Assembly: GCA_028722305.1 (NCBI GenBank)
Contig: JAQYHB010000001.1
Span: 1-64,000, forward strand
Source: Spirochaetales bacterium
GTDB lineage: Bacteria; Spirochaetota; Spirochaetia; Sphaerochaetales; Sphaerochaetaceae
Direction: 5' to 3'
DNA: 64,000 bases
Shown: positions 1 to 64,000 of the stretch, in pieces
Layout of the letters: every line of letters starts with the position of its first letter
Position numbering within the stretch: the stretch's first letter is position 1
Position numbers and translations under genes: made by a program
The notes under the pieces: model-generated
What the model saw: only the letters and a program-made list of their open reading frames with translations
Database searches by the model: none
Told to the model about the DNA's origin: nothing

Positions 1-1323
1 AGCAGCATCACCACGTCCACCACCTGCGCAAAATCCGGCTCCTTCTTCCCCGCTCGGTACGGCACCGACGCGAAGATTGCCGTCAGCGTCCCCATGTACC
101 CCTGCGTGTCCCCCTTCCTCAGGGCGACCACCAGGTCCTGCACCACATACTCCGATTCCCTCGCGCACCACCGCGACAGAAGGTTCTGGTAGTATGCGTC
201 CCGCACTTCCTTGTTCGGGAAGCGTAGGTAGTACAGCGAGAATCCTTCGTCGTAGCTCCCCATGGTCAGGTACCCCGTCTGCAGCAGGAACGCCTGCACC
301 TTCCCCATGTCTCCCATGGCATGGCGGAGCTCCGCCACGTCGAACGAGCTCAGGGCGCTCTTCGCCATGCCCCGCTCCAGGTCTTCCGTCACGTCAAGGT
401 CCACCGAATCGGCCATGTCCATCACCAGCTTCGAGTTGCCTGTATCAATCCAGTAGTCGTTGAAATCCTGCCCGCGGCCATTCGAGAAGAACAGTCCCAC
501 CGACACCGGGTTGTACACCGTCTCGCATCCCGGCGCGAACCGGTAGCCGTCGTACATTTCCCGCACCTTGGCAAGGTACGCCTCGCGGCCCATCCCTGTG
601 TCCTTGATCCCCTGCCCGATATAGCCGGCGAAGTTCCCTTCCAGCTCCTTCTGGGTATAGCCCAGCATCGTCGCATATGCAGGCAACAGGCTCAGGTCGT
701 TCAGGTTGTTCATCTTCGAGAAGACGCTCAGCCTTGCATATCTCGTCACACCGGTGATGAAGACGAACCGCAGCAGGGCTCCCTTCGTCTTGACCACCTG
801 GTAGAAGTTCCCCAGCACCTGCCGCAGTTTCTCTACCTCGGGGGAGAAGGCGTTGTCCGAAAGCACCTTGTCGTATTCGTCGACCAGCACCACGACCTTC
901 CCTTTCTGACTGGACAGAGCCTCAAGAAGATTGGCGAACAGAACGGCAGAGTTCCGCATCCCTTCCACGACGACCCCGTTCCTCTTGGCGATCCGCAGCA
1001 CAAGGTCGCAGAGCCAATCGTCCAGCTCCTTCGGCGTGTCAAACGGACAGTCACCGAAATCGATATGGATGATAGGGTAGGTCTTCCAGTCGTAGTCCGT
1101 CTGGTCGATGGCGAGGCCCTTGAACAGCTCACGCTTCCCTTGGAAGATCGCCTCCAAGGTAGATACCGTCAGGGACTTCCCGAAGCGACGGGGGACGGGA
1201 AAAGAGCTTGTCCTTTCCCATTATAAGCCGTGCCAGATACGAAGGCTTGTCCACGTACAGGGCACCTTTTTCTCTCAGTTCCCCAAACGAGCTGATTGTC
1301 GTTACTTCAGGGCCTTCCATCAT
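1..1323 (-). pseudogene. AAA-ATPase-like / PD-(D/E)XK family protein, frameshifted, 3' end outside window
   Basis: The minus strand encodes a protein of the AAA-ATPase_like family (usually followed by a PDDEXK_9 nuclease-like domain). The N-terminus has the family's GELREKGALYVDKPSYL block, then LFSRP. The next motif, RRFGKSLTVS (the P-loop-like region), is in another frame: a run of five G (plus strand, 1190-1194) is one base too long. If one base is removed, the frame stays open from there to the window edge and includes the Walker B LVDEYDKV near 870 and a VFITGVTRYARLS-type segment. The gene is therefore broken, or there is a homopolymer sequencing error. The family is common as scattered accessory genes in spirochaetes and Bacteroidetes; its function is unknown. 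Confidence 0.8.
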
Positions 1324-1526
1324 GCTTTAAAGATACCATAGACCTAAACCCTTAAACCGACCGCAAGGCCCCGTCTTCCATCGAAGTACTATGAAAATTC
1401 CGACGCGCTGAGTTGGCTGTGCTGTTGATCGATGCACTGCGTCACCTGAAATTCTTCATTCCGGCTATCTAGTTCGCAGAAATCATCCGCTCCGGGAGAG
1501 AGCAATGGTATTTGTTGTTTTGATAC

Positions 1527-1580
1527 AAAAGGGGGTGTCTTTGAAACTCGGAGCACTTCCGAATTTCTTAACACCCCCTA
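1527..1580 (-). terminator. Rho-independent terminator of brnQ
   Basis: Read on the minus strand, the outer stem GGGGGTGT/ACACCCCC (1571-1578 with 1531-1538) encloses an inner stem GAAATTCGGA/TCCGAGTTTC with one mismatch. It is followed by TTTTGT. It lies about 30 bp after the brnQ stop codon. Confidence 0.75.
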
Positions 1581-1604
1581 AGAGGGAAAGATGGCAAGCA
1601 GGAA

Positions 1605-2987
1605 TCAATCAGCAGTCGCAATCTCTTCCGCCTCGAGAGAGCGTTTGGAGGCGAACAACCGGTGGATTTGGCCGATGGCCATGCCGATTGCGGCGGGAAG
1701 CAGCCAGCCCAATCCAAGGGAAGTCAGCGGCAGATACTGCCGGGCGAAGCTGGTCATGGCACCGAAGAGCGGGTTCTGGAGTCCGGCAGGAAGCGCCGCA
1801 ACCAAGTCAAAGAGCGCGGCCACCAGCGTGAAACCGGTCACCATGCGGAGCGTCACCCTGTCCTTCAGGAAAAAACGTCCTCCCAAAGCCAGGATGATCA
1901 GAGTCATGGAAAGCGGATAGAGGAACATCAGCACCGGCAGCGAGAAGCTGATGATGGACGAAAGTCCGAAATTGGCAATCAGGAAGGTGACTACGCAGAA
2001 AAGGATAGCCCAAGCACGATAGCTGAGCCTCGCCTTGGGAAACATCTCCCCAAAGGCCTCGGCACAGCTGGTAATCAGACCGACGGCCGTCTTCAGACAG
2101 CAGAGGCAGACCGTCAGGGCAAGCAGGGTGGCGCCAAAGCCAGGGTAATAGTGACGGGCAATCATGCCAAGGGCGGCACCACCATTGGCGGCGGCGGGGA
2201 GCACTCCTCTGCTCTGAGCCCCCATGATGGCGACAGCAACGTAGATGGCCCCCATCAGCAGGCAACTGAACAAACCTGCTTTGACGGTGCAGGTGGCCAC
2301 ATGCTCGGGCTCCCGCACCCCCAGACCACGGATCACGTTGACCACGACAATGCCGAAAGCAAGCCCTGCCAAGGCATCCATCGTGTTATACCCCTCCAAA
2401 AACCCCTTGGCCCCGGCACCAGTGGCATAGGCAGCCTCGGGGGCGATGGCGGAGACAGGAGCCGCGGGATGGAGCAGCGCGGTGACAACCAGCGTCCCCA
2501 TAGCCACCAGGAAAAGCGGATTGAGGAACTTGCCGACCCACGTAAGGATCTTCCCCGGCTTGAGCGAGAAGAAGAGCATGGCCAGAAAGTAGACAAACGA
2601 GAACAGCAGAAGCGCCATTTTCGGATTGGCAGACTGGGGAAGCAACGGGGCGACACCCACCTCGAAGGGGACGGTGACGCAACGGGGAATGGCGAAGAAA
2701 GGCCCGATGGTCAGATAGAGGGCGCAGGAAAAGAAAATCCCGTACCGGCGACCGATTTTGCTGGAAAGGTCAAGCACCCCCTCGCTACGGGTCAACCCGA
2801 GGGAGATGACGGCAAGCAGAGGAAGGCCGACACCCGTGATCAGGAACCCTACCAGCGCATGTCCGATCTGATTTCCGGCCAACTGCCCCATCGATACAGG
2901 GAAAATCAGGTTTCCGGCACCAAAGAAAAGACCAAACAGCATGCTGGTCAGCGAAAGATATTCACGAGCGTTCAGTTTTTGTTTCAT
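1605..2987 (-). CDS. brnQ: Branched-chain amino acid:cation symporter BrnQ
   Basis: This 460-residue, highly hydrophobic protein is full length for the LIVCS (BrnQ) family, which imports leucine, isoleucine and valine with Na+ or H+ across the inner membrane. The N-terminus carries the family hallmark FGLFFGAGNLIFP (residues about 18-30), followed by about 12 membrane segments. The start ATG is preceded by GGATGGGG. It is transcribed away from an XRE regulator, with a palindrome-rich 200-bp region between them, so regulation by that protein is plausible. A strong double hairpin ends the transcript. It may partly replace the damaged liv ABC system found 8 kb away (inference). Confidence 0.93.
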   Translation of the reverse strand: MKQKLNAREYLSLTSMLFGLFFGAGNLIFPVSMGQLAGNQIGHALVGFLITGVGLPLLAVISLGLTRSEGVLDLSSKIGRRYGIFFSCALYLTIGPFFAIPRCVTVPFEVGVAPLLPQSANPKMALLLFSFVYFLAMLFFSLKPGKILTWVGKFLNPLFLVAMGTLVVTALLHPAAPVSAIAPEAAYATGAGAKGFLEGYNTMDALAGLAFGIVVVNVIRGLGVREPEHVATCTVKAGLFSCLLMGAIYVAVAIMGAQSRGVLPAAANGGAALGMIARHYYPGFGATLLALTVCLCCLKTAVGLITSCAEAFGEMFPKARLSYRAWAILFCVVTFLIANFGLSSIISFSLPVLMFLYPLSMTLIILALGGRFFLKDRVTLRMVTGFTLVAALFDLVAALPAGLQNPLFGAMTSFARQYLPLTSLGLGWLLPAAIGMAIGQIHRLFASKRSLEAEEIATAD

Positions 2988-3053
2988 TTCCCCATCCTTT
3001 TTTCACAAGCTTGGCCATCTTATCACCCCGGCCATTTCCCTGCTGGGCAGAAA

Positions 3054-3072
3054 AGTTTCCTATTACGAAACT
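3054..3072. promoter_or_regulatory. Candidate operator (inverted repeat) between brnQ and the XRE gene
   Basis: AGTTTC at 3054-3059 and GAAACT at 3067-3072 form a perfect inverted repeat with a 7-bp centre. It sits directly upstream of the XRE gene's -35 hexamer. TACGAAACT occurs again at 3167-3175. Confidence 0.4.
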
Positions 3073-3073
3073 A

Positions 3074-3103
3074 TTGACGCCAGAAATTTCTTATTGATAG
3101 AAT
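3074..3103 (+). promoter_or_regulatory. Promoter of the XRE regulator gene
   Basis: TTGACG (3074-3079), an 18-bp spacer and TAGAAT (3098-3103). Predicted transcription starts about 80 nt before the ATG, so the nested palindrome at 3115-3157 would lie in the leader. Confidence 0.55.
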
Positions 3104-3114
3104 TCTCATGGCAA

Positions 3115-3157
3115 ATTCGAGGACGAAAGAACCCTTTCGGTGGAAAATTCCTCGAAT
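3115..3157. promoter_or_regulatory. Nested palindrome, candidate XRE auto-operator
   Basis: The outer arms ATTCGAGG (3115-3122) and CCTCGAAT (3150-3157) enclose the inner arms CGAAAG (3124-3129) and CTTTCG (3134-3139). The half-site TTCGAGG recurs at 3177-3183, overlapping the ribosome binding site of the XRE gene. The position just downstream of its promoter fits autorepression, or an RNA hairpin in the leader. Confidence 0.5.
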
Positions 3158-3187
3158 GGATAGTTATACGAAACTTTTCGAGGGCAT

Positions 3188-3907
3188 ATGAGTACTCTAA
3201 GTAGCGTAATCGGGGGAAGAATCCGAAGTTTCCGTAAGGAACAAGGCATGACTCTGCAAGAACTTGCGGACCAGATCTACAAGAGCAGGGCAACGGTCAG
3301 CAAATATGAGAGCGGTGAGATTGTCATCGACATCGAGACCCTGACAAAAATCGGCGAGGTGCTCCACGTCCCCATCTCCCAGCTGGCGGAGTCTCCCCCC
3401 TCCGAACCCGTGCTGTCCGCCGCGCAGCGGATGAGCTCCAGTTCCTTCTACCAAGCAGACCGGATGTATTTCTATTTCTTCGACGGGCGCTACAACCGGC
3501 TGAAGGACGGTATCATCGACATCCACCGCACCGGCGAGAACCAAGGCACCTACGACGCCACCCTCGCCATCAGCGCGGTCACCCAGACCGGGCGCAACAG
3601 CATGCTCTACTATACTGGCAAGGTCATGTACAGCGACATGCTGATCCGCTTCACCTTCACCAACAAGTACAACGCACTGGAGGAGGCGTTGCTGTATATC
3701 TTCAACCCACTTGAGGTGCGCGACGTGACCAAGGGGATCCTGTGCAGCATCTCCTCTGCCGACCTTTGTCCCTGCGCCATCAAATGCCTGATCACGCTGA
3801 ACCCCCAGAAACCGACCGAAGAATGGAAGGGTCAGCTGCTGCTGACCAAAGCGGAAATGCAGCGCTGGAGGAAAGCCAACATGTGGATCATCGACAACAG
3901 GGGATGA
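3188..3907 (+). CDS. XRE-family transcriptional regulator
   Basis: The protein has 239 residues. Residues about 9-65 form a clear Cro/CI helix-turn-helix (IRSFRKEQGMTLQELADQIY, then RATVSKYESGE). The remaining 170 residues are not a cupin or peptidase domain that I recognise and probably form a ligand- or partner-binding domain. The start ATG follows GAGGG. It is divergent from brnQ and 89 bp upstream of a PotD-like lipoprotein gene, so either is a possible target. The nested palindrome and repeated half-sites in the leader suggest autoregulation (inference). Confidence 0.85.
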   Translation: MSTLSSVIGGRIRSFRKEQGMTLQELADQIYKSRATVSKYESGEIVIDIETLTKIGEVLHVPISQLAESPPSEPVLSAAQRMSSSSFYQADRMYFYFFDGRYNRLKDGIIDIHRTGENQGTYDATLAISAVTQTGRNSMLYYTGKVMYSDMLIRFTFTNKYNALEEALLYIFNPLEVRDVTKGILCSISSADLCPCAIKCLITLNPQKPTEEWKGQLLLTKAEMQRWRKANMWIIDNRG

Positions 3908-3913
3908 AGGCGC

Positions 3914-3968
3914 TTGACTGAACGTCCCTGATAGGATTAGGTATGCAGAGTACGCACACGTAGTGTGC
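3914..3968 (+). promoter_or_regulatory. Promoter and small hairpin upstream of the PotD-like gene
   Basis: TTGACT (3914-3919), an 18-bp spacer and TAGGTA (3938-3943) form a moderate promoter. It is followed by the perfect inverted repeat GCACAC-GTA-GTGTGC (3954-3968), which would be an operator or a leader hairpin. The ribosome binding site AGGAGG lies further downstream. Confidence 0.45.
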
Positions 3969-3996
3969 CGGCTATTTCTCGTCAGGAGGTTTTGCC

Positions 3997-5067
3997 ATGT
4001 TTGCAAAACCACGACTTGCAGTCCTTCTGGCGGCTGCCCTGCTCTCCCTCGCGTCCTGCTCGCGTAGTAGCGGTCCGGTCGAGGACCGCAGCGAGAAGGA
4101 CAAGAAGCTCTACATCTACAACTGGTCCTACTATACCCCCGAAGGGGTCATCGAGGCCTTCGAGAAGGAGTACGGGTGCACCGTCATCCTCGACTATTTC
4201 GCCTCGAACGAGGAGATGTACGCCAAGATGAAGGCATCCGGCACCGGAAGCGGCTACGACCTGGTCGTCCCTTCGGGCGACTACGTCTCGATCATGATGA
4301 TGCAGGACATGCTGGAACCCATTGACCTGGAGCGTTTCCCGAACCAGCAGTACATCACCTCCTTGGTCCGGGAGAAGGCCACCTACGACCACGAGATGCG
4401 CTACAGCGTCCCCTATTTCATGGGAGCCGCCGGCATCGCCGTCAACAAGAACCAGATCAGCGACTACCCCCATGACTGGAACATCTTCGCCGACAAGCGG
4501 TTTGCCGGAAGGATGTGCATGATGGACGACATGCGGGAGGTGCTCGGGGACGCGCTGAAGTACCTTGGCTACTCGGTCAACACCAAGGATTCCGGACAAC
4601 TGGAAGAGGCCCGCGAGCTCGTCAACAGGCAGTGGAAGCCCAACCTGACCAAGTTCGACGCGGAGGGCTATGCCAAGAGCTTCCAGCAAGGAGAATTCGC
4701 CGTCGTGCAGGGCTACGCCGAAGGAGTCTTCGAGGAGATTCCCGAGGAGAAATGGGGCGAGGTCGACTTCTTCATTCCCGGGGAAGGAGGACCCATGTAT
4801 ATCGACAACTTCTGCATCCCCAAAGGGGCGAGGCACTACGACCTTGCCATGAAGTTCATCAACTATTTCCACGACCCGGCCAACTACGCCCAGTTCCTCG
4901 ACCGCTTCCACTTCCCTGCAAGCGTCAACCAGGAGGCGGACAAGTACCGCACCACCACTCCCTTCTACACGGTCGACCAGCTGAAGAACTGCGAGCTGAA
5001 GGAAGACCTGGGCGAGACGATTTACGACTACAACACCGCCTGGGAGTCGATCCGCTACAACGAGTAG
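3997..5067 (+). CDS. potD: Spermidine/putrescine-binding lipoprotein (PotD-like), orphan
   Basis: The protein has 356 residues. The signal peptide ends in the lipobox LASC with the modified cysteine at about residue 21, so it is a membrane-anchored periplasmic substrate-binding protein. The mature part begins with LYIYNWSYYTPEGVIEAFEKEYG, shown here by LYIYNWSYYTPEGV, which is typical of polyamine-binding PotD/PotF. No PotA, PotB or PotC genes are adjacent: the next gene is purB 50 bp downstream, so the transporter core must be elsewhere or shared. AGGAGG precedes the ATG. Polyamine specificity is inferred from the family; related proteins can bind other cationic ligands. Confidence 0.85.
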   Translation: MFAKPRLAVLLAAALLSLASCSRSSGPVEDRSEKDKKLYIYNWSYYTPEGVIEAFEKEYGCTVILDYFASNEEMYAKMKASGTGSGYDLVVPSGDYVSIMMMQDMLEPIDLERFPNQQYITSLVREKATYDHEMRYSVPYFMGAAGIAVNKNQISDYPHDWNIFADKRFAGRMCMMDDMREVLGDALKYLGYSVNTKDSGQLEEARELVNRQWKPNLTKFDAEGYAKSFQQGEFAVVQGYAEGVFEEIPEEKWGEVDFFIPGEGGPMYIDNFCIPKGARHYDLAMKFINYFHDPANYAQFLDRFHFPASVNQEADKYRTTTPFYTVDQLKNCELKEDLGETIYDYNTAWESIRYNE

Positions 5068-5117
5068 CCGATAGGCACGGGAACTTGGTACAATGCCCAT
5101 GAGCGAGGAGGCTTTCG

Positions 5118-6521
5118 ATGGCCACGTTTACCCATGACACCTTTATCTCTCCGCTGACCTGGCGATACGGCAGCGAGGAGATGCGAACCGTCTTTAGCGA
5201 GAGGCACAGACGCGTCCTGTTCCGTAAGGTCTGGATCGCCTTGGCTCAGACCGAGTGCGAGGCAGGACTGGTCAAGGAAAGCCAGGTCGCCGAGCTGATG
5301 GAACATGCCGAGGATATCGACATCGATACCGCGGCGAAGTGGGAGGCGGAGCTGCATCACGATCTGATGGCGGAAATCAAGACCTACGCAGCCCAGTGCC
5401 CCACCGCCGGCGCAATCATCCACCTTGGAGCCACCAGCATGGACATCGAGGACAATGCAGACGCCATCCGCCTGAGGGAAGCGCTCGGGCTGTTGGCCGG
5501 CAAGGTCGAGTCCCTGCTTTCTCTCTTCGTCGACAAGATGGAGGAGTACAAGGCTGTGCCCTGCATGGCGTTCACCCACATCCAGCCCGCCGAACCCACC
5601 ACGATCGGCTATCGCTTCGCCCAAACAGCCCAGGACCTGCTCCATGACCTTGACGACCTGAGACGGGTCAGGGACGACATCAAAGGCAAGGGAATGAAGG
5701 GGGCGGTCGGCACATCGGCAAGCTATGTGGAGCTGATGAAGGGATGCAAGATGGACGCCCAACAGCTGGAGGACAGGATCATGGAACGCCTTGGCATCCC
5801 CGCGTTCACAGCCGCCACCCAAGTCTACCCCCGCAAGCAGGATTTGCGCGTCGGGGAAGCAATCATGAACCTCGCCACCACGCTAAGTCGTTTCTCGCTG
5901 GACTTCCGGCTGTTGATGTCACCCCCCATCGGCGAGTGGTCCGAGCCCTTCGGCAAGAAACAGGTGGGATCCAGCGCCATGCCCTTCAAGCGCAACCCGA
6001 TCAACAACGAGAAAATCGACAGCCTCGCCCGGTACGTGGAAAGTCTGGTTGGTGCCTTGTGGCAGAACAATTCCGCGATGATCCTGGAGCGGACGCTGGA
6101 TGACTCCGCGAACCGGCGCATGATCATCCCTGCCCTGTTCATTACCAGCGACGAGATGGTAGGGACAGCAAGCAAGCTGCTTTCCGGCATGGGCATCCAC
6201 ATGCCTGCGGTCAGACGGAACATGCGGACCTACGGAATCTTCGCCGCCAGCGAGCGGCTATTGATGGAGCTTGGCCGCGCCGGGGCGGACCGCCAGGAGA
6301 TGCACGAGGTCATCAGGGAAAACTCCCTGAAAGCCTGGGACGAAGTGCAGAACGGAAGAGCCAACCCGCTCGCCCAGCTGTTGGAAAGCGACCCGAGGAT
6401 CCTGCGATTCATGGATCCGGAGAAAGTCGCCACCTTTCTGAATGCTGACGATTACGTGGGCTTGGCGCCCCAGCGCACGGAGCGGATCATCGCCCTCTGC
6501 AAGAAGTCCTTAGGCTACTAA
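5118..6521 (+). CDS. purB: Adenylosuccinate lyase
   Basis: This 467-residue protein of the fumarase/aspartase superfamily acts in the cytoplasm. PurB cleaves SAICAR to AICAR and adenylosuccinate to AMP, releasing fumarate. The superfamily signature GSSAMPFKRNP is present at about residues 285-295, and HLGATSMDIEDNA and AFTHIQPAEPTT carry the other conserved active-site blocks. AGGAGG lies 7 nt before the ATG. The 3' end overlaps the convergent VTT-domain gene by 12 bp. The other purine genes of the de novo pathway are not adjacent, except for a PurD-like gene 40 kb away. Confidence 0.95.
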   Translation: MATFTHDTFISPLTWRYGSEEMRTVFSERHRRVLFRKVWIALAQTECEAGLVKESQVAELMEHAEDIDIDTAAKWEAELHHDLMAEIKTYAAQCPTAGAIIHLGATSMDIEDNADAIRLREALGLLAGKVESLLSLFVDKMEEYKAVPCMAFTHIQPAEPTTIGYRFAQTAQDLLHDLDDLRRVRDDIKGKGMKGAVGTSASYVELMKGCKMDAQQLEDRIMERLGIPAFTAATQVYPRKQDLRVGEAIMNLATTLSRFSLDFRLLMSPPIGEWSEPFGKKQVGSSAMPFKRNPINNEKIDSLARYVESLVGALWQNNSAMILERTLDDSANRRMIIPALFITSDEMVGTASKLLSGMGIHMPAVRRNMRTYGIFAASERLLMELGRAGADRQEMHEVIRENSLKAWDEVQNGRANPLAQLLESDPRILRFMDPEKVATFLNADDYVGLAPQRTERIIALCKKSLGY

Positions 6522-7097
6522 ATAGACAAAGACCAGATAGACCACCATCCTGAGCAACCTGCCGATAAAGCAGGCTGCCAGCGTGCTTTTCGAATCGACA
6601 TGGAGAATTCCTGCCGTCCAGCTGACGGTGGTGAACGGAATCGGGGTCAGGGCACCGAGAAAGACGCCAAAGGCGCCGTAGCGCACCATCAACGGCCCCC
6701 ATTTGGAATGGGACAGCTTGCTTGCAATCCGGCCAATCAGGGGAATGTGTTGCAAGAGTCGGCCAATCCAATAGCCACAGTACCCTCCACAGGCGGATGG
6801 AATGGCGAGAATCAGCACCGCCTGCCAAGCCGGATATCCGAGCACGAAGGGCCAGACGACGTCGACCGTCAGCGGGACAATCAGCATGTCGACGAACCAG
6901 ACGAAGACTCCGATCCCGAACAAGCCGTATGTGTCAAAAAAAGCGTCGACCCGAGGATTATCCTGGATGCCGCTGTGGCGTACCGCAGTCACCTCAAGCC
7001 AAATCAGGAGGATGGTGAGAGGAACCCAGAAGAGCGTGCTGACAAGCAGCCCCTTGAAATCCAGCTTGCCATCCTCGCCCACGTACGAATGTTTCAT
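6510..7097 (-). CDS. VTT-domain (DedA/YqaA-like) membrane protein
   Basis: The protein has 195 residues and about five membrane segments. The VTT/SNARE-associated Golgi-type domain shows a GYWIGR-like segment and the loop FGVFLGALTPIPFTTVSWTAG, typical of DedA/YqaA proteins linked to lipid scrambling or envelope homeostasis. It is the last gene of an apparent TRIC-alaX-VTT operon, and its ATG overlaps the alaX stop by 4 bp. Its own stop lies inside the convergent purB 3' end. The exact substrate is unknown. Confidence 0.8.
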   Translation of the reverse strand: MKHSYVGEDGKLDFKGLLVSTLFWVPLTILLIWLEVTAVRHSGIQDNPRVDAFFDTYGLFGIGVFVWFVDMLIVPLTVDVVWPFVLGYPAWQAVLILAIPSACGGYCGYWIGRLLQHIPLIGRIASKLSHSKWGPLMVRYGAFGVFLGALTPIPFTTVSWTAGILHVDSKSTLAACFIGRLLRMVVYLVFVYLVA

Positions 7098-8254
7098 GAG
7101 AAAAGTCCTCGGAAAAGGCCAACGAAGATTTCCTGATCACCCAAGGCAGAACCTTGGTACAGCGGCGCCCTTCCCCCGCCCTTGCCAGAGACCGGCGCAA
7201 GCAACTCGGAACGATGGGCATTGAAGTCAAAGTCCCGGTAGGTGCCGGTGCAGGCGATCAACCATTTGAGCGCTGAGCCTTCCTGCTTCACCGCCAAGAG
7301 CGCCTGGTTTCGATTTCCATCGATGGCGCCTGCCAGATCCTTCAGCTCGTAAGGCTTCCCGGTAATGTCGAGGGTCACCACCCCGTCGGGCAACGCGGAC
7401 CAGTCAGCCTTTGCGAGCTGCTCCCGGAGATGGTTCATGTCAGCCCGCAACTGGTGGTATGCTTGCATGGCCTCCTCGGCCGCCTGCAAAAGGGTATCGC
7501 TCTGTGCGCTGAACAACGTATCCAGTTGACCAACCAGTGCGCGGTTGTGACGGATTTCCTCCCTAGCTCGCGCGGCAACCCGGAAGATCAGCCTGACATG
7601 TCCCCGGATCACCTCCTGCCCCACATACTGGACCAGCTCCACTTCGCGGGTGTTCGCCACATGCAAGCCCCCGCAGGCGATTTCATCCACACCCTCGATC
7701 ACCACCAGCCGGATGGCGTCGCCTTCCACCTTGATGGAGCGGCGCAGGTTGCGCTCCAACGCCTCGGCGCGGGTAAGCTGCTCGTAATGGACGTCGTGGC
7801 CCTCGAGGACCGCGCGATTCACCTCATCCTCCAATTGCAGGCAAAGCGGCACGTCCACCCTGCCGCAGTCGGTCTCTACCGTCAGGATTTCCTCTCCTTC
7901 ATGGATTGCGACAGTGCCGATCTGGTGCTTGGAGAAAAGGATGCCGCTGATCATGTGCTGGGCGGTATGGGCTTGCATGTAGAAGTGGCGGTGGTTCCAG
8001 TCCAGCTTCACCCGTACGGTGTCGCCCACCTGGAAGGTGACGTGGTCGACCTTGTGGAGAATCATGCCCTCCCCGCCTTTATGGGTATCGAGGATTCTGC
8101 TTTCTCCCATGGTGCCGCGGTCTCCCGGCTGTCCGCCTCCCTCTGGATAGCAGATTGTCCGGTCAAGGACTACCTCAAGGCCGTCAATGGCAAGCACCTT
8201 TGCCTCGATTTCCTGCAGATACGGCTGTCCATAGTACACTTGCTCAGTTTTCAT
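7094..8254 (-). CDS. alaX: AlaX-type alanyl-tRNA editing protein
   Basis: This 386-residue, free-standing relative of the AlaRS editing domain hydrolyses mischarged Ser- or Gly-tRNA(Ala). The zinc-binding catalytic motifs are HTAQH (residues about 96-100) and CGGLHV (about 193-198), separated as in the family. CYPEGGGQPGDRG near residue 35 is the conserved N-terminal block. The length and the C-terminal extension (a coiled segment and a DHHA1-like tail) suggest the long AlaX-L type. It overlaps the upstream TRIC gene by 11 bp and the downstream VTT gene by 4 bp, so translation is probably coupled. Confidence 0.9.
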   Translation of the reverse strand: MKTEQVYYGQPYLQEIEAKVLAIDGLEVVLDRTICYPEGGGQPGDRGTMGESRILDTHKGGEGMILHKVDHVTFQVGDTVRVKLDWNHRHFYMQAHTAQHMISGILFSKHQIGTVAIHEGEEILTVETDCGRVDVPLCLQLEDEVNRAVLEGHDVHYEQLTRAEALERNLRRSIKVEGDAIRLVVIEGVDEIACGGLHVANTREVELVQYVGQEVIRGHVRLIFRVAARAREEIRHNRALVGQLDTLFSAQSDTLLQAAEEAMQAYHQLRADMNHLREQLAKADWSALPDGVVTLDITGKPYELKDLAGAIDGNRNQALLAVKQEGSALKWLIACTGTYRDFDFNAHRSELLAPVSGKGGGRAPLYQGSALGDQEIFVGLFRGLFS

Positions 8255-8927
8255 GGTGCTCTCTCCTCGAATGTCCGTGGAACAGGCGCCAGTCGTCTTC
8301 GTCTGGCAGACGGACGTTTGCCACCGGCAGATGGATATGGTTGGCGACTGCGAGAACGCGCAGGGTGACCACCGCCACCGTGCAAATCAGGAAATTGGCG
8401 AACAGGGGAAGCGGGGTTTTCTCCAGCAGCAGGTAGAGAAGCCCGCCGGCCAGGCTCGCCGTGGCATAGAAATCGCTGGTCAGCACCACTGGCACCGACT
8501 TGCTCATGATGTCGCGGATCACTCCACCACCGACCGCGGTGAAGACCCCGCATAGGAGCTGCCCTACCGGCCCGATGCCATACTGGGCGCCCTTGGCGAC
8601 TCCGATGGCGGTGAAGACCCCGAGGCCGAGAGCGTCGCAGTAGACGATGATGTTCCAGCGGTTGACAATCTTTGGCGCGCAAAAGAAGACGACCAATCCT
8701 GTCAAGGCGCTGACGATGATGTAGGCGCCATTGGAGAAGGCCGCGACAGGGGTACAGCCGATCAACACGTCGCGAAGCATCCCGCCACCGCAACCGACCG
8801 TGCAGGCGAAGACGACGACGCCAAGAAAATCCAGCTTGCACCGCACCCCCTTCACCGCACCGGTGATCGCGAAGATGATGGTGCCGAACAAATCGAACAG
8901 GTAAATGATGTTCTGAGCGATATCCAT
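8244..8927 (-). CDS. TRIC-family (YadS/UPF0126) cation channel membrane protein
   Basis: The protein has 227 residues with seven membrane segments and two copies of the family repeat: VGCGGGMLRDVLIG near residue 45 and AVGGGVIRDIMS near residue 130. These are typical of bacterial trimeric intracellular cation channel homologues. An in-frame TTG start at 8999 is possible, but ATG 8927 fits the family N-terminus and lies 7 nt after a -10 box (TTGGAC-17-TAGCAT) with no Shine-Dalgarno, suggesting a leaderless mRNA. It is the first gene of the TRIC-alaX-VTT operon. Confidence 0.85.
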   Translation of the reverse strand: MDIAQNIIYLFDLFGTIIFAITGAVKGVRCKLDFLGVVVFACTVGCGGGMLRDVLIGCTPVAAFSNGAYIIVSALTGLVVFFCAPKIVNRWNIIVYCDALGLGVFTAIGVAKGAQYGIGPVGQLLCGVFTAVGGGVIRDIMSKSVPVVLTSDFYATASLAGGLLYLLLEKTPLPLFANFLICTVAVVTLRVLAVANHIHLPVANVRLPDEDDWRLFHGHSRREHHEN

Positions 8928-8934
8928 ACCGGCA

Positions 8935-8963
8935 ATGCTAGCAGAATCAAACCACTTGTCCAA
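8935..8963 (-). promoter_or_regulatory. Promoter of the TRIC-alaX-VTT operon
   Basis: On the minus strand TTGGAC (8963-8958), a 17-bp spacer and TAGCAT (8940-8935), ending 7 nt before the ATG. The -35 overlaps the -35 of the divergent promoter at 8956. Confidence 0.6.
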
Positions 8964-8984
8964 GGGAGAGTTTCTTCCTATCTT
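8956..8984 (+). promoter_or_regulatory. Promoter of the hypothetical gene at 9002
   Basis: TTGTCC (8956-8961), a 17-bp spacer and TATCTT (8979-8984). The leader is about 10 nt and includes AAAGAGG as ribosome binding site. Confidence 0.55.
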
Positions 8985-9001
8985 TGACAAAAGAGGCAAT
9001 T

Positions 9002-9592
9002 ATGGCACGCATCAAATCAGCATGGGAACTCGCCCTGGAAAAGACCAAAGACATCCAGGTCGATACCGAGAAAATAGCACATGACGAGAAGGTGCAGGCA
9101 GGCAGGAAGCTTGCCGCGAACTTTCTTTCCGATTATCAGCAGAGTCCAAAAGATCTGGAGGCGGAACTGGACAAGATTCCGGCGAAGGACAAGGATACCA
9201 CCCTCGAAGGGGTGCTTGCCGTCATTCTGGACAACATCAGTCTCCCGATGACGAAGGACTACCAGCAACCCTTCCAAAGGGTACGCCAGCTGGCAAGTGT
9301 CCTCGGCAATCCAGGTCTCGACCAAGGACTGGAGCAGATCGGCCAGTTTTTCGACCAGTATCTGCAACAACAGGACGACATCACCGACCAGGTCAAGCAA
9401 CAGTACGCCCCGCGTCTCGAGCAGAAACAGGCGCAGCTACGCCAGCAGTATGGACAGGACATCACCCTGCAACCGGAACAGGATCCCGATTTCCTCAAGA
9501 TGCTGGATGCGACCCTGAAGAAGCTCGACGCACAGTACATGGGAGCCTTGACACGCTTCAAGAGCCAGCTCAAGGCCCTTTTCCAGGCCTGA
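9002..9592 (+). CDS. Uncharacterised soluble helical protein
   Basis: I do not recognise a characterised family in this 196-residue protein. It has no signal peptide or membrane segment. It is rich in Gln, Lys and Asp, with predicted long helices throughout and a Gln-rich coiled segment at about residues 105-150 (LEQIGQFFDQYLQQQDD, then repeated KQQY/RQQY). A TTG start six codons upstream is in frame, but ATG 9002 follows AAAGAGG at good spacing. It may be a spirochaete-restricted conserved protein. It is convergent with the next gene, with 2 bp between the stop codons. Confidence 0.7.
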   Translation: MARIKSAWELALEKTKDIQVDTEKIAHDEKVQAGRKLAANFLSDYQQSPKDLEAELDKIPAKDKDTTLEGVLAVILDNISLPMTKDYQQPFQRVRQLASVLGNPGLDQGLEQIGQFFDQYLQQQDDITDQVKQQYAPRLEQKQAQLRQQYGQDITLQPEQDPDFLKMLDATLKKLDAQYMGALTRFKSQLKALFQA

Positions 9593-9594
9593 CC

Positions 9595-10197
9595 TCAATA
9601 GTAGGGCGACGCGGAACCCGATCCCGGGTCATACGAGGACCCGATCCCGAGCGTGATACCCGCGAATCCGGACACCGAGAAGGCGTTCTTCTCGGCGTCC
9701 CTCCCATCCGCATCGTTGAGGAAGTACCAGGAGCCCTTCAGGCCGAAGACCATGCCGATGTCGCTTGGAAAGGTCACGCGCGCCCCGAAGACGGTGCCGA
9801 GGCCGAACTGGACGACCGATTTCGTGTCCAGGGAGGAGGAAGAGGAAGATCCTTCCCGGTCGACCACGCTCACCTCCAAGGTCGGCCCGACCGTGGTGAA
9901 AAGGGACCACGTGCTGGAAAGAGGCACCTGTCCGGAAAGGCCTACCGTCTCGGAAGCGAAGAGCGGCCTGCCGGACTTCCATGGCGCATAGATGATGTCG
10001 GTATAGGTGGCGTAGCCCAGTATGTATCCGAGGTACTGGCTGTACCCAAGCGAGACGCCCAGGCTGGTGGTGTTTCCGTACGGGTATTTGGTATCCAGCT
10101 GCAGCACGGAACTGCAGTCGACCCACTCGTCGCTTACCGCGCCCACCCCGGAAAGGGAGAGCAGCGAACAGAGCGCAATCGTCACAACTCGTTTCAT
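9595..10197 (-). CDS. Predicted exported beta-barrel-like protein
   Basis: The protein has 200 residues with a Sec signal peptide (MKRVVTIALCSLLSLSGVGA, cleavage after about residue 20). The mature part alternates short aromatic and glycine-rich strands (SLGVSLGYSQYLGYILGYAT, FGLGTVFGARVTFP, FSVSGFAGITLGIG) and ends in two tyrosines, as expected of a small outer-membrane or surface beta protein. A serine run (SSSSSS) near residue 119 may be a loop. GAGGAG precedes the ATG. No named family is recognised. Confidence 0.65.
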   Translation of the reverse strand: MKRVVTIALCSLLSLSGVGAVSDEWVDCSSVLQLDTKYPYGNTTSLGVSLGYSQYLGYILGYATYTDIIYAPWKSGRPLFASETVGLSGQVPLSSTWSLFTTVGPTLEVSVVDREGSSSSSSLDTKSVVQFGLGTVFGARVTFPSDIGMVFGLKGSWYFLNDADGRDAEKNAFSVSGFAGITLGIGSSYDPGSGSASPYY

Positions 10198-10269
10198 AGG
10201 AAACTCCTCTCGGAATTATCACCTAGGCGGACGGAAATGCGCAAGAGTGCGCTGTTTGCGTGAATACCC

Positions 10270-10298
10270 TTGATTTGCAGAAGGAAATCTGATAGATT
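10270..10298 (+). promoter_or_regulatory. Promoter of tRNA-Cys
   Basis: TTGATT (10270-10275), a 17-bp spacer and TAGATT (10293-10298), ending 13 nt before the tRNA. Confidence 0.6.
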
Positions 10299-10311
10299 CT
10301 AACTGCTTCAT

Positions 10312-10383
10312 GGTGCAGTACCCAAGCGGTTAGGGAACAGTCTGCAAAACTGTCATACACTGGTTCGAATCCAGCCTGCACCT
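10312..10383 (+). tRNA. tRNA-Cys (GCA)
   Basis: The acceptor arms GGTGCAG (10312-10318) and CTGCACC (10376-10382) pair perfectly, with discriminator U as usual for tRNA-Cys. The D-stem is CCC/GGG. The anticodon stem ACAGT/ACTGT holds the loop CTGCAAA, giving anticodon GCA. The T-loop is TTCGAAT. CCA is not encoded. One T-stem pair (the outermost) is a mismatch. Confidence 0.92.
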
Positions 10384-10409
10384 ATACGGTACGACGTTTT
10401 CACAAGAAG

Positions 10410-10443
10410 AAGGTTGCCGAGCAGAGATGCAAGGCAACCTTTT
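10410..10443 (+). terminator. Terminator of tRNA-Cys
   Basis: AAGGTTGCC (10410-10418) pairs with GGCAACCTT, followed by TTTC. It lies 27 nt after the tRNA. Confidence 0.75.
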
Positions 10444-10683
10444 CTGTATTTCCGGGGAATTGCCAAAACCTGTAACCGCTGGACGCTGTCCGACCTCCAT
10501 TGCGCGCCAGCAAGAGGAAATTCCCGAAAACCAGGACGGTCACGTCGATGCTTGCCATGATGCTGCCGCTCATGGGAATGATCTCTCTCCTTGTTTGGGT
10601 AGTTCAATCATGAGACTTCATTTCCCCCATCCCTTGTGTTTCCGCTTCTTCCCGCAAACATCTGTATTGAACCAACAAACAGA

Positions 10684-10712
10684 CCATCCCGATAGGAAGC
10701 CTACCGGGATGG
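10684..10712 (-). terminator. Terminator of the liv operon
   Basis: CCATCCCGGTAGG / CCTATCGGGATGG, a 13-bp stem with one wobble and a 3-nt loop. On the minus strand it is followed by the T-rich TCTGTTTGTTGG. It lies 34 bp after the livJ stop codon. Confidence 0.7.
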
Positions 10713-10745
10713 AGAAGCTGGGCAAAACTGGTGCAATGCCCGAGA

Positions 10746-12008
10746 TTACTGGAGTTTTGCAGGATACTGTACCGGCGTACCAGCGACCTCGAACGGCCAC
10801 ACGGTCTTCCAAGCACCATCCTGAATCTGCGCGATAGCGACAGAAGCGTACAGGTTGTTGTGGGTATGCTTCACACCCTCGACTTCCATGTCGCCGAACT
10901 TGATACGGTCATACGGCAGGATGATTTCCGGGCCGCCTGGGAAGCTGCCCTGGATATCCATGGCAAGCAGGGCGTCACGGACCTTGATTCCGTCGGTGGT
11001 TCCAGCCTGCTCGAAAGCAGTCTTCAGGATCCACATGGCGGTGAAGGACTCGGCGGAGTGGCCGTTCATGTCGATACCGTACTTCGCTTTGTACTTGGCG
11101 TTGATTTCCTGGCCTTTGGTCAGGTCGGCGTTCCACTCGACGACACTGGAGATACCGTTGGAGATACCGGGAGTGGCGGGAATGAAGGAAGGATCGGCGA
11201 AACCGTTAGCTTTGGCGACGATTACCGGCGGATGGGCATTCTGCTCGCTCAGGGTCTTGGTGAAAAGAATGGCGTCGGCTATGTAACTCTCACAGAGGAC
11301 TGCGTCCGGTTTGGAGTCACGCAACTTCAGGACCTCACTGGTAAGGTCGGTGGTCCCTCCACTGTACTGGACCTCGGCAACCAACTCCATGTTGTACTTC
11401 GGAGCCCAGATCTTGGCACAGCGGATCAGTTCCTGTCCGATGTTGGAGTTGTCGGCGAAGATGGCGATACGCTTCATCGGGATGTTGTTCTGCTTGCCAA
11501 GGTCGGCAATGAACTTGAACTGGTCCTCGACATAGACACTGTTCATCGGGCACATGCGGAAGAAGTACTCGTAGCCCTGGCTGGACAGGTTGTCAACCGT
11601 GGAGATTGCGGTAAGCTCAGGAATCTGATACTGCTCGCAGACCTGCGCGGCAATCTGGGTGATGGTGGACTGGTGGCAGCCAAGAATCGCGTTGACGTGG
11701 TCCTGGGTAACCAGTCTCTCGGCGACGGAGCGTCCAACCTTCGGGTCCCCTTGGGTATCGCCGCGGACAACCTCGATCATACGGCCGTTGACACCACCCT
11801 GGGCATTGATCATCTCAGCGGCGAAATCGACACCACGCATGATGTTGTTGCCGATGGCGGCCTTGTCACCGGAAAGGGCGTACATGGCGCCAATGCGAAT
11901 CGGTTCCTTCGAAGCGTCCGTACCGCTGGCGGGTTCCTTCGTGCCGTTGGCGAACATCGCGCTCATCGCGACAGACGCTACCAACAACGCAGCAATAACT
12001 TTCTTCAT
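10746..12008 (-). CDS. livJ: Branched-chain amino acid ABC transporter, substrate-binding protein
   Basis: The protein has 420 residues. The signal peptide ends SAMFA-NG, and the mature part is a type-I periplasmic binding protein (IRIGAMYALSGDKAAIG, GVNGRMIEVV, VNAILGCHQST), the LivJ/LivK/amide-binding family. It would deliver leucine, isoleucine, valine or related ligands to the LivHMGF permease and ATPases. It is the last gene of the liv transcript, 37 bp after livF, with its own AAGGAGG. Unlike its partners in this window it appears intact, so binding protein may be made without a working transporter if the lesions upstream are real. Confidence 0.9.
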   Translation of the reverse strand: MKKVIAALLVASVAMSAMFANGTKEPASGTDASKEPIRIGAMYALSGDKAAIGNNIMRGVDFAAEMINAQGGVNGRMIEVVRGDTQGDPKVGRSVAERLVTQDHVNAILGCHQSTITQIAAQVCEQYQIPELTAISTVDNLSSQGYEYFFRMCPMNSVYVEDQFKFIADLGKQNNIPMKRIAIFADNSNIGQELIRCAKIWAPKYNMELVAEVQYSGGTTDLTSEVLKLRDSKPDAVLCESYIADAILFTKTLSEQNAHPPVIVAKANGFADPSFIPATPGISNGISSVVEWNADLTKGQEINAKYKAKYGIDMNGHSAESFTAMWILKTAFEQAGTTDGIKVRDALLAMDIQGSFPGGPEIILPYDRIKFGDMEVEGVKHTHNNLYASVAIAQIQDGAWKTVWPFEVAGTPVQYPAKLQ

Positions 12009-12045
12009 ACTTGTTCCTCCTTGTTTCGGTCGTATGAAATCATAT

Positions 12046-12740
12046 TCAAATTCCGAGATACGCCTTCTTGACGTGCTCGTTCTTGCTCAAGGCATCGGCG
12101 GTGTCCAAAAGGACGACACGACCGTTCTCAATCACATAACCCCGGTCGGAGACGGCCAGAGCCTTGGTGATGTCCTGCTCGACCAAAATCACGCTCACAC
12201 CCTGCTCCTTGGCTAGGTGGTGCGCCACGTCAAGGATCTCGTCGACGATGTTCGGGGCGAGACCAAGCGAAGGCTCGTCGAGAATCAGCAGTCTGGGGAG
12301 GCCAATCAAAGCCCGGGCCACCGCCACCATCTGCTGCTCGCCACCGCTCAGGGTGCCAGCAATTTGTCCTCGGCGCTCCTTCAGTTTGGGAAACCACTGG
12401 TAGATGAATTCCTCGCTCTCCTTGATCTTCGCCTTGGCGGCTTTGGTAAAGGCTCCCCGTAGACCGTCATGTTGGTGAACAGCTGTCTTCCCTCGGGAAC
12501 CTGGATGATGCCCTCGTCAAGGATGAAGCGGCTGGACTTGCCCACCAGCTCGGTGCCGTTGAACTGCTCGGACCCGCTGGTCGGATGGATCATGCCGGTA
12601 ATGGCACGCACCGTCGTCGTCTTTCCCGCGCCGTTGGACCCGAGTATGGCCACCACCTCCCCGTCCTTCACCTCGAAGGATATGTCCCAGAGTACCTGGA
12701 TGGAGCCATAGCCCGCGTTGAGATTCTTTACGGTGAACAT
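12046..12740 (-). pseudogene. livF: LivF-like ABC ATPase, frameshifted by an internal deletion
   Basis: This is the ATPase of a branched-chain amino acid ABC transporter. The first part reads MFTVKNLNAGYGSIQVLWDI through Walker A GSNGAGKTTT, EGRQLFTNMTVYG, then leaves frame. The second part resumes GAFTKAAKAKIK in another frame and has Walker B LLILDEPSLGLAP and the H-loop. Between TVYG and GAF the family has about five codons (x-N-L-x-M) where only 2 nt remain, so about 13 nt are missing near 12447-12452. The signature motif LSGGEQQ lies in the downstream frame. The start overlaps the livG stop (TGATG). Confidence 0.85.
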
Positions 12741-13418
12741 CAGCCATTCTCCTTTTTCTTTCCGAGGTAGACTTCCTCGACATACGGGTCGTTCATCACC
12801 TGTTGCGGGGTACCCTCCGCAATCTTCTCGCCGTGGTGCAAGACGATGACCTTGCCGCACAGGCTGACCACCGCGCGCATGATGTGCTCGATCAGGAAAA
12901 TCGTCACGCCACTCTGGTTGATCTTGTTGATCAGTTCGATGGCCTGGTCGGTTTCCGTCGGGTTCAGGCCCGCCATGGCCTCGTCAAGGAACAGCATCTC
13001 CGGCTTGGTAGCCAAGGCCCGCGCCATCTCCAGCCGCTTCTGGTCCGGCGTCCCCATTTCCTTGGCCAAGACATCCTTCTTTGCGTAAAGACCGGTAAAC
13101 TCAAGGATTTCCTTGGCGATCTCACGCGCCTCGGCAAGGTTCCTGGCGTGTCTGCGCCCGAAGAAGGCGCTGGGAACGATATTGTCCAGCACCGTCAGGT
13201 TGCCGAGCGGCTTCATGATCTGGAAGGTACGGGCAATCCCCATCGCCGTGTACTCATAAGGCTTGCAGTTGGTAATTTCCTTCCCTCGATAGAAGATCAT
13301 TGGGTCCGATCATGCCGGTGATGCCACCCTCTTCCACCGTCAGGGAAAGGTCGTTGACCGCCTTCAGGCCACGGAAGTTCTTGGTAATATGTTCGACTCT
13401 GATGATAGGTTCGCTCAT
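12740..13418 (-). pseudogene. livG: LivG-like ABC ATPase lacking Walker A because of a deletion
   Basis: The gene starts at ATG 13418 after GAGGAG: MSEPIIRVEHITKNFRGLKA, then GGITGMIGPN, where Walker A (GAGKTT) should follow. Instead the sequence jumps straight to what corresponds to IFYRGKEITNCKPYEY in another frame, near 13299-13306. About 20 codons plus a frame-changing remainder (roughly 61 nt) are missing. The downstream frame is intact (GIARTFQ, Walker B MLFLDEAMAGLNP, IFLIEH). Without the P-loop the product could not bind ATP. It sits between livM and livF, as in intact liv operons. Confidence 0.85.
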
Positions 13419-13422
13419 CTCC

Positions 13423-14061
13423 TCACTCCTTGTCCTTCTTTCCCAGGATCTTGTGGTCGACCCAGTCCTTGGCCTTGCCCTTCTCATACCAGCCGAGCAG
13501 GCCGACGGGCTTGAAGCGGATGACGCACAGCAGCACGATCGCATAAAGGATCAGGTTGATGCCGGGCAGGATGCCGCCGAACTGGTTGCGGAGCCACTCG
13601 CTCAGACAGAGCAGGATCACACCACCGACCAGCGGCCCTTCGACAAAAGCCGCGCCACCTACGATGGCAGGCAGGACGAACTCGGTCGAGAAGGACTGCA
13701 GCATCAAGTCGCAGTCGATATAGCGGTTGTAGTTGGCGTAGAAGCAACCCACCATCGTGGCGATCATCGCGCTGATGACCAAGGCGATGACCTTGTATTT
13801 CATCGGCTTGATGCCAATGGCGCTGGCGACATCCTCATCCTCCCTGATGGTCTTCAGGGCGAAGCCGAGCTTCGACTTGTTGATCTTCCGCATCAGCAGG
13901 TAGACGCACACCACCATCACCAAAGCGATGTAGTAGTAGGGAGTCTTGCTGTGGAAACGGAACTCGAGGAACGAGGGCTTCCCATAGGCGAGCGGGATAC
14001 CCATCGCCTTGCCCGCGAAATCCCAGTTCAGCATGAACTGGCGGATCGTCTCGCCAAAAGC
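13423..14061 (-). pseudogene. livM: LivM-like permease, 5' end missing
   Basis: This is the C-terminal two thirds of a branched-chain amino acid permease. The family-like sequence begins at AFGETIRQFMLNWDFAG (near 14061) and continues through several membrane segments with the LivM motif KINKSKLGFALKTIREDEDV, ending 4 bp before livG. Upstream of about 14061 the DNA instead encodes a sensor kinase on the opposite strand. The first 100 or so residues of LivM, all of LivH and the operon promoter are absent. An ATG at 14148 would give a chimeric start from unrelated sequence. Confidence 0.85.
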
Positions 14062-14067
14062 GCCGAG

Positions 14068-15309
14068 TCCCTCAACCGGTACATGGAATCGGGAAACGTT
14101 CAGAAACTGGCAGACCACACCGAAAGTCTCGAGGAGGGAGAAACGCATTTGGACAACCTGCAGGCCCCGTTGGCGGACATAGAGCGAGCGCAGTATCTGC
14201 TGGCGGCCATCCGGAGCGCATACCAGTCGTTCGAGGATGCTTGCAAGCGGACCTATACCTTGAAGATGGAGAACAACGAGGCCAGCTACCAGAACCGGGA
14301 CCAGGCGACCATCATCGCCAGCTACCTGGCCAGGTACTGCGACGAGTTGTTAGGCATCCTCATCGAGCAGAGCCTGAACCGGCAACGAAGCGAGCAGCAA
14401 ATGCTGGCCCGCATGACCACGGGCATTGGTCTCTATGCCGCCGCATTCCTCGCCATCACCCTTATCATCCTCTACTTCTTCTCCGCCTGGATCAAACGAC
14501 CGCTGGAACTCTTCGCCTCCAAGGCCAAGACCATCAGCCAAGGGGGCCTTGGACAGCCTGTCGACCTGCCCCACACCGACACAAGCGTAGCCCAGCTGGT
14601 GGAAGCCTTCAACAGCATGCAGGAGGAAATCAAGGAGAAGGTCGAGGCAGAGCAGAACCTCGCCAAGGCGAAGCAAAAAAACGCCGAATACCAGGCCGCC
14701 ATCGACAAGGCGACCCTGGCAGTGCTGCAAAGCCAGACAAACCCCCACTTTCTCTTCAACACGCTCAACTCGATCAGCCGCACGATCACCCTCGGGAAAC
14801 TCCAAGCCGCCCAGAGCATGCTCTCCAGCCTTTCCAGCTTGATGCGGTACAACCTGACCGACCCCAGCGAGCCGGCCCTTCTTGAAGAGGAGGTCGAGAT
14901 TACCGAGGAATACCTGCAGATCCAGGCAATGCGCTTCGGGGAGAGACTCTCCTGGAGCCTCCACGCCGACCCGATGGTGATGGAAAGCGTGATGATTCCC
15001 CGCTTCACCCTCCAGCCGCTGGTGGAAAACGCGATCATCCACGGAATCTCACCGTTGGAAAAAGGCGGCCACTTGGTCATCGACATCAAGGAACGGAAAA
15101 GCGGGGTCGTGGTCCGGATTGCCGATGATGGCGTCGGCATCACCCCGCAGCGTCTTGCCCATCTACGCACCTACAAGAGCAAGCGCATCGGAATCGCCAA
15201 CACCCACAAGCGGCTCGAACTCTTCTACGGCTCGGAAAACGTAATGGAAATCATCAGCCGCAAGGGACGAGGAACGATGGTGATCTTGCATTTGAAGGAG
15301 GAAACGTGA
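14068..15309 (+). pseudogene. YesM/LytS-type sensor histidine kinase, 5' end missing
   Basis: This is the sensor partner of the downstream response regulator. The retained part starts in the middle of the extracytoplasmic sensor (ESLNRYMESGNVQKLA), then has a second membrane segment near 14425-14490, a HAMP-like linker, the phosphoacceptor block QTNPHFLFNTLNSI (His codon 14746-14748), NAIIHGI, and the ATP-binding blocks IADDGVGI and GIANTHKRLELFYG. The signal anchor or first membrane segment and about half of the sensor are missing where the sequence meets livM. An in-frame ATG at 14083 has no obvious ribosome binding site and would give a protein with altered topology. Confidence 0.85.
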
Positions 15310-16118
15310 TGTACAACCTGCTGATTGTCGACGATGAGAAAATCGAGAGGGAGGCGCTCCGGTTCTTCCTTTCCAAACACCAGTTGCCGTTGGCCTCGGT
15401 CTACGAGGCGGCTAGCGCCTCGCAAGCGCTCTCCATCTGCCACCAGCGGCATATCGACATCATCACCCTGGACATCAACCTTCCGGGCATGAACGGCCTC
15501 GACTTCCTGAATACCATCAGAAGCGAGGGAAACGCCGCCAAAGTGCTGATTTCCACCGCCTACTCCCAGTTCGAGTACGCGGTCAAGGCATTGCAGAACG
15601 GAGCGCTCGATTTCCTTGTCAAGCCGCTGTCGGAGGAACAGCTGGTCGCCAGCCTGGAGAAGACTATCGACCGGCTGGACCAGGAGGCGGCATCGCGTAG
15701 CGAATTGAAGCGGATGGGGGATTACCTGAAGGTACGCGAAGACCGGCTGCAGGTGGTCCGGCAGGGAGCCGAGGAGGAAAACCCGGTAGCCCAGATCAAG
15801 AACTATATCGCCCAGCATTACAGCGAGCGGATCGGACTGGACGAGATTGCCTTGGACCTCGGCTACAGCAAGTTCACCATCGCCAAGATATTCAAGGCCC
15901 AGACGGGAGACACCGTCGTCTCCTTCCTGATCCATTACCGGATGGAGAAGGCGAAGGAACTGCTCGAGCTGACCACCGAGCCGGTAAAGCTTGTCGCCTT
16001 CCGGGTCGGCTACTCCGATCCCAACTATTTCATGTGGACATTCAAAAAGCAGGAGGGCCTCAGCCCCCTGCAGTATCGGGCAAAGAAAATCAAGGAAAAG
16101 CGGCCTACCAGCGAGTGA
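15309..16118 (+). CDS. Response regulator, receiver plus AraC-type DNA-binding domain (YesN-like)
   Basis: The protein has 269 residues. The receiver domain is at residues 1-120 with the acidic pair in IVDDE, phospho-acceptor Asp in ITLDINLPGMNG (about residue 55) and the conserved Lys in LVKPLS. Residues about 165-260 form an AraC-type double helix-turn-helix (DEIALDLGYSKFTIAKIFK, FRVGYSDPNYFMWTFKKQ). The ATG overlaps the sensor kinase stop (TGATG) and follows AAGGAGG. A GTG one codon upstream is possible. Such pairs usually control a nearby sugar transporter. Its cognate kinase is truncated here, so it may be uncoupled. The 3' end overlaps fruK by 14 bp. Confidence 0.92.
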   Translation: MYNLLIVDDEKIEREALRFFLSKHQLPLASVYEAASASQALSICHQRHIDIITLDINLPGMNGLDFLNTIRSEGNAAKVLISTAYSQFEYAVKALQNGALDFLVKPLSEEQLVASLEKTIDRLDQEAASRSELKRMGDYLKVREDRLQVVRQGAEEENPVAQIKNYIAQHYSERIGLDEIALDLGYSKFTIAKIFKAQTGDTVVSFLIHYRMEKAKELLELTTEPVKLVAFRVGYSDPNYFMWTFKKQEGLSPLQYRAKKIKEKRPTSE

Positions 16119-17028
16119 CCCGGACCTTGCCCAGAACCGACTCGATCTCGCTTCTGGTTGCCAGGTGGTCGCAGAAGGCGCTGGCGCTGCCACAGGCGGT
16201 ACCCCAGCGGAGCGCCTCGACCTCGGGTTCGCTGCCATGCGCGAAACCATAGAGGAAGCCGGCGACCATCGAGTCTCCACTGCCGATGGTATCCACCACC
16301 ATTCCCTGGGGGGCTGAAGAGGACCAGTAGTCACCCTTTGGCCCGACAAGCACGGCCCCATCCCCGCCCCTGCTTACCAGCACGTAGCGGGCTCCCATCT
16401 CCACCAGCCGCTTGCCGTAGTGGGCGGCATCCTCCACCGTCTTGATCTCCACGTCGAACAATTCCCCGAGTTCTTTCGCGTTGGGCTTGATCAGGAAGGG
16501 GCGGCAGCAGAGAGTGCTGGTCAGGCTCTGGCCGGTCGTGTCCACCACGAAGCGGATTCCCTTTCCCGTCAACTCCTCGAGAATCGCCGCGTACCAGGTG
16601 GGGCTCAGCCCCGGGGCAAGGCTCCCGGAAAGCACCACCGTATCACCCTGCCGCAGAGTCGCCAGTTTCTCGACGAGAGCAGAGACCTCGCTCTGTCCGA
16701 TGGTAGGGCCGTCTCCGTTGATCTCGGTCTCGCGCAGGCCATGGATCTTGACGTTGATGCGAGTGGAACCACATTCCACATGGATTGGCGTGAAGGGCAA
16801 CCCCGCCTCCTCGATCATCGAGCACAACATCTGTCCGGTCTTCCCCGCGACAAAGGCGTAGGCAATGTCGGGCACGCCCAGGTTGGTCAGGACCTGGGCG
16901 ACATTGATACCCTTGCCTCCCACGCGGATCATCGTTCCGTCCGCGCGGTTCAGCGTGCCAACCTTCAGCGCACCGGTAAGGCGCATATGATAGTCAATCG
17001 ACGGATTACAGGTTACGGTAGCAATCAT
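16105..17028 (-). CDS. fruK: PfkB-family 1-phosphofructokinase or tagatose-6-phosphate kinase
   Basis: This 307-residue sugar kinase belongs to the ribokinase (PfkB) superfamily, FruK/LacC branch. The N-terminal VTCNPSIDYHMRL and RVGGKGINVAQVL motifs bind the sugar phosphate. The C-terminal DTIGSGDSMVAGF carries the catalytic Asp and anion hole. FruK makes fructose-1,6-bisphosphate from fructose-1-phosphate; LacC phosphorylates tagatose-6-phosphate. The nearby GatD-like dehydrogenase makes the tagatose branch possible, and the two cannot be told apart here. The start follows GGGGGAGG. It lies 10 bp after a DeoR regulator gene in a two-gene operon. Confidence 0.88.
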   Translation of the reverse strand: MIATVTCNPSIDYHMRLTGALKVGTLNRADGTMIRVGGKGINVAQVLTNLGVPDIAYAFVAGKTGQMLCSMIEEAGLPFTPIHVECGSTRINVKIHGLRETEINGDGPTIGQSEVSALVEKLATLRQGDTVVLSGSLAPGLSPTWYAAILEELTGKGIRFVVDTTGQSLTSTLCCRPFLIKPNAKELGELFDVEIKTVEDAAHYGKRLVEMGARYVLVSRGGDGAVLVGPKGDYWSSSAPQGMVVDTIGSGDSMVAGFLYGFAHGSEPEVEALRWGTACGSASAFCDHLATRSEIESVLGKVRVTRW

Positions 17029-17038
17029 CTCCTCCCCC

Positions 17039-17791
17039 TTATAGGATATGCACGCGCATGCGCTCGAAATAGGCAAGCGTTTCGTCATCCAGCGTCCCAT
17101 CGCTGATCACGGTATCGATCTGGTTCGCGTTCGCGAAGGAAAACGTGTTGGGCACCCCCACCTTCGACCCGTCCATCATCAGCACTACCCGTTCCGAATG
17201 GGCGATCACCGCCCGCTTCAGGGCGCTCTCGTCGCAGGAACCGCAGGTAAAGCCTGTCTCGGGAAGGAACCCGGTGACCCCCATGAAGGCTATGTCGAAG
17301 TGGAGTCTGTCCACCAGCTCGCAGCACGTAGAGCCGGTAAGACTCAAGCTCGGGACATCCAGCGTTCCGCCCAGGACATGGACGGTCACCTTCTCTCTGG
17401 CAGCCAGGGCCATGGCGCCGGGAAGCCCGGTGGTGAAGAGCTCGCAGGAGACTTCAGGAAAAACCGTGGCGAATTCAGTGAGGGTCGAACCGGAATCGAG
17501 ATAGATGGCGCTGTTCGGGACAACCAGTTTGGTTGCCTTGGCCGCGATCAACCGCTTTCCCTCCACGTTCCGCACCACCCGCTTATGGAACAGGTCATCG
17601 GTGCCGATCACCCGCTCAACGGATTTCGCACCTCCATGGACACGTACAATCAGCCGTTGCTCGTCCAGAGCCTTCAGGTCGCTGCGAAGCGTCATCTCCG
17701 AAACATCGGGGAAGTGGCTCTTCAGCAAGGCGAAGCTTACCGCCCCCTGTTCGTTCACCAGCTCGACAATTTGGTTTCTCCGTTCTTTCAT
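17039..17791 (-). CDS. DeoR-family transcriptional regulator
   Basis: The protein has 250 residues. The N-terminal DeoR helix-turn-helix (MKERRNQIVELVNEQGAVSF, then DVSEMTLRSDLKALDEQ) is followed by a DeoRC sensor domain with YLDSGSTLTEFA and the FTCGSCDESALKRAVI block that binds phosphorylated sugars. The start chosen at ATG 17791 matches the family; the frame is open 17 codons further. It is co-transcribed with fruK and divergent from the sugar ABC operon. The intervening region has two perfect 12-bp inverted copies of a likely operator. It is a close paralogue of the regulator at 23822. Confidence 0.9.
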   Translation of the reverse strand: MKERRNQIVELVNEQGAVSFALLKSHFPDVSEMTLRSDLKALDEQRLIVRVHGGAKSVERVIGTDDLFHKRVVRNVEGKRLIAAKATKLVVPNSAIYLDSGSTLTEFATVFPEVSCELFTTGLPGAMALAAREKVTVHVLGGTLDVPSLSLTGSTCCELVDRLHFDIAFMGVTGFLPETGFTCGSCDESALKRAVIAHSERVVLMMDGSKVGVPNTFSFANANQIDTVISDGTLDDETLAYFERMRVHIL

Positions 17792-17849
17792 AGCCTTCAC
17801 TGTAGCATCATTTCGCCTGCAAAGCCATGTCTTTTGCTCCAATGTATTA

Positions 17850-17863
17850 TTTTTTGATTCAAC
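17850..17863. promoter_or_regulatory. Candidate DeoR operator, left half-site
   Basis: TTTTGATTCAAC at 17852-17863 is the exact reverse complement of 17926-17937, 62 bp away. It lies on the fruK-regulator side of the divergent region. Confidence 0.55.
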
Positions 17864-17900
17864 TAAATTTTATGGTATTTTTTGTATTTTTCTTTTTTTC

Positions 17901-17928
17901 TTGACAAATAATCTTCCTGATATATGTT
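17901..17928 (+). promoter_or_regulatory. Promoter of the sugar ABC operon
   Basis: TTGACA (17901-17906), a 16-bp spacer and TATGTT (17923-17928). The -10 overlaps the right operator half-site, as expected for repression. Confidence 0.65.
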
Positions 17929-17937
17929 GAATCAAAA
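17926..17937. promoter_or_regulatory. Candidate DeoR operator, right half-site
   Basis: GTTGAATCAAAA, overlapping the -10 box and likely start site of the sugar ABC operon. It is a perfect inverted copy of 17852-17863. A near copy (TTTGATTTAAC, 10 of 11) lies upstream of the epimerase gene at 22002. Confidence 0.55.
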
Positions 17938-17969
17938 GCATTGCCTTTTTCCCAATTAAGGAGGATTGA

Positions 17970-19223
17970 ATGAAAAAGCTAGCTATCGCACTTGCAAGCG
18001 CCATGATGCTGATGCCGTCCATGGCCTTTGCAAACGGTTCTTCCGAGAAAGCACCGCAGCAAAGCGGACCCGTACAGCTTACCCTGTGGCATCGCTGGTC
18101 AGGAGCCAATGCAGACTATCTCCAGAAGGTGGTCGATGCGTTCGAGGCAAAAAATCCGGACATCCAGATTGCTGTCGTCGCAAAACCGGGCGAGTATATC
18201 CAGCTGCTGCAAGCCATGGTCGCGGACCTTGCCGCAGGCAACAATCCGCCAGACATGTTCGTCGGCGGCTACAACATGTTGAACTATGTCGCCAACGAGC
18301 TTGAGCCGACCCAGCTGAAAGATCTGGCGCCAAGTCCCGAGGCTTTGAACGAGATGAAGAGCCGTTTCGACGAGCCCGTCTACAACATCACCAACATCGA
18401 TGGCAAGCAGATTGGCCTCCCGTTCGCGCTCTCCAACATGATCAATTACGTGAACATGGACATTTTCAAGGCTGCAGGGTTGTCCGAAGCGGATATCCCG
18501 CAGACCTGGGATGACGTGTTCCGCGTGGGAAGAATCATCAAGGAAAAGACCGGAAAATACGGCATCGCCATCCAGCTTCCGGACACTTGGGCCGACTGCT
18601 CGCTGATTTACTCCGCTGGAGGCACCATCAAGACTCCGGACGGCAAGAAAGTCGACTTGACGAACCAGGGCGCCATCGACGCGCTGACGATGTGGCAGAA
18701 TCTCATCAAGGAGGGTATCGCACCGATTGAGACCGACGCCGAATCGGAAAGCAATTTCGCCGCCGGCAACCTTGCCATGCGGCCGACCACGATCATGAAG
18801 ATCAACGGATACAAGTCGCAAGCCACATTCGACCTGAAGACAGCGAAGTTGCCTTCTTTCGCCGGCAAGACCAACAAGCTGGCGGCAGGTGGAAGTGCCA
18901 TCATCTCCTTCTCCAAGGACAAGGCGAAGAAAGACGCCGTCTGGAAGTTCATGGATTTCATCGCTTCCAAGGAAGGCATGTCGATCTTCACCAAGACCGG
19001 TTACCTGTGCGTCACCAAGGACGACGTGCCGAAGTCCGAATACCAGCTCCCCGCCTACGAGCAGGAACCGCTGGCCATCATGTGGCCGAACTGGCCGGGC
19101 GGGTCTGAGAGCATGGAGATCGAAAGACTCTATCTTGATGCGCGTGGCCGTATCGTGCTCCAAGGCGCTCCGGTCCAAGAAACCTTGCAGAAACTGGAAG
19201 CAGACTGCAACAAGCTACTCTGA
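17970..19223 (+). CDS. Sugar ABC transporter substrate-binding protein
   Basis: This 417-residue extracellular solute-binding protein is of family 1 (MalE/UgpB type). The signal peptide ends MAFA-NG, and the mature start QLTLWHRWSGANADYLQKVV and VADLAAGNNPPDMFVGG are typical. It captures a sugar or polyol in the periplasm for the two permeases encoded downstream. AAGGAGG precedes the ATG. It is the first gene of the operon, under a strong promoter with operator overlap. The hairpin after its stop codon probably raises its expression relative to the permeases. The substrate cannot be named from sequence alone. Confidence 0.9.
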   Translation: MKKLAIALASAMMLMPSMAFANGSSEKAPQQSGPVQLTLWHRWSGANADYLQKVVDAFEAKNPDIQIAVVAKPGEYIQLLQAMVADLAAGNNPPDMFVGGYNMLNYVANELEPTQLKDLAPSPEALNEMKSRFDEPVYNITNIDGKQIGLPFALSNMINYVNMDIFKAAGLSEADIPQTWDDVFRVGRIIKEKTGKYGIAIQLPDTWADCSLIYSAGGTIKTPDGKKVDLTNQGAIDALTMWQNLIKEGIAPIETDAESESNFAAGNLAMRPTTIMKINGYKSQATFDLKTAKLPSFAGKTNKLAAGGSAIISFSKDKAKKDAVWKFMDFIASKEGMSIFTKTGYLCVTKDDVPKSEYQLPAYEQEPLAIMWPNWPGGSESMEIERLYLDARGRIVLQGAPVQETLQKLEADCNKLL

Positions 19224-19232
19224 CCAATGCGG

Positions 19233-19259
19233 GAGCCAGGGTTCCAAGGATCCTGGCTC
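19233..19259 (+). terminator. Intra-operon hairpin after the binding-protein gene
   Basis: GAGCCAGG (19233-19240) pairs with CCTGGCTC (19252-19259) around an 11-nt loop. The following CTCCC has no T-run, so it is more likely an mRNA-stabilising hairpin or partial terminator than a full one. Confidence 0.55.
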
Positions 19260-19293
19260 TCCCTCTCTCGATTTCCTAGGAACAGAAGAAATC

Positions 19294-20136
19294 ATGCAAA
19301 CCTTTTATTCAAAGAAAGAAGAATATGCCATTTCCACCTTCCTCTTCGAAGATTGGGATTTGGAGACAGCCCTGCAGAGCATCAGCGCAAACGGATTTCA
19401 CTCGATTGAACTCTGGGCGGACAAACTAGCCCATGCGGATCCCCGCATATATCCCGACGAGAGGAAAATCCGAAGCCTTTTGGACACCTACGGGATGCAC
19501 GTCCATGCCCTGCACACCCCATTCCGCAAGTTCCGTCCCTATGCGGATGACAAGGAAGGCAGAGCATACCGCCTTGCTGTCTGGAAGCGGACTATCGATT
19601 TCTGCCAGCGGTTCTCCATTCCCATCGCGGTCATCCATGCCTGTAATCGCTCCGAATACAACATGTACATGAAGGACATTCCCTATCTCCATGGCATGCT
19701 TTCAGAACTCAGTGCATATGCGCTGGAACACGGCGTCAAGCTTGCGCTCGAAAATATCCCCAGCAGTTCTCCGAAGCTCCAAGATGAGCTTTTCTGCACA
19801 CTGGTAAACCTGTTCTCCTGGTTCGGGGACATCAAAAGCCTTTTCTTCTGCCTTGATATTGGACATGTCACCATCACCAGCAACGACATGGAAAGCGAAA
19901 TCCTGGCGATACCAGCCGACCGGCTGATTACATTTCATATCCACAACAATGACGGCACATGCGATGGACATAAGCTACCTGACGACGGAGTCATCGACTG
20001 GCCCAAGTGGCACGACCTGATCAGGAGCCGTGGGTTCCAAGGCCAGTTCGTCCTGGAAATCTGCGGCTATGACAATCCTTGGAAGAGGATGGATGCCATC
20101 AAAGCCTTGTTCGGCAAAGAAGGAGGTGCAAGGTGA
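19294..20136 (+). CDS. Sugar phosphate isomerase/epimerase, TIM barrel (AP endonuclease 2-like)
   Basis: This 280-residue protein is of the xylose-isomerase-like TIM barrel superfamily. Likely metal and substrate residues are the Glu in LALENIPSS, the Asp-His in FCLDIGHVT, the His in FHIHNNDG and the Glu in FVLEICGYD. Members isomerise or epimerise ketoses, inosose or sugar acids. It lies inside the ABC sugar operon, between binding protein and permeases, and its stop codon overlaps the permease start. It probably acts on the imported sugar or its oxidised form. The reaction is not identifiable here. Confidence 0.8.
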   Translation: MQTFYSKKEEYAISTFLFEDWDLETALQSISANGFHSIELWADKLAHADPRIYPDERKIRSLLDTYGMHVHALHTPFRKFRPYADDKEGRAYRLAVWKRTIDFCQRFSIPIAVIHACNRSEYNMYMKDIPYLHGMLSELSAYALEHGVKLALENIPSSSPKLQDELFCTLVNLFSWFGDIKSLFFCLDIGHVTITSNDMESEILAIPADRLITFHIHNNDGTCDGHKLPDDGVIDWPKWHDLIRSRGFQGQFVLEICGYDNPWKRMDAIKALFGKEGGAR

Positions 20137-21059
20137 GTGCAAAAGGAAAAAAGGCAACGAGTCCCATCGCGAAAAAACATGAACGAATCTCACTCCTGAG
20201 CTTCTTCCTGTTCGTGCTTCCCGCCCTGGTCCTGTTCGTGCTGTTCAAGTGGTGGCCGATCGTCTACAGCTTCTTTCTCAGTTTCGAGAAATGGAACTTC
20301 GTCTCGGCCAGGAAGTTCATCGGACTAGCAAACTATGCAAGGCTTTTCACCCACCAGAACTTTCAGAAGGCGTTCATCAACACCTTTGTCTATATTGTGG
20401 AACTGTTCCCCTTCTTCGTGGTGCTGCCGTTGCTTTTCGCGCTGCTGCTCAGTTACGTGGTCCACTCTCGCCTGCAGTCTTTCTTCCGGGCAATGCTCTT
20501 CATCCCCACCATCCTGGCATTCTCCATCGTTTGTCTGGTCTGGATGTGGATGTACAACCCGAACTTCGGCCTGTTCAACAATATGCTGAAGGTTTTCGGA
20601 CTGGGACCTTACAGTTGGCTGACCGACCTACGCACCGCCCTTCCTTCGGTTGTCATGGTCACAGGCTGGAAGATCCTCGGATCGAACATGATCCTCTATG
20701 CCGCGGGATTGATGATGATCAACAAGGACTACATCGAGGCCGCTACGCTCGATGGCGCATCCCAATGGGCCATCTTCTGGAAAATCAAATGGCCGCTTCT
20801 TGCCCCGACGACAATCTACAACCTGATCACTGCGGTCAACTACTCCACCGACAAGGCATTCATCCCCATCAACATCCTGACCCAGGGGGGACCCGACGAG
20901 GCAACGACCAACCTTGCCCACATGATTTATGTCTTCGGCTTCAACTTCTTCAATATCGGGCTCGCCTCGGCAGCTGCCATTTTCACTTCGGCACTGTTCC
21001 TCGCCATCACCATCGCCATGATGAAAACCTCTGGAGGCTTCGGCTATTATGAGAACTGA
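20133..21059 (+). CDS. Sugar ABC transporter permease (MalF/UgpA type)
   Basis: The protein has 308 residues and six membrane segments. The cytoplasmic EAA loop is YIEAATLDGASQWAIFWKIK, which docks on the ATPase. A GTG start at 20133, overlapping the upstream stop codon and preceded by AGGAGG, gives the positively charged N-terminus (SAKGKKATSPIAKKHER). It pairs with the next permease. No ATP-binding subunit gene is nearby, so a shared MsmK/UgpC-type ATPase from elsewhere is expected, as in many family-1 sugar systems. Confidence 0.9.
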   Translation: MSAKGKKATSPIAKKHERISLLSFFLFVLPALVLFVLFKWWPIVYSFFLSFEKWNFVSARKFIGLANYARLFTHQNFQKAFINTFVYIVELFPFFVVLPLLFALLLSYVVHSRLQSFFRAMLFIPTILAFSIVCLVWMWMYNPNFGLFNNMLKVFGLGPYSWLTDLRTALPSVVMVTGWKILGSNMILYAAGLMMINKDYIEAATLDGASQWAIFWKIKWPLLAPTTIYNLITAVNYSTDKAFIPINILTQGGPDEATTNLAHMIYVFGFNFFNIGLASAAAIFTSALFLAITIAMMKTSGGFGYYEN

Positions 21060-21912
21060 TGAAAAACCAACTTCCTATCGGGAGAAAAAGCGGATCACCC
21101 CCGGATATGTCGTGTTGATAGTCTTCCTGTTCCTGCTTGTCTTCTGCAACATATTCCCGCTGTTCTGGATGGTGGGTTCCGCTTTCAAGCTACCGGCAGA
21201 ACTGTTCAGTAATCGGATCAACTTCTTACCCTCCCATCCCACGCTGGATAACTTCCGCATCGTCTTCGAGAAGTACGACTTCTTCGACTGGCTGAAAAAC
21301 TCGGCGATCTCCACCATCCTCATCGGATTCGGACAAATTCTGATTGGTGTGCTCGCGGCTTTCGGCCTCGTCTATTTCAAGACGAAATGGAACAAGGCGG
21401 TCTTCCTGACGCTGATGGCTACGATGGTCATTCCCTTCCAGGTCACGATGATTCCGAACTACATCCTGGTCAGCAAGTTCCACCTGTTGAACACGATGAC
21501 AGCCGTCGTGATCCCCCCGTTGGCCTCCGCATCCGCCTTCTTCTTCGTCTACCAGCATTTCCGTGGAGTACCGACGACCTACTATGAAGCGGCAAGAGTC
21601 GAGGGCGCCTCTTCCTTCTGGATTTTCCATCGGGTAGTCGTTCCCCTCTGCAAGAGTTCCATCTCTTCGATGTTCATACTCTGCTGCATCGACGGGTGGA
21701 ACCAGTATTTCTGGCCTCTGCTCGTCCTGACAAGCTCAAAGAAACAGACATTGACGATCGGCCTGCAGCAGTTCCTGGATTTCGAGATGGGAAACAACTG
21801 GGGGCCCTTCATGGCGACCAGTACGCTCGCCTCGCTGCCGATCATCCTCATCTACCTGTTCATGCAACGCAACATCATCGACGCCTTCATGTCCTCCGGC
21901 ATAAAGGGCTGA
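21049..21912 (+). CDS. Sugar ABC transporter permease (MalG/UgpE type)
   Basis: The protein has 287 residues and six membrane segments. The EAA loop is YYEAARVEGASSFWIFHRVV. The N-terminal FPLFWMVGSAFK and C-terminal MQRNIIDAFMSSGIKG ending are typical of MalG-like partners. It overlaps the upstream permease gene by 11 bp. It is followed by a hairpin and then the epimerase/dehydrogenase pair. Confidence 0.9.
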   Translation: MRTDEKPTSYREKKRITPGYVVLIVFLFLLVFCNIFPLFWMVGSAFKLPAELFSNRINFLPSHPTLDNFRIVFEKYDFFDWLKNSAISTILIGFGQILIGVLAAFGLVYFKTKWNKAVFLTLMATMVIPFQVTMIPNYILVSKFHLLNTMTAVVIPPLASASAFFFVYQHFRGVPTTYYEAARVEGASSFWIFHRVVVPLCKSSISSMFILCCIDGWNQYFWPLLVLTSSKKQTLTIGLQQFLDFEMGNNWGPFMATSTLASLPIILIYLFMQRNIIDAFMSSGIKG

Positions 21913-21929
21913 TGCGGATGCTTTTCTCT

Positions 21930-21957
21930 CCAGTCCCGTACATGCGGGGCTGGGGTT
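21930..21957 (+). terminator. Hairpin after the permease genes
   Basis: CCAGTCCCG (21930-21938) pairs with CGGGGCTGG (21945-21953) with one wobble pair, loop 6 nt, followed by GGTTTGTGT. It is probably a weak Rho-independent terminator. Confidence 0.55.
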
Positions 21958-22001
21958 TGTGTACAACGCACATGTTTTCAACATATTTTCTGAATACTTT
22001 G

Positions 22002-22021
22002 TTTGATTTAACCGTTTAAAT
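22002..22021. promoter_or_regulatory. Candidate DeoR operator upstream of the epimerase gene
   Basis: TTTGATTTAAC (22002-22012) matches the half-site at 17853-17863 in 10 of 11 positions. It also forms part of the near-palindrome ATTTAACCGTTTAAAT (22006-22021). It sits 23 bp upstream of the -35 box of the epimerase promoter. Confidence 0.45.
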
Positions 22022-22043
22022 GTTTGGTTTGCTCGTTTTCCCC

Positions 22044-22071
22044 TTGACTTTCCTTTCTTTTTGCGTACGCT
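22044..22071 (+). promoter_or_regulatory. Promoter of the epimerase-dehydrogenase pair
   Basis: TTGACT (22044-22049), a 16-bp spacer and TACGCT (22066-22071). Confidence 0.45.
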
Positions 22072-22093
22072 ACAACATAAGGAGCTATCAGTT

Positions 22094-22759
22094 ATGGACA
22101 GAAAGTTATCCCCGTCGATGATGTGCGTCGATTACATGAGCCTTGGAAAGATCCTGGACACATTCGAGCAACAGGGAGTTCCCTTCCTGCATATGGATGT
22201 CATGGACGGACAATTTGTTCCGAACTTCGCGTTGGGAACCGATTTCTGCAAGAAAATCCGGAAGGTGTGCGCGATTCCGCTCGACCTGCATCTGATGGTC
22301 GAAAGACCGGAAGAAAAGCTGGACTGGTTCGCGCCCCAGGAAGGAGAAATCATCAGCGTCCACTGGGAGAGCACCAACCACATGCAACGGCTGCTCACAC
22401 AAATCAGGGGATATGGAGCCAAGGCCTTCGTCGCCCTCAATCCGGCGACACCATTCAACGTCTTGGACTACCTGCTCGACGTGGTCGACGGCGTGCTTGT
22501 CATGACCGTCAACCCGGGCTTCGCCGGCCAGAAGCTGGTACCCTCCACCCTGAAAAAGATCACCGACCTGAGAGCCTATCTGGACTCCAATGGCCGGAAA
22601 GATTGCGAGATCGAGGTTGACGGAAACGTCAGTTTCGAGAATATCCCGAAGATGCGGAATGCCGGGGCGAATATGTTCGTCGGCGGCACCTCGAGCGTCT
22701 TCCATAGCGGAGCGACCCTCACAGAGAACATCGCCCGGATTAAGGAGTTATTGAAATGA
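22094..22759 (+). CDS. rpe: Ribulose-phosphate 3-epimerase family protein
   Basis: The protein has 221 residues. The Rpe signature HMDVMDGQFVPNFALG (residues about 33-48) supplies metal ligands and the catalytic Asp. LDLHLMV provides the metal His and EVDGNVS the second catalytic Asp. The family epimerises ribulose-5-phosphate and xylulose-5-phosphate, or allulose-6-phosphate to fructose-6-phosphate (AlsE). The location beside a GatD-like dehydrogenase and a sugar transporter favours a dedicated catabolic epimerase over the housekeeping one. AAGGAG lies 9 nt before the ATG. The stop overlaps the next start (ATGA). Confidence 0.88.
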   Translation: MDRKLSPSMMCVDYMSLGKILDTFEQQGVPFLHMDVMDGQFVPNFALGTDFCKKIRKVCAIPLDLHLMVERPEEKLDWFAPQEGEIISVHWESTNHMQRLLTQIRGYGAKAFVALNPATPFNVLDYLLDVVDGVLVMTVNPGFAGQKLVPSTLKKITDLRAYLDSNGRKDCEIEVDGNVSFENIPKMRNAGANMFVGGTSSVFHSGATLTENIARIKELLK

Positions 22760-23817
22760 GCACCATGTCGGCGGCAAGGCTACACGCGATTGGAGACTTC
22801 CGTGTAGATACAATCGACGTTCCCCAGCCGAAAGGGAAGGAACTCTTGGTAAAGATCGCAGCGTGCGGCATCTGCGGAAGCGACATTCCCCGCATCTTCC
22901 TTTTGGGAACCAGCAAGCAGAAGTATCCCCTGACCATCGGCCATGAGTTCAGCGGCACCATCGTCAAGGTTGGCCCCGACGCGGACCCCGCCTTGGTGGG
23001 GAAGAAGGGAGCGTTTTTCCCGCTCATTCCCTGCGGGCACTGCGAGAACGACCTGACCGGACACTATGCCGAGTGCGTCGACTACGATTACATGGGTAGC
23101 CGGCGTGATGGCGGTTTCGCCGACTACGTGCTGGTTCCCAGCGCATGGAACTTCGTCGAAGCCAAGGGCGAAAACCCGGACATGGTCCAGCTGGCAATGA
23201 CCGAACCTGCCTGCGTCGCGCAGCATGCCGTGAGGACCAGCCAGATGTACGCCGGAGCCAATGTCGTGATCTTCGGGGCAGGCCCGATCGGACTCATGAT
23301 GGCACGCTGGGCACATCTCTTCGGAGCCGGAAGCGTATTGCTCTTCGACGTCCAGGACGAGAAGGTGGACTTCGCCATCGCCCATGGAGAGCACGCGGTC
23401 AACAGCATGAAGGAATCCCCCGTCGACGCAGTCAAGGCCGCCTTTGACGGCAAGCTCGCCGACATCGTCATCGAAGGCACCGGAGCCGGTCCTGTGCTTG
23501 ACCAGTGCATCGACTGCGTCCGCTCCTTCGGCACGGTCACGCTGGTAGGCAACCCCTCCACAGACGCGAAGCTGGGCATGAAGCAGCACTCCAGCATTCT
23601 GCGCAAGGAGCTGACGATCCACGGGGTATGGAACTCCATGTACAGCAGCCAGCCGATCAACGAGTGGAGCTATACGGTCAAAATGCTTGGAGAGGGCAAA
23701 ATCCACTTCAAGGACCTGATCACCCACACGACCGACCTTGAGGGACTTCCCGAGCTTTGCGGGAAAATCTACCGGAAGGAGATTTCCATCTGCAAGGCGA
23801 TGTACGTAGCGAAATAA
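22756..23817 (+). CDS. Zinc-dependent polyol (phosphate) dehydrogenase, GatD-like
   Basis: The protein has 353 residues: a GroES-like catalytic domain (CGICGSD, GHEFSGTI) and a Rossmann domain (VVIFGAGPIGLMMARWA) that binds NAD(H). DYDYMGSRRDGGFADYV closely resembles galactitol-1-phosphate 5-dehydrogenase and related polyol dehydrogenases. The structural zinc motif reads C-G-H-C-x2-D-x7-C: the third cysteine is replaced by Asp. It is translationally coupled to the epimerase and probably oxidises a polyol or polyol phosphate in the same pathway. The alternative is a sorbitol or threonine dehydrogenase relative. Confidence 0.85.
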   Translation: MSTMSAARLHAIGDFRVDTIDVPQPKGKELLVKIAACGICGSDIPRIFLLGTSKQKYPLTIGHEFSGTIVKVGPDADPALVGKKGAFFPLIPCGHCENDLTGHYAECVDYDYMGSRRDGGFADYVLVPSAWNFVEAKGENPDMVQLAMTEPACVAQHAVRTSQMYAGANVVIFGAGPIGLMMARWAHLFGAGSVLLFDVQDEKVDFAIAHGEHAVNSMKESPVDAVKAAFDGKLADIVIEGTGAGPVLDQCIDCVRSFGTVTLVGNPSTDAKLGMKQHSSILRKELTIHGVWNSMYSSQPINEWSYTVKMLGEGKIHFKDLITHTTDLEGLPELCGKIYRKEISICKAMYVAK

Positions 23818-23821
23818 CCCG

Positions 23822-24571
23822 TTACAGGACGGTGATGCCGTGCTCCAGAAAGCGCTGCGTCACCGCCTGAGGGAGGCTGTCCGCCACCACCACGTCGACA
23901 TCCTCGAGAGTCGCGAAGGTGAACGGACTGACCGTTCCCACCTTGCTCGCGTCCATCAGCACCACATTCTTCGTGGAGCGGGACGCGAGCGTTCGTTTCA
24001 ACTCATACTCATTGCCATCGCCGCAGGTGAACCCGTTCTCCAAGCTGTAGCCGGTAGTACCGAAGATGGCGAGGTCGAGGTTCACGTCTTTCAGCCACTC
24101 GAGGCTGCGGGTCCCATTCATGCAGAAGCTCTGGCTGTTCAACCTTCCCCCGAGCACGTTGGTCTCGCTCTTCTTCAACCGTGTCAGCTCAATCGCGACA
24201 CTGAGGCTGGCGGTGAAAATCAGGTAGGGTTCGTCGGGCAGGACGCGGGCAAGCGCGGTCACCGTGCTCCCGGAATCCAGGTAGATGGTCATGCCGCTCT
24301 TGACCAAGGGCAGGGCCTTGCGGGCGATGGTCTCCTTCGCCTGGGTGTTGGTCACCATACGCCGCTGGAACAAGTCATCCTGCTCCATCACCGTCTCGAA
24401 GGATTTGGCACCCCCGTGGATCCGGATTAGAAGCCGCCTCTGGTCGAGCAACTCCAAATCCCTCCTGATGGTCATCTCGGACACCGAGGCGAAGCGTTCC
24501 TTCAATTCCTGAAAGGAGACCTTCCCTTCCTGATTCACCAAATCGACGATTGCCTTCTGACGCTCATTCAT
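23822..24571 (-). CDS. DeoR-family transcriptional regulator (paralogue of 17039)
   Basis: The protein has 249 residues: a DeoR helix-turn-helix (MNERQKAIVDLVNQEGKVSF, VSEMTIRRDLELLDQRR) and a DeoRC sensor domain with YLDSGSTVTALA and FTCGDGNEYELKR. It aligns closely throughout with the regulator at 17039, so the two paralogues bracket the sugar module. The ATG follows an AGGGA-type site. Its stop lies 4 bp from the convergent dehydrogenase stop. Shared half-sites at 17852, 17926 and 22002 suggest overlapping control (inference). Confidence 0.9.
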   Translation of the reverse strand: MNERQKAIVDLVNQEGKVSFQELKERFASVSEMTIRRDLELLDQRRLLIRIHGGAKSFETVMEQDDLFQRRMVTNTQAKETIARKALPLVKSGMTIYLDSGSTVTALARVLPDEPYLIFTASLSVAIELTRLKKSETNVLGGRLNSQSFCMNGTRSLEWLKDVNLDLAIFGTTGYSLENGFTCGDGNEYELKRTLASRSTKNVVLMDASKVGTVSPFTFATLEDVDVVVADSLPQAVTQRFLEHGITVL

Positions 24572-24614
24572 ATCCCTGCTCTCCACGGTAAAATGATAGC
24601 ATACGGAGCACAAC

Positions 24615-25391
24615 CTACCGGGAAATAATCTCGCGGATGGTCGCCTCGATGTCGTCGCAATGGCGCGGGAAGACATCGAGCAGCTCCTTTCTCCCAGTAT
24701 CCGACATCAAATACCCGTGCCCTACAGCGCGCAGCATCGGAATGTCGTTGTCATAGTCGCCGAAGGCATAGGAATGCTCGCGGGGTATGTGGAAATAGTC
24801 CAGAACCTGCTTTACCGCCCTGCCCTTGTCAGAACGCGCGGCGTCCACCAGACAGGGGCCTCCCTGTTCCCAGAACAGCTTTCCCCTCCAGCGACCGCGC
24901 AGCTCATCCATCGGGATTTTCATCTCCTGCGGGAACTGAAATGTGCAGACACAGACACGATCAGATGGGAATTGACAGGTATTTGCTACCGATTTCGGAA
25001 CTGTATGCTGCTTCTTGAACAAGTTGTCCGTATATGGAAAAAGCGGGCCGATCGCATACAGACCTTCGGGAACGGAGAAAATGGCCGAGCAATGGAATTC
25101 CTTGGCAGTCTGGACAAGCTCATCCACCGTCGTCCTGTCGAGGAACGCGCTTGGCATCGCTTCTCGTCCCTGATAGTAGAGGCAGGCGCCGCTGGAGCAG
25201 CTGAAAAAGGTGCTCTCCTCCAGCATGGGCAGGGTCTGCCTGACCGACGCGTAGACCCGGCCGGTGGCGATACAGAGCATCCAGTCCTTCCGGATCGCCT
25301 CCTGCAGGGTCGCAAGCAAACTGGGCTTCATCTCCTTATCCCCGTAGGGAATCAGAGTTCCGTCGATGTCACAAAAGAGAATCCCTTTCAT
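24615..25391 (-). CDS. HAD-superfamily phosphatase, Cof type
   Basis: The protein has 258 residues. HAD motif I is FCDIDGTL with the nucleophile Asp at about residue 8, motif II is the Thr in IATGR, and motif IV is AFGDYDNDIPML. The C2-type cap between them (residues about 85-190) is typical of Cof/YbjI sugar-phosphate phosphatases. It is the last gene of the SGNH/small protein/MazG operon, 2 bp after mazG. The substrate is unknown; a nucleotide or sugar-phosphate clean-up role fits the MazG neighbour (inference). Confidence 0.85.
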   Translation of the reverse strand: MKGILFCDIDGTLIPYGDKEMKPSLLATLQEAIRKDWMLCIATGRVYASVRQTLPMLEESTFFSCSSGACLYYQGREAMPSAFLDRTTVDELVQTAKEFHCSAIFSVPEGLYAIGPLFPYTDNLFKKQHTVPKSVANTCQFPSDRVCVCTFQFPQEMKIPMDELRGRWRGKLFWEQGGPCLVDAARSDKGRAVKQVLDYFHIPREHSYAFGDYDNDIPMLRAVGHGYLMSDTGRKELLDVFPRHCDDIEATIREIISR

Positions 25392-25393
25392 CC

Positions 25394-25729
25394 TTAAAAC
25401 TCCGTGTACTTCTTCGCGTTGCCCCTGGCGTGGGCGATATCGTACTTTCGCTCGTTCTGCCGCAGCTTGTCGAGGATGATCTGCTTGGCATCGAGCCCTA
25501 GCGTGTCCGCCATCATCAGGCAGTACATCATCACGTCGGCCAACTCTTCCGCCATCTCCCCTTTTTTCTTCTCAACCACCAGGTCGGTGCCGGACCACTG
25601 GAATTTCTCCAGCAGCTCCGCGGCCTCCAGGCAGATCGAGATTGCCAAGTCCTTCGGGGTATGGAACTGCTCCCAGTCCCGCTCGTGGACAAACTGCCTG
25701 ACCTTCTCTTCCACTTCCTTGTCCAGCAT
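25394..25729 (-). CDS. MazG-like nucleotide pyrophosphohydrolase
   Basis: The protein has 111 residues, of the all-alpha NTP pyrophosphatase family (MazG-like, RS21-C6 type). The Mg2+-binding acidic motifs are SICLEAAELLEKFQW (E-x3-E) and ELADVMMYCLMMAD (E-x2-D). Such enzymes hydrolyse non-canonical or modified dNTPs to monophosphates. The start codon overlaps the stop of the upstream small gene (TGATG). The HAD phosphatase gene follows immediately and could act on the product (inference). Confidence 0.88.
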   Translation of the reverse strand: MLDKEVEEKVRQFVHERDWEQFHTPKDLAISICLEAAELLEKFQWSGTDLVVEKKKGEMAEELADVMMYCLMMADTLGLDAKQIILDKLRQNERKYDIAHARGNAKKYTEF

Positions 25730-25950
25730 CAGAACTCCCTCCCGACAGCATCCGGATCGAAGCCATATTCCCTGGCATACCGCTTGAGGTCCCGGCCATC
25801 CTTGACCAGGCCTACCTGCCGTCTCGAACCATCCTTCCCGACAAAGACGAGGCTTTGTTCTCCCGTGCAGATACTCTGGACCACCACCGGACGTTCATAC
25901 TCCGGATGAAAGGCCTGGCGATCCTGCCTGCCCTTGCTCCAGAGCCTCAC
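25729..25950 (-). CDS. Small conserved protein with SICTGE motif
   Basis: The protein has 73 residues. The central ERPVVVQSICTGEQSLVFVG and the ending DLKRYAREYGFD resemble a family of small proteins, common in Firmicutes and some spirochaetes, that is sometimes mislabelled aspartate dehydrogenase. I recognise the pattern but know of no established function. There is no signal peptide or membrane segment. It overlaps both neighbours (ATGA with the SGNH gene, TGATG with mazG), which strongly supports that it is translated. Confidence 0.7.
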   Translation of the reverse strand: MRLWSKGRQDRQAFHPEYERPVVVQSICTGEQSLVFVGKDGSRRQVGLVKDGRDLKRYAREYGFDPDAVGREF

Positions 25951-26576
25951 ATCGACCTCACGATCGGCGCGATTGCCTTGGCGAGGGCGATATGGCTTTC
26001 CGCCTCCATGTGAACCTGGTCGGCCTCGCTGGGTCCAGCCACCTGGGCGGCGTCCAAAAAGGCGCAGCCGTATCGGTCAGCCACCCGTTTCAGATAGGGG
26101 GCGACCTGGTGGGTCAGCCTGACCGAATTCTCATCGAAGGTGCCGAAGGGACAGTGGCTCAGGTCGCTGCCGATATAAATCGGACTGACGACGAGAATCT
26201 TCGGCATCGGATAGTATGTATCCCAGGGAAACTGGCGGACCGTCCTGATCAGCTTCTCCAATCCCAGCGCCATCACATCCAGAGTAGGACGGAAAAGAGT
26301 TTTCGTGTCGTTGGTCCCAAGACTGATGATCAGGATGTCGATCGGCTTATGGGTCTTCAGGACATAGGGAAGCGCCGTCAGTCCATTGCGCTCTCCCTCG
26401 AGCGGGTCGTCATAGACCATCTCCCGCCCGCCAAGGCCTTCCTCGACCACATAATATTCCTCACCCAAGAGCCGGGCGAGCACGCGCGGCCAGCGTACAT
26501 CGGAACCCCAGCGACCCCCATGGGGGTTGGAGCCGAAGGTGTTGCTGTCTCCAAAGCAAACTACTTTTTTTTCCAT
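25947..26576 (-). CDS. SGNH/GDSL-family hydrolase
   Basis: The protein has 209 residues. Block I is VCFGDSNTFG with the nucleophile Ser at about residue 10, block III is SLGTNDTK, and block V is the Asp-x2-His in EADQVHM near residue 190. This matches the arylesterase / acyl-hydrolase SGNH group acting on acetylated sugars or lipids. No signal peptide is present. ATG 26576 lies 6 nt after a TATGAT -10 box (TTGCCA-18-TATGAT), with no usable Shine-Dalgarno, suggesting a leaderless mRNA. It is the first gene of the four-gene operon. Confidence 0.85.
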   Translation of the reverse strand: MEKKVVCFGDSNTFGSNPHGGRWGSDVRWPRVLARLLGEEYYVVEEGLGGREMVYDDPLEGERNGLTALPYVLKTHKPIDILIISLGTNDTKTLFRPTLDVMALGLEKLIRTVRQFPWDTYYPMPKILVVSPIYIGSDLSHCPFGTFDENSVRLTHQVAPYLKRVADRYGCAFLDAAQVAGPSEADQVHMEAESHIALAKAIAPIVRSM

Positions 26577-26582
26577 GCCCCC

Positions 26583-26612
26583 ATCATAGGACCATGACCC
26601 AGTCCTTGGCAA
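26583..26612 (-). promoter_or_regulatory. Promoter of the SGNH-small protein-MazG-HAD operon
   Basis: TTGCCA (26612-26607), an 18-bp spacer and TATGAT (26588-26583), ending 6 nt before the ATG. Confidence 0.6.
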
Positions 26613-26665
26613 TCAAAGGAATGTATGGATACCAACAAGCGGCAAGTTCTGGTATGCTGGGGAGG

Positions 26666-27751
26666 ATGAGGTCCAAGATGGGTAGACGCGTTTCCCTGTT
26701 CCATATCTGCATGTTCATCATGCTCTTTATCAGCTTTGTCGTAGCAAGCTACCTGCTCTATGTCACCCTGCAATACCATCATATCCCGGACAACCAGCAG
26801 CTGGACATCGAGGGCGTCCCATCGGAGCAGATGCTGAAGAACGACACGGTCTATCGCATCGCCACCTGGAATATCGGCTGGGGAGCGTATACGCCAGCCT
26901 TCAGCGCGTACCAGGAGACGGGCACCATGCTGGATGGCAGCCCTACCCGTGGCCTGCATGCCACGGCGCCCGACCAGGACACGGTAGTGGCCAATCTTCG
27001 CTCCATCATCGCCCAAGCCAAACAACTGCAGGCCTCCATGATCCTGCTGCAGGAGGTCGATGAGCCAAGTGGCAGGAGCCGGAGGGTTGACGAACGCGCC
27101 ATGATCGAAAGCAACATGGAGGGCTTCGAGTCAGTCTGGGCCGAGAACCTGCATACCGCCTTCCTGCTCTGGCCCCCGCAGGACATCCAAGGTTCCGCCA
27201 CCAGCGGGCTGCTCACCCTGAGCCGGCACCCGATCGAGGAAGCGGTCCGCAGAAGCTATCAAGCCGACGACGCCTTCCCGGAAATCTATTTCAACCTGGA
27301 TCCCTGCTTCTCCGTCTCCAGCCTGCCGGTGGAGAACGGCAAGACCCTCTACCTGATCAACAGCCAGATGGTGGGGACGGTCAAGCCTGTGCAGCTCCAA
27401 CGTCTGGCCAACGTCATGCTCCAGATCCAGGAAGAAGGAAACTACGCGGTCTGTGGCGGGGACTTCAGCATGGCACTTGTCCAGAGCCAGTTTCCCACCA
27501 CCCAGCAAAGGCCGGTCTGGGCACGGGAGATCGACAGGAACGCGATTCCTGACGGGCTGACCCTCTACGCCGACGAGAAGACCCCTACGGTCAGGGCAGC
27601 CGACATCCCCTACCGGAAGGGAATCACCTATACCACCGTCGTAGACGGCTTCCTCGTCACCAAAGGGATACGGGCCCAGGTCTTCACCGTGGACACCGAC
27701 TTCTCGCTCAGCGACCACCAACCGGTCCTGTTGGACTTTGTCCTGGAGTAA
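26666..27751 (+). CDS. Endonuclease/exonuclease/phosphatase-family protein, membrane anchored
   Basis: The protein has about 361 residues. One N-terminal membrane segment (FHICMFIMLFISFVVASYLL) is followed by an EEP domain: RIATWNIGWG (metal-binding Asn), LLQEVD (catalytic Glu), GGDFSM and the terminal SDHQPVLLDF (catalytic Asp-His). It probably acts outside the membrane as a phosphodiesterase on nucleic acid, lipid or sugar phosphate. ATG 26666 lies 7 nt after an extended -10 (TGGTATGCT); ATG 26678 after GAGG is an alternative start. The Crp-like regulator gene follows 3 bp downstream. Confidence 0.8.
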   Translation: MRSKMGRRVSLFHICMFIMLFISFVVASYLLYVTLQYHHIPDNQQLDIEGVPSEQMLKNDTVYRIATWNIGWGAYTPAFSAYQETGTMLDGSPTRGLHATAPDQDTVVANLRSIIAQAKQLQASMILLQEVDEPSGRSRRVDERAMIESNMEGFESVWAENLHTAFLLWPPQDIQGSATSGLLTLSRHPIEEAVRRSYQADDAFPEIYFNLDPCFSVSSLPVENGKTLYLINSQMVGTVKPVQLQRLANVMLQIQEEGNYAVCGGDFSMALVQSQFPTTQQRPVWAREIDRNAIPDGLTLYADEKTPTVRAADIPYRKGITYTTVVDGFLVTKGIRAQVFTVDTDFSLSDHQPVLLDFVLE

Positions 27752-27754
27752 GCG

Positions 27755-28372
27755 ATGATTGACTTGCATGCCTATCTCACCTGTCCCCTGTTCCATTTGA
27801 AGGACATGCGTTCGTTCTGGGACATCATCAACATTCTCGATCTCCATGAGGAGGAGTTTCCCGCGGGCACGAGTATCCTTGAGAAAGGGATGGCGAGCAA
27901 GGATGTGCTGATCGTCCTTGGAGGGACGGTCGTGGAAATGGCAGGCGAAGTACCGCTACGCGCCCTTGAGAAAAACGATTGTTTCGCCATGACCCTTGCG
28001 GTCACCCAGAACCGGAGCGCGCTCTCCTATCTGGCGAAAACCGATTGCGTCATCGGCCATGCCCCGATCTGGACGCTCAGGAAAAATGGGGAATTGATGG
28101 AAAACATGATGAAGCTGATGGCCGAGGAAGCGGAGAGCTCCCTTTCCCGGCTTGCCATACTGACCCAGAAAAGCGCCAGGGAGAAGGTCTCCTGGTTCCT
28201 GGAGGAACAGGTCCGGCTGCACCACAGCCGGACCTTTGTCATCCCTCTGAAAAAGAAGGAGATCGCCACTCTTTTGGGCATCACCCCGACGGCGCTGTAC
28301 CTGGAACTCAGGAAGATGGAAAAGGAAGGGAAACTCAAAAGAGACCACTCCCTCTACCAGCTGTCACGCTAG
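27755..28372 (+). CDS. Crp/Fnr-family transcriptional regulator
   Basis: The protein has 205 residues. The N-terminal cyclic-nucleotide-binding-like beta-roll (residues about 15-110) lacks the arginine-containing phosphate cassette of CRP and has only scattered cysteines, so the ligand is unlikely to be cAMP or an Fe-S cluster. The C-terminal winged helix (KKKEIATLLGITPTALYLELRKMEKEG) is clear. It is co-transcribed with the EEP-domain gene, with 3 bp between them. The 3' end overlaps the convergent hypothetical gene by 9 bp. Confidence 0.85.
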   Translation: MIDLHAYLTCPLFHLKDMRSFWDIINILDLHEEEFPAGTSILEKGMASKDVLIVLGGTVVEMAGEVPLRALEKNDCFAMTLAVTQNRSALSYLAKTDCVIGHAPIWTLRKNGELMENMMKLMAEEAESSLSRLAILTQKSAREKVSWFLEEQVRLHHSRTFVIPLKKKEIATLLGITPTALYLELRKMEKEGKLKRDHSLYQLSR

Positions 28373-28822
28373 CGGCTTTGGCTCTCCGACCACATCGACG
28401 ATATCCAAGGCCCACTCGAACAGGCATTCCTTCGCCCCGAGCAGGTCCATCTTCTCGTCATACAGACCCAGGTCCTCGCGCTTGTCGCCCCCGTAGGCAA
28501 CGATTCTCGGCTCACCGAAGTAGCCCTTGGTGCCCCGCTCCTCCTGAAGCTCCCGCACCGAGCACCCCAGCGACTGGGCAAGGGCGCGCAGGTCGTCCTG
28601 CTCTATGGAGACCACGAGGATTACCTTGCCCGCATGGCGCACGGTAACCGCCCAAGGAACGTAGACCAAGTCCTCGTTTCCCCGCATCCGGGGATTCTTA
28701 TGCAGCGTCAGGGTAATATCCTTCAGCAGGTACCGCTCTTCCGGAAGGATACCGCTCTCCACGTCAATCATCTGGTGCCAAAGCATGTCGACCATACCGG
28801 CCTTGTCTTTCTCAATCAGCAT
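28364..28822 (-). CDS. Uncharacterised protein
   Basis: I do not recognise a named family in this 152-residue acidic soluble protein. It has no signal peptide or membrane segment. It contains a short helix-turn-helix-like stretch (DDLRALAQSLGCSVRELQEE) near residues 75-95, but no other DNA-binding features. GGAGGA lies upstream of the ATG. It is 15 bp downstream of a BrkB-like gene on the same strand... reading direction places it before that gene, so the two plus the lipase-like gene are not all co-linear: it precedes none of them and is first read after an independent or internal promoter. Function unknown. Confidence 0.6.
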   Translation of the reverse strand: MLIEKDKAGMVDMLWHQMIDVESGILPEERYLLKDITLTLHKNPRMRGNEDLVYVPWAVTVRHAGKVILVVSIEQDDLRALAQSLGCSVRELQEERGTKGYFGEPRIVAYGGDKREDLGLYDEKMDLLGAKECLFEWALDIVDVVGEPKPLA

Positions 28823-28837
28823 CGCTGCATCCTCCTC

Positions 28838-30061
28838 TCATACCCGTTCGAGCAGGTTCTCGACAGTCAGATCCCCGAGGCATTCCACTCCCTCGTCGCG
28901 CACCGCCCTCGCCACAGCCTCGCCCGCCGTGTCCTTGTCATCAGGCCCCAAGGTGCCGAGCCCGTACAACGAGTTGGCAAGCTGGTAAATCCGCAAATCC
29001 CCCAAGGGACGGGCCACCGTATAGCGTTTCTTGTTCGAAGCGATCGGCTGGATGAACCGCAGGGATTCCAGCAGGTCGAGGAACCCAAAGAGCCGATATT
29101 CGGGAATCGCCAACCGCTCCACCATCTCCGCCGTCGACGTGCTCCCCTTGCCGTCACGGAAATTCGCTCCGATCAGCATCATGATGTTGATGCCATCCGA
29201 CAGCTGCAGGGCGGGGCTCTCCGGCAGGCCATGGAATTCCTGTTCGTCGGGCCGAAACTGGTGCACGTAGGCGAACTCGACGGACCAGAGCCCGATCATC
29301 CAAAGCACGTAGACACGGAACAGGATCAAAAAGACCGCGGCAAGTGAGCCGTAGAGAACCGAATAGCGGGTCGCCATGTTGGTCAGGCCGCCCAGGACCA
29401 TGTTGGAGACGAAGAAGCCGACGGCAGCGTAGAAAGCGGCAAGCATGGCGGAGCGGAAGCGCACCTTGGTGCTTGGAACGAAGGTAATGGTCAGAAACAT
29501 GCCGAGCCAGAACAGCCCAAAGCGGATACAACCGACAGTCAGCTTCATGCTGAACAGGCTCTCCAGGCCGAGCACTCTGCCATACCAGAGCATCTTTCCC
29601 TGAAGGGAAAGGTAGACACCTCCAAAGACCAAAGAAAAGGTGATGAAGATGATGATGCCGACAAAACGGTTGATGAGCGAGCGGCGCATCGAGGTGTGGT
29701 AGATGCGGTTGATTTCCGTCCAGACCTTGTTCAACAACAGGGTCATAGTCCACAAAAAGGAGAGCAGGCCGATCACCCCAAGGCTCAGGGCGTTGCGGCT
29801 GTTGGTCCCGATCCACTCGACAAACTGGTTGGCAATCTCCCCGCCGAAGGTGTCGGTCAAGAATCGATTGAACGAGTCCATGAAGACATCAAGCACTCCA
29901 AACGCCCCGAAGAAAGCGGAATAGAAGGCAAAAGCAGGCACCAAGGCCATCAACGTCGAATAGGTCATGCTGCTGGCTGTGGAAAAGATGTTCTCGCGCA
30001 TGCCGTTCTGATAGGCGAGAACCAACAGGTTCACATGGCCGTTCTGCTTCAGTTGCTGCAT
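28838..30061 (-). CDS. YihY/BrkB-family inner membrane protein
   Basis: The protein has about 407 residues. Six membrane segments occupy residues about 30-280, with the family motif STASSMTYSTLMALVPAFAF near the start and LFRVYVLWMIGLWSVEFAYV near the end of the membrane domain. These match the YihY/virulence factor BrkB family, once mislabelled RNase BN, whose function is unsettled. The C-terminal about 130 residues are cytoplasmic and helical. The start ATG overlaps the upstream alpha/beta-hydrolase stop (TGATG). It is transcribed before the small gene at 28364, 15 bp away. Confidence 0.88.
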   Translation of the reverse strand: MQQLKQNGHVNLLVLAYQNGMRENIFSTASSMTYSTLMALVPAFAFYSAFFGAFGVLDVFMDSFNRFLTDTFGGEIANQFVEWIGTNSRNALSLGVIGLLSFLWTMTLLLNKVWTEINRIYHTSMRRSLINRFVGIIIFITFSLVFGGVYLSLQGKMLWYGRVLGLESLFSMKLTVGCIRFGLFWLGMFLTITFVPSTKVRFRSAMLAAFYAAVGFFVSNMVLGGLTNMATRYSVLYGSLAAVFLILFRVYVLWMIGLWSVEFAYVHQFRPDEQEFHGLPESPALQLSDGINIMMLIGANFRDGKGSTSTAEMVERLAIPEYRLFGFLDLLESLRFIQPIASNKKRYTVARPLGDLRIYQLANSLYGLGTLGPDDKDTAGEAVARAVRDEGVECLGDLTVENLLERV

Positions 30062-30996
30062 CACTGTCGGTCTTCCATCCAATCAAGCAGGAAGCGGTAG
30101 GTCTCCTCCCTGTCCGTCTCGTTCAGCAACTCGTGGCGGGCGCCTTCCACCAGGTGCAGGGTCAGGTCGCCGATTCCCGCCTCATGGTAGAGGTCATAGA
30201 CCTTCCGCACCCCCTTCGACCAGCCGCCGACCGGGTCCTCGCTGCCGCTGATCAGGAGAATCGGCAGGTCGTCAGGCAGCTTTTCGGCGTTTGCAGGGTC
30301 GTTCGCGTAGGCAAGGCCGGTGAGCAGGTCGCGGAAAAAGCTGGTCGTGCAGGTAAACCCGCACTGGGGGTCGCGCACGTAACGGTCGACCATCTTCTCG
30401 TCCCGGGAAAGCCAATCGCTTCCGGTTCTCGGATTGGGAATATGCTTCAGATACGAGGAGAAGGAGAGCTTTTCCATCATCGGGTCCGGGGCCTTGGCGC
30501 CAAATTTCCTGACGTGGCGCTTGGCAAGCCAGAGCCCGAACTTGCCCACCATGCCCTGCGAGCATCCGGTACCCATGACGATGACCCCGCTGAACAGGTC
30601 GGCATGGTCGACCATGACGCTACGGGCAAGGAAGGAGCCCATGCTGTGCCCGAGCAGGAAAAAGGGAAGCTCGTCCGACTGCTCGTCCATGATGATCTGG
30701 TCCAGCATGTTGCAGTCGTCCATGATCCGCTTCCATCCATCCTTCTCGGCGAAGAACCCGTAGGGCATGTGGTTGCGCTCGGCCGTCAAGCCGTGTCCAC
30801 GGTGGTCCTGGGCGTAGACGATATAGCCACAGCGGGCCAGATAGGAGGCGAATTCCTCGTACCTGCCGCTGTGCTCGGCCATGCCGTGGAGGATATGGAT
30901 GATTCCGACGAGCTTGTCATCAGACTCAGGCTCCCAGACCCGGTAATAGATCGGCAACCCGTCATCGGCCTTGAAGGAATGGATCTCGCTTGCCAT
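30061..30996 (-). CDS. Alpha/beta hydrolase, monoacylglycerol-lipase-like
   Basis: The protein has 311 residues. The oxyanion segment is IIHILHGMAEHSGRYEEFA, followed by DHRGHG, the nucleophile elbow LLGHSMGSFLA (Ser at about residue 113), an acidic residue in ISGSEDPVGG and the catalytic His in EGARHELLNE. It is cytoplasmic: no signal peptide. It belongs to the lysophospholipase/monoglyceride lipase (PldB-like) group. GAGGAGC precedes the chosen ATG. It is first in an operon with the BrkB-like gene and the 152-residue protein, which suggests an envelope-lipid role (inference). Confidence 0.88.
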   Translation of the reverse strand: MASEIHSFKADDGLPIYYRVWEPESDDKLVGIIHILHGMAEHSGRYEEFASYLARCGYIVYAQDHRGHGLTAERNHMPYGFFAEKDGWKRIMDDCNMLDQIIMDEQSDELPFFLLGHSMGSFLARSVMVDHADLFSGVIVMGTGCSQGMVGKFGLWLAKRHVRKFGAKAPDPMMEKLSFSSYLKHIPNPRTGSDWLSRDEKMVDRYVRDPQCGFTCTTSFFRDLLTGLAYANDPANAEKLPDDLPILLISGSEDPVGGWSKGVRKVYDLYHEAGIGDLTLHLVEGARHELLNETDREETYRFLLDWMEDRQ

Positions 30997-31061
30997 ACGG
31001 TGCTCCTCGCATGCTTGCATCGTACCCTAAACGCAAGCGTCCCTCAACACCTCGCGCAGGC

Positions 31062-31090
31062 TTTTCTCTTTCCCGACTCCGTGGTAGGCT
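31062..31090 (+). promoter_or_regulatory. Extended -10 promoter of the phosphodiesterase gene
   Basis: TGGTAGGCT: the -10 hexamer is 31085-31090 with an upstream TG. The -35 (TTTTCT near 31062) is poor. The box ends 8 nt before the ATG. Confidence 0.4.
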
Positions 31091-31098
31091 TGCCCGGT

Positions 31099-31626
31099 AT
31101 GGAAGGATATCTGGTCGCGAGCGACATCCATGGGGATCGGGAGGCCTTCGAGCGTCTACTGGAACTGCTCGGTGAGCATCATGTGGAATCGATGCTGGTC
31201 TGTGGGGACCTGCAACCCGAGTATCTTGGTCCGACGCTCATCGGTACGGTGGAGATGACCCTGGTCAGGGGGAACTGCGACAGCTCCTATGAGTTCCAGA
31301 GCGTCGGGAAACCGGTTCCCCCGCTGGTGCGGCGCATTCCCTGGCACGGCCGGACCATTGTCATGACCCACGGCGACCGATGGCCTGGGCCCTATGGGCT
31401 TTCGATGCGGGAAGGGGATTTGTTCCTGTTCGGCCACATCCATGTCCCCAGGCTGTATGTGGATCCCAACGGGATCATCATCCTCAACCCGGGTTCAGCA
31501 GCCTACCCAAGGGGCGGCAGCGCCGCCTCCTACGCCATTCTCTCCCCAGAGAGAATCGAAATCAGGTCGTTGTGGGAGAATACAGTCCTTCAGGGATTGG
31601 AAATCGAGGACCGGAGCGCCCGGTAG
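31099..31626 (+). CDS. YfcE/MJ0936-family metallophosphodiesterase
   Basis: The protein has 175 residues. The calcineurin-like metal motifs are VASDIHGD (D-x-H), VCGDLQPEY (G-D), RGNCDSS (G-N-x-D), MTHGDRW and GHIHVPRL (G-H-x-H). YfcE-type enzymes hydrolyse phosphodiesters, often with unknown physiological substrate. The ATG has no Shine-Dalgarno and sits 8 nt after an extended -10, suggesting leaderless translation. The 3' end overlaps the convergent AOR-like gene by 37 bp, the largest such overlap in the window. Confidence 0.88.
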   Translation: MEGYLVASDIHGDREAFERLLELLGEHHVESMLVCGDLQPEYLGPTLIGTVEMTLVRGNCDSSYEFQSVGKPVPPLVRRIPWHGRTIVMTHGDRWPGPYGLSMREGDLFLFGHIHVPRLYVDPNGIIILNPGSAAYPRGGSAASYAILSPERIEIRSLWENTVLQGLEIEDRSAR

Positions 31627-33161
31627 ACCTCGATCAGGCGGCTCGTCCGCACCAGGTTCCGTCCAGGATCCCCGTACATCACCCCGGTGACGAAACAGTC
31701 GGGAATCCGTCCCCCGCGAAAGCGGCCGAGCCTGGCGTCCAGACGGTCCTGCATCCGCATCGCCTCATGGCCCAGCTCAAGCACCGCGTCCTCGGTGAAC
31801 AGGTGCCCCTCTCCATCAGTGGCGAGACGGGCCAGCATCCCCATCGGCCTGATATGGCGGTCGGCACAGACCAGGCCATGGAACGCCTTGGGAAGCCCAA
31901 GCGTCTCCATGACCATCCGGAGTTCCGCCCCCCGCAGCGCCATCTTTGCCAGAGCGAGGTTGTCACCCCGCAGATAGGCGTTCCCGCCGAATCCGAACAA
32001 CTCCTCGAAAAGAATCGTATCGTCACCCGAACAGGCCAATGCCGCCTGCGCCGGCAACACCCGGAGATCCAGCGGTAGCAGCTCCAAGGCACCGATCCGG
32101 TAGGATGCCAACGTCGGGCTCTCCATCACCGCGCTGTAGCGGGACTGGGCCATGCCGAAGCTGCGTACCACCTCGACCAGTTCCGGCCCGTCGGCAAGCT
32201 GGTCCTGCCAGGCGGCGAGCAGGGCGATACCGCTGGAAAGGGGATCCACACCCACCTCGTCGCACATGCGCACCAGCACGGAGACGTGTTCAGGGTTGAA
32301 GAGCCCGAGGTTCGGGCCGAGGGCAAGGTAGTCCATCCAACGGGCCCTGATCTTCTCCAAGGCCCAGAGCCGGCCATCCGTGAAATCGTTGAACCCGTGC
32401 AGGGCGATCCACCCCCGTTCCCTGCCGACGGCAATCAGCGAGCGCTCGCCCTGGCGGGCAACGGCGGCGCGGTACTCCTCCAGGAGCATGCCCATGTCGG
32501 TCACGTCATAGCTGATCCGTTCGTGGAATGGTCCCCGAAGGGCAAGCACTTTCAGGTTCTTGTGGGCGAAGGAAAGCCCCAGCCCTCCCCGCCCGATATT
32601 TTCCCCGTCGCACTGGAGGCTGGCGAAGCGGTTGCCACGCTCGGCCGCGGGACCGATGGCGGCGATGTGCCAGCCGGCGTAGTGGCTCCGCAGGACACCG
32701 CAAGGTTGGTCATGCAGTTCCTCCTCGACGGAAAAGGCGACGCGGCTGCCATCGATGACCAGGCTCGAGGTGCGCCGTTGCCGCCCCAGAAGGACGATGG
32801 CGCAAAGGCCCAACGAGCAGAGGCCGCTGCCGAAAGGCCCTTCTCCGAAGGCACATTCCACCATGCCGGTCACCGGGCTTTTGGTAACGACCACGTAGCC
32901 GCGGGCGAAGGAAAGGTCCAGGTCGCTGAGCCCTCCCGGGGCAATCACGATCGGGTTTCCCTCGTCGAAAAGGCTGTTCCGCTGTTTCTGGTAATCGGCG
33001 TACTTGTCCCACAGCCACATGGCAAGCAATCTCCCACCGACCAGGGAGCGTCCTGTTTCCGGATCGAGCGGACAAAACTCCACCCGCTCGTGGTCGAGGT
33101 CGACCACGAGGTATCTTCTCGACCGGTAGGGAAATCCTTCAAACGTTACGGAACTCGCCAT
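31590..33161 (-). CDS. Aldehyde:ferredoxin-oxidoreductase-like protein lacking the Fe-S cysteines
   Basis: The protein has 523 residues. The family order is preserved: an N-terminal beta domain (YLVVDLDHERVEFCPLDP, VGGRLLAMWL), VVTKSPVTGMVE, IAAIGPAAERGNRFASLQ, GENIGRGGLGLSFAHKNLK, YLALGPNLGLFN, CDEVGVDPLSSGIALL, and a C-terminal ETLGLPKAFHG. In AORs the pterin lies near a [4Fe-4S] cluster held by C-x2-C-x3-C and a Cys in the DxLGLC motif. Here the first three are absent and the last is Pro. It has a consensus promoter (TTGACA-17-TAGATT) ending 11 nt before the ATG and no Shine-Dalgarno. Function unknown; possibly tungstopterin-binding without electron transfer. Confidence 0.8.
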   Translation of the reverse strand: MASSVTFEGFPYRSRRYLVVDLDHERVEFCPLDPETGRSLVGGRLLAMWLWDKYADYQKQRNSLFDEGNPIVIAPGGLSDLDLSFARGYVVVTKSPVTGMVECAFGEGPFGSGLCSLGLCAIVLLGRQRRTSSLVIDGSRVAFSVEEELHDQPCGVLRSHYAGWHIAAIGPAAERGNRFASLQCDGENIGRGGLGLSFAHKNLKVLALRGPFHERISYDVTDMGMLLEEYRAAVARQGERSLIAVGRERGWIALHGFNDFTDGRLWALEKIRARWMDYLALGPNLGLFNPEHVSVLVRMCDEVGVDPLSSGIALLAAWQDQLADGPELVEVVRSFGMAQSRYSAVMESPTLASYRIGALELLPLDLRVLPAQAALACSGDDTILFEELFGFGGNAYLRGDNLALAKMALRGAELRMVMETLGLPKAFHGLVCADRHIRPMGMLARLATDGEGHLFTEDAVLELGHEAMRMQDRLDARLGRFRGGRIPDCFVTGVMYGDPGRNLVRTSRLIEVYRALRSSISNP

Positions 33162-33172
33162 GTGCTATGGAA

Positions 33173-33201
33173 AATCTACCTGTCGCGAAAGAAGGTGTCA
33201 A
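33173..33201 (-). promoter_or_regulatory. Promoter of the AOR-like gene
   Basis: TTGACA (33201-33196), a 17-bp spacer and TAGATT (33178-33173), ending 11 nt before the ATG. Its -35 overlaps that of the divergent nucleoside kinase promoter. Confidence 0.7.
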
Positions 33202-33223
33202 CGGCCCGAAGTTTCTGTATTAT
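33195..33223 (+). promoter_or_regulatory. Promoter of the nucleoside kinase gene
   Basis: GTGTCA (33195-33200), a 17-bp spacer and TATTAT (33218-33223), ending 6 nt before ATG 33230. Confidence 0.5.
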
Positions 33224-33229
33224 GGATAC

Positions 33230-34909
33230 ATGCAGACTATCCGTATTACGTATCGACAAACCGTGCTTGAAGTGGTCTCCGGAACCACAATCCGGGAGGC
33301 CTTGTGCCGTTTCGGACTGAAGGATGAGATGAGCGACTCCTATCAGAGGAATCCAATCATCGCAGCCCTTGTCAACTCAAATCCCCGCAATCTGGAAAGC
33401 CCGCTGCTGTTCCAGGCAACGCTGGAACCGATCAGGCTCTTCTCCGATCTAGGCAAAGTCTGTTACCGCCAGAGTCTTTGCTTTCTCCTGGCGGCGGCCG
33501 CCCGGAAGGCGGTTCCCGACCGCCATCTCGAGATCGGCTACGCCCTAGGGGATGGATACTACTTCACCTTCACCGACAATCTGATCGTCTCCGGCGAGAC
33601 GGTCGAGAACCTGCGCAAGGCCATGTTGGAGCTGGTGGACGCCGATCTCCCCATCCATCCCGAAGTGCTCAGCCTCGGAGAGGCCGTCGAATGGTTCGGC
33701 AGTCATCAGGGGGAGGAGACCGTATCCCTTCTGGAGTCTCTGAACCCAGCCGGCGTTGAAGTCTACACCATGGGGGACTTCCATGACGTGGTGCACAACG
33801 TGCCAGTCCCCAAAAGCGGCCTGATCACCCTCTGGGAGCTGAGGCAATACAAGCTGAACGGCCTTCTGCTCCGCTACCCCAGGTCCTTCGACTATACCCG
33901 GCTGGACACCTACCGGGACAACCCCTTGCTCTTCGAGGCCCTGAAGAAGGACAAACTGCAGCGCCCGATCCTGAAAGTCAACGCGATTGGAGACCTCTCC
34001 CGCTTCAGCGAAGAGGACAAGCTGGTCCCCTACATCCGTCTCTGTGAAGCCTACCAGGCCAAGCATATCAACGAGATCGCCGATACCATCACCCAGCGGT
34101 CCAATATCCGCATCGTCCTCATCTGCGGCCCCTCCTCTTCGGGCAAGACCACCTTCAGCTACAAGCTCTGCACCCAGCTGGAGGTGCGTGGACGCAAGGC
34201 GATCCAGCTCAGCCTGGACAACTACTATCTGCCGCCCGACCAATGTCCGAAGGACAAGGACGGAAAGCCGAACTTCGAGGTGCTCGAGGCGCTGAACCTA
34301 CCCCTGCTCCAGCAGAACCTGAAGGATCTGGCGGCAGGCAAGCCGGTCCGGCTTCCCACCTACAACTTCCAGACGAAGAAGACCACCTTCGGAGAGCCTG
34401 TGGTACAGGATGAGCGGACCATCTTGGTCGCCGAGGGAATCCACGCGATGAACCCGAAGCTCGCCAGCGGCATCGACCCTGAACTGATCTACCGGATCTA
34501 CATCTCCGCCTTCACCCAGGTCAACATCACCGACCACAACCGGATCAGCACCACGGATAACCGGATCATCCGGAGGATTGTCCGCGACCACCGCACCAGG
34601 AACTCCAGCGCAGAGGAGACGCTGGGGATGATGAAGAGCGTGCAAACAGGGGAGAACCTGTATATCTTCCCCTTCCAAAACAACGCTGACGTGATGCTCA
34701 ACAGCGCGCTGGACTACGAGCTTGCGGTCCTCGCCCCCTTGGCCATCCCCCTTCTGCGCAGGGTGAAGCCGGAAACCGGAGAGATTTACGTGACTGCACG
34801 CAGGCTGCTGCGCTTCCTCACCTATTTCCAGCCGGTCAGCGACTCTCTGGTGCCTCAGGACTCCCTACTGCGCGAGTTCATCGGCGGCAGTGAGTACAAC
34901 GTCACGTGA
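33230..34909 (+). CDS. Nucleoside (uridine-like) kinase with TGS- and SAD-like N-terminus
   Basis: The protein has about 559 residues. Residues 1-60 resemble a TGS domain, about 60-240 resemble the second additional domain of threonyl-tRNA synthetase without its zinc catalytic motif, and about 280-480 form a uridine kinase/phosphoribulokinase P-loop domain (VLICGPSSSGKTTFSYKL; LSLDNYYLPPDQCP; AEGIHAMNP). This architecture is typical of nucleoside kinases in spirochaetes, Thermotoga and clostridia that act on uridine/cytidine or related nucleosides. The frame is open 21 codons upstream, but ATG 33230 lies 6 nt after a TATTAT box, so I chose it. The 3' end overlaps the HAD gene by 8 bp. Confidence 0.85.
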   Translation: MQTIRITYRQTVLEVVSGTTIREALCRFGLKDEMSDSYQRNPIIAALVNSNPRNLESPLLFQATLEPIRLFSDLGKVCYRQSLCFLLAAAARKAVPDRHLEIGYALGDGYYFTFTDNLIVSGETVENLRKAMLELVDADLPIHPEVLSLGEAVEWFGSHQGEETVSLLESLNPAGVEVYTMGDFHDVVHNVPVPKSGLITLWELRQYKLNGLLLRYPRSFDYTRLDTYRDNPLLFEALKKDKLQRPILKVNAIGDLSRFSEEDKLVPYIRLCEAYQAKHINEIADTITQRSNIRIVLICGPSSSGKTTFSYKLCTQLEVRGRKAIQLSLDNYYLPPDQCPKDKDGKPNFEVLEALNLPLLQQNLKDLAAGKPVRLPTYNFQTKKTTFGEPVVQDERTILVAEGIHAMNPKLASGIDPELIYRIYISAFTQVNITDHNRISTTDNRIIRRIVRDHRTRNSSAEETLGMMKSVQTGENLYIFPFQNNADVMLNSALDYELAVLAPLAIPLLRRVKPETGEIYVTARRLLRFLTYFQPVSDSLVPQDSLLREFIGGSEYNVT

Positions 34910-35513
34910 GCAACCCGAAGCGGAGCTTCAGGCGGTCCAGCCCGCTCCAACGGAAATCGGTGTGATACCACAAGGCGTCGATGCCAAGCCGGGATGCGGC
35001 ATCGGCATTCTCTTTCGTGTCATCGGTGAAGACCGTCTCCTCTGGAACGGCGCCCTCCTTGTGGAGGATGGCGAGGAAGAACTCGTCGTCAGGTTTCTTG
35101 ATGCGCAGCTCATGGGAAAGATAGCAGGCGTCGAACAGGCATGCCAAATCCCCGGCGGCATTCATCTTCTCCCAGTGGGGAGCGCAGGTGTTGCTGCCAC
35201 AGACCACCCGGACGCCGAGCTGCTTCACCTGCCTGATGAAGGAGAGCATCTGTCCGTCTGCGTAACAATGGAACTGGTCATACAACGGGTCGGATGACCG
35301 GGCTTCGGCGGGAAGGGAGAACTTGTCGCAAACGTGAAGCCACCAGCCCTTTGTGGAAAGCGTCCCCTCCATCAGGGGCGCGTCGCTGGACAGGTAGTCG
35401 GCAGAGAGCTTTTCCTCATCCAAGCGATACAGCCGGGCGATACGTCCCAATGTCTGCCAGTTGTGGATGACCACGCCACCAAGATCAAAAATAGCGAGTT
35501 TGGGCAATTGCAT
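34902..35513 (-). CDS. HAD-superfamily hydrolase (HAD-IA type)
   Basis: The protein has 203 residues. Motif I is IFDLGGVV (nucleophile Asp, but the usual second Asp of D-x-D is Gly, as in YihX-like and haloacid-dehalogenase-like members). Motif II is the Ser in CGSNTC, motif III the Lys in RIKKPDDEFF, and motif IV FTDDTKENADAA. It is probably a sugar-phosphate or nucleotide phosphatase. A TATGAT box lies 6 nt before the ATG, but no good -35 is visible. It is downstream of the nifU terminator, so it is likely transcribed separately. Confidence 0.82.
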   Translation of the reverse strand: MQLPKLAIFDLGGVVIHNWQTLGRIARLYRLDEEKLSADYLSSDAPLMEGTLSTKGWWLHVCDKFSLPAEARSSDPLYDQFHCYADGQMLSFIRQVKQLGVRVVCGSNTCAPHWEKMNAAGDLACLFDACYLSHELRIKKPDDEFFLAILHKEGAVPEETVFTDDTKENADAASRLGIDALWYHTDFRWSGLDRLKLRFGLLT

Positions 35514-35537
35514 GGCCCCATCATACCCAAATACGGC

Positions 35538-35568
35538 AAAGGCCGCCACCCCACAAGGATGGCGGCCT
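35538..35568 (-). terminator. Terminator of the nifS-nifU operon
   Basis: AGGCCGCCATCC pairs with GGTGGCGGCCTTT (minus strand) around a short loop, ending in TTTG. It lies 21 bp after the nifU stop codon. Confidence 0.75.
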
Positions 35569-35588
35569 GAAGAAGCCACGAGGCCACG

Positions 35589-36212
35589 TCAATCGGTGTA
35601 GCCATAGATATGGCGGTAGTCCAAGAAGAGGTCCTTGACCCGGTTCTTGCACTTGCCGCATCCGGTACCGTAGGAAGTCAACCGCTGCAGGTCCTCAAGC
35701 GTCTGGGCCTGTCCGCTCTTGACCAGGTTCTCGATGTCCTGGTCGGTGACGCCCTTGCACTCGCAGACAATCTTGGCGACCGCCTTCTTGAATGGATTGG
35801 GACGATGGTTCTTCTCCAGGTAGTTGTCGATGGCGGCTCTCAGCGCCTTGTCTCCCAGAACCGAGCAGTGGAACTTGTGCTCCGGGAGCCCTCCAAGCTT
35901 GTCCATGATTGCCTGAGGAGTCAGGTGATAGGCCTGCTCCAGGCTCATGCCGATGGCCATGTCGCTCATCATGCTGGTGGAGGCGATGGCGCTGGCACAG
36001 CCGTAAGTCAGCCACTTCAAGTCGGTGATCTTGTCATCCTTGACCTGGATGCCGACCTTCATCTGGTCGCCACAGGCGAGCGAACCGACCTCGCCCTCCC
36101 CGTCCGGCTGCCAATCCTTATCCTTGTCCTCGTCGTAGAGGTGGTGGGGATTCATGAAATGCTCTTTTACTGTCGGGGTATAGACCCAATCAGCCATAAA
36201 ACTGTTGCTCAT
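35589..36212 (-). CDS. nifU: NifU-like Fe-S scaffold fused to a BFD-type [2Fe-2S] domain
   Basis: The protein has 207 residues. The IscU-like domain (residues about 10-135) has three scaffold cysteines at 47 (SLACGDQ), 72 (YGCASA) and 116 (KFHCSV). A BFD-like domain follows with Cys150, Cys152, Cys185 and Cys188 (CEC and GCGKC), giving a permanent [2Fe-2S] site. The third NifU domain (Nfu) is absent. It assembles transient clusters from sulfide provided by the NifS encoded immediately upstream, whose stop it overlaps (ATGA). This pair is probably a main Fe-S system of the cell (inference). Confidence 0.92.
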   Translation of the reverse strand: MSNSFMADWVYTPTVKEHFMNPHHLYDEDKDKDWQPDGEGEVGSLACGDQMKVGIQVKDDKITDLKWLTYGCASAIASTSMMSDMAIGMSLEQAYHLTPQAIMDKLGGLPEHKFHCSVLGDKALRAAIDNYLEKNHRPNPFKKAVAKIVCECKGVTDQDIENLVKSGQAQTLEDLQRLTSYGTGCGKCKNRVKDLFLDYRHIYGYTD

Positions 36213-37387
36213 TTGTGTAACTTCCTTGTAGACATCTTCCGGAGCCTTGCGATGATCGGCGGAAGTTTCTCGATGACGTAGCGCACATCCTCTTCGGTGT
36301 TGTAGCGTCCAAAACTAAAGCGAATGGAACCGTGAGCCAGCTCGACGTCGATACCGCAGGCGAGCAGCACGTAGCTCGGTTCCAAGGAACCGGAAGCGCA
36401 GGCGCTACCGGTCGAGACCTCGATGCCGTCAAGGTCGAGGTACAGCAGGATGGACTCGCCCTCGGCGCACGGGAACGACATGTCCAGCGTTCCAGGAAGA
36501 ATATCCTTCTCTTCGGTCGGACCATTGACCACGACATCGGGAATGGCGGCGACCAGCCCCTCGCGCAGCATCTCCCTCAGGTGCCAAAGCTTGTCGTGTT
36601 CCTCCTTAAGGTTCTTCATGGCCAGCTCCGCCGCCACGCCAAGGCCGACGATGTCGGGAGTGTTGTAGGTACCGGCGCGATAGCCCTTTTCCTGATGGCC
36701 GCCGTGCATGAACGGGGTGAACGGGGCACCCTTGCCGATGGCCAGCACGCCCTCGCCTTTCGGGCCGTAGAACTTGTGGCCGGAACAGGAAAGATAATCC
36801 ACGCCCCATTTCTCCATTTCGACGGGAACCTTTCCGATGGCCTGGGTTGCGTCGGTATGCATGTAGGCGCCATAGGAATGGGCAAGGGCGGCAATCCCAG
36901 CAACCGGCTGGATTGTTCCAATCTCGTTGTTTCCAGTCATGACGGAGACAAGCGCAACGTCCTTTCCCATCATTTTCTCCAGCTCGTCCATCTTCACCTT
37001 ACCGACACGGTCGACAGGGCAGAGGTCGATCTTGTAGCCCCTCGACTTCAGGTATTTGACCGTCTCGATAATCGAAGGATGCTCGATGGCGCTGACGATG
37101 ATGCGGTCGCGTCCGTCCACCTTGTCGTCGATGCGGTCACGGAAGATGTTGAGCACCGTGTTGTTCGACTCGCTCGCGCCGCTGGTGAAGACGATCTTCC
37201 CCTCTTCGCAGCCAACCAGACGGGCCACCTGCTTTCGCGCCTTCTCAATTTGCGCTTCAGCGTCGCGGCCCAGCTCGTGCATGCTGCTGGCGTTGCCGTA
37301 GAGGTTCTCAGCCTCGTCGACAGCCTTCTTGACTTCGGGGTCCATCTGGGTGGTCCCGTTATTATCCAAATATACAAACCGATTCAT
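36209..37387 (-). CDS. nifS: Cysteine desulfurase (NifS/IscS)
   Basis: The protein has 392 residues, a PLP-dependent class V aminotransferase fold. The PLP Lys is in SCSGHKFYGPKGEG (about residue 202), the active-site Cys in STGSACASGSLEPS (about 322), and IEHPSI and GNNEIG match the family. It removes sulfur from cysteine for Fe-S clusters and tRNA thiolation. The start at 37387 is preceded by AAGGACAGG. The longer frames upstream overlap its promoter (TTGACG-18-TATGTT), so they are not used. It is coupled to nifU. Confidence 0.93.
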   Translation of the reverse strand: MNRFVYLDNNGTTQMDPEVKKAVDEAENLYGNASSMHELGRDAEAQIEKARKQVARLVGCEEGKIVFTSGASESNNTVLNIFRDRIDDKVDGRDRIIVSAIEHPSIIETVKYLKSRGYKIDLCPVDRVGKVKMDELEKMMGKDVALVSVMTGNNEIGTIQPVAGIAALAHSYGAYMHTDATQAIGKVPVEMEKWGVDYLSCSGHKFYGPKGEGVLAIGKGAPFTPFMHGGHQEKGYRAGTYNTPDIVGLGVAAELAMKNLKEEHDKLWHLREMLREGLVAAIPDVVVNGPTEEKDILPGTLDMSFPCAEGESILLYLDLDGIEVSTGSACASGSLEPSYVLLACGIDVELAHGSIRFSFGRYNTEEDVRYVIEKLPPIIARLRKMSTRKLHK

Positions 37388-37411
37388 CTGTACCTGTCCT
37401 TCGCTGACAAC

Positions 37412-37441
37412 AACATACTTATTCATTACTAAAATCGTCAA
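37412..37441 (-). promoter_or_regulatory. Promoter of nifS-nifU
   Basis: TTGACG (37441-37436), an 18-bp spacer and TATGTT (37417-37412), inside the surE 3' end. No IscR-like site is evident. Confidence 0.6.
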
Positions 37442-38250
37442 GTATTGTCAGTGCTTTTCTCATCCTCTGCAAGAAGCCGCAAGGCCTCCTGTCCCGCGCC
37501 GTCCACCAAGGGCAGCACCCCAAGCGCCGTCACGGCGATCACACCTTCTTCCATCCGGTGGAAATCGCTCTCCTTCTCTTCGTCCAGCTGGCTGACATGC
37601 CCGCCCTGCAGGCGAAGCAGGATGGAGGATCCGAACTTTGCCTGGTCATGGTCGAAGATGCGGGTCGTCTCCGTCCCGCCCTTCACCACCGCGTCGTCAT
37701 AGAACAGACGGGAAACGCCGCTGACCTTCCAACTCTTCCCGTCGCTAGCGGGAGGGACGTTGATGTTGATGATATGGCGCTTTGCCGCCAAGGGAAGGAA
37801 CAGGGAAAGATGCTCCGCGAGAAATGTCGCCGCCGTCCTGAAGGGATACCGGGAAAGACCGCCATCCCCTTGACAGGAAAGGGCGAACGCGGGAATCCCG
37901 GCCAGCGCTGCCTCGCTGGCTGCCCCTACGGTACCCGAATAGAGGATGTCGGAAGAGATGTTGTAGCCGTGGTTGATGCCGCTGACCACCACGTCGGGAA
38001 TACGGGGAAAGAGCCCTCCACGCAACGCATAGAGGATGCAGTCCGCGGGAAACCCGTCCAAATGCCAGTGGTTGGGGCCATACATGGTAGCCACCACGTC
38101 GCGCGAGAGCGTCATGCTGTGGCTGGAAGCGCTTCTCTGCGAAGAGGGGGCGCAGACCCACACCTCATGTCCATGGGAACCAAGCACCTCATCGAGGACA
38201 CGAATGCCCTCGGCCTGATATCCATCATCATTCACCAACAAGATCGTCAT
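37438..38250 (-). CDS. surE: 5'/3'-nucleotidase SurE
   Basis: The protein has 270 residues. The SurE N-terminal metal motif LLVNDDGYQAEGI (Asp-Asp), PSSQRSASSHSMTL (Ser and Asn region), and VVSGINHGYNIS with SGTVGAASEA are all present. It dephosphorylates nucleoside monophosphates and short polyphosphates. The ATG has no Shine-Dalgarno and lies 9 nt after TATATT, suggesting a leaderless mRNA. The nifS promoter overlaps its stop codon region. Confidence 0.93.
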   Translation of the reverse strand: MTILLVNDDGYQAEGIRVLDEVLGSHGHEVWVCAPSSQRSASSHSMTLSRDVVATMYGPNHWHLDGFPADCILYALRGGLFPRIPDVVVSGINHGYNISSDILYSGTVGAASEAALAGIPAFALSCQGDGGLSRYPFRTAATFLAEHLSLFLPLAAKRHIININVPPASDGKSWKVSGVSRLFYDDAVVKGGTETTRIFDHDQAKFGSSILLRLQGGHVSQLDEEKESDFHRMEEGVIAVTALGVLPLVDGAGQEALRLLAEDEKSTDNT

Positions 38251-38259
38251 GGCACAGCC

Positions 38260-38289
38260 AATATACTCTATGGGGGTATATCATGGCAA
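38260..38289 (-). promoter_or_regulatory. Promoter of surE
   Basis: TTGCCA (38289-38284), an 18-bp spacer and TATATT (38265-38260), ending 9 nt before the ATG. Confidence 0.6.
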
Positions 38290-38405
38290 GAGAGCAGGCG
38301 ACCAGTCTTTCTTGCGGATGGCTTTGACACCGCAGTCCTTTGGACACCGGCAGAATACAGGAAAGGACGGTCCCGAACTTTGTTCCGCGACAGCCCTTTT
38401 CCTTC

Positions 38406-39572
38406 TTAGACAGGGTAGGTGACCTGCATGCTCCCAGGACTCTGGTAGATGTGCCATTTCGGATGGAAGCCGAAAATATGCTCGTAGTCCTCCAACCGTG
38501 GCTGATAGCGGTCCCAGCCATGCTTGTCGAACAACATCAGCATGTTTCCCGCCATCCCGTCGTACACCTGCATGGCGCCGAAGCATCCCTGCGTCTCGCA
38601 GGCGCGTTTGGCCAGCCAGTCGGTCTCCGGGCAGGTGATTTCCATCAGATCCCGCAGTCCGGACTGGACCCGGTTCATCACATTTCCAAGGGCGCGGGGA
38701 TCCTTCTGCTTCAGCGACTTTGCCGCCTGGACACTTTCCTGCGACTCCATCAGCACATAGGAACAGATGTGGCGCATCGGCTCCTCCATCGCCATCTGAC
38801 GGTTGTGCAGATCCTCCTCAGGGAACTCGCGAAGCGCGCACCCGTCCTGATTGAAGCGCTTGAGCTCGGCAAAGGCCTGCTTCGTGTCGTTCCGACGCGT
38901 GCTCACCTCCTCCCTCATCGCTCCCTGGTTGATCTTGCTTTCCAGAAGGACGGCGAAGCAGTCCCCCTTCTCGCTTCCAAACGGGAACTCGATCTCCTGG
39001 TAGCCCATCGTGTCCAGGTCAAAGAAGAGAACCTTCCCCGGGGGACAGTGGAGCATGGTGACCAGGTCGCAGAGCCTGCAGGAACGCTGGTTGAACACTA
39101 CCATCGACCGGTAGCTGATCCGGGTCATGGTCTGGTAGGACATGTTGAAGCCATAGAGATGGTTCAACGTGATGCAGGTGACCAAGGCAAGGGCGGTGCC
39201 GACCGCGTTCATGTCGCCCAACAGGACCGGCCCATAGCAGGTGATGTTCATGCCCTGCATCCGGTAGTCCTCGCTGGCGAGCACCGCTACGACGCCCTTG
39301 ATGAAATTCCCCCATCGGTCTTCTTTCCTGAATTTGATCGAGTTGAGCGAGAAGCGTTTCCTGTCGTTGGCGGTAGCGTTGTACAGCCTCACCATCCCGT
39401 CATCGCGTTTGCTTACCGCAAGGCGCACGTACCCATTAGAAGTACCGATGACGGCCCAACCCTCGCAAATATCGGAAAAGTTACCAAACAACGTGCAGAT
39501 GCCCGGAACCTCCCCTATGATCAGGGGACGTTCACCGAATTCTTTCTCATGCAAAGCATCAATTTTGTTCAT
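38406..39572 (-). CDS. Galactokinase-like GHMP-fold protein, probable pseudoenzyme
   Basis: The protein has 388 residues and the galactokinase order. EVPGICTLFGNFSDICEGW replaces the GRVNLIGEHTDYNGG-type motif (catalytic Arg lost). WGNFIKGVVAVL matches a conserved helix. PVLLGDMNAVGTAL replaces the P-GAGLSSSAAL nucleotide loop. RSCRLCDLV aligns with the N-x-G-x-M-D-Q block and keeps only the Asp. MQVYDGMAGNML replaces the C-terminal GGGFGG. ATP-binding glycines and serines are gone, so kinase activity is unlikely; a sensing or regulatory role is possible. The upstream GTG is two codons earlier. A promoter lies 30 nt upstream. Confidence 0.75.
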   Translation of the reverse strand: MNKIDALHEKEFGERPLIIGEVPGICTLFGNFSDICEGWAVIGTSNGYVRLAVSKRDDGMVRLYNATANDRKRFSLNSIKFRKEDRWGNFIKGVVAVLASEDYRMQGMNITCYGPVLLGDMNAVGTALALVTCITLNHLYGFNMSYQTMTRISYRSMVVFNQRSCRLCDLVTMLHCPPGKVLFFDLDTMGYQEIEFPFGSEKGDCFAVLLESKINQGAMREEVSTRRNDTKQAFAELKRFNQDGCALREFPEEDLHNRQMAMEEPMRHICSYVLMESQESVQAAKSLKQKDPRALGNVMNRVQSGLRDLMEITCPETDWLAKRACETQGCFGAMQVYDGMAGNMLMLFDKHGWDRYQPRLEDYEHIFGFHPKWHIYQSPGSMQVTYPV

Positions 39573-39931
39573 ATACACGTCACTTCTGTCACTCTTACCT
39601 GAATAGTATGCGACATTTCAACCCCTGACAAGGCTTCGACAAGCAATTTTCGTCAAATTATCAAAATTTAATTCTTTATAGCAACAAGAAAAGTTATACC
39701 ACCATCAATTTCATACGTATGTCATATGTGCCCAGTTTCTCATCGCTCTCTCACCAGCAAAGTTCGGGGAACAGATAAAATCAATCTGCAAATGAGCCAC
39801 AGAATTTGACAATCAGGCACATATGCAACACATGCAAACATATGTACTACGTTGGAACAGCGGAGACAGGAAAAGGTAAATGCTTTGTACTGATGTTCGC
39901 GAGATGAAACGAAAAAGCAGGCGAGAGAGGA
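39573..39931. other. AT-rich intergenic region with inverted repeats
   Basis: No gene is supported in these 359 bp. They hold the galactokinase-like promoter (39603-39631), the palindrome CATACGTATG (39712-39721) and the 10-bp inverted repeat CATATGTGCC (39723-39732) / GGCACATATG (39816-39825). The base composition is markedly more AT-rich than the neighbours. Small frames crossing it lack ribosome binding sites. Confidence 0.55.
39603..39631 (-). promoter_or_regulatory. Promoter of the galactokinase-like gene
   Basis: TTGTCA (39631-39626), a 17-bp spacer and TACTAT (39608-39603). Confidence 0.55.
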
Positions 39932-39964
39932 CAAAAAAAGACCACACCATGGAAGATGTGGTCC
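39932..39964 (-). terminator. Terminator of rho-rpmE
   Basis: GGACCACATC pairs with GGTGTGGTC around TTCCAT on the minus strand, followed by a run of seven T. It lies 23 bp after the rpmE stop codon. Confidence 0.85.
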
Positions 39965-39987
39965 CTGTACTCGGAAGCAAGGAGCAA

Positions 39988-40194
39988 TCAGTTCTCTTTG
40001 ATACCGTAGCGCTTGTTGAATCTCTCGATACGGCCGGCCGTGTCAACAACCTTCTGCTCGCCAGTGTAGAACGGGTGGCAAGCGGAGCAGATTTCAACCT
40101 GCAGGTTCTTGGCAGTGGTCTTGGTCTTGATCACGTTGCCACAAGAGCAATGGATCTCACGAAGCTGATAATCGGGATGAATACCTTTCTTCAT
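39988..40194 (-). CDS. rpmE: 50S ribosomal protein L31
   Basis: The protein has 68 residues, the zinc-binding (C+) type L31 with Cys16, Cys18, Cys36 and Cys39 (HCSCGN and [10 protein letters not shown]). MKKGIHPDY is the classic N-terminus. GGAGGAC precedes the ATG. It follows rho by 56 bp and shares its transcript, the usual rho-rpmE pairing. A 7-bp hairpin lies between the two genes. Confidence 0.95.
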
Positions 40195-40218
40195 AATCGT
40201 CCTCCAACTCTATGTACA

Positions 40219-40239
40219 TCTGCTGGATAGTGCAGCAGA
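40219..40239 (-). promoter_or_regulatory. Hairpin between rho and rpmE
   Basis: TCTGCTG/CAGCAGA is a perfect 7-bp stem with a 7-nt loop and no T-run after it. It is probably an mRNA processing or L31 feedback site rather than a terminator. Confidence 0.4.
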
Positions 40240-40250
40240 CACATTTCTCA

Positions 40251-42041
40251 TCACCCCTGCGTATTGATGGAACGCAGGAACGCCTCATTATCTTTTGTCT
40301 TCTTTATTTTGTCAATGAGGAACGGGGTGACCTCCTGGTCGTCCATATCCCCCACCGCCTTGCGGCAAAGCCAGATCTTGGCGGCCTCATCGGCAGGAAG
40401 CAACAGATCATCACGGCGGGTACCGCTCTTCTTGATATTCATGGCCGGGAAGATACGCCTGTCGGCCAGCTTCCGGTCAAGGATGATCTCGCTGTTGCCT
40501 GTACCCTTGAACTCCTCGAAGATGACCTCGTCCATACGGCTGCCGGTCTCGATCAGGCCGGTGGCGATAATGGTGAGGGATCCGCCCTCCTCGATGTTGC
40601 GGGCGGCGCCGAAGAAGCGTTTGGGCTTGTGCAGCGCGTTGGAATCGACACCACCGGAAAGGATCTTGCCGCTGGCGGGGACAGTCTGGTTGTAGGCACG
40701 CGCAAGGCGGGTGATGGAATCAAGCAGGATGACCACATCCTTCTTGTACTCAACCAGCCGCTTCGCCTTCTCTATGACCATCTCGGCGACCTGGACATGG
40801 CGGCTCGCCTGCTCGTCGAAAGTGCTGGCAATCACCTCGCCCTTGACGTGGCGGCGCATGTCGGTAACCTCCTCGGGACGCTCGTCGACCAGCAGCACGA
40901 TCAAGACGATATCCGGATAGTTGGTGGTAATCGCGTTGGCGATCTTCTGCATCAACACCGTCTTGCCGGTACGCGGGGGAGCGGTAATCAGCAGACGCTG
41001 ACCCTTGCCGATTGGGCTGAACATGTTGATGATGCGTAGCGACACATCTTCCTCCGGAGTCTCCAGATTGATTCTCTCGTTGGGGAAGAGCGGAGTCAGA
41101 CTCTCGAACGGAGCGCGGACACGCGCCTTGACCGGATCCTCCCCGTTGACCGACAGCACCCGGAGGATGGCGAAGAAACGCTCGCCGTCACGTGGAGTGC
41201 GGACCTGTCCGAAGACGGTATCGCCCGTCTTCAAGCCAAGGCCTTTGACCTGTGCGGGGGACACATAGATGTCCTCCGGACCGGAGAGATAGCTGTTGTT
41301 CGGGCTTCTGAGGAAGCCGAAGCCGTCAGGCAGCACCTCAAGAGTACCGCTGCCGGTAATCACGCCCCCGGCCGCGGAGTGCTTCTTCAGGATCTCGGCA
41401 AGGATCTCCTGATTCTTCATGTCCAGCACGCGGTTCTCGTCCAGCCCCCTCTCCACGCCGATCTTGCGGATCTGGTCCTGGGGAAGGCAGGCATAGGCGT
41501 TGACGTTGAGCACCGGAGCTTCAGGATGCTCCTCGATATTGATGTCCTGGGGATATTCGTTCTGCTGATGACGGTTCGGCCGCTGGCTGTTGATGTTGGA
41601 GCTGTTGGCGTTTTTCTGGAAGCGCTGGCTGTGGCGTCCCTGGCGGTTGTTGAACCGGCGGTTCCGGTCGAAATCGCGGCGGCCACCCTGTTTCTGCTCG
41701 CCAAAGCCTTCAGCTAGCGGTTCCTCTTGGTTCCGGGACTCGCTTCCCTCGCCCTGCTCCTGTGCCCGGTACTCTTCGGTACCCCCCACCTCTGCTTTTG
41801 GTTCCTCAGGGCGCTGTTCGGGCTGAGGTTCCGAAACCACCGGCGGCTGTTCGATGGCAGGGGCTGATTCCGTCGGCGCCTCTAGAGAAGCAGCTTCTGG
41901 CGCTTGCTCTACCACCTCCGGAGCTTTCGCCTTCACGGCAAGAGCTTTTCGCGGGCGGCGAACCCGGCGTACGACAGCCTTTTTCTCGACCGGCTGGGCG
42001 GGGGTTTCCACCTTTACTGCTTCTTCTTCATTGTCAGACAT
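40251..42041 (-). CDS. rho: Transcription termination factor Rho
   Basis: The protein has 596 residues, longer than the usual 420 because of an N-terminal insertion. Residues about 1-170 are low complexity: first Glu/Pro/Ala-rich, then Arg/Asn/Gln-rich ([20 protein letters not shown]). The RNA-binding cold-shock-like domain follows ([16 protein letters not shown]), then the ATPase with Walker [15 protein letters not shown], Walker [17 protein letters not shown] and the Q-loop/R-loop region. It forms a hexameric RNA helicase that ends transcripts. A consensus promoter about 110 nt upstream leaves a long leader suited to autoregulation. Confidence 0.96.
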
Positions 42042-42159
42042 GTAGTATTTACTCCAAGAAAACCCAATTGGTACTGGGAAGATTCACATTTCATAGTGCG
42101 GGAAATAGTGTTTCGACAGTTTTCTACGTTCACGAATGCAACTGTCTTAGATATCAACC

Positions 42160-42188
42160 ACTATAGTAACACGCAAATCCCGTGTCAA
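42160..42188 (-). promoter_or_regulatory. Promoter of rho
   Basis: TTGACA (42188-42183), a 17-bp spacer and TATAGT (42165-42160): the closest match to consensus in the window. The predicted leader before rho is about 110 nt. Confidence 0.75.
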
Positions 42189-42210
42189 GCAACTCGTTAT
42201 ATATTCTACA

Positions 42211-42236
42211 CAAACCGGCACCCGAAGGTACCGGCA
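42211..42236 (-). terminator. Terminator of the rpsT-HU-lnt transcript
   Basis: CCGGTACC pairs with GGGTGCCGG on the minus strand around TTC, followed by TTTGTG. It lies directly after the lnt stop codon. Confidence 0.65.
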
Positions 42237-42243
42237 TATCGAG

Positions 42244-43887
42244 TCATCGCTGCTTCCTACGGGTGACGATGGTACGGACAAGGCCGACGACCAGCGAAAG
42301 GACGGAAACCCAGATGGAGAGATAGGCAAGCCAGTCGCCATAGCGGGTATAGATCGTCTCGGCGTGAGCGGAAGAGAAATAGACGGGAACATCGAAGATG
42401 TGCCACAACGCCTTGAACAACGGCAAATCGTCATGGATCTGCCCGTCTGGGGTGATGTAGCAGGAAAGTCCGCTGTTGGTCGAGCGGATCATGGTACGGC
42501 GGTTCTCCACCGAACGGTAGATCGCCATGACCCCATGCTGGATCTCGCTCGCCTCGCTCTGCGACCAGTTGTCGTTGGTCATGTTCAACAGCACGTCGGC
42601 GCCCCCCCGGACGAACTCGGCGTTCAGGTCCCCGAAGACATCCTCGAAGCAAATCGGAGTGGAGAACTTGATACCGTCGCTCTCGAAGACGACGCTTTCC
42701 GTTCCGGTCAGCCACCAGTGGTAGTCGTTCGCCTTCAGGATATTGTACAGATGCGGCATCGTCTTCTCGTAGGGGAAGTGCTCGGTGAACGGCACCAGGT
42801 GCTGCTTGCGGTACGTCTGCTTGATCTGTCCGTCGTCGAACATGATGATCGTGTTGTAGTCATCACGGTTCCACTCTCCATCCTCGAGCTCGGGAGGAAG
42901 CGAGGGGTCGGCAAGGACTCCCTCCGGATTGCCGGTAATCAGAGGGACGCTGAGCTCCTTGCCGAAGTTGACGAACTCCTCCACCAGCGCGCTGGTGTCA
43001 GGATCGGTAGGATAGTTCTCGTGCCAAGCCACCGACGGGACAAATGCGGTCTCGGACCATACCAGGATGTCCGGGTTCTTCGTCATCGCCTCAAGGCTCA
43101 TTTTGCGGAGATTGTTGAAATTCCGCTTGTAGGTGGTGTAGCCGCCTTTCCAGGAATTGGCGTTATGCTGGACGACGGCCACCTTCCAAGTGCGGTCAGG
43201 CGTCATGCGCTTCCAGTGCTGCCAGCTGACCGTTCCGAGGACCAGCCACAAGGCGAAGCCGACGGCATAGGCGATCGCCCAGACCCTGCGGTCCCTCAAC
43301 CACCCCTTCAGGCTTTCCCTGCGGGCCAACGGCATGGCGAGGAAGGCCTGTGGCATGACCACAAGCAGGTTGACACCCCAGATACCGGTGATCGAGGCAA
43401 TCTGCACCAGCGGAAGATAGTTCCACAACGCGTAGCCGATCGTCCCGTAAGGATAGCCGGCGAACCAGCTCTGGCAGAGATACGAGTAGGCGGTCCAGAT
43501 GAAGGCCTGCACAAGCCAGCTCCACTTCTTGCACCAACTGTCAGCCATTTTCAAACAAGGGAAAAGCAGCGCCATCTCCCCGCCTTTGATGATCGTGACG
43601 ATGAAGATCGCAAGCGGGTGGAAGTTCCTAAGCCAGTAGTTGAAGAACAGGTAGAACATGAACCCGTAGAAGAAGCCGTAGAAAGGAGTGGCCGCCGGAC
43701 GGGTACGATGGATGACGACAAATACCGGAACCAATGCGATGAAGGCGAGGAAACCGAATCCGCTCTTCGAAAGAAAGCCTGGGAACGCCAGGGAAAGGAC
43801 GAAAGAGCTGGCCAATAACAACAGAACCTCAGAACAATATGTTCCAAGGTTCCGCTGTTTCTTTCCGTTGTCCGTCTGCTGAACCAC
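42244..43887 (-). CDS. lnt: Apolipoprotein N-acyltransferase
   Basis: The protein has 547 residues. About seven N-terminal membrane segments (residues 20-230) precede a nitrilase-like domain with the catalytic triad Glu (VWSETAFVPS), Lys (YRKQHLVPF) and Cys (TPICFEDVFG). One membrane segment closes the protein. It adds the third acyl chain to lipoproteins in the inner membrane, which fits the several lipobox proteins in this window and a diderm envelope. It is 2 bp downstream of the HU gene, last in the rpsT-HU-lnt operon. Confidence 0.94.
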   Translation of the reverse strand: MVQQTDNGKKQRNLGTYCSEVLLLLASSFVLSLAFPGFLSKSGFGFLAFIALVPVFVVIHRTRPAATPFYGFFYGFMFYLFFNYWLRNFHPLAIFIVTIIKGGEMALLFPCLKMADSWCKKWSWLVQAFIWTAYSYLCQSWFAGYPYGTIGYALWNYLPLVQIASITGIWGVNLLVVMPQAFLAMPLARRESLKGWLRDRRVWAIAYAVGFALWLVLGTVSWQHWKRMTPDRTWKVAVVQHNANSWKGGYTTYKRNFNNLRKMSLEAMTKNPDILVWSETAFVPSVAWHENYPTDPDTSALVEEFVNFGKELSVPLITGNPEGVLADPSLPPELEDGEWNRDDYNTIIMFDDGQIKQTYRKQHLVPFTEHFPYEKTMPHLYNILKANDYHWWLTGTESVVFESDGIKFSTPICFEDVFGDLNAEFVRGGADVLLNMTNDNWSQSEASEIQHGVMAIYRSVENRRTMIRSTNSGLSCYITPDGQIHDDLPLFKALWHIFDVPVYFSSAHAETIYTRYGDWLAYLSIWVSVLSLVVGLVRTIVTRRKQR

Positions 43888-43889
43888 GC

Positions 43890-44207
43890 TCAGTTCTCCT
43901 CGTGGTTCCGAAGATTCCAGACATAGTCCTTCAGCTCTTTTCCCGGGCGGAAAATAGCCACGCCATGCGTTGAGACCGAAACAATCTCGCCAGTCTTCGG
44001 ATTACGGGCTTTCTCCCTCCCCTTGCGGGTACGGACCTCGAAGGTGCCAAATCCTCTGAGCTCTATGACCTGGTCGTTTTTCAGGCCTTTCTTCACTTCC
44101 TCAAAAAACTCGTCAATGATCAGATGGATGTCATTGCGGTTGAAACCATGAGTCTCGTGAAGATTCTCAATAATGGTAGCTTTGGTAAGCTTATTGGAAT
44201 CTGCCAT
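43890..44207 (-). CDS. hup: HU/IHF-family DNA-binding protein
   Basis: The protein has 105 residues with the HU fold: TKATIIENLHETHGFNR, then VIELRGFGTFEVRTRKGREK and RNPKTGE with the DNA-intercalating proline, and ending FRPGKELKDYV. It bends and compacts DNA. The C-terminus has about 10 residues more than E. coli HU. It lies between rpsT and lnt on the same strand. Confidence 0.93.
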   Translation of the reverse strand: MADSNKLTKATIIENLHETHGFNRNDIHLIIDEFFEEVKKGLKNDQVIELRGFGTFEVRTRKGREKARNPKTGEIVSVSTHGVAIFRPGKELKDYVWNLRNHEEN

Positions 44208-44224
44208 GACCTACTCCCCAACCG

Positions 44225-44527
44225 TTAATTCGCAGCCTGAGCAGGAGCAGCTTCCTTCGGTGCACCGGCGACCAGCTTGTTGTAGTGTCGAGTAAGGCGG
44301 GACTTCTTGCGGTCAGCGGTGTTGCGCTTCAGGGCATTCTTACCGACAGCGGAATCGAGCAGCTTCACGGCAAGCGCCAGCTTGGTGGCAGCCAGTTCCT
44401 TGTCACCTGCGGCGACAGCAGCGCTGAAGCCCTTGCAAGCGGTGCGGACAGCACTCTTGGTCTCACGATTTCTCTCTCTGCGCACAATGTTCTGGCGTGC
44501 TCTCTTCTCTGCAGACCGATTTCTCAT
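44225..44527 (-). CDS. rpsT: 30S ribosomal protein S20
   Basis: The protein has 100 residues. It has the usual S20 features: RSAEKRARQNIVRRERNRE at the start, KLLDSAVGKNALKRNTADRKKSRL in the middle and a short Ala-rich tail (KEAAPAQAAN). It binds 16S rRNA in early assembly. TTGGAGG precedes the ATG. It is first in the rpsT-HU-lnt operon behind a TTGACC-17-TATGTT promoter. Confidence 0.95.
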   Translation of the reverse strand: MRNRSAEKRARQNIVRRERNRETKSAVRTACKGFSAAVAAGDKELAATKLALAVKLLDSAVGKNALKRNTADRKKSRLTRHYNKLVAGAPKEAAPAQAAN

Positions 44528-44615
44528 CCTAGATCCTCCAACACTGGAAAAACCAATGTATTTCTATTTGGTAGTTTTCTTTATTTGTAATCAGCAAATT
44601 AACTGACGGCTTAAC

Positions 44616-44644
44616 AACATAGCACAGACTATAAAACGGGTCAA
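44616..44644 (-). promoter_or_regulatory. Promoter of rpsT-HU-lnt
   Basis: TTGACC (44644-44639), a 17-bp spacer and TATGTT (44621-44616). Confidence 0.65.
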
Positions 44645-44665
44645 TACAATGCTTTATTGAATTTT

Positions 44666-45799
44666 TTATTCTTTACCGAAGAGCTCGTCCACGTACTGTC
44701 GGGAAATCTCCCACCGTTTCGTATCTTCCTTATATACGCAGGCACTCGCTGGTATGGTCAGCACTCGCCCTTCGCTTCCGCTCAAGGTCAGCTGCTTGGA
44801 AAGGATGTTCACCTCCGACACCTTCATCAGCTCGTCACCCAACTTCAGCCTGCTCCCTTCCTGCGGGTACTTGGCCTTTTCCTCGGCGTAGAAGTCGTAC
44901 TCGAATGCCAGGCAGCAGAGCAAGCGTCCGCAGGGACCGGAAATCTTCATCGAGTTGAGCGAAAGATTCTGCTCTTTCGCCATCTTGATTGAAACCGGAT
45001 TGAGCTTGTCCGTCATGGCATGGCAACAGAAATCACGGCCGCAGATGGCGAGCCCGCCCAACACGCGGCTCTCGTCACGGACGCCAATCTGGCGCAACTC
45101 GATACGGATGCGGAAGACGCTGACCAGGTCCTTGACCAGCTCGCGGAAGTCGACACGGACGTCGGCAGTGAAGAAGAAGAGGATTTTCGGCTCACCCAGC
45201 AGGAAGTGGGCTGTGACCAGCTTCATGTCCAGTTTGTGCAGAGCAATCTTCTCGCGGCAAATCCGCATCGCCTCCTCTTCTTTTCCAGAGAGCTCCTGGT
45301 AGCGGGCCAGATCGCTCGGCGTGGCAAGGCGGACAATCCACAGGGAATCCCCCGACAGCTTCACCTTTTCCGGATCCTTTTGCTCGGTGCACATCTCGCA
45401 CTCGGCGCACTCGTCGACGTCAGGATCCTCGTTCCAGATGATATCATCCACCACAGGATTCCCGTCCGGTCCAGGCTCGCCACTGGCAACCAAAGGCTGG
45501 TCGTCGACCGTCTCGACCGGTTCCTCATCCTCGGCGCGGCAACGCGCGCAGGCTCCACGGATATCGGTCGACCCTGCCTGATAGGGTTTCCCTATCCGTG
45601 AGGCGTCGGCAACAACGATGCCTAGGTCCAGGCCATAGCGCGTCGGCATGACGACGCTGATGCCCGGGTAGAGCATGCTGTCCCACGCGCAGACGGAGAG
45701 CTCGTTGCTGGAAGGGTTTTTCACCAGATAGATGTAACCACTATCCGGATGATTGCTATGTGTCTGTCCTCCATCAGGACGATACTGTTCTTTTCTCAT
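44666..45799 (-). CDS. PSP1-domain protein (RicT/YaaT-like), cysteine-rich
   Basis: The protein has 377 residues. The PSP1 domain at residues about 170-290 contains the hallmark ILFFFTADVRVDFRELVKDL, GIRDESRVLGG-like GVRDESRVLGGLAICGRDFC, and GPCGRLLCCLAFEYDFY. In Bacillus, RicT with RicA/RicF binds Fe-S clusters and controls RNase Y. An extra Cys-rich insert (CARC near residue 84, CAECEMC near 132) could bind metal. An in-frame GTG upstream lies within the -10 box (TTGACA-17-TAGGTT), so ATG 45799 is the likely start: 8 nt after the -10 and without Shine-Dalgarno, hence leaderless. Confidence 0.88.
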   Translation of the reverse strand: MRKEQYRPDGGQTHSNHPDSGYIYLVKNPSSNELSVCAWDSMLYPGISVVMPTRYGLDLGIVVADASRIGKPYQAGSTDIRGACARCRAEDEEPVETVDDQPLVASGEPGPDGNPVVDDIIWNEDPDVDECAECEMCTEQKDPEKVKLSGDSLWIVRLATPSDLARYQELSGKEEEAMRICREKIALHKLDMKLVTAHFLLGEPKILFFFTADVRVDFRELVKDLVSVFRIRIELRQIGVRDESRVLGGLAICGRDFCCHAMTDKLNPVSIKMAKEQNLSLNSMKISGPCGRLLCCLAFEYDFYAEEKAKYPQEGSRLKLGDELMKVSEVNILSKQLTLSGSEGRVLTIPASACVYKEDTKRWEISRQYVDELFGKE

Positions 45800-45807
45800 A
45801 TGAGAGA

Positions 45808-45836
45808 AACCTAGCACGACAATGTCGATTTGTCAA
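45808..45836 (-). promoter_or_regulatory. Promoter of the PSP1 (RicT-like) gene
   Basis: TTGACA (45836-45831), a 17-bp spacer and TAGGTT (45813-45808), ending 8 nt before the ATG. Confidence 0.7.
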
Positions 45837-45879
45837 ACCTACTTCGCGTAACTGTTTTTCCAGATGGAAGTTAGCATGT

Positions 45880-45909
45880 TTGACCAAGTCATTTGGAGCA
45901 TGGTATATT
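45880..45909 (+). promoter_or_regulatory. Promoter of dus-purD
   Basis: TTGACC (45880-45885), an 18-bp spacer and TATATT (45904-45909), ending 11 nt before the ATG. Confidence 0.65.
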
Positions 45910-45920
45910 TTGCATCAATC

Positions 45921-46919
45921 ATGAAGCAACCGTACATCCGGCCCTTCCAGGTGGGAAGCGCCGTACTGCAAGGCAACCTGTTCCTCGCCCCTATGGCGGG
46001 ATATACCGATATCCCCTTCCGCTCGCTGTGCATCAAACACGGGGCGGACCTTACCTATACCGAGATGGTCAGCGCCGAGGGGCTCTACCGCGACAGCGAC
46101 AAGACCGAAGAGCTGATGGAGCGGGCGCCCAACGAACGGAACTATGTGGTGCAGCTCTTCATGGGAAGCCTCGGCCCCATCGAGAAAGCGGTGGAGAAGA
46201 TCATTCCCTACCACCCGGTGATGATCGACATCAACGCCGGCTGCCCGGTGCCCAAGGTAACCCGTACCGGAAGCGGATCTGCGCTGATGAAGGATCCGGA
46301 ACTGGCCAGGCAGATGGTAAAGCGGATCACGGAGCTGACCGACATCCCCGTATCCATCAAGTTCCGCCTCGGCTGGGACAACCAGTCGGTCAACTTCCTG
46401 GAATTTGCCGACGCCGTCGCCATTGGAGGAGCCAGCGCCATGGCGCTCCATACCAGGACCCGCACCGAAGGATACGCCCCCTACGCCCACCAGGAACGGC
46501 TGAAGGAGCTCTGTGATTTCCGGGCAGGCCACTGGCCCCAGGTGCGCGTCATCGCCAGCGGCGACCTTTTCACGGCTTTGGATGTCATCAGGGTGCTGAA
46601 GACATACGAGGTCGACGCGGTCATGGTGGCCCGTGGTGCGATCGGCAACCCCTTCATCTTCGAGGACGCCAAGGCGCTAGGCGAAGGAAAGGAACCGATG
46701 CCTCTGACAACCGAGCGCCGCATTCAGGCGCTGATGGAGCATCTGGAGGCCACCATCGAGAAATATGGGGAACGGAGCGCCTGCCACCAGATGCGCAAGT
46801 GCGCCTCCTTTTACCTGCGCGGCATGCAGGGGGTACGCGAGGCGAAACAGGCATTCAACACCACCGAAACGAGGGCGGATTACGCCCGGATTTGCGCAAG
46901 GTTGACGAGCGCAAATTGA
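45921..46919 (+). CDS. dus: tRNA-dihydrouridine synthase (Dus)
   Basis: The protein has 332 residues: an FMN-binding TIM barrel (NLFLAPMAGYTDIPFRSLC), catalytic Cys in DINAGCPVPKVTRTGSGSAL, then KFRLGW, HTRTRTEGYAP, IASGDLF and ARGAIGNPFIF. A C-terminal helical tRNA-binding domain follows. It is closest to the DusB type and reduces uridine in the tRNA D-loop. The frame is open 19 codons further up, but that part overlaps the promoter. ATG 45921 lies 11 nt after the -10 with no Shine-Dalgarno. A PurD-like gene follows 28 bp downstream. Confidence 0.93.
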   Translation: MKQPYIRPFQVGSAVLQGNLFLAPMAGYTDIPFRSLCIKHGADLTYTEMVSAEGLYRDSDKTEELMERAPNERNYVVQLFMGSLGPIEKAVEKIIPYHPVMIDINAGCPVPKVTRTGSGSALMKDPELARQMVKRITELTDIPVSIKFRLGWDNQSVNFLEFADAVAIGGASAMALHTRTRTEGYAPYAHQERLKELCDFRAGHWPQVRVIASGDLFTALDVIRVLKTYEVDAVMVARGAIGNPFIFEDAKALGEGKEPMPLTTERRIQALMEHLEATIEKYGERSACHQMRKCASFYLRGMQGVREAKQAFNTTETRADYARICARLTSAN

Positions 46920-46947
46920 TGGTGGTACGTTTGACACGAGGGTACGT

Positions 46948-48207
46948 ATGAGAGTATTAGTCCTTGGATCCGGAGCCAAAGACCATGCCTTGGCATGGTG
47001 GCTTTCCCGCAGTCATTTCATTGAGGATTTGTATGTCGCTCCCGGCAACTATGGTACCGAAGCGCTCGCCATCAATCTTGACATCGATTCTGAGGACTTC
47101 GAGCAAGTCTATCAGGCCTGCCTCGACCACCACATCGACTTTGTCTTCATCGGCACGGAGCAGCCGCTGTTCAGCGCGATGGTGGACAAGCTCACCGAGA
47201 AGGGAATCGAATGCTTCGGTTGCCCAAGCAAGTCGCTGAAGCTGGAGGGGGACAGGGACTTCGCCCGCGCTTTCACGGACCGTCACAACATCCCTACCCC
47301 GAGCCACAAGCTTTTCAGTGACCCCCAGACGATGGAAGCCTTCCTGCTACGCCACAGGGGGCAACGGCTGGTCATCAAGAGCAAGGGACCGGCTCCGAGC
47401 AGGATGATGATCGACTCGGCAGACACCCAGCAGCTGATTGCCTTCGGCAAGGAGTTGCTCAATCGGGGCGACATCCTGGTCGAGGAACATCTTGGCGGCC
47501 TTTCCCTTTCCGTCACCGCTCTGGTGGACAACAAGGGATACCTGCTGCTTCCCTTCTCCAGCGACTACTCCAAGACCCAGCACGACGAGGGTATCCCCAC
47601 CGGAGGCATGGGCGCAATCTGCCCGGTCCCCATCAGCGAGGAGTTGCGCCAGGAGCTGGTCAACCGGATCATCGACCCGACCATCTACGGCATGCGTGTC
47701 GAGAAGCTCACCTACCATGGGGTACTCACCTTCAGTGTGATCCTTTCCAAAGACGGCCCGATTCTGGTCGACTACCACGTGCGTTTCAATGATCCATCCA
47801 CCCAAGCGATCATCCCGCTAATCAAGAGCGATGCTCTGGATATCATGTACGCGATGGAGCACGACAACCTGGAAAGCTACCAGTTGAATGTCTCGACCCA
47901 AAGCACCGTCGCCATCGTCATCGCCAGCAAAGGGTATCCGCAGGCTCCCGAGATCTGCAAAGCGCTCGATCCGCTTCCTGCCTACATGCAACTCAACTCC
48001 TTCAGGGATGAACCGCAGGTCTTCTTCGGAGCTGTCGAGAAACATGACGGACAACCGATTACCGTCGGCGGCAGGCCAGTGACCATCGTCGGCAAGGGTG
48101 AGAACATCAACATGGCCAATAAGAACGCCTATGCGAAAATAGACAAGATCCACTTCGAGGGCTCTTGGTACCGTCAGGACATCGGAGAGCGGTTCTTGGA
48201 GAACTGA
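46948..48207 (+). CDS. purD: PurD-like ATP-grasp protein (phosphoribosylamine-glycine ligase family), divergent
   Basis: The protein has 419 residues with PurD domain order: N-domain VLVLGSGAKDHALAWWL (canonical GSGGREHALAW), APGNYGT, FIGTEQPLFSAMVD (canonical GPEAPL), then CFGCPSKSLKLEGDRDFA, ATP-grasp and C-domain. Several active-site motifs differ: the ATP loop KADGLAAGKGV is VIKSKGPAPSRMM, the metal motif LEFNVRFGDPE is LVDYHVRFNDPST, though PTGGMGAICP is kept. It may be a diverged working PurD or an ATP-grasp ligase with another substrate. It is co-transcribed with dus and ends in a strong terminator. Confidence 0.75.
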   Translation: MRVLVLGSGAKDHALAWWLSRSHFIEDLYVAPGNYGTEALAINLDIDSEDFEQVYQACLDHHIDFVFIGTEQPLFSAMVDKLTEKGIECFGCPSKSLKLEGDRDFARAFTDRHNIPTPSHKLFSDPQTMEAFLLRHRGQRLVIKSKGPAPSRMMIDSADTQQLIAFGKELLNRGDILVEEHLGGLSLSVTALVDNKGYLLLPFSSDYSKTQHDEGIPTGGMGAICPVPISEELRQELVNRIIDPTIYGMRVEKLTYHGVLTFSVILSKDGPILVDYHVRFNDPSTQAIIPLIKSDALDIMYAMEHDNLESYQLNVSTQSTVAIVIASKGYPQAPEICKALDPLPAYMQLNSFRDEPQVFFGAVEKHDGQPITVGGRPVTIVGKGENINMANKNAYAKIDKIHFEGSWYRQDIGERFLEN

Positions 48208-48226
48208 GAGAAAGCTCCAGACATTC

Positions 48227-48262
48227 AGCCCCTGATATGCCTGGCACGTCAGGGGCTCTTTC
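48227..48262 (+). terminator. Terminator of dus-purD
   Basis: AGCCCCTGA (48227-48235) pairs with TCAGGGGCT (48249-48257), loop 13 nt, followed by CTTTCG. It lies 20 nt after the stop codon. Confidence 0.7.
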
Positions 48263-48353
48263 GTAGTTCTTGTCGTGTGCCACCGTTACAAGGGCCACCA
48301 AGGAAAACGTACGGATAAGAGGTTGGCGCCCTTTTCCCTTCAGGATAACAGAT

Positions 48354-49097
48354 TCAATGCTGTCGGCGGAACTCGTAGAGCAGGATACCCGTGGCGACCG
48401 ATACGTTGAGCGAGTCGATATGGCCGCGCATCGGAATCGAGACGATTTCGTCGCACAGCTTGCGGGAAAGCTCACGGATTCCGCTACCCTCACTACCCAT
48501 GATGATGGCGGTCCTCTGGGGGAATGTAATCTCGTAGCTGTTCGTACCTGACATATCCGCGCCATAAATCCAGAAGCCGGCTGCCTTCAGTTCCTTCACC
48601 TCGCGGCTCAGGTTGGTAACCACCGCCATCGGCACATACTGGGCGGCTCCGGAAGAAATTTTGGTGACCGTCTCGTTTGCCTGGGCGCTGCGCCTTTCAG
48701 GAACAACCACAAGGTCGACACCGAACTGGTCGGCGCTACGAAGAATCGCCCCCAGATTGTGCGGGTCGGTAATCTCGTCGAGCAACAGGACCAGGGCGCC
48801 CTGGCCCTCCTTCAGGTTGGAAAGGAACTCGCTGACCGTTGTGACGATCAACCGGCTTCCCCCCCTGCGCGCCCCACCAAGGTCAAGCACGACGCCCCGG
48901 TGATCCACACCTGGCATCATGCGGTCCATTTCCTGGGGAGAAAGTTTCTTGATGGCGATCTTTCCGGTCAGCATCGCCTGTCTCTCAAGATCGGAGTAGC
49001 TTTTCCCGACCCCGCGGGAAACATAGAGCGTCGAGCCCATCGGGGCCTGCTTGATACCCTCTTCAATCGCGTGCTTGCCGTACATCTTCTCGCCCAT
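48354..49097 (-). CDS. rlmB: 23S rRNA (guanosine-2'-O)-methyltransferase, RlmB/SpoU family
   Basis: The protein has 247 residues. The N-terminal substrate-binding domain begins MYGKHAIEEGIKQ. The SPOUT knot follows with motif 1 LLDEITDPHNLGAILRSADQ, motif 2 IIMGSEGSGIREL and motif 3 SIPMRGHIDSLNVSVATGIL. RlmB methylates G2251 of the 23S rRNA P-loop. It is the last gene of the grpE-dnaK-dnaJ cluster, 14 bp after dnaJ, an association not explained by chaperone function. Confidence 0.92.
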   Translation of the reverse strand: MGEKMYGKHAIEEGIKQAPMGSTLYVSRGVGKSYSDLERQAMLTGKIAIKKLSPQEMDRMMPGVDHRGVVLDLGGARRGGSRLIVTTVSEFLSNLKEGQGALVLLLDEITDPHNLGAILRSADQFGVDLVVVPERRSAQANETVTKISSGAAQYVPMAVVTNLSREVKELKAAGFWIYGADMSGTNSYEITFPQRTAIIMGSEGSGIRELSRKLCDEIVSIPMRGHIDSLNVSVATGILLYEFRRQH

Positions 49098-49111
49098 CTC
49101 GTTTCTCCTCG

Positions 49112-50260
49112 TTATTCGTTGACATCTCCCTCGTAGGGAACTGGTTGCGGTCTATCGTTCTCACCCATAGCCTCAGCCAGTTGCTTCATCAAACCACGGG
49201 CTTTCAGGCCAAGGTGCTTCGGGGTATCCACCTGGATGCGCAGATACAAATCGCCACGATCAGTGCTGTTGAGCTTGGGAGCTCCCTGTCCGCGGACCCT
49301 CAGCAGCTTTCCGCTCTGAGTCCCGCCCGGAATGGACACCTTGAGTTCCTTGCCATCCACACTGGTGATGATGATATCGGCGCCAAGCGCAGCCTGGGTG
49401 AAACTGATCGGCACCTGCAGGTAGAGATCCGCGCCCTGACGGACAAAATACTTGTCCGGCCTGACCGAGATGAAGACTACCAAATCACCGCTCGGACCTC
49501 CGTTGGCTCCCGCGTCTCCCATGCCACGCAACGTGACCCTGTTGCCGTTATCCACGCCGGCAGGAATGGTGACCCTCAGTTTGGTCTGCTTGCGCTTCAA
49601 GCCGGAGCCATGGCAGTCCGGGCAAGGATGGTCGATGACCTGGCCCTTACCGCCACAGGTGGGGCAGGTCGTCGCCACGGTGAAGAAGCCGCTGTTCCTG
49701 CGTACCTGTCCGCTTCCGCCACAAGTGGGGCAGGTCTTGGTCCCGGTGCCGTCGGCGGAACCGGAACCATGGCAGGTGTCGCAGACTACCTGATGGATGT
49801 ACGAGACATCCACCTTGGTGCCAAACAGCGCATCCTTGAAGTCCAGCGTCACGTCATAGCGCAAGCTCGAACCCTGGCTGGGGCCGCCGCTACGGCGGGC
49901 ACCACCCTGGCCACCCATGCCGCCACCGAAAAAGGAACTGAAAATGTCCTCGAACCCGCCACGGCCTCCGAAAATATCGGAGAAGTCCTGATAGACATGG
50001 GAATAGTCGTGTCCCATACCACCGGCCCCATCGATACCGGCAAAACCGTACTGGTCATAGGCCGCTCGCTTCTTCTCGTCGCTGAGGACTTCGTAGGCCT
50101 CGGTGGCTTCCTTGAAACGGGCCTCGGCCTCCTTATCACCAGGGTGGGTATCCGGGTGATTGGCCAAAGCCAGCTTGTGGTATGCTTTCTTGATCTGCTC
50201 GGGAGTAGCGTCTTTGGCAACGCCGAGCACTTCATAATAATCTCGTTTCGTCTCTGCCAT
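49112..50260 (-). CDS. dnaJ: Chaperone DnaJ
   Basis: The protein has 382 residues. The J-domain is at 1-70 with the HPD motif (ANHPDTHPGD), followed by a Gly/Phe-rich linker (FGGRGG, FFGGGMGGQGG), four zinc-finger CxxCxGxG repeats (CDTCHGSG, CPTCGGSG, CPTCGGKG, CPDCHGSG), and a C-terminal substrate-binding domain. It stimulates DnaK ATP hydrolysis and delivers substrates. The start at 50260 follows GAGGA. It is separated from dnaK by an 84-bp gap with a 14-bp perfect hairpin. Confidence 0.96.
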   Translation of the reverse strand: MAETKRDYYEVLGVAKDATPEQIKKAYHKLALANHPDTHPGDKEAEARFKEATEAYEVLSDEKKRAAYDQYGFAGIDGAGGMGHDYSHVYQDFSDIFGGRGGFEDIFSSFFGGGMGGQGGARRSGGPSQGSSLRYDVTLDFKDALFGTKVDVSYIHQVVCDTCHGSGSADGTGTKTCPTCGGSGQVRRNSGFFTVATTCPTCGGKGQVIDHPCPDCHGSGLKRKQTKLRVTIPAGVDNGNRVTLRGMGDAGANGGPSGDLVVFISVRPDKYFVRQGADLYLQVPISFTQAALGADIIITSVDGKELKVSIPGGTQSGKLLRVRGQGAPKLNSTDRGDLYLRIQVDTPKHLGLKARGLMKQLAEAMGENDRPQPVPYEGDVNE

Positions 50261-50277
50261 AGGAAAGTCCTCAAACA

Positions 50278-50314
50278 CACATCATGTCGGCTTTTTCGGG
50301 GCCGACATGATGTG
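50278..50314 (-). terminator. Strong hairpin between dnaK and dnaJ
   Basis: CACATCATGTCGGC and GCCGACATGATGTG are a perfect 14-bp stem with a 9-nt loop. On the minus strand it is followed by TTTGAGGA, only about 15 nt before the dnaJ start. It probably acts as an attenuator, a 3' stabiliser of dnaK mRNA or a processing site. Confidence 0.65.
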
Positions 50315-50344
50315 ATGCTATTGCATTGTAGCAAAAAGCCGGAA

Positions 50345-52291
50345 TCAGTTCACGACCTCATAGCCGGCGTCATCAGGACCTGTACCCTGATGGGTCGTCG
50401 GACCACTGGTCGCACCGCCCTGGGCCCCACCGTTAGTGGAACCACCCTGAGCGCCGCCGTTCTGATTGTTGGCACCTGCATGCTTGTAAATCTCCTCGGC
50501 GAGCTTGTAAGAGGCTTCCTGCAGAGCCTGGGTCTTGGCCTTCAGCTCTTCGGTAGAGGCGGAGCTGTTGGAGAGCGTGCTCTTCAAATCGGCAATCGCC
50601 TTCTCGATCTTGGCCTTGTCGTCAGCAGAGATCTTGTCGCCGTAGCTCTTCAGCGACTTCTCGGTGCTGTACATCATGGTCTCTGCGTTGTTGCGCGCGT
50701 CCACCTTCTCCTTGGCCTTCTTGTCCTCGTCGGCGTGGTCCTTGGCTTCCTTCACCATGCGGTCGATCTCCTCATCGGAAAGTCCGGAAGAGCTCTCGAT
50801 CTTGATATGGGCTTCCTTGCCGGTACCGGTGTCCTTTGCAGAAACATGGACGATGCCATTGGCGTCGATATCGAAGGAGACCTCGATCTGCGGGACTCCG
50901 CGCGGAGCAGCCGGAATCTGATCCAAGGTAAAGGTGCCGAGGACTCTGTTCTGGGCAGCCATCTCACGCTCACCCTGCAGGACCTTGATGCCGACTTCGG
51001 TCTGGCCATCAGCCGCAGTAGTAAAAATCTGGCTCTTGTGGGTCGGAATCGTGGTGTTGCGAGGAATCATCTTGGTGCAGACGCCACCGAGGGTCTCGAT
51101 ACCCAAGGAAAGCGGAGTGACATCAAGCAGGACGACGTCCTTGACGGTTCCACCAAGAATACCACCCTGAATGGCGGCGCCCATGGCGACTACCTCATCC
51201 GGGTTGACACCCTTCATCGGCTCCTTGCCACCGAACATCTCCTTGACAGCTTCCTGGACGGCGGGGATACGAGTCGTACCTCCAACCAGAATGACCTCGT
51301 CGATATCGTGGATCGTCAGGCCGGCATCACGCAACGCGTTGGTGACAGGACCACGGCTACGCTCGACCAGGTCGGCGGTCATAGCCTCGAAGTGGGCTCT
51401 GGAAAGGTCCATCTGCAGGTTCAACGGGCGATTGTCCTTGTTGGCGATGAAGGGCAGGCTGATGGTGTAGTTCATCGTGCTGGAAAGGGCAATCTTCGCC
51501 TTCTCCGCCTCTTCCTTCATTCTCTGCAGGGCCATGGTATCATCCTTCAGGTTGATGCCATACTGCGCCTTGAACTCCTCGTTCATCCAATCGATGATCT
51601 TCGCGTCGAAGTCATCACCGCCAAGGTGGGTATCACCGTTGGTGCTCTTGACCTCGAAGACACCGTCACCGAGCTCCAGGATGGAGACATCGAAGGTGCC
51701 GCCGCCGAAGTCATAGACAGCGATCTTCTCTTCCTTGTTGGTCTTGTCCAAACCGTAGGCCAGAGCGCTTGCGGTCGGCTCGTTGACAATACGCTTCACA
51801 TCAAGGCCGGCAATCTTGCCCGCGTCCTTGGTGGCTTGGCGCTGAGCGTCGTTGAAGTAGGCGGGAACCGTGATGACCGCTTCGGTCACCGGCTCCTTCA
51901 GATAGGCTTCCGCGGCCGCCTTCATCTTCTGAAGGATGGCAGCGGAAATCTGCTCCGGGGAGTATTCCTTTCCCTGGGCGACGACACGGACATAGCCCTG
52001 CGCGTCGCTAGTCACCTTATACGGCAGTCTGCCCAGCTCCTGCTGGACATCAGCGTCCTGATATTTGTGACCCATGAAACGCTTGATCGAATAAATCGTG
52101 TTCTCGGCATTCGTGACCATCTGGTTCTTGGCCGGCTGACCGACAAGCTGCTCGCCCTTGTCGGTAAAAGCCACAATGGACGGCGTCGTGCGGGCGCCAT
52201 CGCTGTTGATGATGACGTGAGGTTCGTTACCCTCCATCACCGCGACACAACTGTTGGTCGTGCCAAGGTCAATACCAATAATCTTTCCCAT
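50345..52291 (-). CDS. dnaK: Chaperone DnaK (Hsp70)
   Basis: The protein has 648 residues. The ATPase signatures are [28 protein letters not shown] and [14 protein letters not shown], followed by the linker [15 protein letters not shown], the substrate domain and helical lid. The tail is Gly/Asn/Thr-rich with repeats (NGGAQGG-type units) and ends YEVVN. It folds nascent and stressed proteins with GrpE and DnaJ. It has its own promoter overlapping the grpE stop codon. A 7-bp inverted repeat (CCGATAA/TTATCGG) lies in its leader. No CIRCE element is visible. Confidence 0.97.
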
Positions 52292-52355
52292 ATCTGTATC
52301 TCCTCAAATTCCCGATAATTTCAAAAGTTTTTCTGTTCCTTATCGGAACGTCTGT

Positions 52356-52384
52356 AACATACTCACGCTTGGCGCAATCGTCAA
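52356..52384 (-). promoter_or_regulatory. Promoter of dnaK
   Basis: TTGACG (52384-52379, overlapping the grpE stop codon), a 17-bp spacer and TATGTT (52361-52356). The segment GTGAGTATGTT is identical to that in the grpE promoter. Confidence 0.65.
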
Positions 52385-53091
52385 TTGGAAGGTTGACCGA
52401 CCACCACTTTTGCGGGGCGGATTACCTTGTCCCCAAGCAAATATCCGGACTGATAGGTCATCGTGACCGTCTTGTCCTTGTACTTGTCGTCCTTGACCAC
52501 CTGCAACGCCTCGTGACGGGACGGGTCGAACGGTTTGCCGTCGGTCTCCATTTTCTTCAGGCCGAACTGGCCGGCAAGGTGCTGGTACATCTTGTCATTG
52601 ATCATCTGCACGCCCTCGAGCATCTTCTCGAAGTCCTTAGACTGGTCCTCTTTGCCTGCCTGCAAGGCGCGTTCAAAATCATCAAGGGTCGGAAGCAGGT
52701 CCTTCAGGATCTTCTCCTTGGCCCTTTCGATTTCCATCGCGGTATTGCTCTGCATGCGTTTCATATCAGCGGCCATCGTGGATGCGTAACGCTGCATGCT
52801 GGCGTATTTGTCCTGCCAATCCTGCACCTTGTCGTTGAGCTGGCTGATTGTCTGTGAATCATGCACGCTCTTTTGGTCGGCTACCGAAAGCTGGGCCTGG
52901 AGCAACGCCACCTGCGCCTGAAGCGCAGCAATCTGCTCCTGAGGGGTCGGTTCCTTCTTGACTTCTTGGGAATCCTTCTGCTTCTCAGCGGGTTCAGCCT
53001 GAGCCTCCGGCTTTTTCGGGGTCTCCTCCTGTTTGCTCGATTTCTCGGCTTCCTTCCCGGAGTCCTCGTGGTTGTTCACGTTGATTTTCAT
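52381..53091 (-). CDS. grpE: Nucleotide exchange factor GrpE
   Basis: The protein has 236 residues. The first about 75 residues are charged and disordered (Lys/Glu/Pro-rich). A long coiled-coil helix follows, then the conserved beta-domain starting AMEIERAKEKILKDLLPTLD and ending SGYLLGDKVIRPAKVVVGQP. It releases ADP from DnaK and can act as a thermosensor. GTGAGGA precedes the ATG. Its leader carries a GC-rich stem-loop that begins about where transcription should start. Confidence 0.94.
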   Translation of the reverse strand: MKINVNNHEDSGKEAEKSSKQEETPKKPEAQAEPAEKQKDSQEVKKEPTPQEQIAALQAQVALLQAQLSVADQKSVHDSQTISQLNDKVQDWQDKYASMQRYASTMAADMKRMQSNTAMEIERAKEKILKDLLPTLDDFERALQAGKEDQSKDFEKMLEGVQMINDKMYQHLAGQFGLKKMETDGKPFDPSRHEALQVVKDDKYKDKTVTMTYQSGYLLGDKVIRPAKVVVGQPSN

Positions 53092-53105
53092 ACATTTTCC
53101 TCACG

Positions 53106-53140
53106 AACAAAAATACTGCGTACCCCCGTAGGGATACGCA
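53106..53140 (-). promoter_or_regulatory. 5' stem-loop in the grpE leader (or terminator after the SpiroCoCo gene)
   Basis: TGCGTATCCC pairs with GGGGTACGCA (one wobble) on the minus strand, followed by GTATTTTTG. It could end the upstream transcript. It also begins near the predicted start of the grpE mRNA, where it would be a 5' stem-loop. The following ATTTT...AAAAT can pair across the ribosome binding site. Confidence 0.5.
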
Positions 53141-53143
53141 TGA

Positions 53144-53173
53144 AACATACTCACAGACAAAGAGAAGCGTCAA
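53144..53173 (-). promoter_or_regulatory. Promoter of grpE
   Basis: TTGACG (53173-53168), an 18-bp spacer and TATGTT (53149-53144). It shares GTGAGTATGTT with the dnaK promoter. Confidence 0.65.
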
Positions 53174-53183
53174 GGGAAGATGC

Positions 53184-54983
53184 TCAGTCGTCCAGATTGA
53201 TCGACTCCTCTTCCCCGACAGGCACATAGGTCGGTTTGACCTTCGGGGCTTCCTTGGTCTCCACCGGTTCCAAGTCATCCAACTCAGGGACGTCGTCCTC
53301 CATATCGACCTCCTCCTCTTCCGGTTCGGATTCCTGTTCTGCCCCAAGAAGGTTGTCAACAACCGGCTCTTCCTCGGGAACAACCTCTGGCTCCGGCTCA
53401 TCCACACCCATGTCTTCTGATGGAATCTTGGAATCCAACGCGGGTTCGGCTCCCGTGGAGGCCGCCTGTATGGTTGGAACTTGCGTCTCTTCCTCGTTAC
53501 CAGGTGCGGCGTCCGCTTCGAATGCCAGCCCTGTCCCGGAATGCACATCAACAGGTATCGTCTCCTGCTCGTCGGTGCCAAGAGCCGCATCGGGGAGCTT
53601 GAAATTCAACTCAGGTTCGGCTTCCGTGGAAGATGCCTGTGTGGTTGCGGCTTGTTCCTCATCCTCTCTACCAGGTACTGCATCCGCGCCGGAGGCCGCT
53701 TCTTGTCCGGCGCTGAAAGCACTGGAAGGAATCGGCTTGAAATCGAATACAGGCTCTTGGTCGTCAGGGCTTTCCGGAGCCTGGACAGGAACCGAGGCGA
53801 CGCCATTGTCGACCATGCACGCCGCCCGCTCCTCCATTTCCCTGACAATCTCTGCCTTCTCGGTCTTCAGCCAATCAAGCTCGCCGTGCAGGGCGTCGGT
53901 CTCTGCCTGGAGCTCGTCAATCGACTGCTCCATCTGTCGCTTATGGCTCTCCTGGGTGGCGTTGAGCGCATCGTTGTTGGAGAGTTGCTGGCTGTACTCC
54001 GCAAGCTTCTTGCTGACCTCCTCAAGCCGCAAGGCGCTGTTGGCATCCAACGTGGCGGCGATGTCCTTCGCGGAGGCAAGACGACCATCCAGCTCGTTGA
54101 TGAAGACCTGGCTGGTGGAGACCATGGTATGGAATGAGGCATCGATCTGCTCGATGGTCTGTTTGAAGACCGTCTCCATCTTTTCCGCGCAACCGACGGT
54201 GAAGTTGGACATATCCTTGTCCACTTGGCTGACGGTCTCGAAGCGTAGCCGTTTGAAGTCGTCCTCGCTCTTCTGCAAGGAGTCTTTCATCTGCCGCTCG
54301 AACTCGCCGAACTTCTTTCCCTGCTCCTCGACCTCCTGGATGGCATCCTGCTTTTGCTTCTCCAACGCTTCGGTATAGCTGTCGATGGAACTCTTGGTCT
54401 TTCCCATCAGTTCCTCGACCTGCTTCTGGAAACTGGTCAGCTTCTCCTCGCTCTCGGCGAGCAGATTCCTGATTGCCGACTCGCTCTCGGCCCGCATCGT
54501 CTCGATGGCGGCTTTTTCCCTGGCGGTATCCTCCTGGAACTGAGCGATGGTCTGGCGGACCTGCTCCACCTCCGCGATATCGCCACGAATCTCCTGGATG
54601 CGCGCCTCAGCCTGGTCGGTAATCGTGGAGAGCTGCCCCATCACCTGCCGGTAGTTGGCCAATGTCGCCTGAAGCTTGGCCAGGTCTTGGCTGCGGTTCT
54701 GTATGTCGAGGATCCTCCCGTCCATCTCATCCATCACGTTCTGGGCCTGGACGATTTTCTGGTTGACAATCTCGATCGCATGCTGGGAATTCTCGCGCAG
54801 GCGGTAGTTCTCCTTCTCGCTCGCGGCACCAAGTCTTTTCAATTGTTCCTGGATCCGCATCATCTTCTTGCGGTCATTGGCCGCGCCGAAGAGCAGGAGA
54901 CTGATGACAAAGTTAACGGCAAACAACACAAACGCGAATACATAAAACGTCAAGGCAAGGACCCCCCTTTTAGAGAGCAGCAA
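53184..54983 (-). CDS. SpiroCoCo-family coiled-coil membrane-anchored protein
   Basis: The protein has 599 residues. One N-terminal membrane segment (VLALTFYVFAFVLFAVNFVI) is followed by about 350 residues of nearly continuous coiled coil (residues 40-395). An acidic Pro/Glu/Ala-rich tail follows, containing an imperfect duplication: ADAVPGREDEEQAATTQASS and ADAAPGNEEETQVPTIQAAS each start a 40-residue unit. This matches the spirochaete-specific SpiroCoCo proteins, thought to be structural or cell-shape factors. It overlaps the HAD gene by 14 bp in the der-HAD-SpiroCoCo transcript. Confidence 0.82.
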   Translation of the reverse strand: MLLSKRGVLALTFYVFAFVLFAVNFVISLLLFGAANDRKKMMRIQEQLKRLGAASEKENYRLRENSQHAIEIVNQKIVQAQNVMDEMDGRILDIQNRSQDLAKLQATLANYRQVMGQLSTITDQAEARIQEIRGDIAEVEQVRQTIAQFQEDTAREKAAIETMRAESESAIRNLLAESEEKLTSFQKQVEELMGKTKSSIDSYTEALEKQKQDAIQEVEEQGKKFGEFERQMKDSLQKSEDDFKRLRFETVSQVDKDMSNFTVGCAEKMETVFKQTIEQIDASFHTMVSTSQVFINELDGRLASAKDIAATLDANSALRLEEVSKKLAEYSQQLSNNDALNATQESHKRQMEQSIDELQAETDALHGELDWLKTEKAEIVREMEERAACMVDNGVASVPVQAPESPDDQEPVFDFKPIPSSAFSAGQEAASGADAVPGREDEEQAATTQASSTEAEPELNFKLPDAALGTDEQETIPVDVHSGTGLAFEADAAPGNEEETQVPTIQAASTGAEPALDSKIPSEDMGVDEPEPEVVPEEEPVVDNLLGAEQESEPEEEEVDMEDDVPELDDLEPVETKEAPKVKPTYVPVGEEESINLDD

Positions 54984-55665
54984 GTTCCAAATACGATGTT
55001 ACCACATGCTCCGCTTCGGGGAACAGGTGGCGTTTCTTCCTGCTCGAGGTGATCAGGCAGGAATGCATGCCAACCCCACGCGCGCCCAGCACGTCCTTGT
55101 GGTAGCTGTCCCCCACATATAAAACCTCTTGAGGCTCGAGATTGATACAAGAAACCAGTTTCGAAAAAACCCTAGGGTCCGGTTTCAGGTATCCGATGTC
55201 CTCGCTGGAGAGGGCGACATCCACCACGTCGTCCACCCCGAGGGCCTTGAGTTTCCCTTCCAACGGGAAATCGCTCAGGACGGCAATCGTATAGCCCCGT
55301 TCCTTGAGCGAACGCAGCGTCTCGCGCATCCCCTTGCGCTCGGGAACCACCTGGTACAGCCGCCTCCAGCTGTCATAGAACACACGTTCCACCATTTTTC
55401 CCATCCGATCGACCGACCGTTGGGTGACCTTGCGATGGAGGAAACCGAGCATCAGCCGGGAAAGCCGGTCCAGATATCCCGCCCGGTTCTCCGGGACGGT
55501 AGGCCGGCTGGCCTGCTCGACACGGTAGGCCCTCCTGGCACGGTTATAGGCCCAGGAAAGCAACGGCGCCTTCACCCCGGCAAGCAACATGCGCCAATAG
55601 TAGCTCCGTTGGGGATAGAGGGTACCATCAACATCAAAGGCTACAGCCTTGATCTCAGCGTCCAT
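54970..55665 (-). CDS. HAD-superfamily hydrolase (subfamily IA)
   Basis: The protein has 231 residues. Motif I is AFDVDGTLYP, motif II the Ser in AVLSDFP, motif III the Lys in GYLKPDPRVF and motif IV VGDSYHKDVLGA. The cap (residues about 18-100) is helical and Arg-rich. It is a phosphoglycolate-phosphatase-like enzyme of unknown substrate. The start overlaps the der 3' end by 11 bp, so it is translated with der. The upstream in-frame extension is inside der and not needed. Confidence 0.87.
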   Translation of the reverse strand: MDAEIKAVAFDVDGTLYPQRSYYWRMLLAGVKAPLLSWAYNRARRAYRVEQASRPTVPENRAGYLDRLSRLMLGFLHRKVTQRSVDRMGKMVERVFYDSWRRLYQVVPERKGMRETLRSLKERGYTIAVLSDFPLEGKLKALGVDDVVDVALSSEDIGYLKPDPRVFSKLVSCINLEPQEVLYVGDSYHKDVLGARGVGMHSCLITSSRKKRHLFPEAEHVVTSYLELAAL

Positions 55666-57229
55666 GCTTCTTCTGCAGGTGCTGCCGCATCTGTCCGGCA
55701 TTTTTTTGGATCTTGCTCTGCCGCTTTATCGCTTTGCCATACGAGGCCTTGTTTCCCGGCTTGACCGGACGGGCCTTGGCAACTGCCCGTCCACCGCCTC
55801 TTTTGGCCCTCGCCGCCTTCTCAGCCGCATTCTTCTTGATCGCCGTCAGGCTGGGCGCCTGTCTCGGCTTGTCGTGCAACGAAGGATTGCGGCGCCGCTC
55901 GCGCAGGTCGATCTCCACCGGCACCATCGAGAAGCCAAGGTCCTTGCGGATGCAATTCTTCAGGTATTGGACGTACATCGGCGGGAAGTCCTTCGTATGG
56001 TTGACGAAGAAGAGGAACTTGACTGGCGAAGCGCTGATCTGGGTGCCGTAATAGACCTTGTAATGGCCAAGCTCGCCCCGTGGCGGCTGGTATTTCTCGC
56101 CCCAGCGGGCGACCGCGGCATTCAGGGTCGAGGTGTCGACACGCTTCTGCATCTCGCAATGGACTTCCCAGACGGTATCCAGCAACTTGCCGATGTTCTC
56201 GCCGTCCTTGGCACTGATGGCGACAAGAGGTGCGAAGCCGAGGACAGGGAACAGGAAACGGGTGCGGTCCTCGATGGCCTGCAACTGGTTCTTCACAGTC
56301 AACAGGTCGATTTTATTCAACACCAGGACGATTCCGACACCACGGCGGGTCACCAGAGCGGCGATTTTCTTATCCTGGTCGGTCACGCCCTCGAGGGAGT
56401 CGATCATCAACAACACCACATCAGCCTCGTCGATGCTCTTGATGGCGCGGTTTACCGAATAGTATTCGACATCCTCCTCCACCTTTCCCTTGCGGCGGAT
56501 ACCGGCGGTATCCATGACGGAGAACTCGGTTCCCTTGTAGGTGAAGGAGCCCCGCACCACGTCACGGGTGGTGCCGGCGATATTGCTGACCAGGGAGAGG
56601 TCGCTGCCGACCAGCAGGTTGGTCAGGGTGCTCTTGCCGGTGTTGGGCTTGCCAAGAATGGCTAGGCGCAGTTGCGGGATGCTTTCCGGGGCGTTCTCCA
56701 CCGTCGTCAGGTTCAGGATTCCCATCAGGGTATCCTCAAGGTCCTCGATGCCGATGCCATGGGCGGAAGAAATACAGACCACCCGCTGGTACCCATAGCC
56801 ATAGAAGTCCCAGACCAAGTCCTTATGTTTCTCGTCATCGACCTTGTTGACCACAAGGATCACCTTGTCGGTATAGGGACGCAACGTCTGCATCAGCTCC
56901 TCGTCCTCCGCCGTCATGCCGGCGCAGTCGACCATGAAGAGGATTGCGTCGGCCTTGTCGAGCAGGCCGAGGGAGCGCTTGGCCACCAGCGCATCCATCT
57001 CCTCCCGGTCCACCTTGACACCACCGGAGTCGACGAGGTTGACGGGATGGTTGCCCAAAAGCCAGCGTTCGCTGATTGTATCGCGGGTCACGCCAGCCAC
57101 CGGGCTGGTGATCGCACGCCTCTTGCCAAGCAGGCGATTGAACAGGGTGCTCTTTCCTACGTTCGGACGTCCGATGATGGCAACAGTGGGAATCGTCTGA
57201 GTATCTTCCGTTTCTTTTATTTCATCCAT
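55655..57229 (-). CDS. der: Ribosome assembly GTPase Der (EngA)
   Basis: The protein has 524 residues with two tandem GTPase domains: G1 IIGRPNVGKSTLFN, DSGG and NKVDDEKH, then ILGKPNTGKSTLTN, DTAGIRRKG and NKIDLL. A KH-like C-terminal domain follows. An extra Lys/Arg-rich tail of about 70 residues (RERRRNPSLHD to the end) may aid rRNA binding. It is needed for 50S maturation. The start chosen at 57229 follows AAGGAA; the frame is open 12 codons further. It lies 58 bp after ptsI. Confidence 0.94.
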   Translation of the reverse strand: MDEIKETEDTQTIPTVAIIGRPNVGKSTLFNRLLGKRRAITSPVAGVTRDTISERWLLGNHPVNLVDSGGVKVDREEMDALVAKRSLGLLDKADAILFMVDCAGMTAEDEELMQTLRPYTDKVILVVNKVDDEKHKDLVWDFYGYGYQRVVCISSAHGIGIEDLEDTLMGILNLTTVENAPESIPQLRLAILGKPNTGKSTLTNLLVGSDLSLVSNIAGTTRDVVRGSFTYKGTEFSVMDTAGIRRKGKVEEDVEYYSVNRAIKSIDEADVVLLMIDSLEGVTDQDKKIAALVTRRGVGIVLVLNKIDLLTVKNQLQAIEDRTRFLFPVLGFAPLVAISAKDGENIGKLLDTVWEVHCEMQKRVDTSTLNAAVARWGEKYQPPRGELGHYKVYYGTQISASPVKFLFFVNHTKDFPPMYVQYLKNCIRKDLGFSMVPVEIDLRERRRNPSLHDKPRQAPSLTAIKKNAAEKAARAKRGGGRAVAKARPVKPGNKASYGKAIKRQSKIQKNAGQMRQHLQKKHGR

Positions 57230-57287
57230 TTGCTTTATTCCTTGAGGGAGATTGAATAATCTCATGAAGGAACGAAAAAGGCAACAC

Positions 57288-59000
57288 CTACTTCGCCTGA
57301 TGGTCCTTCATCCAGATTTCCATCGTATGGCTTACCGCGTCCGCGCTCTCCAGCGTCATGACACGGTCCTTCAGCTCCTTGGCCTCCTGCCAGCTGACGG
57401 AGCGCAATACCCTGCGCACCTCCAGCACCTTCTGGGGGTCCATGGAGAACTCGTCCAGCCCGAGGCCGGCCAGCAACACCGAGCAACGCGGGTCGCCCGC
57501 CATCTCCCCGCACATGCCGCAGGGGATGTGGGCGGCGTGAGCGGCTTCGATGACCATGCGGATCGAGCGGAGCACCGCCGGGTGGTAGGGTTGATAGAGA
57601 TAGGAAATTTTCTCATTTCCACGGTCGACGGCCAATGTGTACTGGATCAGGTCGTTGGTACCGATCGAGAAGAAGTCGACGCGTTTGGCAAGCAGGTCGG
57701 CGCAAAGCGCGGCGCTAGGCACCTCGATCATCGTCCCCACCTGGACATCCTTGTCGTAGGGAATGCCTGAGGCGGCAAGCGAACGCTTGGCCTCATCCAG
57801 CACGGCAAGCACCGCGTCCAACTCCCCGACCCCGCTGATCATCGGGAACATGATTCTCAGCTTTCCATAGATGGAAGCCCTAAGCAAGGCCCGGAGCTGA
57901 GTCAGAAAGATATCCTTGCGGGACAGGCAGAAGCGGACGGCACGCCAGCCGAGAATCGGGTTCTGCTCGTCGATGCCCAGCCCGGGAACCACCTTGTCCC
58001 CTCCGACGTCGAAGGTACGGATGGTCACCGGCTTGGGGGCCATCTTCTCGATGATGGTGCGGTAGTCGTTGAACTGCACATCCTCGCTGACATTTTCCCC
58101 CTGGTTGATGATCAGATACTCGGAACGGAAAAGCCCCACTCCGTCACAGCCCACCTCGTGGATGTGGCCCACCTCCTCGATCATCTCGATGTTAGCCATC
58201 AGGTGCAGCACCCGGCCATCCTTCATGACAGTCGTCTCTCTGGCAAGCTTCTCCAGCTCGCGGTCGTGGAGCAGCAACCGCTGGAACTCACGACTGAATG
58301 TCTCCAACGCCTCTTGGCTGGGGTCGACCACCACGGTACCCGCGAATCCGTTGACCACCACCTGGCTTCCCGACCTGACATGGCTGGAAAGATCGCCAAG
58401 ACCGATGACCGAGGGGATACGGAGGGAACGGGTAAGGATGGCCACATGGCTGGTGGGGCCGCCGGAATCCAGGGCGATGCCCTTCACATGGGTCTTGTCC
58501 ATCAAAAAGAGCTCGCTAGGCATCAGCCGGTCGCTGACCAGGATCACGTCATGGTCCAGATGGGCCAGGCTCCCGCGGTTCCTGCCCTCAAGGCACTCGA
58601 TCACCTGGAAAGAGACGTCCCGCAGGTCATCGCAGCGCTCTTTCAGGCCCGCATCTCCGCTCTGGTCGAGCATGCTGACCATCTGCTCCACCACCGACTC
58701 GACCGCCCAGGGAGCGCAGACCAGGTTCTGGGTGATACGGTCCTCGACCTGGCTCTTGAAGACTTGATCCTCCAACATCATCACATGGGTATCGATGATG
58801 CTCTGACTGGTCTTGTCGCCCTTGCCCTCCCGCAACAGGGCGATGGCGGCATCGACCGCCTGATGGAACCGGCGGATTTCACCGGGCACCTGCTCCGAAG
58901 TGATGGAATCGTGGACTACTGCGACCGGATGGTGGAGATACAGATAAGCCTCTCCCCGCACAAGACCGTATGCTGTGCCGATGCCTTTTCGTAGAATCAT
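57288..59000 (-). CDS. ptsI: Phosphoenolpyruvate-protein phosphotransferase (PTS enzyme I)
   Basis: The protein has 570 residues. The N-terminal HPr-binding and phosphohistidine domain carries GGPTSHVAILTRSLRIPSV with the active His. The C-terminal PEP-binding barrel has GVGLFRSEYL, FDVGGDKVVPG, IGTNDLIQYTLAVDRGN and CGEMAGDP with the proton-donating Cys. It transfers phosphate from PEP to HPr. HPr and EII genes are not adjacent. The TTGAGC-17-TACCAT promoter ends 9 nt before the ATG without Shine-Dalgarno, suggesting a leaderless mRNA; an open frame 40 codons upstream crosses the promoter. Confidence 0.93.
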   Translation of the reverse strand: MILRKGIGTAYGLVRGEAYLYLHHPVAVVHDSITSEQVPGEIRRFHQAVDAAIALLREGKGDKTSQSIIDTHVMMLEDQVFKSQVEDRITQNLVCAPWAVESVVEQMVSMLDQSGDAGLKERCDDLRDVSFQVIECLEGRNRGSLAHLDHDVILVSDRLMPSELFLMDKTHVKGIALDSGGPTSHVAILTRSLRIPSVIGLGDLSSHVRSGSQVVVNGFAGTVVVDPSQEALETFSREFQRLLLHDRELEKLARETTVMKDGRVLHLMANIEMIEEVGHIHEVGCDGVGLFRSEYLIINQGENVSEDVQFNDYRTIIEKMAPKPVTIRTFDVGGDKVVPGLGIDEQNPILGWRAVRFCLSRKDIFLTQLRALLRASIYGKLRIMFPMISGVGELDAVLAVLDEAKRSLAASGIPYDKDVQVGTMIEVPSAALCADLLAKRVDFFSIGTNDLIQYTLAVDRGNEKISYLYQPYHPAVLRSIRMVIEAAHAAHIPCGMCGEMAGDPRCSVLLAGLGLDEFSMDPQKVLEVRRVLRSVSWQEAKELKDRVMTLESADAVSHTMEIWMKDHQAK

Positions 59001-59009
59001 GGTATATCC

Positions 59010-59038
59010 ATGGTATCGCAGATAAAAAAAGGGCTCAA
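59010..59038 (-). promoter_or_regulatory. Promoter of ptsI
   Basis: TTGAGC (59038-59033), a 17-bp spacer and TACCAT (59015-59010), ending 9 nt before the ATG. Confidence 0.5.
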
Positions 59039-59088
59039 CGCTTTTCCCGCCGCTTCCGTGGGAAAAACGAGCCGGAACATGATGCCAC

Positions 59089-59117
59089 TGGAAAGGCAGG
59101 GGCTGGTCGGATACACT
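59089..59117 (+). promoter_or_regulatory. Promoter of the GerMN lipoprotein gene
   Basis: TGGAAA (59089-59094), a 17-bp spacer and TACACT (59112-59117), ending 7 nt before the ATG. Confidence 0.4.
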
Positions 59118-59124
59118 CAAGGCT

Positions 59125-59649
59125 ATGCTCCACCTTCCGAAACACCCCTACCTGTTCGCATGGCTCTGCTGGCTGGTCCTCTCCTGCCTGCTAGTCTTGG
59201 GGTGTCTGCCAAAAATCCGCGACGCGTTTAAGCGTAGCGGGGTGCGGGAACTCTTGGCCTCCCGCTCCGTCGAGCAGGTGGCAAGCGACCACCGGCAGGT
59301 CACCGTCTTCTTCCTCGACAGCTCGCTGAAGGAGGTCGGTTTCCAGCAATGGCAGAAGCGGCTCGGGGGTGACCAATACCACGACACATTGGAGAACCTG
59401 CTCGCGGGACCGGATCTCGCAAGCATCAGGAAGGGAGCCGCAAGTTTTATCGCACCCGACACCGAGCTGATTGGATGCACCCTTTCCAGCCGCACGCTCT
59501 TTGTCGACCTTTCCCGACAATTCCTCGGCTCCCCCGACCTAGGTAAGGCGGTGGAACAGATAGAAACGACCATGCGGGCTTTCGATGCTGTCGACAGGGT
59601 GCAGATCCTCGTTGACGGCCAGCCGCTCTCAGAGCTTCGCCAAAAATGA
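59125..59649 (+). CDS. GerMN-domain lipoprotein
   Basis: The protein has 174 residues. The N-terminal hydrophobic segment ends LLVLGC, a probable lipobox with Cys27. A GerMN (sporulation/spore germination-like) domain covers residues about 55-170: VTVFFLDSSLKEVGFQQW, TLENLLAGPD, GTELIG-like DTELIGCTLSSRTLFVDLS and RVQILVDGQPL. In non-sporulating bacteria this domain occurs in envelope lipoproteins of unknown role. The ATG lacks a good Shine-Dalgarno and lies 7 nt after a -10 box. The 3' end overlaps the convergent tlyA by 21 bp. Confidence 0.82.
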   Translation: MLHLPKHPYLFAWLCWLVLSCLLVLGCLPKIRDAFKRSGVRELLASRSVEQVASDHRQVTVFFLDSSLKEVGFQQWQKRLGGDQYHDTLENLLAGPDLASIRKGAASFIAPDTELIGCTLSSRTLFVDLSRQFLGSPDLGKAVEQIETTMRAFDAVDRVQILVDGQPLSELRQK

Positions 59650-60384
59650 TGGCTCGTCCAAGGCCCCATCCAGACCGAGGAGCGCCAGATACTCGGTATT
59701 TCCCTTCCTGCCGGTTATAGGGCTCCTGACGATGTCCCGAACGGCAATGTTCTCGTCAGAAAGTTGCCGATAGACGGACAGCAGGACATCGCGTAGCAGT
59801 TGCGGGTCCGTGACCACTCCATGGAATCCGGGTTGACCTTTGGGTACCTCGAACTGCGGCTTGATCAGGCTGACCAGCCAGCTGCCACCGCATAGCGAGA
59901 GGATGTGGCCCGCGGCGCCACTGATTGAACGGAAGGAAAGGTCGCAGACCGCCGCCTGAGGTGCCGGATCCAAGGCATCGAGAGTCATGATGTTCTGTCG
60001 CTCATGCACCCTGACCCGGTCATCCTGCCGGAGTTTCCAGGAAAGCTGGTTGGTCCCGACATCGACCGAGTGGACCAGACTGGCTCCGTGCTGCAGCAGG
60101 CAGTCGGTGAAACCACCGGTAGAAGAGCCAGCGTCAAGCACGCACATGCCTGAAACATCCAGATGGAAGGCTTTCAAAGCGTGCTCCAGCTTGTAGCCGC
60201 CACGGGAGACGTATTTCTCAAAGGTGAACGAAAGAGGGACATCCTCGGGAAACTTCATCTTCGGATCAGCGCAAACCTCTCCCCCTGCCAGCACATTCCG
60301 GCAGACGATGTAGGCGCCGAGTTTCTCTCTGCCGATATCAGGATAATTCACTGCAAGCAGATCGATCAGCGCACGCTTCTTCAT
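59629..60384 (-). CDS. tlyA: TlyA-family rRNA 2'-O-methyltransferase / hemolysin-like protein
   Basis: The protein has 251 residues. An S4-like N-terminus (MKKRALIDLLAVNYPDIGRE, AYIVCRNVLAGG) is followed by an FtsJ-type methyltransferase: YVSRGGYKLEHALKAF, SAM site VLDAGSSTGGFTDCLL, catalytic Lys/Asp (CDLSFRSI, LIKPQFEV) and GNTEYLALL. In mycobacteria TlyA methylates 16S and 23S rRNA; haemolytic activity in Brachyspira is disputed. It is third in the rny-ymdB-tlyA operon, overlapping ymdB by 4 bp. Confidence 0.92.
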   Translation of the reverse strand: MKKRALIDLLAVNYPDIGREKLGAYIVCRNVLAGGEVCADPKMKFPEDVPLSFTFEKYVSRGGYKLEHALKAFHLDVSGMCVLDAGSSTGGFTDCLLQHGASLVHSVDVGTNQLSWKLRQDDRVRVHERQNIMTLDALDPAPQAAVCDLSFRSISGAAGHILSLCGGSWLVSLIKPQFEVPKGQPGFHGVVTDPQLLRDVLLSVYRQLSDENIAVRDIVRSPITGRKGNTEYLALLGLDGALDEPSFLAKL

Positions 60385-61169
60385 GCCAGGATCCGCCTGA
60401 TGGAGAGCGCCCTCCCGCTTGCCACGTCGATGGTGACCAGCACCCCGTTGATTTCCGCCTCTCCATCCTTGATGGGGTTGCGTAGCGGCATCTGGCTGAG
60501 TTGCTTCTGGATGGCGATCTCCGGCACGCTGCCTATGACGCTCTCTTTCGGGCCGGTAAAGCCCAAGTCGGTCTGGTAGGCGGTTCCACGGGGAAGGATC
60601 TTGGCATCGGCTGTGGCCACATGGGTGTGGGTCCCGACCACAGCGCTCACCTTGCCGTCCAAGTAGAAACCCAACGCTTCCTTCTCGTCGGTAGCTTCAG
60701 CATGGAAGTCGACCAGCACGACAGGAGTCTGGCGCCTCGCCTGTTGGGCGAGCTTCAGGCCGATACGGAACGGGTCGTCGGTCTGGGGCATCTCGATGCG
60801 TCCCTGCAGGTTGATGACGGCCACAGGGCCACAGGGGGTAGACACGACGCACATGCCGTGTCCGGGCGCTCCATCGGGATAGTTCGCCGGACGAAGCAAG
60901 CGGTTCTCACTGTCCAGGACGGGGCGCAGGTCCTCCTGCTGCCAGATGTGGTTGCCGCTGGTGATTACGTCGACTCCCAAGGAGAAAAGCTGGTTCATCT
61001 GCCCTACCGACAGCCCGAACCCGTCTGCGGCGTTCTCGCCGTTGACCACCACCACATCGGCCTTGGTCTGCTTCTTCAAGTCTCCCAAGGATACAAAAAG
61101 CGCCCGGAGGCCAGGCTGTCCGCAGACATCCCCCAGCATCAGGGCGTTCAATGACTTTTTCTCAGCCAT
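60381..61169 (-). CDS. ymdB: YmdB-family metallophosphodiesterase
   Basis: The protein has 262 residues. The calcineurin-like metal site is shown by MLGDVCGQPG, NGENAADGFGL, SGNHIWQQ, DFHAEATDEKEA and VGTHTHVATADAKIL. YmdB hydrolyses 2',3'-cyclic nucleotides and affects biofilm and RNase Y-dependent mRNA decay in Bacillus. It lies 2 bp after rny, a conserved pairing. TlyA is encoded directly downstream. Confidence 0.94.
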   Translation of the reverse strand: MAEKKSLNALMLGDVCGQPGLRALFVSLGDLKKQTKADVVVVNGENAADGFGLSVGQMNQLFSLGVDVITSGNHIWQQEDLRPVLDSENRLLRPANYPDGAPGHGMCVVSTPCGPVAVINLQGRIEMPQTDDPFRIGLKLAQQARRQTPVVLVDFHAEATDEKEALGFYLDGKVSAVVGTHTHVATADAKILPRGTAYQTDLGFTGPKESVIGSVPEIAIQKQLSQMPLRNPIKDGEAEINGVLVTIDVASGRALSIRRILA

Positions 61170-61171
61170 GG

Positions 61172-62701
61172 TTACCTTGCGTATTCGACAACGCGGGTCT
61201 CGCGGATGATCGTCACCTTGATACGGCCGGGATAGCGAAGCTCAGCCTCAATCCTCTCGGCAATCTTGCGGGCGATATCCTTTGCCTGCTCGTCATTCAC
61301 CTTCTCGTTGTTGACCATGATGCGGAGCTCTCTTCCCGCCTGGATGGCGAACGCGTTGTCCACACCATCGAAGCTCTTGGCAATCTTCTCCAACGACTCA
61401 AGGCGCTTGATGTAGTTGTCGATCGTCTCGCGTCTCGCACCCGGGCGGGAAGCGCTGATCGCGTCGGCGATCTGCACGATCACTGCCTCGACAGTCTCAG
61501 GCTCCACATCGTTATGGTGCGCGAGAATGGCGTTGACGACCTTCGGGTCCTCACCCAGCCGCTTGGCCAGGTCGGCGCCCAATTCGGCATGGTTCTGGTC
61601 GCCTTCGCTCTCGATACCCTTGCCGATATCGTGCAACAGACCCGCGCGCATCGCCAGCTGGCTGTCGGCACCCACCTCTTTGGCGATCATGCCGGCGAGA
61701 ATGGCGACTTCCTTGCTGTGATTCAGCACGCTCTGTCCGTAGCTGGTACGGAAGTAGAGCCTGCCAAGAGCCCTGATGGCCTCCTGGCTCATGTTGCTGA
61801 TACCAAGATCGAAGACCACGGTCTCTCCCTGATCCATGATGACACGGGCGATCTCCTTGGTGACTTTGGAGACGACCTCTTCGATGCGGGCCGGATGGAT
61901 ACGACCATCCTGCACCAGACGTTCGAGAGAAACACGGGCAATCTCGCGACGCACCGGATCAAAGGAGGAAATGACGACCGCCTCAGGGGTATCGTCGATG
62001 ATGATATCCACTCCAGTCAGTGTCTCCAGTGTCCTGATGTTGCGACCCTCTCGGCCGATGATGCGCCCCTTCATCTCATCGCTGGGCAGACTGACGGAGG
62101 AGACGGTGATGTCACCGGTCACCTCGGAGGCAATCCGCTGAATGGAGGAGACGATGATGTCCCTAGCCTTCTTGTCGGCGGTCAGTTGCGCCTCTGCTTC
62201 AATCTTGTTGATCTCTACTTGGGCGTCATGGCGCGCGGCATCCTGCATCTGCGCCATGATGGCATTCTTCGCCTCATCGGCGGTCATGCTGGCAATCCGC
62301 TCCAGCTCGCTGGTAAGTGAATTCTCCCGGTCGGAGAGAGCCTTCTCCCGATCGTTGAGCGCATTCTCGCGATCTCCCTGTTGTTTTTTGGTATTCTCGA
62401 TCTCGCCCTGCTTTTTCTCGAGTGCCTCTTCCTTGTCCTGCAGACGGCGTTCCGTCCTCTGCAGTTCATTCTGACGCTCTCGCGCTTCACGTTCCTGCTG
62501 GCGCTGTTCGTCCAGCAGTTGTTTGCGTGTCTCAAGAACGAGTTCGTTTTTCTTCGCTTCCGCTTCTTTTACAGCCTCAGCATCCAGACGGGCAGCCTTC
62601 TGCTCGATGGAGGTGAGTTTAAATTTCGCATACAGCCAACGGGCACTCCAGCCCAGCGCAATACCAATCACAGCAACCAGGAGAGTAATAACATACGACA
62701 T
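61172..62701 (-). CDS. rny: Ribonuclease Y
   Basis: The protein has 509 residues: an N-terminal membrane anchor (VITLLVAVIGIALGWSARWL), a long coiled coil (about 30-190), a KH domain (GRIIGREGRNIRTLETLTG) and an HD domain (LNHSKEVAILAG, HDIGKGIESEGDQNHAELG). It is the membrane-bound endoribonuclease that starts mRNA decay. ATG 62701 follows AGGGGGT. A TTGACA-17-TAGAAT promoter lies 30 nt upstream. The RicT-like protein at 44666 may regulate it, as in Bacillus (inference). Confidence 0.96.
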   Translation of the reverse strand: MSYVITLLVAVIGIALGWSARWLYAKFKLTSIEQKAARLDAEAVKEAEAKKNELVLETRKQLLDEQRQQEREARERQNELQRTERRLQDKEEALEKKQGEIENTKKQQGDRENALNDREKALSDRENSLTSELERIASMTADEAKNAIMAQMQDAARHDAQVEINKIEAEAQLTADKKARDIIVSSIQRIASEVTGDITVSSVSLPSDEMKGRIIGREGRNIRTLETLTGVDIIIDDTPEAVVISSFDPVRREIARVSLERLVQDGRIHPARIEEVVSKVTKEIARVIMDQGETVVFDLGISNMSQEAIRALGRLYFRTSYGQSVLNHSKEVAILAGMIAKEVGADSQLAMRAGLLHDIGKGIESEGDQNHAELGADLAKRLGEDPKVVNAILAHHNDVEPETVEAVIVQIADAISASRPGARRETIDNYIKRLESLEKIAKSFDGVDNAFAIQAGRELRIMVNNEKVNDEQAKDIARKIAERIEAELRYPGRIKVTIIRETRVVEYAR

Positions 62702-62730
62702 ATACTACCCCCTAAATTGTAGTAAACCTC

Positions 62731-62759
62731 ATTCTAGGGGTGCTATGCCCGATTGTCAA
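62731..62759 (-). promoter_or_regulatory. Promoter of rny-ymdB-tlyA
   Basis: TTGACA (62759-62754), a 17-bp spacer and TAGAAT (62736-62731). Confidence 0.75.
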
Positions 62760-62776
62760 GGATAGGGGGGAAGCAT

Positions 62777-62803
62777 GAAAAAACCGCCCCCGAAGGAGCG
62801 GTC
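62777..62803 (-). terminator. Terminator of the ribosomal protein/rpoA-rplQ operon
   Basis: ACCGCTCC-TTCG-GGGGCGGT followed by TTTTTTC on the minus strand: a canonical terminator with a stable tetraloop, 49 bp after rplQ. Confidence 0.88.
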
Positions 62804-62851
62804 TTGGTCAGGGAACTGACCTCTTGCATTCGCATTACGGAAATCCGGGTC

Positions 62852-63421
62852 TTATTTGTCCCCGCCGCCAGCCTTGCCGCCAGCCATCGTCTTGCGGACG
62901 CCTGCTGCCTTGGCAGAGCCCTTCGCAGCAGCAACTTTTGAAGAACGAGCGTGCTTCTTCACGTCCTTGTTCTCCTTCTTAGCCTTCGGAGCGGCGGCTT
63001 TCTTCTCGGAAGCCTTCGCTTCCTTCTCTTCAGCCTGCTTCTCGACCTTCTTCTCGTGCTCGGCGGTCTTCTCAACCAGCTCGAGAATGCACATCTCGGC
63101 CGCATCGCCAAGACGGAAACCGGTCTTCAGGATTCTGGTGTAACCACCCTTTCTCTCCTTGAAGAGAGGTCCGATCTCGTTGAACAATTTGGCGACAACA
63201 CCCTCATCATAGATATAGGCGGCCGCGATTCTGCGGTTGTGGACGTTGTCCTCTTTCGCGCGAGTAATGAGCTTCTCGGCCTTCTTGCGGACCTCGAGAG
63301 CCTTAGGCTTGGTGGTCTCAATCCGTTCATACTTGAACAGAGAGGTGACCATGGAACGCAACAGGGCCTTACGCTCAGCGGAGCGTCTGTCCAGCGCGTT
63401 GAAACCAATCTTATGCTTCAT
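62852..63421 (-). CDS. rplQ: 50S ribosomal protein L17
   Basis: The protein has 189 residues; the core L17 (residues 1-125) has the usual [20 protein letters not shown] and [21 protein letters not shown] Lys/Ala/Glu-rich tail of about 65 residues follows, making it much longer than the usual 120-130. It surrounds the exit tunnel of the 50S subunit. The start overlaps the rpoA stop by 11 bp; it is last in the operon. Confidence 0.95.
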
Positions 63422-64000
63422 TGCTATTTTCCTCTTTATTCTCGGCTGCGCCGTTAACCCTCATGGCGGTCTTCAGCACACTGTAATCAGTCATTCCGAG
63501 ACTCAGGTTCCACTCTTTGAGCTTCTCCTTGATCTCCTGGAGGCTCTTCTTGCCAAAATTCCTCGTCTTCGCCATCTCTTCCTCGGTCTTTTTGGTCAGG
63601 TCGCCAATGGTTCTGATATTGGCGTTCTTCAGACAGTTGGACGAACGAACGGTAAGTTCCAAGTCCTCCACAGGGGTGTTCAGAATCTTGCGGACCCTCG
63701 CCTCCTCCTCATCAATCTCGTCGTTGCTGTTGATCAGCGACTCATCGAAGTTGATGAAGATCTGGAAATGGTCCTTTGCGATTTTGGCCGCTTCCGCCAA
63801 GGCATTCTGGGGAGCGATGGTGCCATCGGTCCAAATCTCCAGCGTCAGCTTATCGTAATCGTTGCGATAGCCAACACGGGTCGGCTCGATGTGGTACTTC
63901 ACCAGTTTGACGGGAGAGAAGACGCCGTCGACAGGAATGACACCAGCCTCATCCTCAACATATTTTTTGTTGATTTCAGCCGGCACATACCCTCTGCCGA
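63411..64000 (-). CDS. rpoA: RNA polymerase alpha subunit, 5' part outside window
   Basis: The frame runs off the right edge; 196 C-terminal residues are visible. They include the end of the assembly domain ([27 protein letters not shown]) and the C-terminal domain ([35 protein letters not shown]), which contacts UP elements and activators. An in-frame GTG at 63986 is internal, not a start. The arrangement rpoA-rplQ-terminator is the normal end of the alpha operon. Confidence 0.95.

Follow-up and report, generated by a model that had tools for sequence, protein, structure and literature searches.

A probable metal- and cofactor-free pseudoenzyme of AOR descent in Sphaerochaetaceae

Overview

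The product of the AOR-like gene analysed here is probably a pseudoenzyme that uses neither metal nor cofactor and derives from AOR, the large subunit of a tungsten oxidoreductase. Since the family retains it under strong selection despite the loss of the catalytic residues, often of the Fe-S site and, in most species, of the cofactor genes, an old tungsten enzyme seems to have taken on a new, metal-free role. Good confidence is placed in the protein being both cofactor-free and functional and, if it is, a ligand-binding or scaffold role is modestly favoured over a new catalytic activity. Annotation of Mo/W enzymes by family credits about 120 Sphaerochaetaceae genomes with an apparent aldehyde:ferredoxin oxidoreductase, which most of them are probably unable to make as a tungsten enzyme. 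The clade would represent a lineage-wide case in which the scaffold of an oxidoreductase has persisted beyond its cofactor.

The gene, its locus and its homology

The window (the whole stretch of DNA analysed, 64,000 nucleotides) comes from a Spirochaetales bacterium of the Sphaerochaetaceae (GCA_028722305.1, contig JAQYHB010000001.1, positions 1 to 64,000, forward strand). The AOR-like reading frame (Table 1) is undamaged from its ATG start onwards, as an earlier note on this DNA had stated, and the near-consensus promoter which that note described agrees with the consensus at 10 of 12 positions, both hexamers being identical in the nearest, 95%-identical relative.

Table 1. Coordinates of the features discussed (window positions, unless a locus is named)
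Feature	Position	Strand	Basis or remark
Putative AOR-derived cofactor-less protein (P0001), 523 aa	31590..33161	(-)	profile and alignment evidence
Nucleoside (uridine) kinase-like gene, conserved divergent neighbour	33212..34909	(+)	neighbour comparison; start set by a 565-aa relative (listed ORF begins at 33167)
Convergent metallophosphoesterase gene	31120..31626	(+)	start approximate
Promoter-like TTGACA-17-TAGATT in the divergent gap	33173..33201	(-)	consensus match alone
C-x2-C-x3-C deletion junction, after residue 268	32357..32362	(-)	approximate; PfAOR alignment
Deleted His448 loop, approximate site	32010..32030	(-)	alignment to PfAOR
P424 codon, at the C494 position	31890..31892	(-)	alignment
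D262-x-R264	32370..32378	(-)	D and R aligned in 31/31 clade members; in sister group too
Fe-ADH-like pairs, cluster 13	L054, L055, L060, L061, L064, L066, L069, L075 (e.g. L060 9838-12305)		

The profile search proposed earlier gave a divided answer: Pfam AFOR_N matches the protein (E=6.6e-34; 117.8 bits against a cut-off of 29.8), but AFOR_C, with 17 bits over residues 279-313, stays below its cut-off of 27 for this single sequence. The claim of an AOR-like order from end to end fared better. A phmmer search with the protein reaches PfAOR (1aor) at 8.6e-18, a profile of 29 relatives (four canonical AORs among them) aligns to residues 6-588 of P. furiosus AOR (1aor; E=3.8e-135), and a profile of the 13 Cys-less members alone aligns to the canonical AOR profile over 545 columns (probability 100, E=3.2e-70). 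The last two alignments indicate that the full length of the protein is AOR-derived, and such full-length sequence homology places it in the AOR family by descent and fold. Structure prediction from nine sequences yielded a poor model (pLDDT 43), and a search for viral relatives returned none.

A protein search found a homologue in 122 of 139 Sphaerochaetaceae genomes. The genome studied carries one AFOR_N gene, exactly one is likewise present in most genomes of a smaller family sample, and the relatives named by a search with a four-sequence alignment include uncultured Spirochaetaceae RUG023 and Sphaerochaeta sp. S2, on which basis the family is taken to be Sphaerochaetaceae. Most of the genomes retrieved have the AOR-like gene at a shared site where it adjoins the nucleoside kinase gene, usually divergently, and many loci also hold genes for a metallophosphoesterase, an alpha/beta hydrolase and a BrkB/YihY-type membrane protein. 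The metallophosphoesterase gene of the window shares 37 bases with the 3' end of the AOR-like gene.

Residues lost and retained

Aligned to PfAOR (whose numbering is used for the ancestral residues), the protein lacks all four [4Fe-4S] cysteines, in line with the main claim of the earlier note: the C-x2-C-x3-C segment with the equivalents of C288, C291 and C295 is deleted, and the fourth ligand, C494, is replaced by proline at the ETLGLP position, where the loss of a C-terminal cysteine had been described. The reading of LGPNLG (for LGSNCG) as a further cysteine loss does not hold, since that cysteine is no cluster ligand and PfAOR itself has LGANLG there. As judged from the alignment, the losses are wider than had been noticed. 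The loop carrying the catalytic His448 together with K450 is deleted, Glu313 is replaced by M276 and Y312 by W275; the His448 loop and Glu313 had been overlooked. For comparison, 99% of AOR-family proteins are stated to contain the cysteine motif, 79% the His and 82% the Glu (PMC10413684).

The pterin contacts are mostly replaced as well. Those published for A. aromaticum AOR are Arg75, Gly94, Arg181, Asp361, Asp504, Ile508, Cys509 and Val510 (PMC10413684); residues 42-44, the GGR to which pterin binding had been attributed, are not among them, and the matching positions of the protein have mostly changed. Specifically, R76 has become G88, G95 has become E107, R182, D489 (now E) and C494 are replaced too, and D343 (as D306) and the GRGG loop are preserved. 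With the cluster ligands gone, the earlier expectation of no ferredoxin chemistry is borne out at the level of sequence, and the protein is predicted to be redox-inactive.

A clade with stepwise losses

Whether the Cys-poor form marks a conserved clade had been posed as a question, to which a maximum-likelihood tree of 42 sequences gives an affirmative answer: the 31 orthologues fall in one clade (support 100/100), with the canonical AORs L022, L026 and L077 as its sister group, so that the form is a property of the lineage. The His448 loop is missing in all 31, and R76 and G95 are each retained in 3% of the clade as against 91-100% of 11 canonical AORs. The scaffold residues G164, K196, K199, G319 and R430 are retained in 90-100%.

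The orthologues differ in their cluster ligands and in the catalytic Glu. Twelve have the whole C-x2-C-x3-C motif, six have part of it and 13 have none, and all four cluster cysteines are present in just 6 of the 31. Close homologues bearing the cysteines, which would have pointed to local decay, were not found: the cysteines are missing from the nearest intact relatives, and the six four-Cys orthologues, all distant from the window gene, themselves lack His448 and R76. In Sphaerochaeta, most sequences hold degenerate remnants (for example, CPRSC...CPAC); the segment is deleted as in the window gene in L094, L096 and L114 (G129, G131 and G146), and L097 (G128) retains CAGCPNGC. Since four cysteines persist in six orthologues and G025 has retained a polyferredoxin gene upstream, a cluster may still be present in part of the clade.

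The state of the cluster motif changes at least seven times on the tree, parsimony counts alone being silent on the direction. In the history we propose, a single event close to the root of the clade would have removed the His448 loop, and the cluster ligands would have disappeared on several later occasions.

Selection and the broken copy

The AOR-like gene is under strong purifying selection, and the earlier statement that it is maintained is thereby upheld. Between G000 and G002, the nearest species, its dN/dS is 0.063 at a dS of 0.41 (Nei-Gojobori), which agrees with genuine neighbouring genes such as those for the NifS-type aminotransferase (0.04) and the kinase (0.08); overlapping wrong-strand ORFs give about 0.5-1.1. 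For Sphaerochaeta pairs with dS of 0.17-1.5 the ratio is 0.05-0.12, and a further two pairs, almost identical (dS 0.007 and 0.025), are uninformative.

These values bear directly on the view that the gene is a functionless relic in slow decay. The copy in G001 (same genus) contains an in-frame stop and is broken up over different frames, amid intact neighbours; furthermore, G011, G014, G015 and G030 show neither a match to the protein nor a detectable copy beside the kinase, although the G011 contig ends soon after the kinase. An assembly error behind the G001 copy was considered and rejected: each neighbouring gene matches in a single frame, which makes a genuine break probable. Nevertheless, the low dN/dS in separate lineages largely refutes a relic, against which the stop-free frames of nearly all family homologues among the matches listed also speak, and which is left with a very slight probability; local decay was likewise rejected on dN/dS and the clade-wide distribution. 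On its sequence, the protein is an enzyme homologue without catalytic residues that is kept by selection, as the term pseudoenzyme denotes.

Cofactor supply

The biosynthesis on which a tungsten enzyme would depend is not detected in the host. Searches of its genome (95% complete) revealed no MoaA, MoaC, MoaE or MoeA and no PF00384 enzyme; ModB, a marker of molybdate transport that is unspecific below its curated cut-off, did not exceed it. Across the family, MoeA_N was found in 0 of 37 genomes (complete single-contig ones included), and MoaA and MoaC in three of 37 each. In other families of the class, most AFOR-bearing genomes have MoaC and MoeA, the exceptions being G039 and G052.

The suggestions of a cofactor-binding protein and of a carrier or chaperone for tungstopterin thus find little favour. 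In their broadest form, the protein would still bind tungstopterin or another pterin sourced from outside, as a carrier, a chaperone or a cluster-less enzyme. The preserved D343 and GRGG loop would suit such a role, the finished cofactor might be imported irrespective of gene content, and MoaC occurs in 11 of 139 family genomes in the wider set. Against this stand the absence of the pathway and of PF00384 enzymes from the host genome and the loss of R76, G95, R182, D489 and the H448/K450 loop; moreover, of the three genomes in the smaller sample that have MoaA and MoaC, G001 has the AOR-like gene with a disrupted frame, G007 has a Cys-less form and G011 has no match at the locus. Pterin binding is therefore considered highly improbable. 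A tungstopterin carrier in particular is unlikely, given the missing host genes, the absence of MoeA_N from all 37 family genomes and the scarcity of MoaC, and was rejected as the main reading because the pathway is absent.

The loci L079, L080 and L081 (in G001, G011 and G007, respectively) combine MoaA and MoaC with ModB-type transporter genes, their genomes having no MoeA_N match and L079 holding a MoCF_biosynth-domain protein instead. Separately, G003, G006 and G031 (L070, L076, L077 and L078) contain canonical AORs with all active-site residues, away from the kinase locus; no MoaA, MoaC or MoeA was found in these fragmented assemblies, for which contamination or missing contigs are possible.

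What the protein might do

A pseudoenzyme with a ligand-binding or scaffold role has to be weighed against a new enzyme, in which the cavity would have gained a different, metal-free catalytic activity. Strong purifying selection is compatible with the latter, as are two polar residues that are common and specific to the clade, R130 (87%) and E147 (84%). However, most clade-invariant residues are also found in canonical AORs or the sister group (for example, D262-x-R264, of which the first position is N in L098, a sequence added later); they consequently look structural and no new active site stands out, R130 and E147 seeming to define no obvious one. A new catalytic activity is thus regarded as unlikely. 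In the favoured pseudoenzyme, the three-domain scaffold inherited from AOR, with its central cavity emptied, would work without redox chemistry, most likely as a binder of a small ligand or of a partner protein. Points that tell against this reading are the preserved D343, the four cysteines in six orthologues, the 11 family genomes with MoaC and the fact that several genomes are incomplete MAGs. As for the regulator role also raised in the earlier note, the evidence speaks neither for nor against it.

Relation to known systems

The protein shares end-to-end homology and scaffold residues with the AOR/WOR family (PfAOR 1aor, A. aromaticum AorB, WorL), but differs from it in the missing cluster cysteines and His448 loop, the replaced Glu313, the mostly replaced pterin contacts and the lack of the cofactor pathway in the host genome. 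Orphan molybdoproteins (PMC6147048) are likewise Mo/W-family proteins in pathway-less genomes; these belong mostly to the DMSOR and XO families, whereas the Sphaerochaetaceae case has also lost cofactor and catalytic residues. On whether orphans are metal-independent, that survey found 'no significant sequence-level features'; the present clade supplies such features, its members ranging by degrees from four cysteines down to none. A study of 92 WOR clades makes no mention of spirochaetes in its main text (PMC13328260), and among open papers no description of the Sphaerochaetaceae AOR-like clade and none on point concerning AOR in Sphaerochaeta was found.

Partner genes and the ancestral module

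Class II WORs have an adjacent polyferredoxin, and the same arrangement of polyferredoxin and AOR is seen at the intact sister-group locus L132. The ancestral locus is inferred to have resembled a Class II WOR module and may have included an ADH, as in L077. Two Fe-ADH-like genes lie side by side at the locus in eight genomes; in L060, one copy has an Fe-ADH match (8e-32) and the other falls below the cut-off. Aligned to the intact L077 Fe-ADH, all 16 copies have lost the Asp/His iron-ligand set, although four retain single His residues at individual positions, and GGGSxxDxAK or a near form is often kept in one copy per pair. Since this pair has also lost its iron ligands, the entire AOR/ADH module is suggested to have become metal-free. 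We tentatively extend this to a module of AOR, Fe-ADH and polyferredoxin that, in a family most of which has lost tungstopterin synthesis, turned into a set of metal-free proteins sharing a novel function outside redox chemistry, fixed throughout Sphaerochaetaceae; the window gene would be a pared-down version of it. This extension is possible rather than probable. In most of the eight, the locus also encodes a protein of some 460 aa that has no Pfam match. Small proteins without a Pfam match are found beside AOR-like genes as well (L060 9300-9851 and L069 8690-9151), with a relative at the sister-group locus L132 (230-748); as a guess from sequence, the small locus protein is possibly SCP2-like.

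Follow-up and report, generated by a model that had tools for sequence, protein, structure and literature searches.

Does a protein that belongs to the PurD family by sequence and by fold still act as PurD when much of its active site has been replaced? The question is posed by a PurD-like protein (ex-PurD) of 419 amino acids, encoded at 46948–48207 on the forward strand of the window, the 64,000-nucleotide stretch of a Sphaerochaetaceae genome analyzed here. Its reading frame runs without an internal stop, and the ATG is preceded at a distance of 5 nt by a Shine-Dalgarno-like GAGGG (46938–46942, +) that is presumably functional.

By sequence family, the protein would be assigned to PurD (phosphoribosylamine--glycine ligase, GAR synthetase, EC 6.3.4.13): it matches TIGR00877 (purD) with 337.7 bits against a curated cut-off of 288, and it contains the Pfam domains GARS_N, GARS_A and GARS_C in that order. 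Automatic annotation would name it purD. An AlphaFold2 model computed from 53 alignment rows (mean pLDDT 93.2, pTM 0.91) predicts a complete PurD fold with its three domains (N, ATP-grasp A and C). When the model was compared with PDB chains, 13 GAR synthetase entries were matched with Z scores of 47.1–54.9 and 28–33% identity, the top match being the A. aeolicus enzyme (PDB 2YW2, Z 54.9). The fold is that of the ATP-grasp superfamily, which the protein also shares with PurT, biotin carboxylase and PurK; these form the next structural group at Z of about 28–30, but with 10–14% identity among the matches listed, and the window protein is far nearer to PurD. The likeness to PurD extends to TGGMG, Arg279, RxDIG and further conserved positions, all of which are retained in the window protein and its clade.

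The active site departs from this likeness. For A. aeolicus PurD, PMC8880213 describes ATP as contacted by Lys103, Lys143, Glu185, Glu192 and Lys214, glycine as contacted by Asp212, Arg287 and Glu292, and the metals as recognized by Glu100 and Lys214. These nine contact residues, the loop G150-K151-G152 and the pair Glu283 and Asn285 (A. aeolicus numbering) make up the 14 positions that we compared. All 14, including the nine charged contacts, the G-K-G of the loop and the Glu/Asn pair, are identical across 66 of 66 other PurDs. Among the 32 members of the clade to which the window protein belongs, 9 of the 14 are altered in at least 27, some of them to one fixed new residue. Glu283 and Asn285, which we take to be Mg-binding, have become Asp and His in all 32 members; Lys103 is replaced by Arg in 27 and kept as Lys in 5; within the loop, G150 has become Ser in 32 and K151 Arg in 30 (Lys in 2). 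Lost altogether are Glu192 and Lys214 (at least 31 each), Glu292 (32) and the loop residue G152 (at least 29), and the losses of Glu192 and Lys214 have no single fixed replacement residue. Kept are Glu100 (31), Lys143 (32), Glu185 (30) and Arg287 (32), while the counterpart of Asp212 is Asp in 17 members and Glu in 15. By these roles, the window protein retains counterparts of Glu100 (metal), of Lys143 and Glu185 (ATP; here Lys144 and Glu179), and of Asp212 and Arg287 (glycine; here Asp206 and Arg279). Six of its nine charged ATP, Mg and glycine contacts are thus kept or conservatively swapped, and three (Glu192, Lys214 and Glu292) are lost; each of these three is missing from 31 or more of the 32 clade members.

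Five motifs of the protein differ from those of other PurDs; they were read directly in the 32 tree rows and in further loci rather than in all 129 genomes that carry a clade member. The window protein has GAKDHA (residues 9–14; 46972–46989, +) for GGREHA; K11 is shared by all 31 clade members compared and D12 by 30 of them, at positions where 62 other PurDs have at least 90% R and E. GTEQPL (residues 69–74; 47152–47169, +) stands for GPEAPL, with T70 in 31 of 31 clade members, and EGDR (residues 100–103; 47245–47256, +) for EGSK, where R103 is the counterpart of the ATP lysine K103 of the A. aeolicus enzyme (PMC8880213). The glycine-rich ATP loop AAGK(G) is replaced by APSR (residues 149–152; 47392–47403, +), with S151 in 32 of 32 and R152 in 30 of 32 members (K in the other 2). 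Finally, E[FY]NxR[LFM]GDPE has become DYHVRFNDPS (residues 275–284; 47770–47799, +), in which D275, H277 and R279 are each present in 32 of 32 members and position 284 is A in 29 and S in 3. Of the 32 clade members, 30 match the form DYHxR[FL]NDP[AS], as do 0 of 66 other PurDs; the core R[LFM]GDPE is present in all 66 of the latter and in none of the 32. The GAR synthetase signature PS00184, as quoted in a passage of PMC3261824 (R[LF]GDPEx[EQIM]), is found in its strict form in no clade member and in 50 of 66 other PurDs. Read as longer strings, the protein has GAKDHALAW, GTEQPL, KSKGPAPSRMM and DYHVRFNDPS; the changes listed at the outset (KDHALAW, GTEQPL, the PAPSRMM loop and D-Y-H-x-R-F-N-D-P-S) are therefore all present, and their clade-wide fixation shows that they are not noise.

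A wider comparison took in the 74 positions of the whole protein at which 62 other PurDs show conservation of 90% or more. In 31 clade members, 38 of these positions are kept, 12 are switched (another residue at 90% or more in the clade) and 24 are relaxed. Charge is preserved at 5 of the 12 switches (R to K, E to D, K to R twice, and E to D). K144, S151, D275 and H277 do not vary among the 32 members, and position 152 is basic in all of them. We take the five charge-keeping switches and the four invariant residues as pointing to a working site and not to a decaying one.

Tree placement and gene order both bear on where the protein came from. A first tree, built from 98 PurD proteins, has all 32 clade members as a monophyletic group (support 100) on a stem of 0.71 changes per column, joined to 12 native spirochaete PurDs (99). 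A second tree of 83 rows recovers the clade (99/92), the clade together with two homologs from the genus g22 (100/99), and the clade, the g22 homologs and the 12 spirochaete PurDs as one group (98/92). The native spirochaete PurDs (L109–L118, L120 and L128) are the closest outside relatives of the window protein, with 33–40% identity, and they commonly share its rlmB neighbor, but all 12 are canonical at all 14 positions and have adjoining purine genes. All 12 also carry KK[SN]G just before the ATP loop, where KADG is found in 25 of the 33 non-spirochaete PurDs listed. Together, tree placement and synteny point to vertical descent of the window protein from the native PurD of spirochaetes, and a horizontal origin was rejected on the same grounds. 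Within the family, 15 of the 16 canonical PurDs placed in the trees group with an Oscillospiraceae sequence (100 and 100/99), which suggests that some Sphaerochaetaceae lineages regained PurD from Bacillota.

The genes in the window are ordered ricT, dus, the PurD-like gene, rlmB, dnaJ and dnaK. A ricT-type gene (44666–45817, −; NF041131, 248.7 bits) diverges from dus (45864–46919, +), which encodes a DusB-type tRNA dihydrouridine synthase (TIGR00737, 282.4 bits, just under the cut-off of 293.3) and ends 28 nt before the ATG of the PurD-like gene on the same strand. An in-frame ATG within the dus frame lies at 45921 and, since a promoter-like pair (45880–45909) falls inside the stretch 45864–45921 (+), the real dus start may be 45921. 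On the other side, rlmB (48354–49097, −; TIGR00186, 219 bits), the gene for a 23S rRNA methyltransferase, is convergent, and dnaJ (49112–50278, −) and dnaK (50345–52291, −), both named by sequence reading rather than by a model scan, are conserved neighbors further on. The arrangement recurs across the clade: among the genes tested, the nearest one upstream on the same strand is dus in 44 of the 55 loci that have over 1.2 kb of upstream DNA, and the nearest one downstream is a convergent rlmB in 37 of the 54 that have over 1 kb on that side. No purF, purM or purN was found in any of the 61 clade loci read. Rfam gave no match at 40000–53000 of the window, promoter and terminator scans gave results near chance, and neighbors beyond the dus-rlmB site provided no functional hint; dus and tatD themselves, as neighbors, offer no metabolic hint.

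The native spirochaete purD loci show what may once have stood at this site. The order purM-purN-purD is present in 12 of 12, and purF precedes it in 10; it is missing upstream in L111, and L117 has little upstream DNA. The full series tatD-dus-purF-purM-purN-purD facing rlmB is seen in three (L110, L113 and L115), tatD without dus in another three (L116, L120 and L128), and neither gene within the DNA read in six. Downstream, rlmB follows purD in 8 of 12, with dnaJ-dnaK behind it in 6 of 12. The dus-bearing ancestral order is thus one that we infer from part of the native loci. The earlier note had placed the gene with dus and away from purine genes, which is correct at the window locus, yet dus directly precedes purF-purM-purN-purD in 3 of the 12 native loci.

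Of the partner genes of the purine pathway, purF and purM were looked for in the genome. The window genome is a 2.7-Mb draft that is 95% complete, and the clade gene is its only PurD-type gene over the cut-off. No purM candidate was found in this draft, nor was a purF over the cut-off: the best match reaches 95.7 bits against 350 and covers residues 1–209 only, inside a 635-amino-acid frame that we take, from its size and position, for a glmS-type protein. A second canonical purD, for which a search had been proposed at the outset, is absent over the cut-off here, and a duplicate was rejected as an explanation, the sole other TIGR00877 match (26.7 bits) being another ATP-grasp protein. Such a gene does exist in the sister genome G001, where a canonical purD (512.7 bits) is accompanied by a clade member (327.5 bits). 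In G001 the purM and purF matches (C7:49350–51754) are split over several separate open frames, which would be either broken genes or assembly errors, and the clade member is one open frame. The genome of the window also encodes, at L068:1700–2950 (+) on its contig C9, a 416-amino-acid ATP-grasp protein whose best NCBIfam match is 43.9 bits, far under the cut-off.

Across the family, we searched with the profile A1, which was built from 30 clade members and separates them from canonical PurD by score. A clade member is present in 129 of 139 Sphaerochaetaceae genomes and 19 of 22 genera, some as fragments at contig ends; an order-level search returned the same 139 genomes. When only the 75 genomes with completeness of 90% or more and contamination of 5% or less are counted, 71 have one, the exceptions being G024, G116, G136 and G138; in G116 and G024 the contig ends beside dus, so that the absence may be an assembly gap. 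A clade member beside dus was not seen in G028, G098, G130, G134 and G137. The cultured Bullifex porci NM-380-WT-3C1 carries a clade member (L103), and its genome gave no purM match. PurM is over the cut-off in 53 of the 139 genomes and purF in 50, all among the same 53. Clade members occur in 78 of the 86 genomes without purM over the cut-off and in 51 of the 53 with it, leaving eight purM-less and two purM-bearing genomes in which none was seen; most genomes are drafts, and the Fisher test of this association ignores kinship and is descriptive only. The rest of the class behaves differently. In a control sample of 392 genomes of the phylum, 178 belong to the same class outside the family, and 127 of these have a strong purD (E 8.5e-50 or better), accompanied by purM in 126 (the exception is G292). 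The other 51 have weak or no purD, and purM was found among them only as weak matches in G482 and G493. Of the 52 purM-less genomes in these 178, 51 are also without a strong purD. A purD-type gene kept without purM is nearly confined to Sphaerochaetaceae in our sample.

One rival reading is that the gene is a decaying relic without function, to which the absence of purF, purM and purN from all 61 clade loci might seem to lend support. We regard it as highly improbable, and decay was rejected on the substitution pattern. The Nei-Gojobori dN/dS is 0.056 between the window gene and a 94%-identical relative, 0.058 in another close pair, and 0.075 and 0.222 in two wider pairs; these are the 4 of 7 pairs with estimable dS, the other 3 being saturated and their ratios unusable. 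There is no stop inside any clade match listed, and the gene persists, fixed residues included, in 19 of 22 genera. The clade gene is under strong purifying selection.

Nor is the selected function likely to be the ancestral one. We hold with high confidence that GAR is not a product of this protein any more, given that purF and purM are missing and that the residues for ATP, metal and glycine have changed. Very probably it does not serve de novo purine synthesis, since it is the only PurD-type gene of a 95%-complete draft in which neither partner was detected. Where function is concerned, the differences from PurD comprise the signature (R[LFM]GDPE absent in 32 of 32), the GKG loop, the Glu/Asn pair, the charged contacts Glu192, Lys214 and Glu292, and the partners purF and purM. 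A fast-diverged but working GAR synthetase could point to its score over the TIGR00877 cut-off, to the full three-domain fold with Z of 47.1–54.9 to 13 PDB entries and to the 38 of 74 conserved positions kept, but it would have neither a PurF-made substrate nor a PurM step in this genome, purM-bearing relatives such as G001 hold a canonical PurD in the same genome, and 9 of 14 active-site positions have changed; we consider it improbable. The earlier note had left the choice between a ligase acting on some other substrate and a PurD that had diverged strongly, and the answer is divided: PurD stands by descent, as tree and synteny indicate, and GAR synthetase function has very probably been lost, given the altered residues and the lack of purF and purM. 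Nor does the situation named there as contrary, the only purD of a purine prototroph, describe this genome, where the gene is the sole PurD-type gene over the cut-off and neither purF nor purM was found in the draft.

We propose that the ancestor was the GAR synthetase of spirochaetes, inherited vertically as purD. In the simplest account, purF, purM and purN would have vanished from between dus and purD in an ancestor of the Sphaerochaetaceae by a deletion, and purD stayed. The gene left behind may then have been recruited to another use, its active site being rebuilt (the AAGKG loop to APSR, the Glu/Asn pair to Asp/His) and subsequently fixed. The descendant that we judge most likely, at roughly even confidence, is an ATP-grasp ligase that would still bind nucleotide and metal, in an altered geometry, and would activate a carboxylate other than glycine and join it to an amine other than phosphoribosylamine. 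It might share its expression with dus and serve the family in a core role. Three features make us lean toward a ligase on another substrate: charge is preserved at 5 of the 12 switches, the Arg that binds the carboxylate does not vary, and Glu292 is gone, which would open up room and take away the assumed partner of the glycine amine. The disappearance of Glu192 and Lys214, with no fixed residue in their place, tells against a ligase, as it could mean that ATP is not used at all. This same loss, with that of the glycine-rich loop and Glu292, argues for a non-catalytic descendant (pseudoenzyme), a sensor or partner that would bind an amino acid or a phosphoribosyl compound through the Arg279/Asp206 pocket. 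A complete predicted fold would suit such a binder, as would the still more altered g22 homologs, in which the counterparts of Arg279, Asp206, Glu100 and Glu179 persist and D275/H277 have become N/K; the fixed ATP and metal end of the site (K144, S151, D275 and H277 invariant, position 152 basic in 32 of 32) is harder to reconcile with it, since a pure binder would not obviously need it. We regard the pseudoenzyme as a serious possibility, although one we would bet against. Were the proposed ligase correct, the clade might represent a new enzyme family, a core one in Sphaerochaetaceae, that arose after pathway loss from the last gene of a purine operon, with an Asp/His metal site and an APSR phosphate loop, and that catalyzes an ATP-grasp ligation unrelated to purine synthesis and new among described families; this broader claim we put forward tentatively, with somewhat less than even confidence.

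The nearest published parallel that we found is provided by two extra PurD-like proteins of haloarchaea, rrnAC0307 and Hlac_1553, which the relevant passage of PMC3261824 judges not to be actual GAR synthetases. As described there, these proteins lack residues of the metal site and signature, both of which are also altered in the clade. The same passage has them lacking the conserved Asp of R[LF]GDPE and GARS_N, whereas the window protein keeps the Asp and all three domains, and has them occurring beside a presumed true PurD in two archaea. In the literature searched (open-licence papers, best matches only) we came across no paper about such a protein from Sphaerochaetaceae. Among 80 records retained out of at least 272 matching places, the named ones that share the motifs come from spirochaetes (Sphaerochaeta sp. 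S2, Bullifex porci, Pleomorphochaeta sp., Sphaerochaetaceae bacteria and many uncultured organisms). The NCBI purD model matches all 30 members of A1 (E up to 1e-10), and databases likely carry the family as purD, a label that would mislead metabolic models of these spirochaetes. A plasmid search matched 63 records; among the best 5 of these 63 the top identity was 34.5%, and four were annotated purD.

The locus seems to offer a clean example from nature of an enzyme that has outlived its pathway. Chromosome comparison reveals which genes are missing, sister lineages still have the ancestral enzyme, and the site appears to have been rebuilt and then frozen, so that the gain of a new enzyme function after pathway loss is directly testable. 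As a widely kept protein of the Sphaerochaetaceae, it is also a good target for finding new biochemistry.

Several relatives deserve mention in their own right. The g22 homologs, L196:5183–6463 (−) and L197:6931–8274 (−), come from the 1.2-Mb genomes G136 and G138 and carry the motifs SSGMGA and NMKTR[FL]SDPS; their counterpart of Lys144 is L/I in one alignment and K in another. No dus or rlmB match was found in the 12–14 kb read around them, and no homolog stands next to the dus genes of these genomes. A third type of PurD, 676–757 amino acids from stop to stop, occurs in the Sphaerochaetaceae genera g6, g12, g19 and g20 (L057:4687–6957, −; L058:5422–7449, +; L059:923–2965, −; L072:5079–7199, +). 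It is fused to a PurN-type formyltransferase domain in the three scanned, has canonical active-site residues, sits on a long branch (1.93) in the tree, adjoins purF in 4 of 4 loci and lies near purM on the same contig in three. A local BLAST of L200 had raised the idea that this type had lost its ATP loop, which was rejected, as all four are canonical in full alignments. The earliest branch among the 32 clade members in the tree is L100:369–1616 (+) from Spirochaetia bacterium CSBr16_92, which scores 376.6 bits against TIGR00877 and carries the motifs GAKEHA and KRNGLATSREM; it may represent an intermediate state, useful for tracing the order of the changes.
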